A DNA stretch of 64,000 nucleotides from contig JARCOQ010000002.1 in assembly GCA_029207755.1 (NCBI GenBank), forward strand, positions 14,833,156 to 14,897,155, given 5' to 3'. The notes below the pieces were generated by a model. That model had not been told where the DNA came from. It did no database searches and saw nothing but the letters and a program-made list of their open reading frames with translations. The stretch comes from Chamaea fasciata. Its lineage: Eukaryota; Chordata; Aves; Passeriformes; Sylviidae. This document shows, one piece after another, positions 1 to 64,000 of the stretch. Every line of letters begins with the position of its first letter. Position 1 is the stretch's first letter. Position numbers and translations under genes: made by a program.

Positions 1-2660
1 GAGCATACCAGTGAAATGACAAACTGAGACTATCACCTATATGACAATAACTGACCATGGTTTTCCCTCCTTGCATTGCAAACCTTGATTATTTTGCACT
101 TCCAAGAATCACATTGGGAAATACCTACAGCAGTAGCTGAAAGAAGACATCGCAGTTCGATCCAAACCTCTCTTTCCAAGATTGTAAATTTTTTTATGTA
201 ATGCTAAAGAACACTTCTAATACAGGGCCATAAGTAAGCTGCTCACTAGAAGTTTTTGAAATCACTGCAACTATGATCGTTGTATTTCTTTTTAATTCTT
301 ATTTTAATGAAACAAAACTAAGAAAAAAAATAGCTGGAAGCTCTTAACAGATCATTAGTTTAAGAAAAACATAAGAATAGATGAGCAGCATTTAAATTAG
401 TCTGGTAAAAATTCTGAAAAATACATGATGTTAGAGCATTAGCCTTTCTGCAACTCACCCGAATATTTGACCATAAATTAATTATAAATAGGTGTTTCTT
501 ATTAAAAAATTAAGAACTACCTCAATTCAAGCATAACATCTGAACTCTGCTGCTAAACCTAATTGTATTGTTCTTAGGAAAAAGTAAAAGATGAAAGCTG
601 AAAAATAATTCAGGTGCTCAGTGAAGAAGAGAGAACAACACAGTATTGGATAATAATTTATCAGCATCACAACTTACAGCAAAAGAGCATGAAAATATAG
701 ATACATTATTTGAAATCTTTACTGACCTATATAGAAGTGTCAGAGTGGGTTCTATTTATTTTTCTAATTGTGTAACATTGTCATTTTCTAGAGATAGTTT
801 TGTTTGTTGGGTTTATCACCAGGAGCTGGAGTGTTCAACTCTGCACACACATTGTCACTATTGTGATTTTGCCTGATGCCAGGCAGCTGACAATACATTT
901 GCTTGTGCAGACAATCAAAGGAAATAAAGTCAGATCTCAATATTGCCCAGTCTGCTACACTCCATCTTTCATTCTTTACTCCAGAGGTAAACTTTAGCAT
1001 AATATTAGTGGGATGAATTTAGTACACTATTTATTAAAAGGGAAGGCAGTCTAAGACAACCCCAAGCTTATATTTTCTACTCAAGCCAATACAAATTCAG
1101 AGGTACTAATGAGCCCTGTCCATCTGACTCTCTCCTCAGACAGGCACTATACAGCTAATCATAATTAGCATTAGTTATCTTTAACATGCATACACAACAC
1201 ACAAGCACACACAGTCTGCTACCTCAACAGCCTGCAGTGCCATTTCAGACTTGTATTTCACTTACTTCATATCTACACTGTATGATCATTACCCCTTTTG
1301 GCAAGAGTCATTTTATTTTGACATCTATGAAGCTGTTTAGTATCTTCACCAAAAACAAAGTACACAAGAAAATTTGACCTACTTTCTGTGTTTTGAGTAA
1401 TAATTTCTCTGAATTTCATTAGATTCTAAGGAGTCAGCACCTAGGGGGACAAAAAAAACCAAACAAAAAACCAAAACCAAAACCCAAACAAACACAACAA
1501 CAACAAACAAAAACAAACAAACAAAAAACCAACAACAAACCAGAAACAAAAACTCAACAAAAATCACACACACAGGTGCAGGTTAGGTAGATATGAAGCT
1601 CTGCCAGCTATAGCCTACATTCAACCATTACACACAAACCACAACCTTAAAACATCTGCTTCAACAGCCAGAAGAGAATGCAACAGCTTCCCCAAAGCAG
1701 GGAACTGTCCCTTGCTCTTGCACTGCTCCTTTAAGCAACAGTCTCAAATGCCCTGAGGCTCAGAAGAGATGTTTGGGGAGCCTGGGTCCCAGACACATGC
1801 CCTGCTCAGCTCAGCACATTTTATTCACAACAGTGGATGTGACCATGGCCAAACGACACAAAGGAGTCACTAAGTGCTTTGTAAGAGATATGGATTGCTT
1901 TAATTAGTCTTCCCCAAATGTCAGCATACCAATTATTTCCTGCCTATAAAAAGAGGAGTGATGAAAAAAAAAAAAAAAAACCAAACCCAAAACCAACACT
2001 CTCTTCAAGGTGAACTCTCTTTGCAAACACTGTATCCTCACCCCTTTATGTGGAGCCTCAGCACAAGTGGTGAGGTTCTGACTATGGAGACAGCGTACCC
2101 AGTGCCTTTATTAAACAGGTAACACTGAGAAACGGGAGAGCTAGCACCTCCTTACAATAACCAACCCATCAAAAGGAAATTTCCAAAGGAGTTTGATACT
2201 CACATTTTTCTTTTAGCACTCACTGTTACATTTCTGATTACAGTATGGCAGGTACACTACCTTAGACAACCAGTATCCCTACAAGCTGTCACAGCTGTAA
2301 GGTATTGGCCCTCCTACCATCTCTGCAGCTGCAACTGAATTAGAAATGGAGAGGACATGCAAAGCAGAACTATTTCCTCCAGTCCTCAGTGAGCTTCATT
2401 TCCAATCACAATTAGTCCAGTTACGTGCCATTGACACCTGTGAAAGGCCAGCACATTTTGGATGCCTTCCTAGAGAACGTTATATAGTTGAGTTCCGCTA
2501 TGGAAGATGACATTCCAAGCACTCTGCAGTACAACATCAAGCCCAGTGCACCAGCATAACAGCACCTTCTCCTCACATATGCTTGTTCACATGACTTCAA
2601 TATATATGCCAGTATAGGCACAGCATAAAGCAACCAACTTTAATCAAAGGGAAACACCAA
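1..2660. other. Non-coding stretch, no gene seen
   Basis: No ORF here has coding character or clear splice signals. The stretch is AT-rich. It contains an A-rich low-complexity run of CAAA/CCAAAA type at about 1,447-1,575 and a pure A tract at about 1,963-1,981. It is probably intergenic or intronic. Confidence 0.6.
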
Positions 2661-3140
2661 ATCATAGAATCATTGGAGTCCAACTACTGCCCCTGCACAG
2701 AACAGCCCCAACAAGCCCACCATGTGCCTGAGAGTGTTGTCCAAACCATTCTTGAACTCTGGCAGGCTTGGGATAATGACCACTTCCTTGGCAAGTGTGT
2801 TCCAGTGCCCACCCACCTCTGAGTGAAAAAACTTTTTCTTAATATCCAACCTAAACTTCCATTGAAACTCCAGCCATTCCCTTGGGTCCTGTCACCAGTC
2901 CCCAGAGAAGCAATCTTCCCCTCCCTGAGGAAGCTGTTGACTGCAGTGAGGCCTCTACTCAGTCTCTTCTTCAGGCTGAACAGACCAAATGCCCTCAGCT
3001 GTTTCTCATATGGCTTCCTCTCCAGGCCCTTCATCTTCTTCACAGCCCTCCTTTGGACTCTCTCCAACAGCTTTAGATCTTTCTTATATGGGGGTGCCCA
3101 AAGCTGAACACAGGAGTTGCGGTAAGGCTGCAATGGTTTC
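2661..3140 (-). mobile_element. CR1 LINE 3' fragment
   Basis: On the minus strand this is the 3' part of a CR1 retrotransposon. Its end at 2,661 carries the ATCATAGAATCA signature, which is the reverse complement of the CR1 terminal octamer repeat. The minus frame covering 2,684-3,133 reads like the CR1 reverse transcriptase C-terminus, with segments such as LLERVQRRAVKKMKGLE and YEKQLRAFGLFSLKKRL. It is 5'-truncated, as is usual for CR1, and has no active copy features. Confidence 0.9.
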
Positions 3141-5243
3141 TAGAAACAAAAGTGCTGTACCAATCTTCCCCATACCACAACACCAACCTATTCTATCCTC
3201 TATGCTCACTGTGCTATCTTCCCCTTCAAGGCTTCACTGTGATATTTTCCTCTTCAAGGCTTAACAGGCCTTTCACTGGGGTTTATCAACTGATAGTAGC
3301 ACATGCCACACAGTCAAACAAGGCTCAGCATGACTGCTTCCAGTTCACGGTCGAAGAGGTTCTAAAAATAGGTGTACAAAATGTATATCCTAGCCCAGAA
3401 AGGCTAGGCTTATAGAAGCTGGTCTTTTTTCCTCACTTACTTTGGCAGTTATTAGAAACAGTCTACCAACCTATCAAACCTGTTGGTAGACTGACCACCA
3501 CTGACTTGAAGCATGAACTCATAGAGAACTGGCATGAGTTCTGGGAGTGGGGGGGCAAGCAGGGTATATCTCTCAAAGCCATAATAACTGTTCAAAATTT
3601 GTGTCTCACTTCATAAAGGTACGGGAAAAGCTGACAAAAAGATACAGCTAATAGGGGAACTGTAGTGCCTTCCTAGAGCCTATATTCTTTAGTGTGCTGT
3701 GACTTCCCCAGGAGACAAGGGCACCTGCACACACTTGCTCCCTCCCATTCCAAAAGATCATCTTAAGAGTAAAGTTTCATTCTGAGAAAATTGTCTCCTT
3801 CTGAGACCTCAGAAAAATCAACTGCGTAGGAACTGTATGTGCTTGCACACAGAGAAGGGAAAACAACAACCCGTGTAAAACATCCACATGCTATCGCAAA
3901 CCAAAAATTAAAGTAGGATGGCAAACACCATCCAAGTAGAGGACTCAGAAGAGGTGCTTCTGGAAGAGAACCATCACATGCAGCTGAACCCCATGTCTGG
4001 CACTGCAGCTTCAAGGATGAGGACTGAAGGAGGGTGGCAGAGACCAACATGCAGAGGAGGGGGGCACAGCAGTGATGGTGTAGGGGACACACTAAGCACA
4101 AGACCGAATATGAGTCTGTAAGACTTTCCACCATCAAAGCCAATGGGGGCACTTAGGAAGCATCACCTTATCAAGGGATAATCATTGCAAGCAAAGCGTG
4201 TGATTTTAATACACCATTCTCATCAACTCCCATCATTAACTGGGAAGAGAAAGAAATCCACTCAGAGTTGTGGGTGTGTCTGCTAAGACAGCATTAATAA
4301 AACATTTGCTGTATGTGTACCTTCAAGTACAATTGGGCTACATATTCCAAACAGTTTCAGGCAACTAAACCCATTTCCTAACTCAGAATTAGTTCTGCAG
4401 ATAACTTCCGCTGCTAAATGTGTCAGTGGCAGGAAGGTGTTAGGGATTTATGTAGTACCTGCAGAAAAACAAACAAATCCAAAAAACCCAGTAACTACCA
4501 CCATCATATAAAAGCATACGTTTTTATAAAGAAGAAATTAACCTGTGCCCATACCAAATGTTTCTTCACACAAGTCATAATATGTCTTGCATTAGCAAGG
4601 AAACCAACTGGAAAACTAAAGTTTACTGAAAATGGAGGGGACACTGAGATGAGGTACTCTTATTCTAAATGACAATCTCTCTTTCCTTAGGCACTGCATT
4701 TTTAGCTATGTCAAAACAAAACTCGGTTTTTCCAACGCTCCTCTGGTATGCTCTAAGTGAGCACTTTCCTAAAAGATCCCAGCAGTGTGTTGTGAGTGCC
4801 AGTGATCCTACAATCACCATAAGCATTTCAGAGTACCTAATCAAAACAACACAAGCTGTAGAACTGCATTATTGACTTTGTTCTGCAAACACAAATTCAT
4901 AACCAGTAAGCTGCTTTTGAAAACAAAGCCATTATATCCTCTCCATTTCTTGGCTGCTTGTAGGGGTTTTTTTTTAAAGCTTTATGAAACTCTTGTCATT
5001 AACTTGTCAACTGTTGCTTTATTATTGCATTATTGTATCTTATAAGAGACTCTAATCCTTAAACCAAATCTAGGCACTGCACACAGCTAACACCCCATAC
5101 TGTACCTAAACCCACTAATATCAAAAGCAAAAAGACCAACACTCACTCTTCTAGGCACCAAAAAATGGGAGACTCAGTATGGAAAGTTGCAAGAATACTT
5201 TTAAAGTATATTGAAGAAGGAACTACCAAGGGTTCTGTAAAAG

Positions 5244-5400
5244 TAAAAAAAAAAAAACCAAACCAAACCAAACCAAACCAAACAAAAAAAAAAAAAACAA
5301 AAAAACAAACAAACAAACACACACACAAAAAAAACCCCACCAACAAAACAAAAAAAACAACCCAGAAACACACACAAAATCACTCCAGGGGAAAAAAAGC
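5244..5400. repeat. A-rich low-complexity tract with (AAACC)n
   Basis: An A12 run is followed by about five AAACC units (5,255-5,283), an A14 run and CAAA/CACA-rich sequence. The lysine/asparagine-rich and phenylalanine-rich ORFs that cross it are artefacts of the composition. Confidence 0.9.
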
Positions 5401-6834
5401 CCACCAAAATTTCAGAGTTAGTGTTTTGTTTTTTTTTTAAATTAAGAAACTATGCATCATTTGAACTCAGACAATAAAACACAGAGGGGAGAGAGTTTCT
5501 AAGTAGACTAAAACAAACCAGCACAAATTGTACAATTATATTTAAAAAGACATGCACAATTTTAGTTTAACTCTCCTTAGTTTAACTCCCATTTCACTTC
5601 TACATTTTTAATCTTCTTGCCTTAACACTCACTTACTGTCTAAAACAAAACTTTCTCTTAAAGACATACCTGTGTAGTCAAAATTCCCCATATGCAGCCA
5701 GTGATACCCACCTCCTCCCCACCTACAATTTAAATAAAGTCTCCAAAGTAAAACAGAGACAATAAACATTATTTTAAAGGAAGATCTCCAGAAAGCTGTG
5801 ACCTCCCCACTTTGAAAAAGGAAAAGATAAAGTTCATACATAGCACAACATCTGCTATAGACTTCAAGTGCCATATTCCAGAAGGTGGCAGGCCACTGCT
5901 GCCTGCATGCCCCTCTTACCCCAGGTGCACTTTTTCCTTTCAAAGCACAAGCAGAACAACAAGGGGGACATGGCACACTAAAGTCAAAGCCTTCTATGTT
6001 TTTAACACCATACCAAATTAGATGCCATTAAGTGACTTGGCTGCACAGGTCTGAAAATGTTGAGACACTTTCCAATGGAATTTTTATGGTTTTTATGGTA
6101 TGTAATTGAAGGAATGGGAACAGTTGACTCAACACACTCCCCCTTTATTTTCTGAATACTTTGACTCAAAAAACCCCACATCAATTCTAAATTTCTGTAC
6201 CACCTGGCTTAGGAAGAAAACTTGGTATCCTATGACATACACTGTTCATCAAAATTAAGTCAAAGGATGAATCTGCAAGGAACACATTACCAAAATCTAT
6301 AGGGTTTTTAATTAGGAAATGCTAAACCACATAAAGATTAATTTGTAATTATAAGGCTTTCTCTCTATTCTTCCCTTTGATTCTTACAAGAGAATCACTA
6401 GCTTTCCAAAGACACTCAGTAAGTTGTTTATTGCCTCTTCTCATCAACTCTGGAAATATATTAAAAGCTGGTTCTTACAACACCTGTCACAGAGCAGCAA
6501 GTAAAATCTTTCATTCTCCTACCCTTGAAGATCACCTTCACACAGACCAGCAACTTGGCCACTGACATGACGAAAAGCAGTCTTTGAGCTAGGAAACCAA
6601 TGACACAATGTTTCTCAAAGTAAGATGGCTAGAGTGAAAAGGGGGGTGGCAGTGCTGCTTCTTTGGGGTGTTGATGGGTGTTGATTTTTTTCTAAATGAA
6701 CCTTATATTGCGTTGTTGTTCACGATGTAAGGATTAAAACTGTTAGAGCAAGATAAAAGAAGCTGAACACCAAAAAAGACAATACTGACATGAAAACAAA
6801 TCTCACAAGAATTATGAGTTTAATGACTGCACAG

Positions 6835-7460
6835 TAAGTGAGACCAGGATTTTTCATTGGTGTAGAAGACACTCAAAAGCCCCTCTGGACCTGGTGTGAT
6901 GGATCCTGGCAACTCATCAGTCCAGACAGGTAGGAGAATCTCAGCTGAGCAGCACCAGAACCTTTGGTAAGGGGACAAAGATCCTGGGATGTTGCAGTAG
7001 CCCTCTTGTTAAAGGGTAGAAATGCACTGAGACACACTCTAGTTCATCAGTGTGAAAGCGGCTCTGGTTTACTCCTCTTCACAATTCATCCATCCTGACT
7101 CCATCTGCAGTAAACTCTCACTGCTGGTTTCCCATGCAGACTCTGACTGCAGGTTCCAACAGCATGCTCTTACTGTAGACCCAGACTGACCTCACACAAG
7201 CAATTCTCTCTCCTGTTTCACCAGTCCTCCTGGATCATTCCTTCAGTATCTTCTTCCTCAAGATTGCACACACCGCCCCACCCCACCCCCCCAGCCAACC
7301 CACTCCTTTTATCACACTCCTCTTTACTGGATATAGCTGAGACTCATCAGGGGCAAGGTCACCTGTAAACCCTTCTCCTACATTGGGAGGTCTCCCCACC
7401 CACATTTCCGCAAAGGGCAAAATAAAGGGAAAGAATTCAAAGCAAATCTTAAGATTCTGG
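6835..7460 (-). mobile_element. Possible LTR-like sequence
   Basis: On the minus strand there is a TATA-like GATAAAAGGAGTGG at about 7,300-7,315. A GC- and pyrimidine-rich stretch follows, then an ATTAAA near 6,845, which is LTR-like order. I cannot define TG...CA ends or a target duplication, so this is only a suggestion. Confidence 0.25.
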
Positions 7461-9182
7461 ACAAGCACAATACAAACAAAAGAAATGATACCCTAATGGA
7501 GTGGCGCCGACACCCACAATCACTTCAGTTTTCTTTCAGCCCTCTGGACAAGCTCACACTTTGCCAGAAGCCTAATTCCAGGGAAAGCTGATGGCAGCCA
7601 AGGACACGGTATCATACCGAAATTTAACTTGCAGATTTCTCTGGAACTATTCTCTGGAATTAAAAAGCAGTAAATAATGGATAAACAAAGCCTGTGCTCC
7701 AGCTGAAACACAGTATTCCCCAAAGGCTCCTGTGGCCTTGTACATCAGCCTCAGCTGTCACAGGAGCTATCACACCTACCCACATTATTTAGTGATCTTC
7801 CTCACAAAGGTTTTTTTACTCTGCAGACTCAGTCATCTAAAAATGAAAAGATATGAGAATGCATTAAGTACTCCTTATTTGTCGACATGAACCAATTTCT
7901 TAAAAACGGTTTCTTTCCTTCTTGAAAATTTCCGTTTTGAAGAGCCAAGGAGCGGGGCTGAATGCATGGAGCAAAGGCAACCATAAGCAGATGCAAACTT
8001 ACTCAGCACTACCCAAAACATCCAGGATCTTTAGTTTTTTAACAGTCCTGCTGAAATAAAATCTTTCAAAGGTTCAAAAAATTATCACTCATTCTTTATC
8101 ACAATTTAACACCAAGAAGAAACACTTTCCAACTGTCTCTTTTATTAGTTCTGCAAATATTATTGCATTTTTATCTGTGAAATCCCAAACTACAATAACC
8201 AGTTTTTCAAAGAAAACACTTGCTCACAACAGACTTAAAATAATAAAAACATCAAGTTTAGGGCTTAATTATATTTTGATAGCACCGCATCTCATATCCT
8301 GAAAACAACAAAATAATTTTACACTGTATTTGCAACCAGTCTTATTGTCTACAAAATATGGCATGACCAGACACCAGTGCATTCCCCTTAGGGTGTGTGG
8401 TTAAGGCATTGGGAGTACTGGGAGTACCAGGTGCAAACAGAATTCAAATGCCGTAATTAGAACAGAGAAATTTGATCAAACCTCTTCCACATTACAGGTT
8501 ATTTTTACATTTCTCTGGTTTACAACAATGACGCCATCTTGTATTTACCTCCTTGCAAAATTAGTTCTGCAGTCTTCATATCGGAAAGCAAAAAAATCAA
8601 TTTATCTTCTCAGGTTGCTCCAAGCCTCTACTGCCAAAAATACGTCTTCAGTTTTCTATCTGCAAAGCCTTCCAGACAGGATACTTGGCATGCCTTTCCT
8701 TGCCTGGTATTTCTTCTTTGAGGAGGCAAATAAGACACTTTTCAGAATCTTCATTTTGATAAATGAGATTGTTTGTCTCACCTGGTTTTACCTCCAGAGT
8801 TGGAATTAATTTTTTTGTTTTTAAATTACTTCTATCCATCAAAAACACCAATTGCTGACTGCCCCAGCTCTCTCTTCCCTGTGCCCTTCTCAGAGAGGAT
8901 GGCCTACTCTCAACATAGGCTCCAGGCCCCAACATCCCTCTTAAACAGGAGGTATCACTTGACTGATTCGCAGACTCTGTCAAACACCAGTTTTATAGCA
9001 ACAACAGAAAACTCAAGGCTTCCGTCCACTACTCTTGAGCCTCGCAAGTCAACAGCACCTCATAAGTCACATTTTCTCTCTCTGTTCATAAAAGAAGTAC
9101 ATAACTTTTTGTAACTTCCAAGTTTTCTTTCAAGTGACAGGGTAGTGGTTTCACACTCGTCAATTTCTGTTTCCTAAATCAG

Positions 9183-10631
9183 TGTAGTGGTTTGAGTGTC
9201 TATTAGAATTATTTACTCTTTTCTACTGTTAGATAGGATTAGGAGAGAAGCAAAGCAGGCTCAAACTTAAAAGGGTATAAAGACAGGTTTATTAACACAA
9301 CTACAAGAGATAAAAACTTACTAAGAATCAGTATGAAACCTTCAAAGCACTTCCCCTACCCCTTACAACTGTTCACTTTTCTACTAAAAACATAGAGAGG
9401 CAAAACCTAGGATTGTCAGTCAGATTCCCGACTTTAAAAGTCTTTTATCAGTTCTTAGGGAGAGGAGCCTCTCTCAGAAATCCCATGGAGACATCGCTAC
9501 AAGAAACAGCTCTCTGGTGGCTCCCATGTCACGAACCTGCAGCCACCCAGAAACTCTGCTAACTGTGAAGTCCATCCCATTTGGCATCTTTTCCCACACC
9601 TGCACTCATGGGTATATCAGATGCCAGACTGTTCTAGTATAAAACAAAGGTCCTCTTCATATATGTCTAAAATCATCTTCATCTCAAGAAAGAGAGGTCT
9701 TCTTTTTCCCTGGGGGCAGATGGCTTCATATCTCTTTCTCTCTACCTTCCTCTGTTCAAAATTCTCCATTAGATCACAGCTACATCAGCTCATGGCTATG
9801 ACTAGAACTTTACATAGCCCCAAAAAGCATTCTATAAGTTAAAGGGGTATTTTAGTCCAGTCTCCATGGCCTCACAAGAAAAGTCCAGCCCAAACTAGGC
9901 AACTCCTCAATCTTCCTCTCACTTATGACTTTTACTCTCTCTTCACTGACTTCAGTCTCATGCTGTGTCTCTCCATGTTTCACCCTGCCCCTTTCCTCTC
10001 ACTTGGGGAGAGGGTTAATGTCCTCAGGTCTCATTTGTGCAGTGAAAGAGTTAAGATCTTGCCCGGGTCTCTCCCTCCCGGGCTGAGGCTCATGGTGTTA
10101 GATTTCAAAGCTGCGCAGCCAGGATTTCAGTAGCTAGGTAGGATGATGGATGCCTTCTCCCACCCATCAGTGGCATCAGGGTGGGCCTGGCCCAGCGCTG
10201 CTCCTGGGGGCCCAGTAGACACCTCCCTCAGCCCAGGCTGGTGGCAGGGCAGGCCTTAAGGTCAGCCGGATGTTAGTAGATGTGACCTCCCCTTCCCCTG
10301 CCGACAGCTGCTGAGGCCTGGGGGCCTGACCAGGCCCAGCCCCGCTAGCACAGCGGAGTGGTGGGGCCTGTCCCAGCCTGCTGCACGAAGCGGGCCAGGC
10401 CAGTTGTTACCTGCTCCTCAGGCCGGGAGGAAAAGGGAAATTCCAAGGCTCAGCTCAACTTTATATGTGTATCCACAAAAGCACATCCAGCTTCCTCAGT
10501 GGTTATACCATGTGTCAATATCTAAAAATTGGCCCCTGATAGGTCCCTCTCCTCTTCAAAGGAAACTCCAAGTTCCTTACAGAGAACTGTTTTCTCTTTA
10601 AGTAAAAACCAAGCTGTGTTAACCCACGACA
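9183..10631 (-). mobile_element. ERVL-type LTR, solo
   Basis: On the minus strand the segment starts TGTCGTGGGTTAACACAG (10,631 end) and finishes with CAAACCACTACA (9,183 end). The same terminus is found on the LTRs at 48.7 and 62.1 kb. A polyadenylation signal AATAAA is read at about 9,289-9,294, near the 3' end, and the middle (10,150-10,400) is GC-rich, as in a U3. At about 1.45 kb it is long for a single LTR, so it could be two overlapping elements. The flanking 5-mers agree only partly, so the ends are approximate. Confidence 0.55.
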
Positions 10632-13600
10632 GACAGATTAATTAAAACTTTCTTCCTCTTATCATTCAAGGGATACAATTGCCTTAAAACACATTAAAAA
10701 CATATGTATGCACTGATATTCAAGCATGTCCAGCTTCACTCAAATCAAAATGAATGCTTCAGATGAGACAAGCAGTCTACGCCACCCCAATTTTTTTAGC
10801 CTAGGCCTTGACCTGCAGCATTTTTGCCACTGCCCAGAGCAGCTTCTATGTTAAACAGTTTAGCATTTGTATTATAGCTATTGTCTCGGTTTTGGAGATA
10901 AATTTCAGGACAAAATGCCCTTGTTTCCTCTAGACAAATGAGCATTTCCTCTAAGGAGAAAGGGCTTCAGTAACTCCCTTTTCTTCTGACAATAAGAGAA
11001 ATGGATATGAGGAGATGAAAGTGAAAAAAAAAAGTAAAACTGTTTCTTATCAAAGCAAGATACCTACAAATCACAGTAAAAAAAAATTTTTTTGAACCTT
11101 ACACCTCACCTTCACCTCGCCGCGTGGCCGGGAGGCAAAGATGGCAGCTGCCCTTCTTCATTTCTGGGAAGGGAGGAGAAAAAAAAAGAGTTCACACAGC
11201 AGCTGGGAACCTGTCGGATTTCTGGCGTGGGTCTTCTCCTTGCAGGAGGCAAAGTTGGTGAAGTTGGCAGAGTTTAATGTCCTTTATTGTTTTGGTTCAG
11301 CTCCTTAGAGGTCTTGGGTTTGGGGTGGTCCCCTCACCAGCTTCCCCGGAGGGGCCAGAAAGAAAAACAAACCAAGCTGAAAACAGTTCAGGACAGGGGG
11401 ACCACAAAAACAAACAAACAAAACCAACAAAACAACCACTACAAAACACAGCCCCGCCAAGAGGATTTCCCGGTACAGCCTCCAGGCTGGCTGGGGCACA
11501 CTGGAGAGAGAGAAATTGAATAGAGCCCACACCCTGCCTTTTCAGGCTCCGGTTCCACTCCCTGGTTCATCTTAAAGATACCGCAGCCATTTCTGGGCAT
11601 AAAGCAGATAATAGGAAATAAAATATCATCATAAAGTCACTCCAAGACAGCTACGGATTAATTAAAGGTGTTTGACAAAACCTAACTCTCATTTGACTAT
11701 GTTTTTAGAAATAGCTTAGACTGCTTTCAAAGTAAAAGGCTCTGATTTAATTTTATCCTGCTATTCATCAGCAATTACACTTTTCTCTCCAGGCTCAGCT
11801 GTCCACTGGATTTTCTTGCAAACAACTTCAGAAAAGCATCAATTCCTCTGACCAAATGAACACCTCTTGGATCAGGAATGTTATGAAGACAGTCAGGGCA
11901 AGCCAGCAATCCCCCTTCCCTCATGGCACAACAGGAATGGCATCTGCCCCTCTCCCACCCACCCATCTCGTCCATTCACCAAATAAAACCCATGCAGGCA
12001 AGTGCTGACTTTAATCAGAAATACTGCTTCAGCCTGGATTCCACAACAGGAGGCTGTCAGCTAAGAGATGAGACCATGACTAGGAAGAACATTCTGCACA
12101 TGGAAAAGGAGAAACTGGCTTTACAGATGCTATGGCTGACTGGAAAAAGGAAAAAAATCCTGACAACTTATATTACCACTATGAGAACAAAAGAAAACTA
12201 TGCCAAAGTAGAAACAAATCTAAACAAAAGTGAAAGAAACTGCCAGTGTTTAGGTCCCCACAGAAGACTTCATAATTCTCTCACTCACATGTTTGTGTTT
12301 CTGGGCCTCTTATTTGGTCTTTTAGGCTAATTCCCCTCCTTAGCCTTCTGCATAAAATTTAAACATTAAATTTTAATTTGGGGGTTTTTTGTTTCATTTT
12401 TTTTTGTCTTTTTTAAAATGAAGAAAGCTGACATGCTCATGATAAGTCTGGATGTTGAAATTACAGAGAAATTGCCATCTGCAAATTGCTGGTAGTCAAG
12501 CACTAGAAGAAAAGCAACACTGAAAGAAATATAATTTGGAGTTCCAAAATTCTCAGTTTATAAAAACTTCAGCATCATCATCCTTTTAAAACATAATGGA
12601 ACTGAGGACAGAATTGGCAAAAGAAAACAATAAAATTATGATGGTGCAAGATGAGTCATTAAAAGCTATTTTATTCCACTTCATAATTAAAAGAACTGGG
12701 CAGAGGACAGACAAGGCACACATAGCAGAGCTGCAAAAGAGTACCAAACAAACTTCAAAACAACCCAACAGCTTAATGCATGTGACAGGTCTAGATGCTC
12801 ACTTATACTGTGCACGCACAAACCCCTCACATTTTCATACTGGAAGCATTCAACAATTAGACTACAACCAACCAACATTTAGTATATTTAAATTTAAAAC
12901 ACCTTTAAAGAAAAACAAAACATCAAAAATAATGAATGCTTTTAAAAAGCCACAACCTTTTTATTGCACTGCATTTTCTGTCCTTCATTAGTTTACCTTC
13001 TCTTAATAATGTTGTGATTTCTATTGTTTACATAAACAAATATGTACACAACATATGGGATGTATAGTAAGGAGAGGTTTTACCAAGGGAAAAAAAAAAA
13101 AAAAAAAACAAAACCCAACTAGAAGCCATTACTTAGTTCATGAGGAGCTTTAAAAAGTAACTACTATGAAATCAAACCTTTAACAACAATACTTCAAAAA
13201 AATCTACCTCCCCTTGTTTGCAGGTAGAGCATAGGCATCAAATAGCTTGTAGTTACATCTGAATGATGAGAAAGCAGAATGCAAAAATTCTATCAGTTCA
13301 GGACTCTATTTCAGATCCAAAACTGCAGCTACAAATAAATCTACACAACTAGGCACAGACAAGAGAACAAGTCAGCCATTAGTCGTTTGTCACAAAACTG
13401 TATTATGGTATCTGACCAGAGGAAAAAAAATCACCCCTTTCCAGAGACCATAATTTAGAGAAAAATCCATTTTACAGGGTTAAATCTTCAGAATCATCGG
13501 TCTCTACTTCGTGCTGATAAGGTAAGAGAAGGTTTGCTGCAGGCACAAAGACAATGTGATAGTATGACAAGGAGACTGGAAACAACTCCAGAATCCTACC

Positions 13601-13957
13601 CAATCTCTATGTTTTTTAATATGTGTTTCCATTGGACACTAATTCTAACTGTTGGAGGTGAATGAGGTAGCAGTTTTCACTTTCACCACAAGTCAACAGT
13701 ATATTTCAACTCTATTAGAATCAATTAACTCTATTACCTAAATTTAAGCTGTATATGCGTAAACTTCTGTTTCATAGTGTCAGAAACCTTGAAGTCCAGT
13801 ATTAATACAGTTCTACAAAAACACAGGGAATTTCCCAACCTCCCCCCATCTTAAACACCTATTAAACATGTGTTTTCTTTGATTAATTGTAATTCCAAAC
13901 AGATTTTGTAAATCACACAAACTGACATACTGGATCACTTTGGTAGCTTTCTTAGGT
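10632..13957. other. Non-coding stretch
   Basis: No gene recognised. It includes an A tract at about 13,090-13,109. ORFs of 135 codons (11,923-12,330) and 131 codons (12,596-12,991) have no domain, no homologous look and no splice context, so I do not call them genes. Confidence 0.5.
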
Positions 13958-14628
13958 TGTAATGCAGGATGTAACCTGCGATGTGTATTTTATTATCTGC
14001 TGAAACCAGGTGGGGAGATGCTAATACGCCGGCTGTTAAAACCAGGTGGGGCAGTGCTCTTATCTCTTCCACAACCCATTCTACCTCCAGATGGATATCT
14101 CCTGTTAATGGGCCATTATGGCTCACTACATGACTCATAAAAATTACATCATCCCATTGTGAGATGCTCTGCCCAGTGGGAGGAGCCAAGCATTTCTACT
14201 GGATAAAACCTGAGAAACAGAGCACCAAGGCAGCCTGTTTTCCATTGGATTTCCCAGAGGAAGACCAGACCCATCCTGCCACCACTGGACTCTTCTACAG
14301 GATCATCTCTACTCCAACAGAACCAGACCTGTCACTCCATGTGGACTTATTTGGACTGCTCCCAACACCCTGACCAATAGGGTGTTAGGTCATATTCTGA
14401 CTCTGCCAGTGTTTCTAGGATTTTTTTTGTTTGCTTGGTTTTTTGTACTACTATATTCGTATTTTTAATATTCCTAGTAAAAAACTGTTATTCCCATTCC
14501 CATATCTTTGCCTGAAAGCCCCCTTAATTGCAAAATTATAATAATTTGGAGGGAAGGGGTTTACCTTCTCCATTCCAAGGGAAGCTCCAGCTTTCACCAG
14601 CAGACACCTGTCTTTCCAAATCAAGGCA
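13958..14628 (+). mobile_element. ERVL-type LTR, solo
   Basis: It begins TGTAATGCAGGATG and ends near CAAATCAAGGCA. The middle shares phrases with the LTRs at 48.7 and 62.1 kb, such as TGTTAATGGGCCATTA and CATCCCATTGTGAGATGCTC. The 3' part resembles the U5 of the provirus at 50.8 kb, with CTATTCC-CCCAAATCTTTGCC-like and ACCTGTCTT-like motifs. No internal region follows. Target duplications are not clear. Confidence 0.65.
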
Positions 14629-17159
14629 GTAGCCTGTTCTGAAAAGAAACCACTTTTAAATGTTTTTACTAATAGGCACAATTAGTTTTGCCCCATACTT
14701 GTCATGTTATTTGCTGTGCTTGAATAGGTAAGCTCTGCTCTGGGGAAATATGAGACCAGATGAAGAACACAGAATTCCTATCTGGATTCGCTCCAAATGG
14801 GTCAGTGGGAATTGCGTGGAGCCATCCATCCCTGAATGCACCTCCTTGGAGATTTCTGCCTTTTTGCAGTGTCTTGACACTAAGTTTTAACAACCAGACA
14901 CTCAAGAGGGGTGATATATGAAAAGACTTTCATGCCCTGCTGCTAGTCAAAGGAGCAAGTCAAGGCAAAGAAGCCAACACCTTAATTAAATGTTATTGCA
15001 CAAACTGCAGTAAATGTGGTTTTGGAGGTTGCTCTCTTCCCCAAAAAAGCTGCCTGTTCTTTTAGATGGGCCAGCCCAACTGCTTGTGGCCAGTTTCCAA
15101 ATCAGGTCTTCTGAAATGTTTGCCAGAAGATGACCAACCAAAAAACATACAGCTCGTTCCTTTCAGCACAGCACAGACTGTTAAACCAGCCTAAAGAGGG
15201 GTCACAGAGCACTTACCAACTGGTGGCCACTGGAGAAGCAGCTCTTCGCAGCCAGCTCCTGAGTGAGTTTGGCTGCCAACCAGTAGTTAACTACTGTCTG
15301 GAAAGAGCACCCAGACTGCAAAACCACAAAGCACCCTGGGCTCATGTGCTCTTCTGTCTAAAGCTTGGCTGTCCCATGGTCTGTGGAATGACATCACTTG
15401 GCCAGAAGCTTTTTATGCCTTTTGGAAAGCCTCAATCTATACTGACTCACCTTTTAATATTCAATCCCCAAGACCGGATGAAGTTCTCCTGAACTTGCTG
15501 AGAGGACTATCAAGAAAACTGCCGTAAGTCCCACTCCCCAGATGAAGAAGTCAGAGCACTCACAAAGCTGTTACACTGGGAGCTCCAGTAAAGAAACTAG
15601 CAACATCCACACCTACTGCTCAGTCCTGTTTCTGTTAATCAGTGCAGGGCAAGAAAGCTGCACAATCATGTAACAGTGGTGTCCTTAAGGTCAGTAGATG
15701 CTGTAAGGTTTTCCATCCTTCTAAAAAATATGACTTACTTGAACATCTTTACTTTCACGCTCCAAGATGTGCTTGTCACTTGGAAAGCATGTTTTGCAAG
15801 CCACTGTGCTGATTACAACCTTACAGTGTACTGCCCCTTACCCTAATTTCCATCACATGAAATTTTTGGTTTGTAATTACTTGAATCATTGTTCTGCTCA
15901 AAAGGGCAGAATCAAAAGAACCCTATATCCTCCATACAGCAAGAAGCTTGAGATGTGGCATTCATACACACACACACACACATACCTTTTTATATACAAA
16001 CATAACAATTTGCTGTAATTCATATTGATCTCCTTGAAGAGAGACCATTATCCACACCTATTTTGTTTCTCTTTGGTTCTACAAGTAAATTCTCACATGG
16101 AAAGATAAATATTTTTGGTGACTGGACACATCTGGAGAGCTTTGGAATCTACATCAAGATTTAATAATCAGGTAGCTCTCTAATGGTTTTTCGGCCTAAA
16201 TGAAGAAAAAACGCTACGTTTCAGAACCAATATCACATTACAATCAAGGACAGAAGAGTGACTTACTTAGGGTATCACCAAAGAGAACAGAAAATGTGGT
16301 TTTGAAACTTCAGCTACAGGTTGAAGGAGAGTTAAGAGAAGGCAGGCAGACTCCAGATCAGGTTGTGAGAATGAGGGCTAATCAGACTGCAATCAGCCTT
16401 AAGCAAAAAACAGGACTGAGTGAAAGTTTAACTTCTCTTAAGAGTCCTTTGACTCCAAATTATTCCAGGCTTGAGCTTGCTATCAGCATTCTTCAGCCTG
16501 GCAGCAACTGTTGTAAACTCTCATCACAAGAGCACACTCTAAGAGCTAGCCAAGCTTACATAAAATCCTTATTCAGTATTTTTTCAATTTGCTTTATTTT
16601 TAATCTCCTTATGCCACAGGATCTTTTCAAAATCCTCAGAATTTACATCCAATAAAACACAACTCTAGACTTACTTTTTAAAACCACACCAGACATCTCA
16701 CCTAACAATTAAAATGAATCTACTACAATACATAAACCCAATTACATTTTTATCAGCAGCAGTCTTCATCTCTTCGCTGGGTCGATGTAAGGAGGTATGT
16801 AAATGTCTGCTGGTTTAATACACTCTGTGCACTAATAAGATAGAGATGTATACATACAGTAATGTTAAATGTAATACATTATATATGCAAATATGTTTAC
16901 GGGTTAAAATATATGTACCTACATTATCTTGATCCATAATGTGTTTTAATGCATTATGTGTATGCATACATGTATATACACATACATGAACATTTGTCAA
17001 ATATAATTTTTATTTACTAAACTGAAACACAATTTTTTCAACTTCTGGTTATTCCATACCTTTTTCGGAAGGTGTAAAAATTACATCACTAGGAGGATTC
17101 AGGACTAAGGATGTCAATTAAGCCTAGAGAATTCCAACACAGGTGAACCAACCAAACAG
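14629..17159. other. Non-coding stretch
   Basis: No gene recognised. A CA microsatellite lies at 15,965-15,983. A 151-codon plus-strand ORF at 16,200-16,655 has no recognisable domain and is in AT-rich sequence. Alternating AT/GT sequence at 16,850-17,000 is simple-sequence-like. Confidence 0.5.
15965..15983. repeat. (CA)n microsatellite
   Basis: About nine CA dinucleotide units in a row. Confidence 0.9.
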
Positions 17160-17310
17160 TGGATGGGGCAGGCTACCCAGAGAGGTGGCACAGGCTCTGT
17201 CCTCAGAGCTCCATTTTCGACTGCAGAAAGCCCCATGCAGCCTGGTCTGCTTTGGGCACAGGGTCAGACCAGAAACGACCTTCAGGTGATGCTGTCTACC
17301 AATTTCTTGA
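17160..17310 (+). mobile_element. CR1 fragment, old
   Basis: The phrases GGCAGGCTACCCAGAGAGGTGG and GGTCAGACCAGAAACGACCTTC match the conserved pre-3' end of CR1 in plus orientation. The piece is short and diverged, and the terminal octamers are missing. Confidence 0.65.
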
Positions 17311-19180
17311 CCAAACTTCCACACCCAACAGCTTGTGTTAATTATTTTACTGAGTCACTAAAAATAATTACTCAGAAAAACAGCTGTCATTTTGTCAAGC
17401 AATTAGATGAAGTTACTATGCTCTTCAGCTATTTTGCTAAGCTAAGAAAAGAACTACTAATTAAAAGAAATTGTCCTACCTTTTCTTCACAAAACTTATA
17501 AATCAAACTGTTTATTATTCCTCACAGTATATTAAACACATGCAAAGAGCAAGTCATGAACAGCCAAAGCAGATCTATGCTTCTTGTAGGTTTGCCCTAT
17601 AATTCAGCACTGATCAATTAAAAATGGGTAAGGGAAATGGTTTACATCTATCACACAAACAGCTCATGGGGGGAAAAAAACTAAAAACATGAAGATCTTG
17701 TCAGCTTCTTCAGGTTTTCATACATGTTTTGTGAAGAAGCACAACAGTTGATCATGTTTCTTACACAGAAAAGGCTTCTGAAGATCATGCAAGTCTCAAA
17801 ATTGTCTGTTAATTATTAATCAAACAAAAGACAAATGAAAAAGCAAGGGAGAAGCTTCTTTTCTTTACTGGCTCATTTGTTCACCTGACTGCCAAGGATC
17901 CTGATGATCCCAGAGAGCCTGCCCTATGTACGCACTCAGCCACCCATCCCATGTCAGCATCTTAAATGAAACCCCAAAAGGAATCTGGCAACAAATGCAA
18001 ACCTTTGCCAGAGAAATTTGGGAACAGAATCAACATAAAGAGGAACTGAAAGTCTGTAATAGAAGCAAAGTGAAGGCTTTGCCCCCCCTCCCACATTTAA
18101 ATGTAATTTCTTGAACGATCTACTAGGAAACTAGACAACTAAGAAACAAATATTTGGGGCCTTCTACTGAAAAACAAACAAAACCCACCAAAATAAAGAA
18201 ATAACCTATAAAGCACTATATTATCTAGTTTAAAGAAAAACACTGTCAAGAAACATCTTTTTTGTCTTCTTTCTGAGGGCCAGCTTATGAGATACCAATA
18301 TCTTAACAATTTCATTTCAGTCAGCTGGTAAAGGAGCCTTGCTTAGAAACAGCCAGCTAGAGCAAGGAGTAAAATAGGCATAGCAGAAACCCCAGTGTGC
18401 TAATGAGAGGAAATTATTTATAAACTGGGATCATTCACACAAATTCACAAGGATAGTTACTGTCTGTTGCATTTATCTACTAACACCAGACAATTACTGA
18501 AAAAGATTAAATGCAAAAATAGCTACTGCAGAATGTGGCAGTTTCACAAACCATCACAGTTCTCAGCCAATGGATTTCCCAACCACAGTGAGTATGATTC
18601 ACATGAGGGTCAGAAAGTAACATGCTAAGCAACTATGGCATCACCAGGACATCACTATGGAATATTTCCTTTTAAGATGCTAAATCATTATTGATCTACC
18701 TGTAATTTTAGAAAGTAATTCTTCATGTGTAAAATAGAAAGAATTTGTTTTGTTCCTGCTTTTTCTCTTCCTTACACTATTTCTCAAAGCAAAAGTACAC
18801 TACAAAGCGAAGTACAGATTCTTTACTGCTTTCCAGAAAGCATTTGTTTAAATGACAGGAAAAATATTTCATTTCAGAAAAGAGATCTACAGAAAATCTA
18901 ATTCAAACACAAAAAAATTCACCCTTTAGCATAAAAAGATAGTCCGAGAGCAGAACATGCACATGCATAATTTCTATTATGAAATATTTTAGTGTTATAA
19001 AAACAAGTGGCTTGCTCAAAACATCAGCCTCACAGAACCAAGACTGACAAACACCTTATCACAAGACCACCAAATATTAAAACCTACTTCACCATCAAAC
19101 ACAAAGAAAAGGGATAAATTCCAAGCCTCAAACATTCACATGGAATGACAGAAGACAGAAAGCTTCTGCAGAAACAAACA
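17311..19180. other. Non-coding stretch
   Basis: No gene or repeat recognised. If the exon at 19,181 is real, the part nearest to it would be its 3' UTR or downstream flank. I did not find a convincing minus-strand AATAAA close by. Confidence 0.45.
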
Positions 19181-19417
19181 TCAGTGCCCATTTCGGTAAA
19201 TGTGTCCAGGCAGAGGATGTCTCAAAATTCTGGCCATCACTAAGGCAGACATCATCACAGAGGTCTCTGAGTATAGACGTTCAGTCCTCCTGAACAGTTC
19301 TGGTGCAAAATCCAAGCCTCTTCTCTTACAGCACCTTTGCAGTGACAACCCGTACACACCCAACCACAAGGCCAGGGCTACAAGGACCCCCAACAGAAAA
19401 GCCCATCCCTCTGTGGT
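19181..19417 (-). CDS. Candidate terminal exon, single-pass membrane protein
   Basis: Minus-strand frame of about 78 codons ending in TGA at 19,181. It opens after a possible acceptor (TAG before 19,417, or CACAG before 19,412). It begins with a hydrophobic segment (WAFLLGVLVALALWLGVYGL), then a basic juxtamembrane stretch (QRCCKRRG), then a polar tail of about 45 residues ending PLPGHIYRNGH. The TM followed by positive charges suggests a type I membrane protein with its tail in the cytosol. The TAG acceptor would be in phase with the first exon at 20,869-20,925 if spliced directly, but other exons could lie between. Against it, the pyrimidine tract before the acceptor is poor. I do not recognise the family. 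Coding character is good, gene assignment is uncertain. Confidence 0.5.
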   Translation of the reverse strand, partial: TTEGWAFLLGVLVALALWLGVYGLSLQRCCKRRGLDFAPELFRRTERLYSETSVMMSALVMARILRHPLPGHIYRNGH

Positions 19418-20868
19418 CTATTTTGAAGCATGTTCTCAATCATAAAACCTAACTTTTTAACTAATTTTTTTACACACCCAAGGAAAACATTTCCTTCTAT
19501 TACATTCACACAACAAATGGTTGAAAGAAGCTACTAAAACCCCAACAAGTGCTATAACTGGAAGCTTTAAACGTCTGAGCGTGTGTAGAAATAGTCAGCT
19601 GATACATACTGCTCAGTGTCGGAACGATCATGCCTCAAAGCACGAGTCTGTGACTGGCAGCCTTAGCTGCAGAGATGGAGGGCTGGTATGAAGCAGTCTC
19701 CTTTTATTCATGGGATACTGGGGTCCATCCCGGGAAGGGCACCTGAGACCTGCAACCCCATGCCCTGTAGGGGAGGCGATGGGGGACCGCGAGCATCCAT
19801 CTCTACTATCTGCCTAAATACTGCCATGCACCGCAGCCCTCGACCTCCCCAGGAGAAGGGGAATTGACACGGAAGGAGGACAGAAACCGAAGTCTTCAGG
19901 CCGAAGTATGGCAAGCAGGGAGCGAGGGAGACCAGAAGGTGACTCACCCCACCCACACCTTCTTCTTAGAGATCTGGCGGGGAGGACCGTGCGAACTCCT
20001 CCTCTGGGGGTCCAAGCTTGCCGCCAGCCCACCCCGCAGGGACTGCGGTGCGCACACACCCCTGGACGGGTGGGCATGGGGAACCCTCAGCCCCCGCCCC
20101 ATACATAGGGAGGGATCCAGCGGAGGTGCCGCCCCGGAGAAGGAAGAAAAGAGGGCGGGCAGGGGCGGCGGCAGAGGGGCGCGGGCTGCCGGCGCCTCCT
20201 CTCTGCTGCACTGCAGAGGCGCCATCTTCCCGCGCCTCGGCGCCGCCGGCCCGCGGGGGGGCTCGGGCCAGTTCCGACCACCGCCCCCCTGGGCACCGCC
20301 TTCCCGCGGGGCCACTGCACCAGCCGGCGGGGAACTCTAACCACCGCCCCGCAGACATGCGCCACCCCTGCCCCCCCCCCCCTTTCCATCGTGGGATACC
20401 ACACAGGCTCCGCAGCCCGGCTTCGCAGCCCTCACGGGGGCCGTCCTCGCGTTCCCCGCTCACAGCCTGGCTGCTCGGCCCTAGACCCCGCCCCATCGGG
20501 GTATGCCCCTGCCGTACCTACGCAGCACTGCCCGTAGACCCCTACCCGCTGCCGCAGCAGGCGGGCAGCGCCCCGGCAGCCGAACCAGCGCAGGGAGCCG
20601 GACAGGCACAGCGGAGCCGGGGAAGCCAGCCCGGGGAGTTCCCAGCCCGCTCCCTTCCCGACGCCTCCGCCATCCCCCGGCTCGCCGCTCCTATTGTTCG
20701 GCGAAGGGAGAGCGGCAGCAGCTAGGGCTGGAACACCCCTGGGAAAACAGCCCTCGCCCGCCCCGCCGAGGCCAAGCCCACGCCGCGGGGGCGGCTGTGG
20801 ACAAAGCTTCGGAGAAGAGGTAGAGGGTAGCGGGGAAGCCCCCACCTGCAGCTTCCTGCCCTTCTTAC

Positions 20869-20925
20869 CTCAAGAGCCCGGGCGGCGCCGGCGGCCAGCA
20901 GCAGGACGGCTAAGTGGGGCAGCAT
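20869..20925 (-). CDS. First coding exon with signal peptide
   Basis: ATG at 20,925 on the minus strand gives 19 residues, MLPHLAVLLLAAGAARALE. This is a short N-region, a leucine/alanine-rich hydrophobic core and a small-residue cleavage-like A-A-R-A region, as in a secretory signal peptide. The exon ends in GAG followed by the consensus donor GTAAGAAG, leaving phase 0. Its place in the middle of a CpG island supports a genuine 5' exon. The downstream exon may be 19,181-19,417 or may lie elsewhere at lower coordinates. The mature protein is not identifiable from so short a piece. Confidence 0.65.
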
Positions 20926-21120
20926 CGCAGCGGCCGGGAGCGGGGAGGGGGGAAGGAGGGATGCCGTCAGGCGGGACGCGGCGGAGGCCGACTGTAAATC
21001 CTCCAGGCCGCGCCGCTGCCGAGGAAAACGACTGATCTGCGGCGGCTCCGGGAGCGGCGCGGCGGGGCCGGTCAGCTGATGGCCCGGCCCGCCCCCGAGC
21101 GGGCGGTGCGGACGCCCGGC
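20926..21120 (-). promoter_or_regulatory. Probable 5' UTR and core promoter
   Basis: Immediately upstream of the ATG at 20,925 on the minus strand. It is GC-rich and TATA-less, with a GC box (GGGGGCGGGC read on the minus strand near 21,090) and a CAGCTG E-box-like motif at about 21,072. The transcription start cannot be placed from sequence alone. Confidence 0.45.
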
Positions 21121-21380
21121 CTGCGGGGACCCCTGGCGGCGGCGCCCGGGCGGTGCGGCCGTGGCTCGGGGCAGGCGGACGGACCTTTCCCTGCCCTCGG
21201 TGGTTCTCAGTAGCAGCTCCCGTTCCCTCCTCGGCCGCTCGGGTACAACCGATCACCTTCCTCGAAGGCACCGTACTGCCTGAGCGTCACCCGCGTTTCC
21301 AGGGACCGCGACGCCTCCATGCGCGATTCCCCCTCGCTGAGGCACTGCGTCCAGAAACGCAACCCCATCTTTGCAAGGGG

Positions 21381-21949
21381 CTCACGAAAACACCCAAATC
21401 TAAACGTGTTGTGTGATTTAGAGGCTATTTAACACATTCTGCTTTTCCTGGCAAGGTTGCACACCAACCCGGGATCTCCTGTTCCCGTCGAGGTGGAGGT
21501 GATGAGTCAGCACAGCCGTTTCACACAACACACCATACACACCATTGATAACAAAGATACGCAGGAATATCGGGAGAGCTGGGATTTTTAAACAAGGAAG
21601 AAATCAAATGAAAATGCAGGACTTTGTCAAATACCATGAAATCAGGAGGCAAACACAATCCCACCGTCTCACCCTCTGAACAGCACTGTTATAATTGGTA
21701 TAGTAAACCTGTAAGAAGAACTTGAAAGTGAATATTTGGAGCTTTGTGTTGAAACAGCTGCTATTGTAGCCAAAATTCAGTATGACAGAGCCTGACCCAT
21801 TCTGCCACTGATGTGCAAAGTCTGGCAGGATTTCTGCTCCCATCAAGGCTCCCAAAACAGCAGCTGATAGACCCGCCCTGTAAACAGGCACATGCAGACA
21901 GGCCGTGTGAGGGGCAGGTGATGGAAATCAGGAGTACAGGTCTGATGAG
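21381..21949. other. Non-coding stretch
   Basis: Falling GC content outside the CpG island. The 95-codon minus ORF at 21,604-21,891 has no recognisable features. Nothing else seen. Confidence 0.5.
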
Positions 21950-22290
21950 GTGCAGCTGAAGGAACCTGGGGTGTTCAGCCTGAAAGGGGGAGTCTCAGAA
22001 GGGACTTTCTCACTTTCTGTAACTACCTGACTAGAGGTTGTAGAGAGGTAGAGGTCACTCTCTTTCCCCCATCATAAGTGATAGGATAAGTGGAAATAGC
22101 CTCAAATTGCAACAGGGGAGATCTAGGCTGGATCAAGCTGCCCAGGGAACTGATTGACTCATGAACCCTGGAGGTATTTAAAAGGTGGATTGCAGTTTGT
22201 GGCATTTTATGGACATGGTTCAGTGATGGACTTGATGATCTCAGGGTTCTTTTCCAACCTAATTGATTCTGTGATATGATTCTATGCCAT
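21950..22290 (+). mobile_element. CR1 LINE 3' end
   Basis: Plus-strand CR1 3' terminus. It shows the conserved order of CTGCCCAGGGAA, a CCTGGAGGTATTTAAAA phrase, GGACATGGTTCAGTGATGGAC, CTTTTCCAACCTAATTGATT and the terminal octamers ATTCTGTGATATGATTCTATG. It is 5'-truncated and contains no coding potential. Confidence 0.93.
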
Positions 22291-24628
22291 GCCTGTGGTG
22301 TATGGCTCACTACAGAAGCCCACTGTTGTGCACACTGCCACTCTCACATTCATCTTCCCTTGAAGTCAGAACTGCAGTCCACTGAGACTCTTGGTCAAAG
22401 TTATGTCCAGATGTGGAAGGATGCTTTGCAGATGAGAGGAACCTAGGCTGCCTGTCAGGTGGGCCACAACATCCAGTGAGAGACCATAGTGCTGTAGCAT
22501 TTCACCCCTACAGCCAGGCCTTAGAAGACTATTCTCATACAAACATGAATCTTCTAGTACAAGCTTATGAACTGGCAATGTGTGGAGGCTTCTGGGGAAT
22601 TTCTTGAGTCACACTTGATGAATTTAACAGATCTCTGACAGGCAGATAAGTGCTGAGCTTCTGAAACACACCAGTGATACAACTATACATTGAAATTAAA
22701 CAGTAACAATGGCAGGCTTAGCTGTTATAATTTAACACAGTTTTCTACTTTTTAGGCTAATGATCACATGGCTTTGAGGGGTTAGAAATGATTTGCTGTG
22801 CAGATTTTCTAACCAGTTGGCTTCTAAATTCGGACATTGGAAAAGCAACTTCATGGCTGCAAATAAGCAACATCCTGTTAAAGCTTATAGAGGTCATTCA
22901 AAAACAATTCTTCTCTGAAACATTGGAGGCAATCACAAGGAAGCTCTTTGCAAGTTTCTGGGGAAAAAAAAGGGTGGATGGAAAACTAAAATAGATTCAT
23001 GTAGCCCTTTTATTTTGGGTTGGCTTGGTACCTCTTTGCAATCCCTTCTTATGAGTGCTGAAATCAAAGACTATTTCAACTGCTGCTTCTCTGGATCAGC
23101 CAAGCCTGCTATTTTTGTCACAGTGGGAATGCAAGAAGGCTGGAGGTTCCTTTTGCCTATGGCTAGGAGTGAAAAGGTGGGGAAAAGTCAAAGGTATGAG
23201 ACCTCTATGAAATAGGTATTTCCATTTATAGCTGCTAAACACCAGTGGCAATATCCAAAATACAGAGATGATTTTTGCTTAATATTTCATGAATGTACCC
23301 CCTGAAAGGTCATAGCTAAAGACACTTTTTGAAAGCTGTTTATAAGGTCTACAAAAATTGGAGATGACCTGCTGATAGAGAAAATAACAGATTGTGTCCT
23401 ATTTTCCACCCTTTATCATCTTTCAGGATCTGTACAGAAGGTCCAATACACTTTTTCCTTTCTTTCTTTGCTTGTCATCTTAGTATAGATATATATTCTT
23501 ACCAGACCTCAGAAACTGTCACAACTGGAATGCAACAAAGCCCACTACCCCCTCAAAGCAGGGCCAACAATGGAAATCACCTTCCTGAAGAAGGCAGCAC
23601 CGGTTGGATCACAAAATTATAGGGCTTACATTTAAATTTAATACAATGCAAACAATTCCAAACTACACCCGGATGTGACTTTGCCTTTAACTTTTTTATT
23701 CAGTCTTAATGTGGTAACTTTCCAGTGATGAGCAAATAAGCATGTCATGTTTCATTTTTTGGTCACTTCTGTGCTCCGCCTATTTTTTTTCACAAGTCAT
23801 GTCTTATATTGTTTTACAACCATGTCATTTTAATATGTTGTATATGCAAACATTGTTAAGCCATTCTGTTTGTCATTGAATACTAATGAAGCAAGTGGAC
23901 CTTAACCACAAATTCTGATACCACTCTACAATTGGTAATAAACCATCTCAGCCTGCTTCATAACCTAATGAATTAGAGAACAGATCTTGTCTGTGATTTC
24001 TGAAGAGAGACAGGCAGTCTCTGTCTGTCTCATAAACCTTTTGGGTTTATGCTACAACTTGAACGACTGCAAGTATAACTAATTGTGGCAGGGACACAAT
24101 TACAACGTTGCCAGATATCTGTGAATATGTACAAGTGGTTCTACATAATTCCTGCCACTTACCCATGTTCACTAAATTTCTGATGCCAGAGGCTTGTCTC
24201 ATTCACACCAACAAAATAGAAGTTATTACTGCATTTGTCAGCTATATTTTATTTGTATGAGAAATACTTCCTCAGGTTCTTTCAGAACAATGCTGCAGCT
24301 AGTGCTTTCATGGAGACAATTTCTCCATTTGTTCTCATCTCTGAGAAGAGGGCTCCTAGTTGGCAAACTTGATTTTTGGTCCAGACTTCAATGCTTCAGT
24401 CTCCTTCTGAAGTTGCTTCACTTCAGTCCTCTCCATTTTCTTCACAGGAGATAATACTGTGTGCCTGCTTTTTTGATAACGTATGGAACAGATCAAAGCA
24501 TTAGGGTTAGTATTTCTGAATGAACCTATGGAAGCTAAAGACTCAGATCCTACTGAGCTGACACCTTCTGTATTAGTCCCAGTTAAGGAGTTTCTCTGTA
24601 CTCTGAAAACTAGTACAGCATAAATTAC
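22291..24628. other. Non-coding stretch
   Basis: No gene or repeat recognised on either strand. Short ORFs are AT-rich and domain-free. Confidence 0.5.
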
Positions 24629-25323
24629 TGTGCTGGTTTGAAAGTAAACCAGAGGGAAAAACTAACCCCACATAACTATGTTGAGAGACATTTCAGGTTG
24701 GAGTTCCAATTTAATAGAGAGATTACAATAAATGCAATGATACACAGAAACTGGCTTAAACCCACAAAGTCAGAGTAAACCTGGCACCCTGTTGGTCACA
24801 GTGGTGGTCGCAGTCCTATCAAGTGGTGAATACAGTCCTATTGAAAGCAATGGCTGCAGTTGAAAGCAGCAGTCCTGTGGACATCCTGGTCTTTCTCTCC
24901 CTCCGGTGGTGGTGCTGATGGTGTCCCAAGTCCCTAATTATATATGATCAGGCTCAGGTGGGAATGTTCAGTACCTCCCCCAGAGTGGGGAACTTTACAA
25001 TGGAATGATGTGATCCTGTGAGTCATAGGATATTTTTGTGACTTCTTGATGGTCCTAGTCTTTAGTGCTGCCATTATTTAGTGTTGAACCATTATGGCTC
25101 ATTGGCAGAGGTGATCCCCTCAGTATGGATGTTATCATGGCTGAGTCATTTGTGAAGACAAAGAAACACTTCCCTGCCTCAAAGGGTCTGCCTCTTATTT
25201 GACACCCAGCTTGTAGCCTGAGGGATCAAATATGCACTGAGCTGCTACTGCAAACCACCCATCATTAACAGTTTGTCAGAAATTACAGAGTAGTACACAG
25301 TTTGGTTACACCCCACACTGACA
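24629..25323 (-). mobile_element. ERVL-type LTR, solo
   Basis: In minus orientation it starts TGTCAGTGTGGGGTGTAACC (25,323) and ends CAAACCAGCACA (24,629). Its layout and several phrases, such as CAATTTAATAG and the GTTTGAAAG terminus, match the LTR at 48.7 kb. It carries a minus-strand ATTTATTGT-type polyadenylation region near 24,730. It is more diverged than the 48.7 and 62.1 kb copies, and the target duplication cannot be seen. Confidence 0.6.
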
Positions 25324-28300
25324 CTCTCCTTCTGTAATGCAGGACAAAGACCAGATTTATTTCAGACAGCTCCAGGAGAAATTTGTATTTTCAAATGCAC
25401 AACATGAATTTTAATGGAAACCCTTTTGGGTTTATGCGACAACTTATATGCAAGTATAACTAATCTGTTCACTATCATGCAAGTGTCCTCTAGAAACACT
25501 TTTTTCCTTTGGAGTCAGCCTGCAGACCTGAGAAAAAGGCTGTCTAAATATTAATCCAAACTAGGAAAAGAGAGATTGCACCTAATCAACCCAACACAAG
25601 TATGTGCTGATAGCCACAGCAATGGATGCAGATATGATTTAAAATAGTGAACAGGTCATTGTTTGAATTCTGCAAGCGTCTTTAACTTTGAACTTTGGCT
25701 TTTACAGATGCAGTACACAGTTAAGTAGCCAGTAGCCACAGAGACCTCAAATGCAAATGATTTGTTCTCCATAGCACAGTAGCAGTATTAGGCATTCATG
25801 ATATCTGCTGGAGCAGGTCCATAATACAAATGGCAGAGCAAAGTGACTAATGAAATCACAGGCATGTTCAGCCAAAGAAATGAAATGGAGATGTGAACAA
25901 CAATATTTGCTCTAGTGATTAGGATGTGAATATACATGGACATCACTCCGTATCAAATAAATATGGTGCTATTCTGGCTTCTCCCTTTGTTGACATAAGC
26001 TACTGTCAATAAAGGGGAAATCTTTAGGATATCTGCTTCTTAAATTTATTCTGTACTCCTCATTTTGTTCACCTAATTACTACATAATGCAAATATTCTT
26101 AGCAGAATCAGAGTTTAATATCTATTACTTTTTTTTTTTTTTTCACACTGCATGCACTGAATTTTCCTAGATATTTTTGGCCTCATGCTTGTGAGGTTTA
26201 TTTACTAGTAAAGTACTGCAGTTGCAGGCTTTCTGCAGCTGTTTTAACTCACCATCCTATATGCAAGCCACTCAATACTAACTTGCTTCTCCCAAAAAAT
26301 AAAAAAGCCACCCTACAGTAAATCAAGCCAAAATTTCTTTTCAAGCAAGTCATGTTTGGCATTGCTTACAGAACAGTTAGCATTTCTGAATGATTAAAGC
26401 AAATCCTTGAGAGCATCTGACTCCACAGGAACCCCAGAGTAAATGACACTTGGCCATTTGCTCCCATCTAACTGCAAGTTATGATATGCTTTTTTGCATT
26501 TGCAGTTATGAAAGCCCCCAGAGGACATAGTTATGGTCCTCTCAGCATCTTTTCAGCAGCCTGTTCTACTGTGATATGTCTTCCCAGATAAAATAATATT
26601 GCAGTTTGTGGTGTGAATATCCCAAATCAGTAACTTAACAAAGATAGATGCAACCAACAGGATGTCTTTGCTTTCTCTCAAATTCTGAGTGCACTTGTAA
26701 GCTTTTTAAATGCTATTTAAAAGTCATTAAGTAAATGGAGGTTTTTAATGTCAAAGATTTACTTCATTATTTTATCCCCTCCTGTGCTTCCACAATATTT
26801 TACCCAACTCTCCACAGACACAGCTCTTAAGGTTTGTCCAGGTTCCATCCAGGAGATTTAGCTCTTATGTAACTTTGCTCAGAGCTGTCCTGCTGCTTGT
26901 CATCTGTCCTGCCCAGCCCCCCAAACCAGGAATCCACACACATTCCTCTCAGCTTTTAGACTGTTATCTTTAGACACTTTCATAGTCTGAGATAGAACCT
27001 GTTAATACACACCTGATTACCCTCATAGATTTTGTACAAAAGAAGCGTGCGGCCAATAAATTAACCAACTCTACTTGGAAGTTGTGAAGTTATTAAAGAA
27101 AAATCTTGTTATTTTTGAATCAGCTTCCACCTTTTCCAGGCCACACAAGCCTTCCATGGATGCCTGCATGGACCTCAAGATAAAAAAGAGGTCTCTGTCT
27201 GGCCAAAGGAAGCTGTCTATACAAAGTCAGACGTGCTTTGTTTCCACACTATCTTGGAACAGAAGTAAAAATAATGAAATTTTTCAGATGATTATGTATG
27301 TATACATATATAAAATATGTAGAAAATATTTCTTGGATTCTGAGTTCAGTTAACTGAAGACATTTGTACAGAAGGAGAGAATACACTGCCATCTTGATTC
27401 TTTCAGCATCATCTCAGACCATAAAACACCTGCTTAATTGCTAACACAGCAGGTTAGATGCTCAGACCTCTCTTCCCACCTGTTGCTAGAAATACAATGC
27501 TTGACTCAGTTTTGAAAGACCCAGTCAGACTGCAATAGTGACATTAAATCAAATAAATTCTAGAACAGTAGCAGACCCTACTGGATACAGAGAATCTGTT
27601 GTCTGTTAAGAAAAGCATTCCCATTAGTTAACCTCTCTACAGCAGACTTACATGATTTAGCCTTTCCTCAAGTGTCTGTGAAGAAAAAAACATAGTCTTT
27701 TCTGAAGGTTGTGAAAATCTGAAGTGGTCAACAGAGGCTCTTCAGAGGAAGTGAAGCCTGAGATCTTAACATTGTGAAATGACAAATTCATCTGAAATAC
27801 AACTCCACCAAAATTCAGCAGGTGACAAGAAGGTCTCTTGAGCCATAAGCCTGCACTTCAAATGTGGACAAAAAACACCCAACCCAAGAAATAGGTTCAA
27901 TTATTTCAGCAGCAGTAAGGCACATAGGTGCCACAATTCTGTCTCTTCACTCCCTGTACAGCCATTTGAAAGACTACAGGCATTGCCTGAAAGTCTCTGG
28001 TTCCAGTGGAGTATGATGGCAGCTATAAATGGTGATGCTGCTGTAGCCCCTTATGCTCACTCTGTGCATGACTGAGGCTTTCACTCTGACAATTGCCATC
28101 ATCCTCCACAGCAATGGTATGTTTGCATTCCCAGCACTGGGCTGCAGCAGCATTTGAGGTGGGATAAACTGGAGGCAGAGGCCAAAGTGTCCATCTGTAA
28201 CTCTCTTAGCACGCTGTTTGTAAAGTCACATTAGGAGACTGTGAAAGAGTGTCGTGGGGTAGCCTGTGCAGTGTTTGTATGTGTGAGGTTCTTACTAAAG

Positions 28301-28665
28301 GTGAAACAAAGTGGAAAGAAAAATAATTCTCCTTTAATTTGTATTACAAAATTCTGGTAGGTTTTTTTCCTGAAGATCTATAGTTCAAGCCAAGTGGTAG
28401 ACCTGAAAATAAAGGAAACATACTTGTTTTAAATTAAAAGTACTGCTGCTTGTTGGTTTTCTATATTTCGACATGTTATAGAGATTGCAAATGCCTCCCA
28501 TCATTATCAACCAGAAGAAAATTTATTTTGCAATATAAAATGTAAGAAGAGAGAAAGAAGAGGAGGAGAAGGAAGCCTCAGAGTATTACATCATTTGCTG
28601 AGTCCTTCTGTGGACTCTCCCCACAGCCATCATTAATATTTGCCAGGCAAGCTGATTCAGTGTAC
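25324..28665. other. Non-coding stretch
   Basis: Nothing recognisable. A T15 tract lies at about 26,130-26,144. No ORF has a domain or a plausible splice context. Confidence 0.5.
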
Positions 28666-29053
28666 TCAGAAATTTGAATGCAAATATGGAACATGAGGCA
28701 TTTTCTCATCTATTAGCTGGTGCTCAAAATAATGTGCCTGACCTAATATGCACACATTAGAAAGATCAAACCTCTTGGTGAGACAGTTGATATTGTTCTT
28801 GGACAAGGACTCATATAATTTCATGGGGGCCTCATAAATTTGCTGTAAGGTACTTATCGGGATTTTGGTATCACAGACTGTTACCACAAAGAATAGTGCA
28901 TAGTGCAGCAATGCAGAATAGGCGATCATCAAAATGTAAACGAACTCCTCTAAGAGAATAATTTCTGTAGAGTCTCATAGTAAAACTGGAATCATTGATA
29001 AGGCCAGGAGCATAACAAAGAAGCTGAACAATGGCACAGGAACAGACATCTAG
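28666..29053 (-). other. Unexplained ORF region, membrane-like
   Basis: On the minus strand, 28,666-28,932 encodes 88 codons with a hydrophobic start (MMIAYSALLHYALFFVVTV), then a polar C-terminus that ends PHVPYLHSNF before a stop. Reading upstream in the same frame there is a single TGA at about 28,976. Before it lies another hydrophobic run (PLFSFFVMLLALSMIPVLL), directly after an acceptor-like TTTCTAG near 29,053. A second frame across the same bases is also open, which weakens the case. This could be a decayed membrane-protein exon or chance. I do not recognise a family. Confidence 0.25.
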
Positions 29054-30785
29054 AAATCACAATCATCTTTTATAAAACACTCACAGTATTAGAAGCAGGA
29101 AAGTTTGATCACAAGCACATAAATAAGTGACTGCAGGAGCTTTGTAATAGATGGTTTTGGGTGGAAAAAGGGGGAAGCAAAGTTGCAATGAAGAACCACA
29201 CTGTTCTGTATACAAAACCAGTGGCATCCTTAGAACCTCTGTGTTTTGTAATCACCTTGCAATTTGTCTCAGCACAAGGGTTTTGAAATATTTGTTCAAG
29301 CTGATTTGGCATACATCTGCTTCATTCCTTTACACACAAAATAATTGGACATACTGCTCTCTGACTTACAGCAGAGACATAAAAACATATTGAAAGTAGA
29401 AGAATAGGTGAAATTTCCTTCTCGCTTGGTAGGATTTGTGAGACAAATGGTGGACACAAGGCTGGTTCCATCAAAAAGGGCTCTAAAACTAGACTCTGCA
29501 TACTGGTAAGCTAAGGTCAGGCTCCTGTCATCAGATCCCATGTCATAACCTGCTCTTACAGAGTGCAGAGGGCTTTTACACACTTGTACACACATTCAGC
29601 CTCATTGGCTAAAAGGGCAGGAGGGCTGCAACTGGGATGCCAGCACCTGTGCAGCTCGAGGTGTGTTCCTTCAGGCACCCAGCAGTGTGACTGTCAAGAT
29701 ATTCATTGTAACAGAGATGCTGACATTATTCTTTGCATTTTTAACAAGCTACTAGTGAAGTATTGTAAGTGATGCAGCTGCTTTTATATTAGCATGGAAT
29801 TATGTGGAGTTAGTGAGGATCAGTGTCATGTCAGGCATCAAAGAATCATCCACTTTTTTCAAAATATCAACATGGTGCTGTAGAGGGAACATATTCTTAT
29901 ACCTGAAAGCCTATTATGAAAGCCTATTCTGTACAGAACAGATAGACTTCCCTGGCAACTAGTTCTAGGTGCAGTTTATTGTGAGCTACTGCACTACAGA
30001 ATCATAGAGCAAGCTGGATCAAGCTGTAAAAGCCAACATCCAGTTAAATCTCACTAAGTTCTATTTTGAAAAGCAATTTGTTTGAAGTGGACTTAATTTC
30101 ATTTAAAGCCAACAGCCTCTGAAATCACCAAGATTATTTCAAATACATCACCTGATATATTTTGCATATGCATTCATTGCCCTAAATTGAGTCTCTAATT
30201 TTTTTTTCAAATTAAGAAAAAAACCAAACCACCACATTTTTGAAAATTGTCAGAAGGCTATATAGCACAGTTGAGGTGGCAAATATATCTGTCATTTTCT
30301 CAGAGTTTGGAACACAGCACATTCAAGAAAACTCATAGAAATTCAGTTTTTGGAGAAAAAAATGAAACAGAGAAAATCTTATGGCTGAGAAAATTAATGA
30401 AAAATTAGCAGCATCTCTAAGTATAATGTACAAATATTTCTACAACAATAGCTGTACATAATGCCTACTAAACTATGTCTATAAACCTAAATATATTAAA
30501 AACAATAAACAGATATAAATACTGGTGTTCAGCCTCTAAAGGCTCAAATAAAAAAAAAAAAAAAAGAAAGAAAAAAGAAGGAAATTAAGCAGATAAATCC
30601 AGCGTTAGTAGGTGCAATATCAAAGTTGTTCTATTTGACTTCTTATGCTTTTTACACCAAATGTAGTACAGCTGTTACTGTCATACTGTTAAAGTAACTA
30701 TTCCTTCCCCCTCCTCCTGGCACTTAAATATTGTATCTATACCCAGAAATTATTTCTATACCTAACAATATCCAAAAAAAAATAT

Positions 30786-30786
<1 letters not shown>
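29054..30786. other. Non-coding stretch
   Basis: The minus ORF at 29,296-29,595 (99 codons) is open but has no recognisable family. A short AGAATCATAGAG motif at about 29,999 may be the 3' tip of a decayed minus-strand CR1. An A tract with AAAG units lies at 30,548-30,580. Confidence 0.4.

Positions 30787-30830
<44 letters not shown>
30787..30830. repeat. (CTAT)11 microsatellite
   Basis: Eleven perfect CTAT units, probably length-polymorphic. Looser GATA/TAGA-type sequence recurs at 31,395-31,465. Confidence 0.97.
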
Positions 30831-30831
<1 letters not shown>

Positions 30832-33538
30832 ATATACACATATAAATATATATAACATGATACACTCACTGTGGTGTATTTTATAGCTATATAGCTCTGT
30901 TAAGATAGTTATTGATGTCACTATATGTCTAGATGAGAAAAACAGCCTGGACTCCCATTAATCATGTGAGATGCTGGAAGCAAACCACTAGCATTGCAGC
31001 AGCCTTTGAGTGAGGTTCAAAACTGACTGAACCATCATCGACTTTATAAAAAACATTTAAGAAAGCATGTCATTTATTGCTCTTTTTACATGCACACATG
31101 CTGGTCCATGTCTCGTGATCAGCAAAAGTGGATACCACACAGGATTTGAAGGCAACAATCCTACAATCTCCACCTCACATGAAGAAATATTGAAGATATT
31201 CTGGTGGAATTCCACAGCCATTTAAACCACCCAACATCTGCTTTGGTGAACTTTGTTTGTGCAGCCATCTCAAATTATGCTTAAATTGCTCATTGTAGGC
31301 TCAGCCTAGGCTTAAATTATCATGGAACTCACTCTTCACACCGGCATATGGTAGGAAAGAGGTGTTAAAAACCAGTGTGCTTGAATTATCAAAATAAACG
31401 TCTATGTACATATAGATATAGACATAGAATATAGATATGGAACATGGATACATAGATATAAATGAAAATTACCATCATCATAAGGATGATTTTTCAGTTC
31501 TTGCAGAACTGCATCATACACTGTTTTAGTCATATGTTAATAGTACCCTGCACAAGCTCAAACAGAAATTATCTAAATTCTTTCAGAATCCTGCTCTCAA
31601 AAAAAGAAAAAAAAGAGAAGGAAAATAAAAAAAGAAAGGAGTTATGTATAGCAGTGTGGTGAGCAAAACCAGCACAAGCAGCAAGGGTGTGAAAAGCTGG
31701 TATGTTTCAAATGCATATCAGGTAAATATGTCACAGCAGCAGCTTGAATTAAGCAGTGGTGTTGATAGGAAGCATTTGACTTATTCTCTGTCTTTGTGCA
31801 AATGTTAAGCAGGAAACATGGACTGAAAATATGGTGATATTTTTAAATAAATGTTTTGAGTTAATTTCTTCAGGATTATCTGGGCAGCATTTAGTTAAAA
31901 TGATGCTTAAATTGTGCTTTTCAAAACTGTTCAGGGTTGACATAGTTCAACTCACAAGTAAAAATCAGTAGGAGTTTTACTGCTGACTTCTACAGAATAT
32001 AAGCCAATGCTGAACACTTCTGAAAATAGCTTTCCATCTGTATATCTATGTAAATGAATAGGGACTGTTAGTAAAAATAGGAACAGAAAAGATCAGGTTT
32101 TTAATTTTAAAAATTGAAGTTAAATATAGTCACTACACTAGAAAACAAAAACACAAGAAAATCTAAGACAAACTTTAATACTTTTTGCTTTCATTTATGG
32201 CAGGAATGGATGGAAAACAGCTCCATTGCCTCAGGCTTTCTAAGGTCATTAGAAACCATGAACTCCTTAGTAATGGCGCTTCATGCTTCTAGTGGACAGA
32301 TGAGGACCGAGCCATCTCTGAGTTAGTCCCAGGCAGTCAACAACTCCTAAAAGAAATAGATGTGTCAGCCAATACCATCAAAAACATCATTTCCTAATTT
32401 AGTAGAAGTAGAAACCTACTTCCCATTTCCCCTAAGCAGACCATTTCTTCTCCCATTAAAGGTAGTCCTTTCTTTGAAGGAACACCCTTTGTGACAAGCA
32501 AACATCTGTTGACTTGGAACCAGCATTTACAGTAATCAATATTTAACACATGAATAATCCTACTGACTACAGGGAGGCTGCTGGTGTGCCTCAAAGAGCC
32601 TTATTTTAGTACTTTGTACGCTCACAGCCTGACTACTACAGAAGTTAGCAAATTTCATGGCAAGATCTGGGAATACTGCTTTTGGTGTTTTAGGCCTGCT
32701 CAGTTTTGGTTCCTTTAGGTCTTTCTGACCTCACTGCACTTTCAGACGGCTTTACTGACTATAGGGTCATCTTGCATTTTTGCTCCATTGTGGACCTCTA
32801 TGGACAAGAGATCTAGTGGGCTAGAAAACAAGCTGATATAAAAGGCCAGGAGCCTTATCAGCGGCAAATTTAGCTCTTGAAATCTTGAAGACTGTTCTGA
32901 GCAGCAATGCAGTGTGGGAAGGAGGACCTATGTGACACTGCTCTTGGTAAGTAGGTAGAAGAAGTTTATTCAAAGTCATTAAAGTCTTGTAGGTTTTAAG
33001 AGATTTTTTTTTGATAAGAGGTTTGAAATCTTTGATGTACTTTGCTATATTATCCAATTCAGATTTAATTATATCCTTTACTGATTTGCCAACCCAAGTG
33101 GCACTTCCAGTATTACTTGATTTTTCTTCTTTTCTTTAGATAGGTCTTTTTAAAAATCAGGAAGTCAAGAAGAGAGGAAGTAGTACTAACAACATGATAA
33201 GCTTATCTTCCCATGGCACCGAGAACTTGATGCTACCACCTTCTGTGCATCTTGGGCTGTACTTACGGTCTCAGAAAAGAGTAAAGCTTATTAAAAAAAT
33301 CAAGGTCATCAGAATGAAGCTAGTTTTGTCATAGGTGGGGATTTTTTGCTTTGTTTTTTATATGTTGTGTGGCTTTTTATCTACAGGGCCCATGCAGAAG
33401 AAATAGTAAACATGGTACAAGTACCTTTTTGTGTAGGTTCCACTAGCTCTGGAATGCATCCGTGTACTGATCTTGATTCATTCCCCAAGCCTACATCACC
33501 ATCAAAATCCTTATACCTACACTTATAGAATATTGACA
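30831..33538. other. Non-coding stretch
   Basis: AT-rich, with no gene recognised. An acceptor-like CTTTCATTTATGGCAG at 32,188-32,203 precedes a 41-codon open stretch ending near 32,326. No partner exon was found, so I do not call it. Confidence 0.45.
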
Positions 33539-33700
33539 ACATCAATAGCTGTACAGCTTTATAAAGCAACATACAGGAATACACTAAAGGCTATATATTA
33601 GGCTACAAAATCAACAGCTGTATAATTCTAGCAATAGCTATAGAACTGTAACATCAATAACTATACAACTTCATAAAGTAACATACAATAAGATAGAGTC
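33539..33700. repeat. Imperfect tandem duplication, about 112-bp period
   Basis: A block beginning ACATCAATAGCTGTACAGC at 33,539 recurs, diverged, as ACATCAATAACTATACAAC at about 33,651. Both run into TTATAAAG/TCATAAAG and ACATACA. Related sub-motifs (ATCAACAGCTGTATAATTC) lie in between. It abuts the 3' end of the ERVK-type element. Confidence 0.6.
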
Positions 33701-33794
33701 TATATGTTCCCATCACCCACATGTTTTTGCTTATTCTGAGGAGTTAGGGGAAGCACTGCCAGGTTCATTGCTTCTAGGGGCATTATCCAACACT

Positions 33795-34560
33795 GGTCAA
33801 ATGCAACATGCGGGCACCCACCGAAATTCAGTATCTGTCGAGGTACAGTCATATCCATGTCCCCAGGTAACAAGATCCCATGGGACCTCCCAGGCTTGCG
33901 TCTGCAAATTATGAACCCAGACTGGAACTGGGCCACGGATCCTGCCACTTGGTGACTGTAATGACAAAAAGTGCATTAAAATAACAAGTATTGTACACAA
34001 GGGAGGAATAGTTACATGATTCAACGTAAACACAGCTTTTCAAACTCTTGCCTGTGGGGTTTCACTTATCATTCCCCCTTTTTATTCTTGAAGAAAGGCT
34101 TTAAGTGTAGAATGAAAATGTTCTACAATAGCTTGACCAGTCAAAGAATGTGAAATACCAGTGACATGCTGAACACCCCACAATTGCAAGAATTATTGGG
34201 TATGATGAGCGACATAACCAGGTCCATTATCAGTCCTGACAACACATGGTACACCTAAGGCTGCAAAAGCATCATGTAAATATGAGATTGCATCCCTTGC
34301 CTTCTCTCTTGCATACACAGAAGCCCAAAAGGCCTTAGAATAAGTGTCCACAGAAATATGTACATATTTAAGGCAACCAAACTGAAACATGAGTAACATC
34401 AGACTGCCATAGCTGAAGAGTCTCTAGAGTTCGTTCCATCCTGAGTCATAGTGACATGTTGCTGACAATCAGAGCATGAGGCAACAATATCATGTGCTGC
34501 TGCAGATGTAAGATGGATTTGGTGTCATAGAGCATGAGCCCCTGATGGAAAAATTGATAT
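33795..34560 (-). pseudogene. ERVK-type integrase remnant
   Basis: Reading on the minus strand, the zinc-binding region (34,555-34,430) shows a His-containing helix and a CSDCQQH Cys pair. The catalytic core follows (34,399-34,193), with HISVDTYSKAFWAS giving the first Asp and RTDNGPGY giving the second (34,223-34,233). The C-terminal DNA-binding domain (33,960-33,797) reads VTWGHGYDCTSTDTEFRWVPA. Frameshifts and stops separate the parts. The catalytic Glu region lies in a broken stretch around 34,060-34,150. It is inactive. Confidence 0.8.
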
Positions 34561-34601
34561 GACTGAATCGCTTGTTGTAAATTGTCTGTTACCAGGGCAG
34601 C

Positions 34602-35120
34602 TCACGCTGGGGCTGTCAGCTTATCTGCATGGGCATTTCCTTCCATTATGAACCCAGGCAAGCTAGTGTGACTACAAACATGAAGAATATAAAATGGTGC
34701 CATTCGTTGACCTAAAGTGTGCCATAATGTTTTTAATAAATGAAACAATTTCTTACTATTTGCCTCTTTCAGAACAGCATGATCCAATCGACAAACTATA
34801 TTGCATACAAATTAAGAATCAGATACAAGATTTAAATTCTCATAAGGTCAGGCTTTGAAAGCCATTATGACTGCTCTCAATTATGCTAACTGAGGGGATC
34901 TGCCTTGGTGGCCTATAAGATCACGCGACTGATCTCCCTCCTTCCAGATGACAATTGCTTTTCCCATCCACCCTGATCCATCAGTAAAAACTGTGTACCC
35001 CTGTAAAGAGGTCAAGGAATACAGTGATGATTCCACAATTTGCCATTTGAGATGTAGCTGCAAAAATTTATGTGCAAGGTGGTGGAACAGTACTTTCCCT
35101 GGAAAGAATACCATGGCCAT
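34602..35120 (-). pseudogene. ERVK-type RNase H remnant
   Basis: The minus frame at 35,120-34,881 contains GYTVFTDGSGWMG, the first catalytic Asp motif of retroviral RNase H (TDGSG at about 34,972-34,986). The frame at 34,787-34,602 contains a C-terminal RNase H region with HVCSHTSLPGF and NAHADKL, including the late conserved His and Asp. The two parts are in broken frames with a stop between them. Confidence 0.75.
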
Positions 35121-35147
35121 TTGTAAAACAGAGCTATTTGCCAGTCA

Positions 35148-36753
35148 CTAGTCCCAATAGTCAGAGGTCAAAGGCACAGTCATAATGGCTGGGTCTTGCC
35201 CTGACAACTGGACACACTGTTGTCTGACTTTACAAATTACGTGAGCAACCAATTCTAAGTGAGTGGTAACTGTCTTCCTGTGCCAATATGATAGAAATAC
35301 CCATTCAAAGAAATGCAAAGGATCTCGCCAACTGGCATGCCTTTGGACTATGAGGCCCACAGGATGGTCCTGAGACAGTAAAATATATACACTGAGAGGT
35401 ATGGTGGTAACCACTCTCCAAGCTTTTTCCCCTTGTATTGCTAATTCTACTTGCTTCAATGCAGCAAGTGCTTCTGGTGACAAGCTCCTGGAAGATAACA
35501 AGGAGGGATCACCTTTAAATAAATCAAAATGTGGTGCCAACAGCACATTCGGGAATCCCAACAATGGTCTGATACAATTAATTGTGCCTAGCAATTTTTG
35601 CAAGTCATTCAATGTTTGTACAAAATGCTGAATGGTCACCTTCTGTGGTTCAACAGTTTGATCCAAGATTTTCATTCCCAAATACTTCCAGGGAGCTTGT
35701 CGCTGTACTTTCTCAGGAGCAACACACAAACCATAACTTATTAAAGCCTCTTGCATTACAGGCATTACCACGTTGAGCTGTTCTACACTTGGTGCAGCCA
35801 CTAAGATATCGTCCATGTAGTGATAACAATACACCTGTGGAAATTGTTTCCTAACCTGTGATAATGCTTGTGCCGCATACAACTGACAAATGGTAGGGCT
35901 GTTCTTCTTCCTTTGAGGTAATACAATCCAATGATCTCTTTTTCCTGGCTCATTATTCTTTAGAGGGGACAGTAAAAGCAAACTTGGGAGCATTATACGG
36001 ATGCAAGAGTATAGTAAAAACCCACTTCTTCAGGTCTGTCACAGTACACATAGTCTGTAGCTGGACAAATAAATCTGGTTATACTAAGAAACCCAATATG
36101 GTTCTCCTAGTTCGATAAACAAGTCCCAAGTTGTACAATGATAGGACGGATTTAAACCCAGGCAGAGACCTCAACCAATCCCTTCCAACTCTAAAATGCA
36201 GATGTATCCTTGGCCAGGGAGCTGGGCACTGTTAAAATCCAGACCAATCAGTTGTCTGGACCCAGAAGTTTTGAACCCACTATATAAGAAGGTTATGAAC
36301 AATAAAACAGGCTGTTTGCTGATGACCCTCGGTGTACTCTGTCTTGTGTCTGTCTCCTGCCCACAGCCACATGTAACACAGATCAACAATACAAATATCC
36401 CAAGTAGTTGGAATCATGGTGGGAGAAGGCATACCTTGCTGCAATCCTTCCATACTTTCCATCACCTCATTAACCCGGTGGAGATTCTTACATGATCTCT
36501 TTTTGACCACAAATACTGGAGTGTTCCAAGAACTCCGTGATGGTTCAATATGATTTTGTGCCAGCTGCTCATTAACTAAATCTTTGAGAGTCGTCCATTT
36601 TTCATGAGTCAGGGGCCACTGGTCAATCCATATAGGCTGTGTAGTCAGCCACTGTAGTGGTATGGTAGGTCTGTGCTGACTGCTCTCCACAGCGGCCCCT
36701 AGGAAAAATCCTGCTTTTCTGTTGTCATGGTGACTCCGCATTGAGTCAGACAA
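35148..36753 (-). pseudogene. ERVK-type reverse transcriptase, split by an LTR
   Basis: The N-terminal part (36,753 to 36,379) has the RT entry text PIWIDQWPLTHEKW and HIEPSRSSWNTPVFVVKK, then PSPTMIPTTW and IVDL. Here a 342-bp LTR interrupts it. The reading resumes at 36,036 and continues through FAFTVPS, a 281-codon frame (35,993-35,148) with YMDD at 35,808-35,819, and the connection region. The residues after the first catalytic Asp are DLKKW, whereas the class usually has DLKD, so it was already drifting. The interruption sits exactly at the DL codons, which form part of the target duplication. Enzyme activity is lost. Confidence 0.85.
36037..36378 (+). mobile_element. Solo LTR nested in RT, with 6-bp duplication
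   Basis: A 342-bp insertion starting TGTCACAGTACACATAG and ending ACATGTAACA, flanked by CAGGTC (36,031-36,036) and CAGATC (36,379-36,384), a 6-bp target duplication with one mismatch. A TATA box (ACTATATAAGAAGG, about 36,279-36,292) and AATAAA (36,301) lie in the same order and spacing as in the minus-strand LTR at 58.05 kb, so the two belong to one family. A 6-bp duplication is usual for class II (ERVK) integration. It is in the opposite orientation to its host element. Confidence 0.85.
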
Positions 36754-36815
36754 TCATGTCTCCTCAAATTTACAGGCACCAAAATTACATAAGGGAGGTT
36801 GGTAGCTACCTGCCC

Positions 36816-36863
36816 ATCAGGATTAATAATAATCAGGATTAATAGTAATCAGGATTAATAATA
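36816..36863. repeat. Three tandem 16-bp units
   Basis: ATCAGGATTAATAATA occurs three times head to tail, the second copy with one change (AGTA). Because 16 is not a multiple of three, the expansion adds to the frameshifts between protease and RT of the ERVK-type element. Confidence 0.9.
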
Positions 36864-36879
36864 CTCACAGCTGGTGGTA

Positions 36880-37290
36880 ACTTCGGTAACTGGCAGTTGT
36901 ACCCCCAACTCCTGACACTGCTGCAGAAAGTACTGTGGGCCAAGTAGAAGGCTACTGTTTCTTTGAAACAAGAGTGACATCAGCTCCTGTGTCAATCATG
37001 CCAGTAATAGTCATCTGCGGGGGTGAACCTTGTGTGAATGCTAAAGAACACATGATATTAAGTCTAGAGTCAGTAATTATTTGGGTCCAAAAAACCTCGG
37101 GGGTGCCTGTGGACCTGATGAACCTGTGGACCTGAACCCTCCAGTCCCTCTCTCAAAAGATTCTGCACTAGGTACTTGTGCCACAAAAGGTATCAATCGA
37201 GCAACACAACTTTGCTTTGGTATAGTGATGGGGGGTGATGGTGTCCACGCCGTAGCACAAATCTGCCCAAGATAGTCTGCATCAATAGCT
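36880..37290 (-). pseudogene. ERVK-type dUTPase and protease remnant
   Basis: Minus-strand reading from about 37,285 gives a dUTPase-like segment (IDADYLGQI, then IPKQSC and ARLIPF). A stop follows, then the retropepsin active-site text GMIDTGADVTLVS, with the DTGAD codons at 36,979-36,993. The catalytic Asp is intact. A stop soon follows (after VSKKQ), and a 16-bp triplication lies just downstream (36,816-36,863). A dUTPase next to protease is typical of betaretroviruses. It is non-functional because of stops and frameshifts. Confidence 0.75.
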
Positions 37291-37589
37291 CCAAGTCAAC
37301 ACAAACAGCCCTTGCAAGGTAGCACATGAATGTCCCACCAGTAATGCACTCAATCCATGCCCCAAAGGCCCAAAAGCATCTAATGGTATCTTGTGTACCT
37401 TGTTGTCATTTATGTGACTGAGACAGTTGTGACGACATCCATTCCTGCACTCCCTTTGGTTCTGGAGCTGAGTTTGACACATAAGCCTGGAAGAGGTTGC
37501 CTGGATGCATTTTTATCTGAACTTGCATCCCTGCCACGCTCTGCTTTCCATTTTCTGGTGGCCCTCTGGGCAGTAGTGCTTATCCTCTG

Positions 37590-39743
37590 CTGTTAAACTT
37601 AAAATGGCACTGTCTGGTATAATGTCCTGGTCTGCTGCAGCAGGCACACAGTCTGACAGGGAATCTGCCATTCCCTGGCACTGAAAAGCCACTAGGCTGG
37701 TTAGGGCAAGCTCTCTTGAAATGCCCCTTTTGCCAGCATCAAAAAGAGCTTTTGGAGGTCTGCACAGCTGCAACAACTTGTGTTGCAAGCTCCTCCACTT
37801 GTGTTGTCCCAACCTTACTGCAAACCTCAATCATATCTACTAGCACAGGATTCTGCAGCAGCAATAAGGCCTTTTTACACTCTGCATTTGCGTTATCTTT
37901 AGCCAACTGCAAAAGCAAAGTTTCTTGGGCTGCTATATGGTCAATTTGTTTCTCAATAGCCTCTTTAAGGTGATCTATAAATATGATATACAGCTCATTA
38001 GGCTTCTGTTTAATCGTCATCCATGACTGACAATGAGCGCCTATATCCAGTACATGCTGCATTGCAAGAAATGCAAGCTCTTTTCCTTGCCGTAGCACTA
38101 AAGGATGCAGTTTGGCTTGGAGCTGCAGGGTATTATTTGGAGGGTCCCCTATGAGCTGGGGCACACTGGCTCCAAAACAAGGGTCATCCTGAGAATGTTC
38201 TAAATTACTTAAGGCGACCTCATTCACTAACTGTCTCCACAGCAACTCAAAAATCAACATCTGAGTCGGGGAGAAGCAAATCTGTGCTATTTGCCAACAA
38301 TTGAAGGGGGTTAACTCATTAGTAAAGATATCTCACAGCCTAGACTGAGCAAAATGAGAAGCAAGTATGTGCTGCATCACTGTTTCTCAAGTCCTTGATC
38401 ACACTCCAATGGAAGGGGTCCCATTCATCCAAGCTATTGCCATTATTTTGTATCACAGCACATACTAGAATCTGATTCACCAAGTCTAACTCCCCCTTGT
38501 CCCAAGCTTGCTCATACAATTTCTCCCAGAATCTTTTTGGATCTGCCCCTCTTACTGTGACAGTCATGGGCTCTGTTGTAAATATATCCTCCAGTGGGGG
38601 GGGGGGGGGGGGGGGCAGCAGTTGGCAGGCATCATGCTTCCTGTATCTCTGCCTGCTCCACTAAATTTATCAAAACCTGCTCTGGTTGTAAATGGAGTGT
38701 GCCATCAGCTTTTGCCCGTGGGGAGTGTACTCACCCATCTGCAGCCTCCACGCAGCCATCATCACAGTGGTTAACTAGTTGTAGAGCACAGTGGCAGTGC
38801 AGGATCCATTCGATGTTGCTGTTAAAGCCCTGCTAACTCCCCTTGGGGCTCAGCAATCCCTGCTCCATCTGCAGCAGTAGCGCAAGGAAGCAGTTCTCGG
38901 CTAGCTCCCCACCACCCACACAGTGGTAGAGGCAACTGTCTGCCAAGGGAAACCGCAACAGCCAGTAGCCCTTTCTCAGCCACCCCCACAGAAGAAAGAG
39001 CTGTGGGGGTTCCGCCATAGCTGGACCTGGCCAGCGTTTCCCCCCCAGATATTGGGATGTCGTCTTCAGTGTCCAGAGGAAGAGTGCAATTCTCGGGTGC
39101 TATCAGCAGAACAGGACCCTTCTCAGAAGGAGCATTCAGAGCAGAAGGAGGAGGCAAGGGGGACATGACTGCAGCAGGAGTCAGTTGCTGGAGCAGTGGC
39201 TGCAACTGGGACTGAGGGAGCAGCAGCAGGTTGCCATTTCTGTATCAGTGTGCACTTGCAACAATGTGTCCCAAACCAAGTGCCCTGTTGTAAGTGACCT
39301 TGTGGCTATCTCATCTCCCTTCATAGCCGCTTCCCACAGGGCATGCCCTGCTTCCTCCTATGGTTCAACAAAAAAGGCAGTCTGTGCATCCATCTTGATG
39401 CCATTTCTTATACACTAAATGAGCAAGGCATGTAGCACCTGCTCTTCACAATTAATACCTTTCCTTTGTAATATTCGCAGCAGGATGTCCAATACGCACT
39501 CTTCCTCTGCCAATATCTGAGCCTTCATTCCTAAGTTCCCAGCCCCTCACATGGGGGTGGTGCATTTGTTTGAAAGTCGTCCAGACATTCAGGCTCTTTG
39601 TTCACCTGGCTCAGTTTGGCTGGGCTCCACCATCTTACTGCTCTCTCTGCAGTTTTCTTATTTTTAAAATGATATCCCTCATCATGTTGATCTGAGTCAC
39701 CAGATGACGGTGGAGGTACAACTGACACTGAAGAAGGTTCCAA
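37590..39743 (-). pseudogene. ERVK-type gag pseudogene
   Basis: Gag remnants on the minus strand. 39,743-39,531 and 39,205-38,822 are proline-rich (PLPPPSA), as in the region between matrix and capsid. 38,567-38,340 carries the capsid N-terminal WDPFHWSVIKDLR text. 38,260-37,739 is a 173-codon capsid C-terminal frame, including QSWMTIKQKPNELYIIFIDHLKEAIEKQ-type major homology region sequence and CKKALLLLQNP. Nucleocapsid follows in another frame at about 37,740-37,600. Its first knuckle has lost its leading Cys, and its second has an intact CX2CX4HX4C (CACCSRPGHYTRQC). A 20-base homopolymer (C20 in the sense strand) breaks the frame near 38,600. Normally gag builds the virion core, but here it is inactive. 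Confidence 0.85.
38596..38615. repeat. G20 homopolymer
   Basis: Twenty consecutive G on the plus strand inside the gag remnant. It may be an expansion or partly an assembly artefact, since such runs are hard to sequence. Confidence 0.9.
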
Positions 39744-39744
39744 G

Positions 39745-39960
39745 CATCAGTACTTTGTTGTTTTTCAGTACAACTTTTTATACCCTTCATCTTACATGCA
39801 TTACAGCTGTGTCCCCTCTCTATTCTTTTGTGATTGGTCAGTACACCTCAGCACTCCTTGTTGCTTTGCCTTCAGTACTGTTCATATGTCCTACATGGTT
39901 GTAGCCCATTAGGGATGAGGCTCAGCCCCATTCCCAATCATCGCAAACTGTGTACCTACA
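39745..39960 (-). promoter_or_regulatory. U3-like LTR fragment upstream of gag
   Basis: On the minus strand the sequence begins TGTAGGTACACAG near 39,960. It has a CCAAT-type ACCAATCAC near 39,830 and a TATA box GGTATAAAAAG near 39,775-39,785, which is a normal U3 layout. The gag-like frame starts only about 40 bp downstream. R, U5, the primer binding site and the leader therefore appear to be missing, which suggests a deletion between the promoter and gag. Confidence 0.5.
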
Positions 39961-41899
39961 AAGAACTTGAATCCAATATATCTTAAAAGTTACCTCAGTG
40001 CTCCCTAAGGTTGGAGTAGAAGTCTGAAGTCCTACTTCATTCTCAGAGCATTCTTCTGTGTGAGTACCCCTGTTTTTAGGCAGGAGACACAGATCTCAGG
40101 GGCCGCTTTGTATTGGTTAATGTGGATTTTTCAGAGAATGATAAGATTTTATTCCAAGTGCAAGGAGAATTTCTTTTACCTGACTTTGTTACTGTATAGC
40201 AATCAGCAGCTCATTCACACACAAATCATTCCTAAAATCCCCACATAAAAGCACAGCAGACGAGAAGAAAAAGGCATCTTTCACTAAAGATTGTTTGTTT
40301 CCTCTCAGAAGTGTCACTGGAATAAGAAGTGGATGTGTTTGCTGACCTCTGATGACTAGGAAGTAGTGCTATGTAAACCTCTCCATCACAAATCAAATAG
40401 TTCATTGATGCCTGTCATTTCTGGCCATATCATAGAGGGCTTTTCAGTCTTTTTCTGGGCATTCTTTTCTAATGCCTCCTATAATGTGCAATGAGTTATG
40501 GGCAGAGATGGGAACTACTGCATAGCTAGATCTACAATACAGTCTGTTATTATTTCAGGATGAAATTTAATAGAATCTCTGCTCTTTCAATCTCTTGCCA
40601 AAATGTACAATTTAAGTAATTTGTGTTAGGAATGAAGTCATACTGTCATACAATATAATAATCCAAAGTGGCTTATTGTGTTTTGTACTATAAAGAGCTG
40701 TGTGTCATCATAGCAGGAGATTCAAGATCTTATTTAAAATAAAAAAAACCCAACCCTGTCTGAAGTATTGACATCTAAATGTAGTTTTTCAAGTCAGAAT
40801 ATATTGGTGTGTATCTTTTTTGGCTCAAGTCCACATGAATCTCAATATTCAAAAAGAAAAGGAGTTTATCAACCTGATCAGACCTTTCCTTTTCCAGAAT
40901 ACCCTATTTGAAAACCATCTTGTACCTAAATTTCCTTAAAAAATTTAATAATAATAAAAGACATAAACACAACAAATGAAATATCCACTACCAAAAGATG
41001 CCCAAGCACATACAGAGACTTAAAATCAAAGGAAGCTAATGTTGGCATGAGCCAGTAAACATCACAGAAAGTGATATGATAGATTCATGCCAATAAATTG
41101 GTAGTGACACATGAATTTTATGGGCTCTGGTAGTCCTGTTGACCCAGACATTTTCACAGCCATGACAAACTGAAGATATTATCCCTCACTGTTAATGAGG
41201 TATCATGATTTAGCATGATTCTGTTTTTTTTTTCTTTAGGAAAGACTGAGTTCACAGTAAAGCAAGTGCCGTGCTGAGCTAAATGGCAAAAGTGAACATA
41301 GAAACAAGCCAAGAAGAGTGAATATATTTCACTACTAATGAATCTTTTGAAATCAGTGCTTTGAACAACTGACCTTCAGTCAGTTGGATCTAACTTTGGA
41401 AACAATGTTTTTCTGTGATGATAAAAGCTGGGCATATAAAAATAAATCAAAATGAACACAGTTCACAAAAAGAATGAGGTTTTTTGTTAATACAAGTGAA
41501 AATGTCAACATAAAGCACTATGGAATACCTTTGTTTTGCCACTTTTTGTAGCAGCATCCAAAGATATGTTGCAATGTTTCTGGTTGTTGAGAAACCACGG
41601 AACAAATCATCACCAATAATTTTGGTGTGGAAGACTGAAGACAAATAGGAGATCACCAAGACAATAAAAAGAATGTTATCTCAGGGTTTTGATCCAGGAA
41701 AGTATATAAGAAAGTGCACAACTCCATGCACTTGAATAAACCCACTGAAAACAACAGCATCTGCTTACTGTCTTTGAGGAACCAATTTAATTTTGAACTA
41801 ATAATGCTCAACATTGTTTAGTTTTATTTCTTGGACTGTCGGTTATGAATCTGGTATTTGATTTTTGAATGGAAAAGCACCAGACGGGCTGCACATGCC
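39961..41899. other. Non-coding stretch with a possible LTR
   Basis: No gene recognised. At about 41,450-41,790 a plus-strand TATA (AGTATATAAGAAAG, near 41,701) is followed about 30 bp later by AATAAA (near 41,737). This resembles the spacing in the solo LTR at 36.0 kb, so it may be a diverged class II LTR. No ends could be set. Confidence 0.35.
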
Positions 41900-42800
41900 T
41901 TGGCAGTAGCAGCACATGGCAGCACATGCACAGAGAAAGGCTCTGTTGCTAGGCAACCCCTTTAGGAACTAGAGAAGGGCTCTGTCTCTGGGGTGTTTTT
42001 ACTGGCAGCCTATCAGTGGGAAAATTTCCTCCACCAATAGACTCTAAGCTACTTCTCCTAGAGGCGTGGTAATTCTTGCTGCTGAGAGAAGACTCTCCAG
42101 ACTATCCAGTAATCTTTCTGGGGCAAGCAAACCACGTGCAGACCGATGGGATAGAAAAAGCAATTATGAACTACGTCAGAAGGGTGCTGCTAGTTCTTGG
42201 GTTTCTCTGTCTGCCTGCTTGATGTCTCTGCTAGCCCCTGCTCCCCTGCCTCCCTGAGACCCCTGGTGCCGCATAACCTGAGTGCCTGTTCTGCCCCGCC
42301 TGCTTCTGGCAATCCTTCTCGCCCAGCCTTCGCTCCTGCTGCACCGTCCCTGTCCGTGGTCCTGCTCGCCTATCCCCCTGTTCCAGCCACCTCCGCTGTC
42401 CCGCGATCCCACAGCAGCCTGCCAGGATCCTGCCGTGATTCTGCCCGCTGCTCTGCCACCTCTTCTGCCACATCTCCTGCCAGAGCTCTGACTCGTCTAG
42501 CATCCCGCCGCTGTCGATGCAGGAGACACGCTACCGGCTGACTGTTGAATTCGCACCTCTCTTCTCGAGAGCTGCGCAGATTCCCCCTGCTAGCAGTGCA
42601 CACCTGCTGACCGAACACCGATGGCACACCTCGAATCCCTGGTGGTAATGCCCTGTCCCCCTGTGTCTCTCTTCCTCTGCTTTCTCTTTTTCCTTCTTTC
42701 GCTTCTTCTTTTTCTATCCTCCTCCGGTAGGGTCACTTATTTTTCTTCATCAATAAACGGTTCACAGATAATAATATTGCATCTAATTTCGCCCCAGGCA
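41900..42800 (+). mobile_element. LTR (family shared with 62.7 kb)
   Basis: A GC-rich block with a plus-strand 3' part that reads CCTCCGGTAGGG, then TTTCTTCATCAATAAACGGTTC. The LTR at 62.65-63.44 kb has the closely similar CCTCCAGTAGGA, then TTTCTTTACCAATAAACAGTTC. Both have long C/T-rich tracts before the signal. I take it as a solo LTR. The 5' end is uncertain, and the overlapping ORFs come from composition. Confidence 0.5.
41945..41957. promoter_or_regulatory. RFX-type X-box palindrome
   Basis: GTTGCTAGGCAAC is a perfect inverted repeat of GTTGC around a 3-base centre, matching the general form of RFX-family binding sites. It lies at the start of the LTR-like block and could be part of its U3 enhancer. 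Functional binding is inference. Confidence 0.45.
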
Positions 42801-43984
42801 TATGTTTAAAAGGATCCCTCACAGTGCCCAATAGCAGAACATGACACTATCTCTGAGCAATGAAACAGGGAGCTTTGCTGGGCTTAGTAAGACCGAGTGC
42901 AGGAGGAGAAGCAGTAAAATCCCCTTTCTCCTCCCCAAGCTTGTAAAAATACAACTGTTTTAATAAATGTCCCCCAAGATCCTACAGCTAATAAAACAAA
43001 TGTAACATTTAAAAAAAATTTATAAGGAACTCTCTCCTGGTTAGAATGTTTTAAGTGGCATAGCTTATCAAGTTATTGGATTCATTCAGATCAGCAGCAT
43101 GGTGGAACGATCTTGCAGAGCATTCAGCATCAATTCAAAATCCAGCTGAAAACTTGTAAGTTACTGTCCTGACATGTGGAAATTGGGGATGGAAGTTCCT
43201 TTATCCAGTCTGGTCATAGATCTTTGTCTGTTTGGGAAATATTACTTCAGGCAGCACCACCTGTACTATAAACTCTGCTGTGGTTGAGGGTTGAAGTGGA
43301 AAATTATCTTTTAGGATATTCTAGAAATGGATATATTGCATTGTTCCTGTCAGTGAATGATAAATATTTCTAGAGGATGTTAATGTTCTATAATGATTGT
43401 GTTCCAGGACCAGAATAGCACACTCAATGAATTGCTGACTTCAAAGAACATCAGAAGTCCAGTATCCAGAATGAGAATTTCTGGATTTCAGTCTTTCTCT
43501 TCTTTTTCTCTCCGTTGTTTTTTGTTTGTTTGTTAGCTTATTTGTTTTGTTTGGTTTTGTTGGGTTTTGTTGTTGTTGTGTTGGGGAGGGGGATGTTTAA
43601 GGTTACAAGGGACAGCAGTAGAGCTATGGAATCTGTTGGAGGCTTATGAATGGTACGAGTGTATTTTACTCTGTCAGGTTCTGATATGCATTCTTTTTGA
43701 AGGTGATTATTAATTTTCTGCTTCCACAAAAAATTACTCAAATTATAAGAACCAACCTGAGCATATAAATCATGTCTTAAGGAAAAGAAGAACATCCCTC
43801 TCCCCCCCTAGTTGTGCTTCTTTAAAAATTGTATAGATGCTAAAATAGGAAATGAGAAAGAAACAGCCATGTAAGTAGTGTTTACTGGAAGAATGGTTGC
43901 TCTGAAATGGCACTATGCATTATTTTACTGGCTTGTAGAGGACTTAGATGTTCTCAGGTATGGCATACTTAATTTCCTTTAGAT
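42801..43984. other. Non-coding stretch
   Basis: No gene recognised. A T/G-rich low-complexity run (GTTTG/TTGTT units) lies at 43,515-43,590. Confidence 0.5.
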
Positions 43985-44155
43985 GGATGCTAAGTTGTGG
44001 ATGTCCTGTCTCTGGTAGTGTTCAAGGTCAGATTGGATGGATCTTGGAGTAATGGGGTATAGTGGAAGGTGTCCCTGCCCATTGCAGCGGAGTTGGAACT
44101 TAATGGTCTTTAAGGTCCCTTCCAACCCAAATCATTCTATGATTCTATGATCTAT
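43985..44155 (+). mobile_element. CR1 LINE 3' end
   Basis: It shows GGTCAGATTGGATGG, TCTTTAAGGTCCCTTCCAACCC and the terminal ATTCTATGATTCTATGATC octamers, the diagnostic CR1 3' terminus in plus orientation. The 5' side is truncated. Confidence 0.95.
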
Positions 44156-45046
44156 GATGAGAAATATTCGTGGTTTCTTTCGCGGTAGCCATCAAGATCA
44201 ATGTGATGAGATGTTTACTTTCTTTTTGCATATAATTTAAATCCTTCGTACACAAGTAAGAGGAAATAATTAGAAGTGGGTTGAAATCAGAAGGAAGTTG
44301 AGAAATTGAGATGAATCCTGAAATGCAGCTGTATGAAAGGTATGTGAGGGAGCCAGGAGAAGGAAATGAGTCAGAAATAAATAAAAAATAGCAGCAGGAA
44401 TAAAAATGTGAAGGAAAGAGACAAGGAGAAGGTGGGGTGGAGAAACCTGGATGATATATTAGAAAAAATGCCCTCTTAAGGCTTTCATTTCAGGTCATGG
44501 TAGAAAAATCTTAGCAGGAAATGAATAAAATTTGTGCCTTCTCACATTTCATTGAAAAAAGAAGCTCCTGCTTTATTCTGGAAACCTTTTCAAACACTAA
44601 ATTTGCTTCAAAACATTCTCCCTCCCCTTTACTACCAAAGAAAATACCAGCTGAGAGGAAACAAACCTATCTTGTCTCACCCCAAACTCTTCATAGTCAG
44701 GAAGTGTAGAAGTGAGAGGAATGACTTGTCAGGCACATTGAAGACAGAAGATAAGAGGATGAGTGTCTTGTGGACTACTTCAAGTGCTTTAAATCTGTAG
44801 TTTAAAAAACACCAGGTGGGAGTAGGTGTCTAGAAACAACTAGTCAATGGGTAAAATGCCAAAGGATCTTTTATATTATTTTCTCAAAATCATATATTGC
44901 TTCAAGGGTAGAATGAAGTCCATAGAAAAACAAACAAACAAACAAACACAACAAAAAACACCCCAAGCTACCAAGAAAAAGTTCCAAACCTCAAACCATT
45001 AAAAACAAGCTGGCTGCCACCTCTCTCCTGGACACTGAAAGTTTTT
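44156..45046. other. Non-coding stretch
   Basis: No gene recognised. A short AAAC microsatellite-like run lies at 44,928-44,960. Confidence 0.5.
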
Positions 45047-45052
45047 GTTCTC

Positions 45053-45361
45053 TGTTGCATATAGGTAAAACCTTACAAAATATGGGCCTTGTTACCCTTG
45101 TAAAAGCATGGCTCAGGCCTGCTACTTCAGCTAAGTCGAAAAGGACTATGGGAAAGTGACTCAGCTGAATTAGAGATAGAAAAACAAGTTATATAACCAT
45201 TAACGGGTTCACATTGTGGTGTGTGGTGGTTGCTTGGATTATGTTGGTTATGTTTTAAAACTATGTAACTGATAAAGGTCTGCTTAAAAAGGCTTGGTTT
45301 CTGCAATAAAGCAGCTCTCCTTTGCACCTGCCCAGGGACTCTGCGTCGTTCTGCTTTAACA
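45053..45361 (+). mobile_element. Solo class II LTR with perfect 6-bp duplication
   Basis: A 309-bp unit starting TGTTGCATATAGG and ending GCTTTAACA. It is flanked on both sides by GTTCTC (45,047-45,052 and 45,362-45,367). It contains AATAAAG near 45,306, followed by a short U5. The length, TG...CA ends and 6-bp duplication are those of an ERVK-type solo LTR left after LTR-LTR recombination. The perfect duplication suggests moderate youth. Confidence 0.88.
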
Positions 45362-45404
45362 GTTCTCCAGTCAAATACTAAACTGTTTGCCTACCATAGG
45401 GCAA

Positions 45405-45425
45405 TTTTTTGTTGTTGTTGTTGTT

Positions 45426-45460
<35 letters not shown>
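45405..45460. repeat. (GTT)n followed by T34
   Basis: About six GTT units run into roughly 34 T. On the minus strand this is a long A tail followed by (AAC)n, just beside the solo LTR. The sequence on the A-tail side may be a retrocopy (see findings). Confidence 0.9.
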
Positions 45461-46389
45461 CATATAAATGCCCACCACAGCAGAATTTATACCACTTTTG
45501 TCCCACTTTTGTCTGCAAGGAAAACTTCGCAGATCTGCAATTGGGACAGTTCCTAGAGAAACATGCATTGGACAGGTAAAGAGTCGGCAGAGTCCTAGTG
45601 ACACAACGGCTATTCATTCTCTCTGCTCTTACCTGTTCAGCATAAAGAGAAAGTACCATTGTTTACTGATTAATTTTACACATAAGAGGCAGTCTCAGGA
45701 GTAGTAGATCAGCTAACATGAATATTACCAACTTAGGTCACAATTTTCCAGCCCAGTCCAACACCACTTCCTTCCTGCTATGGAACAGATGAAGTCAGTG
45801 TGGTTTTGATGCCTTAAAAATCTAGAAATAAAACAACACACTTTAGAGATAATATAGGAAGTAATATAAAACTGATCTTTAATTGGAGGCTTCAAGGGGG
45901 AAGTATGGAAGAATGCCCACCTTCTGTGATATAGTGATATAGGACTTTGACACTTTCATAGGTTTAGCAAGTTAGACTAATTGACAAGCATCCCCATGTA
46001 GAAACACAGGTAAAGAGATCATTCCCCCCACCTTGGTTCCACCTCTTCTGGAGCCCCCCTTTCTTGCTACTAGATATAATTTGTTTATGAAAAAGTGTCT
46101 TGGAAGAGATGCTCATCATTGGTTCCCAGAAGAAGCAAGATTAGGGCTGGGGCCTAGGAATGTGTTTTGTCTAATAGTAAAAAGACTGGAGTTATCTATG
46201 AACTATATAGTTTACAGAGCTACAAATATGTATGAAGTATTCTTCATAAAAGCAAAAATAATTTTGGCATCGTGTTGAATCCACATGGTCTGTCAAGCAC
46301 TGTGAGTGCTCCTTACAAGCAAGGAGAATGAGCATATTCACAGTGTCACACATGTGCTTGTGTTCAACCATACCTATTTTGTGACTCCC

Positions 46390-46690
46390 TGGATGAAAAT
46401 AACCCTACGCAGCCAGTGGAATTGTCCACATTGTAAATAAAGCCATTAACAGTCTTGGCCATGGTGTCCATCCCTGAGGAACACCACTAGTAATCCACTG
46501 CCAGCTGGACCTTGTACTGCTGATCACCACCCTTTGAGCCCAGCCGTCCAGCCCAATTTCCACCTACCTTATTGTGCACTTAATCCAGATCTCACCAATT
46601 TGGCAATCAGAATACTGCAGGAAATGATGTCAAAGAACTTGATTAAGTCAAGGTATATACAACACCTTTTGCTCTCCCTTTCATCACACA
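46390..46690 (-). mobile_element. CR1 internal fragment, RT region
   Basis: In plus orientation the text runs GAGGAACACCACTAGTAATC, CCCAGCCGTCCAGCCC, AATGATGTCAAAGAACTTGA, which is the antisense of the CR1 RT segment around the YLDFSKAFDTVSH motif. On the minus strand that motif survives only as a decayed LDLIKFFDII. It is an old fragment with no tail. Confidence 0.8.
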
Positions 46691-48668
46691 GCCAGAGGAA
46701 ACAGGCAAAATACTTCTTTAAATAATCTTTTCTTCCTCTCTTCTTTGAGGGTGCAAACTAAACAGAGAAAAAAAATCCCAGACGTGAATCTGCCCAATAA
46801 ATGTGCATGCAATGCATTATTACAGGTATGTATTACAGTCTCAAATTCAAACCCAGGGTGCTATTATAGAGAGAAGAAGGAATACTATCATTGTTCGAAG
46901 AGAATTTCCAGTCAAGGACCAAGCCTTGAATGACTCATGATTTCCTTTCACCAGTGTGATGCTATTTCTCTTGGAAATGATTGTGCAAGGTATTGCTTGC
47001 TAATAAAAGGTAGTTGTTTAAAAGTCACTTTTTGATTTTATTTAGCTGAGGCTAATAGCCTTAGAAGAAAAAGCTACATTTACACTCAATATTATAATCC
47101 AAGGTAAAGTGTTACATATTTTTGCATACCTATGCAGTAAACATTGATTGTTAGGCAATAGAAACTTGTATTTTAGAGATTTCAGGCTTATGTTTCAGCT
47201 AGAGATGCTTGTCCAAGCTTTCCAAAACAATCCTCAGCAATCTTTCACACCAACAAGCAGTATTTTAAAGAACAGATTGTTTATTTGTATGATAGATGTG
47301 TTCTGCCCTCTGGTGAGCACAAATCAATACCATTGCTAATCCAGGGTACATGTACTGATTTCTTTCTGCTGAGATTTTTGTTTTTTGGCTCCCTCAGCTT
47401 CAAGGGAACAGAGCAGCTACATGAGTACTGCAAATCCATTTAGTTGGAAAATTCATTATAAGATAACAATAAAAACAGTTATTTCCTTCTTCTCTCCCAT
47501 CTCAATCAAAGAACTGCCAAAATACACCAAACACTTTTGAAAAAATTAAATTATATAGTTTCAGATAACTTTTCTCTATAAATCATGTCGGATCTCAACA
47601 GCTGTGGACATGAAAATCTTTCTGAATTTTCATGGACAATAAAGTACTGCAAAGAAATTTTGTGCCAAATCTCAGCAGATAAGTTTCAGTTTTGTCGAGA
47701 TCATTCCCTGTACACACTAGTTTGGCTAAGTCATCATGTGTGATTCTATCTTAGAAGTTTCATAGAGTTCCTGTCGCCAGAGCCTGGAAGACACACCACA
47801 GTCATCTGCCAGGTTAGATGGACAATGAACTGAATCTGCTCAGAAGTGCTGACTCGCCTATCCACAAGCAAAACAAGGCCAAACTCCATCCTCTTCTAAA
47901 CATTGAGATGTCTTGGTGCATCCCAGCTCTCTGCCATGCAGCCTGGACAGGCACAGCACTGGCATGTACATAATGTAACCACCAGCGAGAGGACACTGTG
48001 GTTTTAAACCTTTCTTGGGAATTTTAAATCTTCCTCTCTGCCTGAGCTTCAGCAAGGACTGGTAGACATAGTCTGGCAGATGTCTGCCAGCTCAGGCTCC
48101 TCCAGTGTAGAGGACAAGTGCAACAGTGATACTGCACACAACTTCCCAGTCTCCTCATTCCAGTGACAGCAATGCCACTGGAACTCTTGCAGAGCTGAAT
48201 CCAGACATTTTGGCAAAATACGTTTGCCAAATGTAGACAATCTCATTAGCCAACCTGCTGGAGGGGTTTCTGCACTGGTTTGAGTAGGTACTAGGTTGAA
48301 GCCCTAGTACCTTGTACCTGTGTATTAGTACCTAGTACTAGTACCTAGTATTCAAAAAGAATAAGGTTCAAGTGCTATGACGTGATAAGGGAAAAGTGAC
48401 CAATAGGTTCATCCGTTTTCCTTACAAAGTTCTGGTCATTCAGTATGTGAAATCATAGTCTAAAAGTACACGTCAATAAGTTCAGTACCTCTGTAGACAT
48501 AACTGAAGCAGTAGGACATACAGGACATACTTTTCTGGGGTTATACCTGAAATCAAGCACTTGGTAGTCTGTTGTAGTAGGGAGAAATATGAAAGATTAT
48601 TCACTACCAACAAAGACTAGAAGCAACCACTGTGAGAACAGCACAGGTGGTTTATAAGGGTTTATCAA
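46691..48668. other. Non-coding stretch
   Basis: No gene recognised. A hairpin-rich patch of GTACC/TAGTACC repeats lies at 48,287-48,352 (see findings). Confidence 0.5.
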
Positions 48669-49210
48669 TGTAGTGGTTTGAAAGCAAAACAAGTGGGAGG
48701 CTCCAACTCAGAAATACAATTTAATAGGAAGAAAGGAAAAAAAAAAAGTGAAATAAAACAAATGCAATAATACAAAAGACCACTGACAGAGTCAGAATAC
48801 AACCTGAGCAGGGTGATGGAAGCAGTCCAGATGAGGTGGTCTTCCTGAAGCCGCAATCCCGTAGAAAAGTCTGGTAGCTCTCGTCCTCTGGGAATCCAGT
48901 GGGTAAGGGCTGCTTGTACCATCCCAAATCCCAGATTATATCCAGGTGAGAATGCTTGGTTCCTCCCTCTGGGTGGAGCATCTCACAATGGGATAATGAG
49001 TCATACAGGGGGTCCTTGATGGCCCATTAAACAGAGATAGCTCCTGAAGAGGGTTATCTATGAGTCATGGGCAAGGCATTTGATGGGCCATTAGCAAAAG
49101 ATAGCCCAGAGGGAGGGGGCCTGGGAAGAGCACTGCCCCACCTGGATTCAACAGTTCATGAAGATGGTGATAGAATACTTTGTGCACATCCTACACTACA
49201 ACGCAGCACA
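48669..49210 (-). mobile_element. Solo ERVL-type LTR
   Basis: In minus orientation it begins TGTGCTGCGTTGTAGTGTAGG (49,210) and ends CAAACCACTACA (48,669). It is the same family as the plus-strand copy at 62,104-62,653, with near-identical phrases throughout (CATCTTCATGAACTGTTGAATCC and CTCATCTGGACTGCTTCC read in sense). Flanking 5-mers are ATCAA and ATCAG, a probable 5-bp target duplication with one mismatch, as expected for ERVL-class integration. The ORFs inside are LTR sequence. Confidence 0.85.
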
Positions 49211-50752
49211 ATCAGGTAATGCTGCCTTATGTATAAATGTCCTCCTCTGTCCTCCAACATCAACAGGAAACTGTGGTATGTCCTTCTGCATGGCTTGAAG
49301 GACTAGTTTTGTAGTACAATCCTGTGCTGCTGCTTTTAAATTTAAATCACATGCAAAGCTGAGTGTCAATGTCCATGTCTATCTGTGGGGAGTGGCAATA
49401 GATCCTTGTCAGCAGGGAGACAAGGGCTAGGATGTTCCCACCAGCGGGAGTCACTAACATCAACAACCAAGAAGTGGGAATGATGAAGAAAGCCCGATAG
49501 GCGAAGACTTTAATAGCAAGGCAAAGAAATAAGTCGTACATATAGAGCTCCTCTGAAGACCTGGAAGTGAGGAAAACATGACACTACATACGATTTATCT
49601 GTGGATAGGAAACCAATGAGCAATGAGAACTAGAAACATTACCAAATATGGAGTATGCTACCAACCAAGCATAACCCAGAGTTCAGAACATTGCCTTATA
49701 AGGAAATGCTTTGTTAGCATATCTATACCCATAGTCCTGTTCGCCTTGCCATAAGCCAACTAGTTTCGTTTCTTAGCATCCTGCTTCCCAAGGCCTTAAG
49801 TTGATGCCTTTGTTAACAATGAAGTGATCATTCACTATCTAGTTCACGATCTATCCCAACCAGTTGAACTCTCACAGCTGAGTGGTCTCTGATGACCAGG
49901 AGAATTTTCTTTTGAGTTCATAGGTTCATTTCATTCCAGAACAGGAAGCTGTTCTATTTACTTCTTTAATACAACACCAACATGATGAGCAGGACAGCTT
50001 TCTAGCTGCAAGTGGAAAGGTTCAGAGAACAGCACTTCTCCTGAATGGCTGCTATGGCTCATAAACCAAACAGCCCTGCACAGAGATGCTGGGGATGGTT
50101 CAGACCTTCAAACTGTAAAATTGTGTTAACTCAGACAAGTCTTATATTTCATTACTACAGATAAAACATGCAATTTAATTAAACATGCATCTATAAAATG
50201 TAAGCTTCAGTTAACTCTAAGCTTTACTTTAATACAACCTACTCATGTAACTATTGTAAAATTGTGTAAAGAAGTAATAGCTTTCAAGTCTTAAACCACC
50301 TTGGAGTTACGTAGTTTTATCAAATTATAACAGCTCCAATTTTGAGCTTAGTTTCTGCTCACATCATCACTTAACCCTTCATGTTCTACACTCTTCCTCA
50401 CTTGTCTATACAGTTTATGTTTAAACTCTCTAAAAGATCCATTAACAGAGATGTTTTCTGTATAATAAATGGAAGTGAAATTCAACCTGTATGCCTCCAA
50501 ACTCAAGGCTGGATTTTAAATAGGGGAGATACAATATTTAAAAGAACGCAAAATGTTACAATCAGAACATCAAGAGCAATGAAACCAATGAAAGTAAATT
50601 TTGGTCTGTTTTTTACACAAGTATATATTTAAAAATCTAAGGAATGGAGCCACAGGACGTTATTTTGCTATGTGTAACTAGATGCTTCAAGGATTCATCT
50701 TTTACCTTTGAACCTAGTGATTTTTTTTTTGTAATCAACAAAGTTGGAGTAG
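49211..50752. other. Non-coding stretch with one membrane-like ORF
   Basis: The minus ORF 49,541-49,347 (64 codons) is strongly hydrophobic (YRAFFIIPTSWLLMLVTPAG). It follows an acceptor-like CACTTCCAG near 49,562. I do not recognise it, and it could be chance. Nothing else is seen. Confidence 0.35.
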
Positions 50753-50757
50753 GGTGC
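50753..50757. other. Target site duplication GGTGC (5' copy)
   Basis: Identical to 57,324-57,328, directly after the 3' LTR. This fixes both provirus ends. Confidence 0.9.
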
Positions 50758-51434
50758 TGTTGGGGGTTGGGTTTGTTCCTTCTTTCTCTGGGGAATTTTT
50801 TCCCCACGGGTTGCCAAAGGGACCGGATGTTGGATACTTGAGAGTGCTTGGCTGAAACAAAGAGATGGACAAAAGGTGGAAGGGGGAGATAACGCAAGTA
50901 AAAGACACAGCTTGAGGCAGCTGCGTGCTTTTCTGCTTCCGGCGTTCGAGAGACGCGTGTCGGCCGCTCCTCGAAGATCTCAGCCGCCGCAAAGCCCGCC
51001 GAGCAGAAGCTGAGTCGCTTTTTTTTCTGCCTCGCCTTCGAACTTCTTCGGCGCTGCTCCTCTTGCTGCAGCGTGACCCTGCACTCCCTGCGCTGCCGGG
51101 ACATCCTGCCCCTGCCTGCCGGGACACCCTGCCATCCCAGCTACCAGCCCGGGACTTTTCCACTGTTCCAGCTTGGTGCTCTGAAGATCCTGCAGGGACA
51201 CCGAAACCAAACTGCTCTGGGTTTTGTGAAACAAAGCCCTCAAGGTTCTTGGTACTGTTGTCGTTTGTCATTAATGCTGTAGTTGTTTGGTAAGGGGAGA
51301 GTTTTTTTTTTTGTGTTTGTTTGCTTTGTATTACATACTAATAAAGAACTGCTATTCCTATTTCCCAAATCTTTGCCAAAAAGCCTCTGATTGTAATTTT
51401 ACCTAGCAAATACCTGTCTTCCTAAACCAAGACA
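50758..51434 (+). mobile_element. 5' LTR of the ERVL-like provirus
   Basis: 677 bp, TGTTGGG...AAGACA. A TATA-like AAGTAAAAGACAC lies near 50,896. The middle is CpG-rich (50,940-51,130), AATAAA lies at 51,340-51,345, and a U5 follows with CCCAAATCTTTGCC and CTAGCAAATACC. All CpG sites of the middle block are kept in both LTRs. Compared with the 3' LTR it has G at 14 of the 15 differing sites. Long antisense ORFs in this region are artefacts of its GC content. Confidence 0.93.
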
Positions 51435-51439
51435 GATTT

Positions 51440-51457
51440 TGGCGCCCAACGTGGGGC
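51440..51457 (+). other. Primer binding site, tRNA-Lys1,2 type
   Basis: TGGCGCCCAACGTGGGGC, five bases after the 5' LTR. It is complementary to the 3' end of tRNA-Lys(1,2), the primer used by spumaviruses and Mason-Pfizer-type betaretroviruses. Mammalian ERVL elements usually use tRNA-Leu, so the primer choice is noteworthy. Confidence 0.88.
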
Positions 51458-51816
51458 TTGAGGGCACTGAGAAAAGAAGAGGGAAGAAAAATAGCAGTTC
51501 TTAACTAACCTAGTACTTTCTTTTGTGTGCGTTGGATATAAAAACCTCATTAGGCTGCATCATGTGGTCTAACTTAGCCTAGTTTGGGTAGCATGTGGTT
51601 GTAGCTGTATTCCTTCCATTTGCAGGCCCTTATCTAAACATAGGCCCTATAACTAAGGCTACTGTGACTGTCATCCAGTTTATTTTATGGCTTAATAAAG
51701 TGAAAAACTCATGGATTTTTAATTTCCTCTGGAAGGCAAGCACATAGATTCAGAGCTATCGTACACTAACTGTGTGTTTTTAGAGTTACTTTAACAATGG
51801 TACCTACTGTAAGAAA
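51458..51816 (+). other. Proviral 5' leader
   Basis: About 360 bp between the primer binding site and the first in-frame ATG. No long ORF. It would hold packaging and splice-donor signals, but none can be assigned by eye. Confidence 0.6.
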
Positions 51817-53349
51817 ATGACACCGGAGGAAGTTTCTTTTTCCCAACCCTTTACCCATCCCTTTGGGTCTGCCCCACCAGTTTTTGAAGGGTTTAAATCC
51901 TCTCTGAATGCTAATGATATCATACAATGGCTGGTGCTGCTAATATGCGTATTCTGTTTAGCATTCAGAGATAAGGGAAGATTGACCTGGATAACCACCC
52001 TGATACCTACCCCACAGAATAAAGATGATACCCCAGAGCCTGACTCTGCCCCACAGCCTGCCTCAGAAAAGACCCACCCGGATTGAGTTGAGGCTCTGGT
52101 AAAAGAGATACATGAGATGGGCCAGATGCTGAGGGAGTACATTTCTCCAGCTCATGAAAAACCCTCCCCCTGCCCCGAGAAGGCAGAGACTGATGGTGCA
52201 GCAGTGGAACCCACAGATGTTACAACTGTCCAGGTTCCAGCTGAACCACAAGGGCAGCCACAGCCAGCAGCAGTCGCCCCTGTGGAAACAAGGAAGTGTA
52301 AAGTGAAATCGTCAGATCCTGATACTAAAGGTAAGAAAAGAAGGTCCTCACAGCCCACAGAAGAGCCACAGGTTAAGATCATCACTAAGTCCCTGACATA
52401 TGAAAGTCTACGTAATCTGCAAAAAGATATTGCACGACGAAGACGTGAGGCTTATACAGCCTGGCTACTTCGAGTCTGAGACCTTATGGGTACAGGTGTG
52501 CAACTGGATAGTGCTGAAGCAAAGAATTTGAGACCCTTGACCCAGGACTCAAGTATAAATCAAGTATTTGTAAGAGAGCAAAGGCCCCTTCCCCTTTGAG
52601 AACGACTTCTAATGAGTGTGAGAGAGAGATTTGTCCACAGAGACAGAATGCAAGAGCACAACAATAGAATGCGATGAAAGACCCTTGAGGAAGGAATCCA
52701 ACAGTTGAGAGAAGTGGCAGTATTGGAAGTACTTTTTGGGAGGACCAGACAGCATGATAATGACCCCGACAAGGTTAAATGCACAGGGCACATGTTGTGG
52801 AATCTGGCAACTCATGGACCATCCCAATACGCCACATTCATCGCAACAATTAATGCCGAAGATAACCGAGAGACAGTAAGTTCTGTTGCCAACAAGCTCA
52901 GAAATTATGAAAGTATGATCAGTGGTCCAATGCAAGCTCATGTCTCTGCGGTGGTGAAAGAACTCAAAGAAGAGATGAGGGAAATGAGAGAGGAGATGAG
53001 AAAGAACAGTTCCCATGTAGCACCGGTGCAAGTCACAGGCCCCAGAATCAGAGCCCAACATCCCCCAGCGAGAGAAAGAAAGTACACCCCTCGAGCTGAC
53101 CTGTGGTTTTATCTGCGGGACCATGGGGAAGACATGGGAGCGTGGCATGAGAAACCTACTTCTGTCCTGGCAGCACGGGTACGTGAGCTCAAGGAGAGAA
53201 ACGCTAACAGAAAGAGTTCCACTAGAATGAAGGTAGCCTCAGCCTCCCATGAGCAAGCTGCCAAGTATTACGGAAGTGAGAATGCTGTGTCAAATTCCCT
53301 CGAAGGAACCTCTACCATGTACGTCCAAGAAAGGAATAATAACCAGTGC
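51817..53349 (+). pseudogene. gag of the ERVL-like provirus, with stops
   Basis: The frame opens at ATG 51,817 and runs without frameshift into pol. Early on there is a hydrophobic stretch (IIQWLVLLICVFCLAF, codons about 35-50), unusual for gag. Next comes a proline/glutamate-rich linker, a basic patch (KGKKRRS), a helical central region (codons about 230-380) and a charged coiled-coil-like run (KELKEEMREMREEMRK, codons about 383-398). No CCHC zinc knuckle is seen. Internal stops are TGA at 52,084, 52,477, 52,597 and 52,675. Three of these four have a G after the stop, as expected if the last G of a Trp codon was edited, although C-to-T of an Arg codon could also make TGA. Identity as gag rests mainly on position. 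Confidence 0.75.
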
Positions 53350-56300
53350 TAGAGGGGCCCTGCCTCTAGCCAGGAAGAGGCACGAGAAAATCGAGTTTTT
53401 TGGACTGTGTAGATTCGATGGCCTGGCACATCAGAGCCACAAAAATATGAAGCTTTAGTAGATACTGAGTCGCAGTGTACTCTAATGCCATCAAGACATA
53501 TGGGGGCAGAACCGATTTCCATTGCCGGGGTGACGGGGGGATCACAAGAACTGACTCTAGTTGAAGCCGAGGTGAGCCTGACCGGGAAGGAGTAGCAAAA
53601 ACTTCCAATTGTGACCGGCCCAGAGGCTCCATGTATTCTGGGCATAGACTTCCTCAGGAATGGATATTATAAAGACCCTAAAAGACTCAGATGAGCTTTT
53701 AGAATAGCTGCTGTGGAGACAAAAAACATTAAGCAGTTGAACACCTTGCCGGGACTATCAGAGAACCCATCTGCAGTGGGACTCCTGAAGGTAGAAGAAC
53801 AACAAGTACCTGTTGCCACCTCAACAGTGCACCGTCGGCAGTATCGGACAAAGCGGGACGCCGTAATCCCCATCCACAAGATGATCCGTGAGCTGGAGAG
53901 CCAAAAGGTAATCAGCAAAACCCACTCACCCTTCAACAGCCCCATCTGGCCTGTGCGCAAGTCTGATGGAGAATAAAGACTAACTGTGGACTATCGTGCA
54001 TTGAATGAAGTGACTCCACCGCTGAGCGCTGCTGTGCCGGACATGCTAGAACTTCAGTACGAGCTAGAGTCCAAGGCAGCGAAGTGGTATGCCACTATTG
54101 ACATTGCCAATGCATTTTTCTCCATTCCTCTGGCTGCAGAATGCAGGCCTCAGTTTGCTTTCACCTGGAAGGGCGTGCAGTACACCTGGAACCGGCTGCC
54201 CCAGAGGTGAAAACACAGCCCCACCATCTGCCATAGGCTAATCCAGGCTGCACTGGAGAAAAGTGAGGCTCCGGAACATCTACAGTACATTGATGACATC
54301 ATTGTGTGGGGAAAAACTGCAGCTGAAGTGTTCGAGAAAAAAGAGAAGATCATCCAGCTTCTGCTGAAAGCCGGGTTTGCCATCAAGAAGAGCAAAGTCA
54401 AGGAACCTGCCAGAGAGATCCAGTTCCTGGGAGTAAAGTGGCAAGATGGACGGCGGCAGATCCCCACTGAGGTCATTGATAAGATCACAGCAATGTCTCC
54501 ACCGACCAACAAAAAAGAAACACAAGCTTTCCTAGGAGCCATAGGTTTTTGGAAGATGCACATTCCTGAGTACAGTCAGATCGTGAGCCCTCTCTACCTA
54601 GTTACCCGCAAAAAAAACAATTTCCACTAGGGCCCTGAACAGCAACAAGCCTTTGCCCAGATCAAGCAAGAGATTGCTCATGCAGTAGCCCTTGGCCCAG
54701 TCAGAACGAGACCAGATGTGAAGAATGTGCTTTATTCTGCAACCGAGAACAACAGTTTGTCCTGGAGCCTTTGGCAGAAAGTGCCAAGGAAAACCCGAGG
54801 CCGACCACTAAGATTCTAGAGTCGAAGTTACAAAAGATCTGAAGCCAACTACACTCCCACAGAAAAAGAAATCTTAGCCGCCTATGAAAGAGTTCAAGCC
54901 ACCTCAGAAGTGATTAGCACAGAAGCACAACTCCTCTTGGCACCCCAACTACCAGTGCTGGGGTGGATGTTTAAAAGAAAAGCTCCCTCCACGCACCATG
55001 CCACCGATGCCACATGGAGCAAATAGACTGCCCTCATCACACAGCGTGCCCGTATTGGAAACCCAAATCGCCCTGGGATTTTGGAGATAATTACAAACTA
55101 GCCAAAAGGAAAAAACTTCGGTCTCACGAACAAAGAGGAGCAGGTACAAGTGATACGAGCTGAAGAAGCTCCTCCATACAACCAACTGCCAGCAGAAGAA
55201 ACACACTACGCTCTCTTCACTGATGGTTCCTGTCGCATCGTAAGAATGAACCGTAAGTAGAAAGCAGCCGTATAGAGCCCCACACGACAGGTTGCAGAAG
55301 CCACTGAAAGAGACGGGGGATCAAGTCAGCTTGCTGAACTCAAAGCTGTTCAATTAGCCCTTGACATTGCTGAAAGAGAGAAGTGGCCAAAGCTCTACCT
55401 CTACGCTGATTCGTGGATGCTAGCCAATGCTCTGTGGGGCTGGCTGGAAAAGCAGAAAAAAGCCAACTGGCAGTGTAGAGGAAAACCAATCTGGGCTGGT
55501 GATTAATGGAAGGACGTTTCCACTCGTGTAGAGAAACTGCCTGTGAAAGTCCGCCATGTAGATGCCCATGTTCCCAAGAGTCGGGCTAATGAGGAACACC
55601 AAAACAAGCAGATAGATCAGGCTGCCAAGATAGAAGTGTCAAAGATAGATTTAGATTGGCAACACAAAAGAAAGTTGTTCCTAGCTCGATAGGCCCATGA
55701 TGCCTCGGGTCATCAGGGCAAAGATGCCACCTATAAGTAGGCCCAAGACCGAAGAGTGGATTTAACCATGGACAGTATTTCTCAAGTTATCCATGACTGT
55801 GAAACATGTGCTGCAATCAAGCAAGCCAAGCGGGTGAAGCCCTTATGGTATGGTGGGCAGTAGTCCAAATATAAATATGGAGAAGCCTGGCAAATTGACT
55901 ACATCACCCTTCCCCAAACCCGCCAGGGCAAGCGTTATGTGCTAACCATAGTAAAAGCCACCACTGGATAGTTGGAGACCTACCCTGTGCCTCATGCTAC
56001 TGCCCAGAACACCATCCTGGGCCTAAAAAAACAAGTCCTGTGGAGACATAGCACCCCTGAGAAAATCGAGTCGAACAATGGAACTCATTTCAAAAATAGT
56101 CTTATAAGCACCTGGGCTAGAGAACATAGCATTGAGTAAGTGTACCATATTCCTTATCATGCACCAGCGGCCGGGAAAGTTGAACAGTGCAATGGCCTGC
56201 TTAAAACTACCTTGAAAGCACTGGGTAGGAGAACTTTTAAGAATTAGGATACTAATTTAGCAAAAGCCACCTGGTTGGTGAACACTCGAGGTTCCACCAA

Positions 56301-56532
56301 CCGAGCAGGTCCTGCCCAATCTGAGCCCTTGCAAAAGACAGATGGAGATAAAGTTCCAGTGGTACACATGAGAAGTATGCTGGGAAAAACTGTTTGAATT
56401 AATCCTGCCTCCAGCAAAGACAATCCCATCCGTGGGGTTGTCTTCGCTCAGGGACCAGGTTGCACCTGGTGGGTGATGCAAAAGAATGGAGAGACCCGAT
56501 ACATACCTCAAGGAGACCTTGTTTTAAGGTAA
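53350..56532 (+). pseudogene. pro-pol of the ERVL-like provirus, G-to-A edited
   Basis: Same frame as gag, to the terminal TAA at 56,530. Protease: VDTESQCTLMPS at 53,458, where the usual DTG has become DTE, plus ILGIDFLR. RT: WYATIDIANAFFSIPL and YIDD at 54,286-54,297, both catalytic regions kept. RNase H: FTDGS at 55,216-55,230. Integrase: a His pair near 55,696, CETC at 55,798-55,809, first Asp at 55,897, second catalytic position changed to Asn (SNNG, 56,074), Glu kept at 56,182. Internal stops: TAG at 53,350, 53,410, 53,593, 54,628, 54,817, 55,024, 55,099, 55,258, 55,273, 55,690, 55,738, 55,861, 55,969 and 56,245; TAA at 53,974, 55,504 and 56,137; TGA at 53,692, 54,208 and 56,395. There are no frameshifts. 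It is non-functional. Confidence 0.9.
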
Positions 56533-56621
56533 ACTATCCATGACAATGTGGCTGCATCCATATTTGCATATATATATATATGTATTTTTAATAGTTAAAA
56601 CTCAATGTAATATGTTTATAT

Positions 56622-56645
56622 GGGAAAAAAATTCGAGGTGGATAA
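56622..56645 (+). other. Polypurine-tract region
   Basis: A purine run GGGAAAAAAA, then GAGGTGGATAA directly before the 3' LTR. This is the position where plus-strand DNA synthesis is primed in retroviruses. Confidence 0.6.
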
Positions 56646-57323
56646 TGTTGGGAGTTGGGTTTGTTCCTTCTTTCTCTGGGGAATTTTTTCCCCACGGGTT
56701 GCCAAAGAGACCGGGTGTTAGATACTTGAGAGTGCTTGACTGAAACAAAGAGATGGACAAAAAGTGGAAAGAAGAAATAACGCAAATAAAAGACACAGCT
56801 TGAGGCAGCTGCGTGCTTTTCTGCTTCCGGCGTTCGAGAGACGCGTGTCGGCCGCTCCTCGAAGATCTCAGCCGCCGCAAAGCCCGCCGAGCAGAAGCTA
56901 AGTCGCTTTTTTTTCTGCCTCGCCTTCGAACTTCTTCGGCGCTGCTCCTCTTGCTGCAGCGTGACCCTGCACTCCCTGCGCTGCCGGGACATCCTGCCCC
57001 TGCCTGCCGGGACACCCTGCCATCCCAGCTACCAGCCCGGGACTTTTCCACTGTTCCAGCTTGGTGCTCTAAAGATCCTGCAGAGACACCGAAACCAAAC
57101 TGCTCTGGGTTTTGTGAAACAAAGCCCTCAAGGTTCTTGGTACTGTTGTCGTTTGTCATTAATGCTGTAGTTGTTTGGTAAGGGGAGAGTTTTTTTTTTT
57201 TGTATTTGTTTGCTTTGTATTACATACTAATAAAGAACTGCTATTCCTATTTCCCAAATCTTTGCCAAAAAGCCTCTGATTGTAATTTTACCTAGCAAAT
57301 ACCTGTCTTCCTAAACCAAGACA
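56646..57323 (+). mobile_element. 3' LTR of the ERVL-like provirus
   Basis: 678 bp, identical to the 5' LTR except for 15 G/A sites and one extra T in the T-run near 57,190. A replaces G here at 56,653, 56,708, 56,720, 56,739, 56,763, 56,770, 56,772, 56,773, 56,776, 56,786, 56,900, 57,071, 57,084 and 57,204. The one opposite site is 56,715. Ten of the 14 lie in the first 141 bp of U3. Confidence 0.93.
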
Positions 57324-57328
57324 GGTGC

Positions 57329-58046
57329 TTTTCATCCTGATGCTGATATGACTTATCAACAAGGTCATTTAAATGGCCAATGAGCATTTAACAAGGTCAA
57401 GAGGCTTGATCTTCACCTGGGATAAAAAAGAAGAAAATTTAAATGCTACAGTTGTTTCAAATTAAATTAATAAAGTGACCTGTCCAAGATATTATTCCGA
57501 GTACCTGTACTATTACTCATTTACCAATACATTAAAAGTACTTTTCCTGAAAACAAGAAGCATAGACTTCCTTTTTCCAAGACATTGCTTTTCTTGGATA
57601 AGGCAGTCTTAGACTATCCTCTTTCCAGATCCTCATTCTTTAGCTTTTTCTCTTCAAAAACCCAATATTTAAACTACAATAAAAAATATTGGATTTGGGG
57701 GTGGGGGTGGGGGGGATGGGGGGGCAGGGAGGGGAGGGGCAGGTTTCAAGTAAACGAGTTAGCCCAAATTACTGGTTAATGGCTTTTTTGCCAGTGGAAT
57801 AATGCTGATTGACTCAAAGGACAGGCCATCGAATATTTTTCTCATCAGCAGTTTTAGACTTCCAGTTAATGAAGATGTTTAATTAAGTTTCTCAGAATCA
57901 GACATAACAGTTAACATGATGAGAGAGATTACTGCATTAATGAAAACATTTTAATTGGCATTTGACAGATATTAAAGGAAACTCATTTCAAGGCTGTTTT
58001 TCTATCCTGTAGAAGGACCAGTCATCAAATTGTCTGACATCTATTA
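57329..58046. other. Non-coding stretch with G-rich patch
   Basis: No gene. 57,696-57,741 is a G-rich tract (GGGGGTGGGGGTGGGGGGG type) able in principle to form a G-quadruplex. Confidence 0.55.
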
Positions 58047-58349
58047 TGTGACAGTCATGGGTTGAAGAGAGCACACCAAGGCTCATCAGCATTTATTGTT
58101 CATATCCTTCTTATATAGTAGGCTAAAACTCCCAGGTTTAGACAACTGATTGGTCTGAGTCTTAGTCCTGCCCAGCTCCTTGACCAGTGATATGTCTGCT
58201 CTCTGGACTGACCATGATTGGCTGAAGTCTCTACATGAGTTCCATTGTTCACTTAGGGGACTTGTTTCTAGAATGAGCCAGGTTAGTCGAATTGGATTTG
58301 TTATGACCAGATTTATCTTGCCTAGCTAAAAGACAGGCTGTGACAGACA
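58047..58349 (-). mobile_element. Solo LTR, same family as 36.0 kb
   Basis: In minus orientation it shows CTATATAAGAAGGATATGAACAATAAA, almost the same core (TATA, then AATAAA) as the nested LTR at 36,037-36,378. Its ends have the form TGTCTGTCACAG to TGACTGTCACA. Flanking hexamers do not match clearly, so the boundaries are approximate. Confidence 0.7.
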
Positions 58350-60999
58350 TTAATATGATAGCAATAAAAATCTCTATGTTTTAAACACAGGAATTCATCA
58401 TTTCTCAACAATTACCTTGAAGGCATATCAAAATTTTTTTCCCAATCAAAATAAGTGGCCAATTTTAAAAGTCATGTCCAGAAAAATAAAAAGAAATTAA
58501 ACCCAAAATTTTTGTTACAAGCAAAACAAAAACAAGAACAAAACCAAAAACATTTCCACTGAATTTTGGTTAGTGAAAAAATTCTAAGACAAAACCGGAT
58601 TTCTTTTAGTACTTTGTTAGTGTTCAATTTCAAACTTGTGAAAACAGTTTTTATTGATTTACTTTCTTTCTGGTGTGCCTTACAAATCAATCATCCACAT
58701 CCATGCACAGTTACACAATCATAGTACTGGATAAAATCAGTGCTTTTCTTGCCTTCTGCTGCCAGTTCCCACCAGGCCCTACTGATCTGCCACTTTCCTA
58801 GGTGATGTGGGAATTAAAACTGGCTGGGATGAAGGGCAGATACAGATTTTTCCACCCAAACAGCAAACAAATTGTTAGAATGATCCCAAAGAAGAAAAGA
58901 AATCCATATGAGATGCAATTTCTTCTCCCTCAGTTTCACATGGAGAAACAACATTTTCATCCAGTTCACTCCTAGTAAGTTTATATTTAGAAAAAAAACT
59001 CAGTTCATAGAGCTCACCTAGACTCAAGAGCTTCAGTTTTATGTTTGAGAGGTAGTAAGACACAATATGTACGGACAGGTAGAACTTGCAATGATCATAA
59101 CTTTAATGAAAACAAATGTTTTCACTGTGTTTAAATGGGCTGGAAGAATTTTTGCTCCTCAATTTGGCTTAGGCTTTTGTTTGAATATCAATAATATTCT
59201 AAAGTTATTCAGATTTAGCACAATTTAGCAGTTTAGGTTCTTATAACTGCAGTTTGAAAATGAAAAACACGTGTAGAGAAGGACTAACACTGAAGTGTTA
59301 TTGCTTCTAGAATAGGGCCAAACTTGTTTTGGGTGCCTGGTGTACATGGCCTGTGTTATAAGTACATATTATATTACTGGCTTTTTGCAAATATTAAAAT
59401 GAATGCTATATGTATAATGTTGGAAAACTTTGCTGTATGAATATAGATTTTTTTTAATTTTTTGCTATTAACAAAACTTAGAAATAGTAGTGCGATAAAT
59501 ACATGTTTCTTGGGCTATAGCACGGTATTAAAATGGAGACTATGTGATGTAGGATGCTTTTGTTCATGTAGCTAACTCAGAGAATGGTAAAGATAATCAG
59601 GAAATTCCTCACATTCTTGGATTATCCTATCTGGATGAAGATGGAAGTGACAGACACCAGAGCCCCTTCGGAGGAATTTATTGACCTTTTGCTATCAGGG
59701 CATGTGGGGACAGCACAATGGAGCCACAAGGAGAAATAAAATGTTGAATTGATCTGCAGGATGGAATGGGGGATGGTTAAAGTTTGAAACCAAGCAAAAG
59801 AATATCTAAACTCGAAGGAATGTTTGAATAATGCATGGAGGGCTATGAATATGCATCAGGCTGGTGCATTTAAGGAGTGTTTCTTGATAGGTGTGCTTTT
59901 TGGCTGAATGCCAAGCACCCTGCCATAACTCTTTGCTTCTGTCTCTTATTGTCTTTTTATTAAACTTCTAAAAGTTTTACCAGAAAAGCAAACCTCATTT
60001 TTCACAGTGCTTATTTATGCAACACCTGCCTGGCATTTTTAGTTTGTTTTGCTAAGAACAGACTAAATCCTATTTCTTTCTGGATGGAACTGAATCTGCA
60101 AGAGAGGGACTGTATTTTCTGAAAGCTATAGCATAAAATTCACCAAGTACTGCATAAAAAATTATTCTGATCTCAACAGCTCTGTATTTGCCATAGAATT
60201 GTTTTCGCTTTTGCCTATTTTCATCTTCCTCCATTCCCTTATACATAGAAGAGCAACTAGGATGCTGCTTGAAGGCAACCATTTTCATCAAGATTTCCCA
60301 GAAATCTGGCATTTATAGGAGCCCTAACAAGGTTATATTCAAAGAACCTTACCTCTCTCTGCTGTCCCTTTTAGATACATATTAGGCATTTCATAGCATG
60401 AACAGACAGGTCATGAGCAAGGTATTTTAAAACTTATACTAAAAATGTCCGAGAATCTAAAACTTTTCTAGCAACATCTCTCTTTTCTGTTTGGCTGTGG
60501 AAAAAGCTGGTTTTATTTTCAGTTGGAAAATGGGGGCAGCAAAAAGTTGTATGCACATATAAAGAAGATAAAATTTAAGAACTTTAAAGAACTTTATTTT
60601 CTTTATGGGAGTTAAAGTCTTCCACGGTACATTTAATTTCATTCAAAATATGCCGCTTGACTCTGTCAGAATCCCTAGACATCCAGGCTTGTTACCAGTG
60701 ACCTTGTATTACCCAGAAGCACAGGGTTAGATCATTCAGTGAGAAATGGCACTGGAGGGAAAGACAACACCACTATTCCCCTTAGGTCTGTGGATTTAGA
60801 CCCTTTTTCCATTTCTACCCTTCCCTCCTCCTACCCACCCTGAGCAAAGTATTTTGATTTAACCATAATACAAAGTTCATTTGAGGTAACAAAAGACTGG
60901 GATTTCACCAAATGTATTCTTCTCTGGAAAATATTCAGCATCTCCTGAGGAGAGTGCCCAAGAGGGCCTCCAAAAATACTGTTCTAAATGATAAGCCGA
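58350..60999. other. Non-coding stretch with a possible LTR
   Basis: No gene recognised. 59,640-60,007 has an LTR-like plus-strand order: a CATTTAAGGAG TATA-like motif, TTTTTATTAAAC as polyadenylation signal, then AAAAGCAAACCTCATTTTTCACA. Ends and duplication are not defined. Confidence 0.35.
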
Positions 61000-61577
61000 A
61001 TCCATGAATTAAAAATATTAATAAAAAATTTATTAATAAAAACAAAAAAAAATCAAGAATTTGAGAATAGAAAAACCCTGATAAAACCATAATCAAAGCT
61101 CAGTTCTGATCCCGGGAATCGGTGCTGGGTGAACTGAAGATCCTGCCCCTATGGCACAGAATCCCCCTCTGGTTCACAAATTCGGAGTGTGCAGGCCCCC
61201 ATTTTTATACAGTTTTTGGGCTTGTGCAACCAATTACTTCATTGGTTCTTCGTGTAATATGGTCCTTGATTCATATTCGTATGGTTTCCTTTTTGCATGA
61301 GAGTTTGGGGAATAGTTTTTTCAGGGAGACATCAGCTTATATCTGGGTTTACTGGAACCAGGTATTGAGATGTATGTACTCAATGAGATTGAAGTGATGG
61401 ATATGGGGTTCTGAGCACTTGGTCGATGGCCGATGATGGCAGTGCTCAACTCCATTACCCATGGGTGGTGCCTTCCTTTCTTTCGGTGATGGGTGATTCT
61501 CTGCTTTTCAGCTGAGGAATGTCTTCCCAGAACCCTGCATTCCTTAGGCTTAAAACATTATACAGTAACACACAAAC
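61000..61577 (-). mobile_element. Probable LTR
   Basis: In minus orientation there is a TATA box TGTATAAAAATGGGGGCC near 61,200-61,217. A transcript start region follows (GAATTTGTGAACCAGAGG), then AATAAATTTTTTATT near 61,030. A plausible start, TGTTACTGTATAATG, lies at about 61,580. The promoter-to-polyadenylation order supports an LTR. The exact ends and class are uncertain. Confidence 0.5.
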
Positions 61578-62103
61578 TAACTCTATATAGGTTTATAAAG
61601 TATTATAAAAAGAAAACACAAATTAATCCTACAATAGCTATCACAATACTAAATATTTTGTGGCTACAGTGCAGCTCAAGGATCAGGAGATGACAAATCC
61701 AGCATATGCCTTGGCTTGTGTCCCTAGAATTGGCTAAAATAAAAAACCAAACCCAAAATCAGGTATGGTGGGTCTGTGGCAGCCAGTGCAAATGGGCAGA
61801 TTTATCCAGGCTGAGACTTGCTGGGGGAAATAGTGATCTCCTGTCCAGGGTGGGTAAAAGGACTTCTATAGCACAAGTCATCCTCTTACATGAACTGAAC
61901 AATTCTAAGGGGGCTCTCACCATTTTCACTGCGGGACTCTGATTCAGACAGGATTTTTGGCTGTTGGGCTGTCACCATTTATGAACAGCCCTTTCCAGGG
62001 TACTCCTAACCATTGTGGCACTGGCAGAGGTGCTTGGATGGGACATGGGACTTGAAGAGGGACTGATTAGATTTTTATTTGTGCCACAACATGTGTTATA
62101 CAC
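61578..62103. other. Non-coding stretch
   Basis: Nothing recognised. Confidence 0.5.
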
Positions 62104-62653
62104 TGTCCTGGGTTGTAGTATAGGATGTGCACAAAGTATTCTATCACCATCTTCATGAACTGTTGAATCCAGGTGGGGCAGTGTTTTTCCCAGACCCTGT
62201 CCCTCTGGGCCATTATCTTCTGTTAATGGCCCATCAGACGCCTTGCCCATGACTCATAGATAATTCCCTCCAGGAGCTATCTCTGTTTAATGGGCCATCA
62301 AGGACCCCCTGCATGACCCATCATCCCATTGTGAGATGCTCTGCCCAGGGGGAGGAACCAAGCATTCTCACCTGGATATAATCTGGGGTTTGGTTCATCA
62401 CAGGGGGTCCTTACCCACTGGATTCCCAGAGGAACAGAGCTACCAGACCTTTCTACAGGATCACTGCTTCAGGAAGACCACCTCATCTGGACTGCTTCCA
62501 TTACTCTGCTCAGGTAGTATTCTGACTCTGTCAGTGGTCTTTTGTATTATTGCATCTATTTTATTCTACTTTCTTTCCTTTCTTCCCTTTCTTCCTATTA
62601 AATTGTATTTCTGACTTGGAGCCTCTCATTTGTTTTGCTTTCAAACCACTACA
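62104..62653 (+). mobile_element. Solo ERVL-type LTR
   Basis: Plus-strand copy of the family seen at 48,669-49,210. It starts TGTCCTGGGTTGTAGTATAGG and ends CAAACCACTACA. It includes a TATA-like GGATATAATCTGGG (62,373-62,386), a T/C-rich tract and the CTATTAAATTG signal. A clean target duplication is not visible because the next LTR abuts directly. Confidence 0.8.
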
Positions 62654-63440
62654 CACAGGAAGTGAAAAACTACTACCAGGGCAGTTCACGTGCTGGGAGC
62701 CATGTACCCGGGGAGACGTTGTCTAGCAGCCGATCAGAGGAGAGAAAGCTTCCACGATTAGGCTGCAAGCGACCCCCTCCCCGCTGCTGGTGGGGCAGAT
62801 CTCTCAGCTGCCCAAGAAAAATTTCCCGGGAAATTGGGCTATGGGAGGAGCCTTGGCAGACAAAAGCAACTAACTGGGCCACAACCCCAGCCTTTTTTCT
62901 TTAGGTTTCTTGGAGGGTTTGGGTGCTCGCTCAGAGGATTAGCTTTGCCCCCCTCTCCCCCTGCTCCTTTCTTTTCCTCCCTGCAGTCCTGCTTCTTCCC
63001 TGGCTGTCTGCCCTGCTTCACCGCTTCCCCGGGGCAGCCTGACACCATGGCAAACAGCAAACCACTGTTTCCCCGATGGAGCAGCCGGAGCTGCTGTGCT
63101 GTGACCCTGACAACCTGCAACTGCTCCATGAGTGCACCTGTAGCCACAGCAACCTGTTCTTTGGGACTGGGAGAGACATGCAACCTGCTGCTGTTTGGAA
63201 ATTGCGCCCAACCCGCCATGGGAGCCATGCAGACTCATTGCAGCTTGCAGCACACGCTCTCCATCTGCCGAGCTGGCGCTAACAGGGCACCCGCGGTACA
63301 ACGGTAACGATTTGTCCTGGTTTTCTGTTTCTCTCTCCGTCTCTCTTTCCCCCTCATTGCTCCCTTTTATATCCCCCTCCAGTAGGAACATATATCTTTC
63401 TTTACCAATAAACAGTTCTCAGATCTAATATGGCTGTGTT
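62654..63440 (+). mobile_element. LTR (family shared with 41.9 kb)
   Basis: A GC-rich block with CTCCCTTTTATATCCCCCTCC (TATA-like, about 63,361-63,376) and CCAATAAACAGTTC (about 63,402-63,415), closely resembling the 3' part of the block at 41.9-42.8 kb. It starts immediately after the previous LTR. The ORFs inside are compositional. The 3' limit is uncertain. Confidence 0.5.
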
Positions 63441-63502
63441 TGGACTTCATTTTCTTCTGAGAAATCTGTCAAAAAGAATCTTCCCCAACTTTGCTTTTAC
63501 AG

Positions 63503-63628
63503 TGGGACAGGACAGACCCTCAGTTGCAAGAACCCCAGAGCTATGAGACACTGTGCGATGTTCACCACAGGAGTAGTTTCAGAGAGGGTTTCCTGGTCAT
63601 GCTGGTGTCCTTTCTGACAGCTATCCAG
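63503..63628 (+). CDS. Candidate internal exon, host gene unknown
   Basis: 126 nt, phase 0 at both ends. It is preceded by a strong acceptor (CCCCAACTTTGCTTTTACAG) and followed by a good donor (CCAG then GTGAGATAC). It encodes 42 residues including QSYETLCDVHHRSSFREGF and then a hydrophobic end LVMLVSFLTAIQ. Exact codon phase, splice signals and coding-like composition argue for a real exon of a plus-strand gene continuing beyond 64,000. I do not recognise the protein. An LTR lies just upstream in what would be the preceding intron. Confidence 0.5.
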
Positions 63629-64000
63629 GTGAGATACAAGGCTTTAAATGGCCAGTCAGAACCTGGGCACAAACCTAAGAGCAGCTTTCTGGAGGTAACT
63701 TGGGGGGAAGGGGGGCGGGGTGCTTTGGGACAGGGGTTGTGACCTGGGGGTGTTTTACTGGGGTGCAGCTGGTGTTTGCTGGTAGCTGTGTAATACACAC
63801 CCAGAGCACTCAAGCCAAGATAGCCCTTAATAATTCACTAAAACAGAAAAGACATTATCAAAAGTATATTTCCAAATCCCCTGCTTCCTGCACTCTGGGT
63901 TCATCTCTAAGGATACATCATTCTAGGAGGAATCACAAAGCTATTAGCACCTGCCCATCAATATTAGCAACAGTCCTGTGTAACAGCACTTGTCTCTTGT
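63629..64000. other. Probable intron, no features seen
   Basis: Sequence after the donor at 63,629. It contains a G-rich patch (63,700-63,720) and nothing else recognisable. Confidence 0.4.

What the first reader, a model, noticed from the sequence alone, without database searches (positions are those of the whole stretch)
50758..57323. LTR pair differs only by G/A changes: deaminase-edited provirus in a bird
Aligning the two LTRs at a fixed offset of 5,888 gives 15 substitutions and one T-run length change. All 15 substitutions are G/A on the plus strand and 14 have A in the 3' LTR. There are no transversions and no C/T differences. None of the changed G follows a C, so CpG decay is excluded even though the LTR is CpG-rich. 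Of the 14, 8 are GG, 3 GA, 2 GT and 1 GC in context. This is the signature of cytidine deamination of minus-strand cDNA. Birds are not known to have APOBEC3, so the responsible enzyme (AID, an APOBEC1-like or other AID/APOBEC member) is an open question. I recall published surveys reporting G-to-A editing footprints in songbird retroelements, which this copy would exemplify.
Basis: partly seen in the sequence, partly recalled or inferred. Interest (0 to 1): 0.9.

Follow-up and report, generated by a model that had tools for sequence, protein, structure and literature searches.

The report
Enzyme-edited retrovirus in bird DNA
In what is likely a bird genome, a probably young retrovirus copy carries about 200 G-to-A changes compared with sister copies, 14 of them only in its downstream end repeat, which is likely the scar of a host DNA-editing enzyme that struck while the virus was copying itself into DNA.

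Summary
Confirmed. The LTRs (50758-51434, 56646-57323) differ by 15 substitutions, all G/A, plus one T-run length. At each site 37-38 of 38 other LTRs from the same genome carry G: all 15 are G>A, 14 only in the 3' LTR, one only in the 5' LTR. Ten more G>A are shared by both LTRs. Inside, at 5,101 sites where seven sister proviruses agree, this copy has 180 G>A and 11 other changes; GG 124/420, GA 48/436, GC 5/287, GT 3/244; 22 of 24 in-frame stops lie where sisters have TGG. A second copy, P8, was edited independently with the same motif and has 7 G>A in its 3' LTR only. This is deaminase hypermutation of minus-strand cDNA; the 3'-LTR excess fits editing of the strand displaced late in reverse transcription, as reported for mouse Mtv proviruses (PMC12548423). 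PF08210 finds AID-like, APOBEC2-like and two APOBEC1-like loci here. The motif argues against AID; an APOBEC1-like enzyme is the likely, untested agent. Songbird hypermutation is published; I found no report of 3'-LTR-specific editing in a bird.

The parts
50753..50757 (+). target-site duplication GGTGC, left copy
   Evidence: several other copies whose flanks were printed also show 5-bp duplications, e.g. L006, L008, L003/L004
50758..51434 (+). 5' LTR (677 bp); 10 G>A shared with the 3' LTR and 1 G>A of its own relative to 38 other copies
51435..51457 (+). 5-nt linker GATTT and Lys-type primer binding site (label recalled)
   Evidence: linker length as in MuERV-L (passages of PMC5930517)
51817..56529 (+). 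gag-pro-pol in one frame, 1,571 codons with 24 in-frame stops; 22 of 24 lie where sister copies have TGG, 1 is present in all 10 unedited sisters compared, 1 other
53977..54627 (+). reverse transcriptase pieces; closest solved relatives are foamy-virus Pol (7o0h, 7kse)
   Evidence: Pfam RVT_1
54631..55503 (+). RNase H region pieces (best solved match of one piece is cellular RNase H1)
   Evidence: Pfam RT_RNaseH, RT_RNaseH_2 (weak), RNase_H
55864..56136 (+). integrase region pieces, weak matches; no env found between pol and the 3' LTR (116 bp)
   Evidence: Pfam rve E 0.015 and 0.014, below the curated cut-off; no solved match
51435..56645 (+). internal part carrying 180 private G>A at 5,101 sites where 7 sisters agree
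   Evidence: 177 at 5,058 sites where 10 unedited copies agree
56646..57323 (+). 3' LTR (678 bp); 10 shared plus 14 own G>A
57324..57328 (+). target-site duplication GGTGC, right copy

Best explanation
This is a probably young, env-less, ERV-L-like provirus with about 200 G-to-A changes compared with its unedited sister copies, likely made by a host AID/APOBEC-family deaminase acting on the minus-strand cDNA during the single round of reverse transcription that produced this copy. Shown: the changes are nearly all G>A, prefer GG and GA, lie all along the element, are absent from ten compared sisters, and 14 are only in the 3' LTR. [quoted passage not shown] Inferred and untested: the enzyme is one of the two APOBEC1-like deaminases encoded next to the AID-like gene in this genome.
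For: Polarity: at all 15 LTR sites 37-38 of 38 other LTRs have G. Spectrum: 180 G>A, 11 others, C>T 1; 147 G>A of 157 private changes when 11 sisters, P8 among them, are compared. Context GG 124/420, GA 48/436, GC 5/287, GT 3/244; GR over GY p = 4e-24. Unedited copies exist: 10 of 12 proviruses have 0-5 private G>A each. Timing: in GG context the 3' LTR is edited at 15/53, the internal part at 121/408 (p = 1.0), the 5' LTR at 7/53 (p = 0.014). Replication: P8 has 113 G>A and 10 other changes against the 10 unedited copies, same motif; its LTR-specific G>A are 7 in the 3' and 0 in the 5' LTR. P8 shares 30 edited sites with the window where 26.7 are expected from context (p = 0.23), so the two look independent. 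Pooled 3' versus 5' own G>A: 21 of 22. Stops: 22 of 24 at TGG in sisters. Same pattern and explanation in mouse Mtv17, 21, 61, 62 (PMC12548423, section 7 in full; passages). Genes; human APOBEC1 (6x91) is the best solved match of both exons.
Against: One own G>A lies in the 5' LTR, which the displacement model does not predict; a later point change would explain it. Where late edits fall is not consistent: 10 of 14 in U3 in the window, 7 of 7 in R-U5 in P8, with the U3/R border inferred from a TATA-like site. In P8 the 3' LTR is edited less than the inside (GG 3/53 against 72/408, p = 0.03), unlike the window, and P8 has no shared LTR edits. The runner-up solved matches of the two A1-like exons are APOBEC3G (E 1.6e-20 and 6.9e-24); no tree was made, and only one exon of each gene was seen. 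No expression or activity data tie any enzyme to the editing.
Confidence: 0.85

Rival explanations
1. Ordinary mutation or CpG decay after insertion.
For: LTRs of old proviruses do diverge; one sister (C11) has 8 mixed differences between its LTRs.
Against: No non-G/A substitution between the LTRs, 28 CpG in each; the control repeat pair is mixed; 24 stops by neutral change would need about 585 substitutions and about 122 indels at the control ratio, while the frame is kept; C>T 1 against G>A 180.
Confidence: 0.01
2. The 3' LTR was swapped by gene conversion or recombination with a differently edited copy.
For: Conversion between LTR copies occurs in general (recalled).
Against: Matching 5-bp duplications; 3'-only differences at 655 sites are 14 G>A and nothing else; in the best-40 list for a 1,141-bp edited piece no other copy is above 95 percent identity (1,507 candidates, 40 scored); a 3'-only G>A excess recurs in P8.
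Confidence: 0.04
3. Editing happened in one burst before second-strand synthesis, and the 5' LTR later lost edits by repair or conversion towards the unedited family.
For: Both LTRs share 10 edits.
Against: Two apparently independent proviruses have the excess on the same side (21 of 22 own G>A in 3'); repair has no known reason to choose the 5' LTR, and displacement of the 3'-LTR minus strand is a known step (PMC12548423, discussion passage).
Confidence: 0.08
4. AID rather than an APOBEC1-like enzyme did the editing.
For: An AID-like gene is present (read by eye).
Against: AID's WRC hotspot reads GYW on the plus strand (recalled); GC and GT contexts are edited at 1-2 percent against 29.5 percent for GG, and GYW is not enriched in the LTR (3 of 14 edits, 51 of 169 sites).
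Confidence: 0.1

Closest known systems
Mouse endogenous MMTVs Mtv17, Mtv21, Mtv61, Mtv62 (PMC12548423; section 7 in full, other passages)
   Same: G>A throughout, several shared by both LTRs, LTR mismatches almost all G>A unique to the 3' LTR with one exception, adjacent G>A pairs (one here)
   Different: Betaretroviruses with LTRs over 1,300 bp, edited by mouse Apobec3; here a 677-bp LTR, an ERV-L-like element, and no PF08210 match whose best solved relative is known to be an A3
Hypermutated songbird LTR retrotransposons (Knisbacher and Levanon 2016; not held, known from passages in PMC6523648, PMC6497032, PMC12548423)
   Same: G>A editing of bird ERVs, said to be strongest in oscine passerines; the zebra finch rows in a table of PMC12548423 list 392 and 353, apparently G>A counts (headers not in the passage)
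   Different: Those passages say nothing of LTR pairs used to time the editing
MuERV-L (PMC5930517; passages)
   Same: Env-deficient, 5-nt target duplication, 5-nt linker before the primer site
   Different: tRNA-Leu primer site there, Lys-type here; hypermutation of MuERV-L is described as minimal
Foamy-virus Pol
   Same: Closest solved relatives of the RT pieces
   Different: No env found here; the printed alignments show only partial identity

Membership tests
AID/APOBEC-type G>A hypermutation | Strong excess of G>A over A>G, C>T and all other types against unedited relatives | tested here: met
   180 of 191 private changes; 147 of 157
AID/APOBEC-type G>A hypermutation | Dinucleotide preference on the edited strand | tested here: met
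   GG 124/420, GA 48/436, GC 5/287, GT 3/244
AID/APOBEC-type G>A hypermutation | Not explained by CpG decay | tested here: met
   No 3'-only edit follows C, 28 CpG in both LTRs
AID/APOBEC-type G>A hypermutation | Deaminase present in virions or producer cells | not testable with these tools
   No expression data
3'-LTR-specific hypermutation (Mtv type) | LTR mismatches are G>A unique to the 3' LTR | tested here: met
   14 of 15 in the window; in P8 7 of 9 substitutions, that is all 7 G>A
3'-LTR-specific hypermutation (Mtv type) | Further edits shared by both LTRs | tested here: inconclusive
   10 in the window, 0 in P8
3'-LTR-specific hypermutation (Mtv type) | Made by APOBEC3 | tested here: inconclusive
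   6 PF08210 matches; the two compared with solved structures have APOBEC1 as best match, but A3G is runner-up and no tree was made. A3s are called specific to eutherian mammals in the abstract of PMC5399452 (search listing)
ERV-L / class III endogenous retrovirus | Foamy-related pol | tested here: met
   Best solved matches 7o0h E 1.2e-13, ahead of gammaretroviral RT at about 6e-10 to 2e-9
ERV-L / class III endogenous retrovirus | No env; 5-bp duplication; 5-nt linker | tested here: met
   Pol frame ends 56529, LTR begins 56646; GGTGC and GATTT
ERV-L / class III endogenous retrovirus | tRNA-Leu primer site as in MuERV-L | tested here: not met
   Site reads TGGCGCCC..., a Lys type (recalled label); hence 'ERV-L-like', not ERV-L
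ERV-L / class III endogenous retrovirus | dUTPase domain | not tested
   -
APOBEC1 (host candidates L089, L090) | Closest solved relative APOBEC1; catalytic HAE and PCxxC | tested here: met
   6x91 best, E 8.8e-30 and 4.6e-24, over one exon each; motifs read (motif names recalled)
APOBEC1 (host candidates L089, L090) | Groups with APOBEC1 in a gene tree; complete gene | not tested
   No tree; remaining exons not sought, L093-L095 fetched but not analysed

The most novel reading that the evidence does not exclude
Bird proviruses are two-point recordings of antiviral editing: the 5' LTR freezes the edits made before plus-strand strong-stop synthesis, the 3' LTR also records those made on the displaced strand, and the editor is a CC-preferring APOBEC1-like enzyme that does in birds what APOBEC3 does in mammals.
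Probability: 0.45. Interest if true: 0.72.

Novelty: new member of a known kind. Interest (0 to 1): 0.6.

Why it matters
Songbirds are reported to have the strongest retroelement hypermutation among surveyed vertebrates (passage of PMC6497032), although APOBEC3 is described as specific to eutherian mammals (abstract of PMC5399452 in the listing). This copy shows how to ask when and by what the editing is done: a difference between the two LTRs of one provirus normally arises inside reverse transcription or later, so it is not inherited from the template. It also warns that LTR-divergence dating fails on edited copies: 15 differences would suggest an old insertion, yet no other substitution separates the LTRs. 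The two APOBEC1-like loci beside the AID-like gene give candidates for a direct test of motif.

Tried and rejected
Led nowhere: viral contigs and genome-contig scans for relatives gave none. The search for homologous proteins failed five times and then met its cap. Integrase pieces found no solved relative. Rfam: no match at the gathering score. Knisbacher and Levanon 2016 is not held.

Considered and dropped: (a) Clustering of the 14 edits in U3 (p = 0.0036) seemed explained by local single-strandedness of the minus strand (edited 0.74 against 0.48 in 150-nt windows, circular-shift p = 0.012; plus strand p = 0.20; full-length fold p = 0.26). After the sister copies came in, counting shared edits too gave 12 of 24 in U3, and P8's late edits all lie in R-U5, so I no longer lean on structure. 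(b) U3 edits late and R-U5 edits early (Fisher p = 0.036): P8 contradicts it. (c) A 5'-to-3' rise of editing inside: trend p = 0.018 over eight bins, but no trend in stops against TGG (p = 0.68); weak. (d) The stop-codon mix as a stand-in for relatives was superseded. (e) My first class II label (note) was wrong; pol is foamy-related.

Rows dropped: 3 of 11 mate LTRs (C32:1.56M and C50 below my score cut of 800, C4 none found); LTR sites without at least 90 percent agreement (22 of 677); internal sites without agreement of the sisters. Sisters come from the best 40 matches of 2,149 candidates to the window's 5' LTR, so 2 edited of 12 is no family-wide rate.
Full report
What is there. The window holds a provirus with both ends, from 50758 to 57323: LTRs of 677 and 678 bp with TG...CA ends, flanked by the 5-bp duplication GGTGC, a 5-nt linker and a Lys-type primer site (primer label recalled). 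One frame from 51817 to 56529 (1,571 codons) carries gag-pro-pol, with Pfam hits for reverse transcriptase and RNase H and weak ones for integrase in separate pieces. The closest solved relatives of the RT pieces are foamy-virus Pol proteins. One RNase H piece matches cellular RNase H1 best, and two integrase pieces match no solved chain. No env was found; 116 bp separate the frame from the 3' LTR. With the 5-nt duplication and linker known from MuERV-L (PMC5930517, passages) this is an ERV-L-like element; the primer site differs from MuERV-L's tRNA-Leu.

The observation. The LTRs differ by 15 substitutions, all G/A, and one T-run length; 14 have A in the 3' LTR. A repeat pair in the same window shows the ordinary spectrum: 43 differences, 20 A/G, 12 C/T, 11 transversions. 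At that spectrum 15 of 15 has p = 1e-5.

Polarity from the same genome. The window lies in an unnamed 1.19-Gb assembly of 1,341 contigs; the LTR query has 2,149 candidates, of which the best 40 were scored. In the 38 that are not the window's own, every one of the 15 sites carries G in 37 or 38 copies. So all 15 are G>A. At the 655 sites where at least 90 percent of copies agree, the window shows 10 G>A and 1 A>C shared by both LTRs, 14 G>A in the 3' LTR only, 1 G>A in the 5' LTR only, and nothing else. Most of the 38 LTRs have 0 or 1 G>A of their own; L006 has 6, L037 3, L015 and L021 2 each.

The inside. Seven sister proviruses were compared in pieces. At 5,101 sites where they agree, the window copy has 180 G>A, 3 T>C, 2 G>T and one each of six other types, C>T among them once. 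Six sister-against-sister comparisons give 23-42 differences without a general G>A excess; two of them (P3>P4 and P6>P7) show 13 G>A, few of them private to P4 or P7 (3 and 2), so mostly older, shared changes. Edited fractions by the next base are GG 124/420, GA 48/436, GC 5/287 and GT 3/244. Of 24 in-frame stops, 22 lie at codons that are TGG in all (21) or nearly all (1) sisters, one is present in all of them, one is other. The best-40 list for a 1,141-bp edited piece (1,507 candidates) shows no other copy above 95 percent identity, the level of the unedited sisters.

A second edited copy. With eleven sisters, ten of the twelve proviruses have 0-5 private G>A each. The window has 147 of 157 private changes as G>A, and P8 (C2:79.10 Mb) 83 of 93, with the same motif, GG 40/258, GA 31/379, GC 2/273, GT 1/232. 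Against the ten unedited copies P8 has 113 G>A and 10 others, the window 177 and 10. Window and P8 share 30 edited sites where 26.7 are expected from context alone (p = 0.23), so they look like independent events. P8's LTRs differ by 7 G>A and 1 C>T in the 3' LTR and 1 T>G in the 5' LTR, with no shared G>A.

LTR pairs elsewhere. Fifteen other LTR pairs were compared (7, 8; 3 further mates were dropped). Apart from P8 none has more than one G>A specific to the 3' LTR (C38 and C51 have one each); six pairs show no substitution. Pooled over the window and P8, own G>A are 21 in 3' LTRs and 1 in a 5' LTR.

Mechanism. Deaminated cytosines in minus-strand cDNA read as G>A on the plus strand. The two LTRs of a new provirus are copied from the same minus-strand LTR, so they start identical except for what happens during reverse transcription (established retrovirology; also stated in PMC12548423). 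[quoted passage not shown] Afterwards the minus strand of the 3' LTR is displaced and single-stranded a second time; edits made then enter the 3' LTR alone. This explanation is given for mouse Mtv17, 21, 61 and 62 in PMC12548423 (section 7 in full; discussion passage), where such differences are called unreported for other retroviruses, with some MLVs added by the authors. In the window the numbers fit closely: in GG context the inside is edited at 121/408, the 3' LTR at 15/53 (p = 1.0) and the 5' LTR at 7/53 (p = 0.014). In P8 the fit is looser: 3' LTR 3/53 against 72/408 inside (p = 0.03), 5' LTR 0/53. Where late edits fall within the LTR also differs between the two copies. Direction is therefore solid; fine timing is not.

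The enzyme. PF08210 finds six matches in this genome (13 candidates, all scored): one on contig C25 whose frame reads like APOBEC2 (by eye), three pieces on C2 at 29.370-29.371 Mb reading like AID exons (by eye; one of the three has a TGA inside the match), and two single exons at 29.346 and 29.360 Mb. Both of these have human APOBEC1 as best solved match (E 4.6e-24 and 8.8e-30), with APOBEC3G next (1.6e-20 and 6.9e-24), and read HAE and PCxxC motifs. No tree was made and their other exons were not sought. Zebra finch APOBEC1 is on record (PMC3880073, figure-legend passage); chicken lacks it (PMC4449034, passage). The GC and GT contexts that AID's hotspot would need are hardly edited. An APOBEC1-like enzyme is the likely agent, untested.

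What is known and what is new. Hypermutation of songbird ERVs is published (Knisbacher and Levanon 2016, not held; described in passages of PMC6523648, PMC6497032 and PMC12548423). In ten paper searches I saw no report of 3'-LTR-specific G>A in a bird; these cover open-licence PMC papers only, and I read listings and passages, not every paper. The finding is a new member of two known kinds, joined in a host in which no APOBEC3 was recognised.

Organism. 'Bird' is inferred from the 1.19-Gb genome, CR1-type 3' ends at 22266, 44134 and near 2663 (recalled hallmark) and the deaminase set. The contig sizes resemble a passerine karyotype (recalled). No call names the species.

Noticed in passing
window 35148-38332 (-): A second, older-looking ERV of class II type on the minus strand: Gag_p24, RVT_1 and RVT_thumb pieces lie in different frames and no direct-repeat LTR pair was found around it.
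   Followed up: partly
window 48669-49210 and 62104-62653: Two copies in opposite orientation of a 542-550 bp repeat with TG...CA ends, like solo LTRs of another family, flank the provirus; used as the neutral control.
   Followed up: partly
G000:C2, about 79100814-79107400 (P8): An independently hypermutated sister provirus whose LTR-specific G>A are all in its 3' LTR.
   Followed up: yes
window 51817-56529: One in-frame stop is present in all 10 unedited sisters compared, so it is probably a normal stop of the element, perhaps between gag and pol.
   Followed up: no
L006 (G000:C2:99280318-99280958): A solo LTR with 6 G>A, 0 A>G and 2 C>T against the others, perhaps left by another edited provirus.
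   Followed up: no
L081 and L084: Two 5' LTRs of the family align at 762 and 788 bp instead of about 675, perhaps with insertions.
   Followed up: no
L024/L025 (C11): A sister whose LTRs differ by 8 mixed substitutions while several others have identical LTRs, perhaps a recombinant.
   Followed up: no
window 19771-21416: GC-rich stretch with overlapping long frames on both strands, likely a CpG-island promoter and first exon.
   Followed up: no
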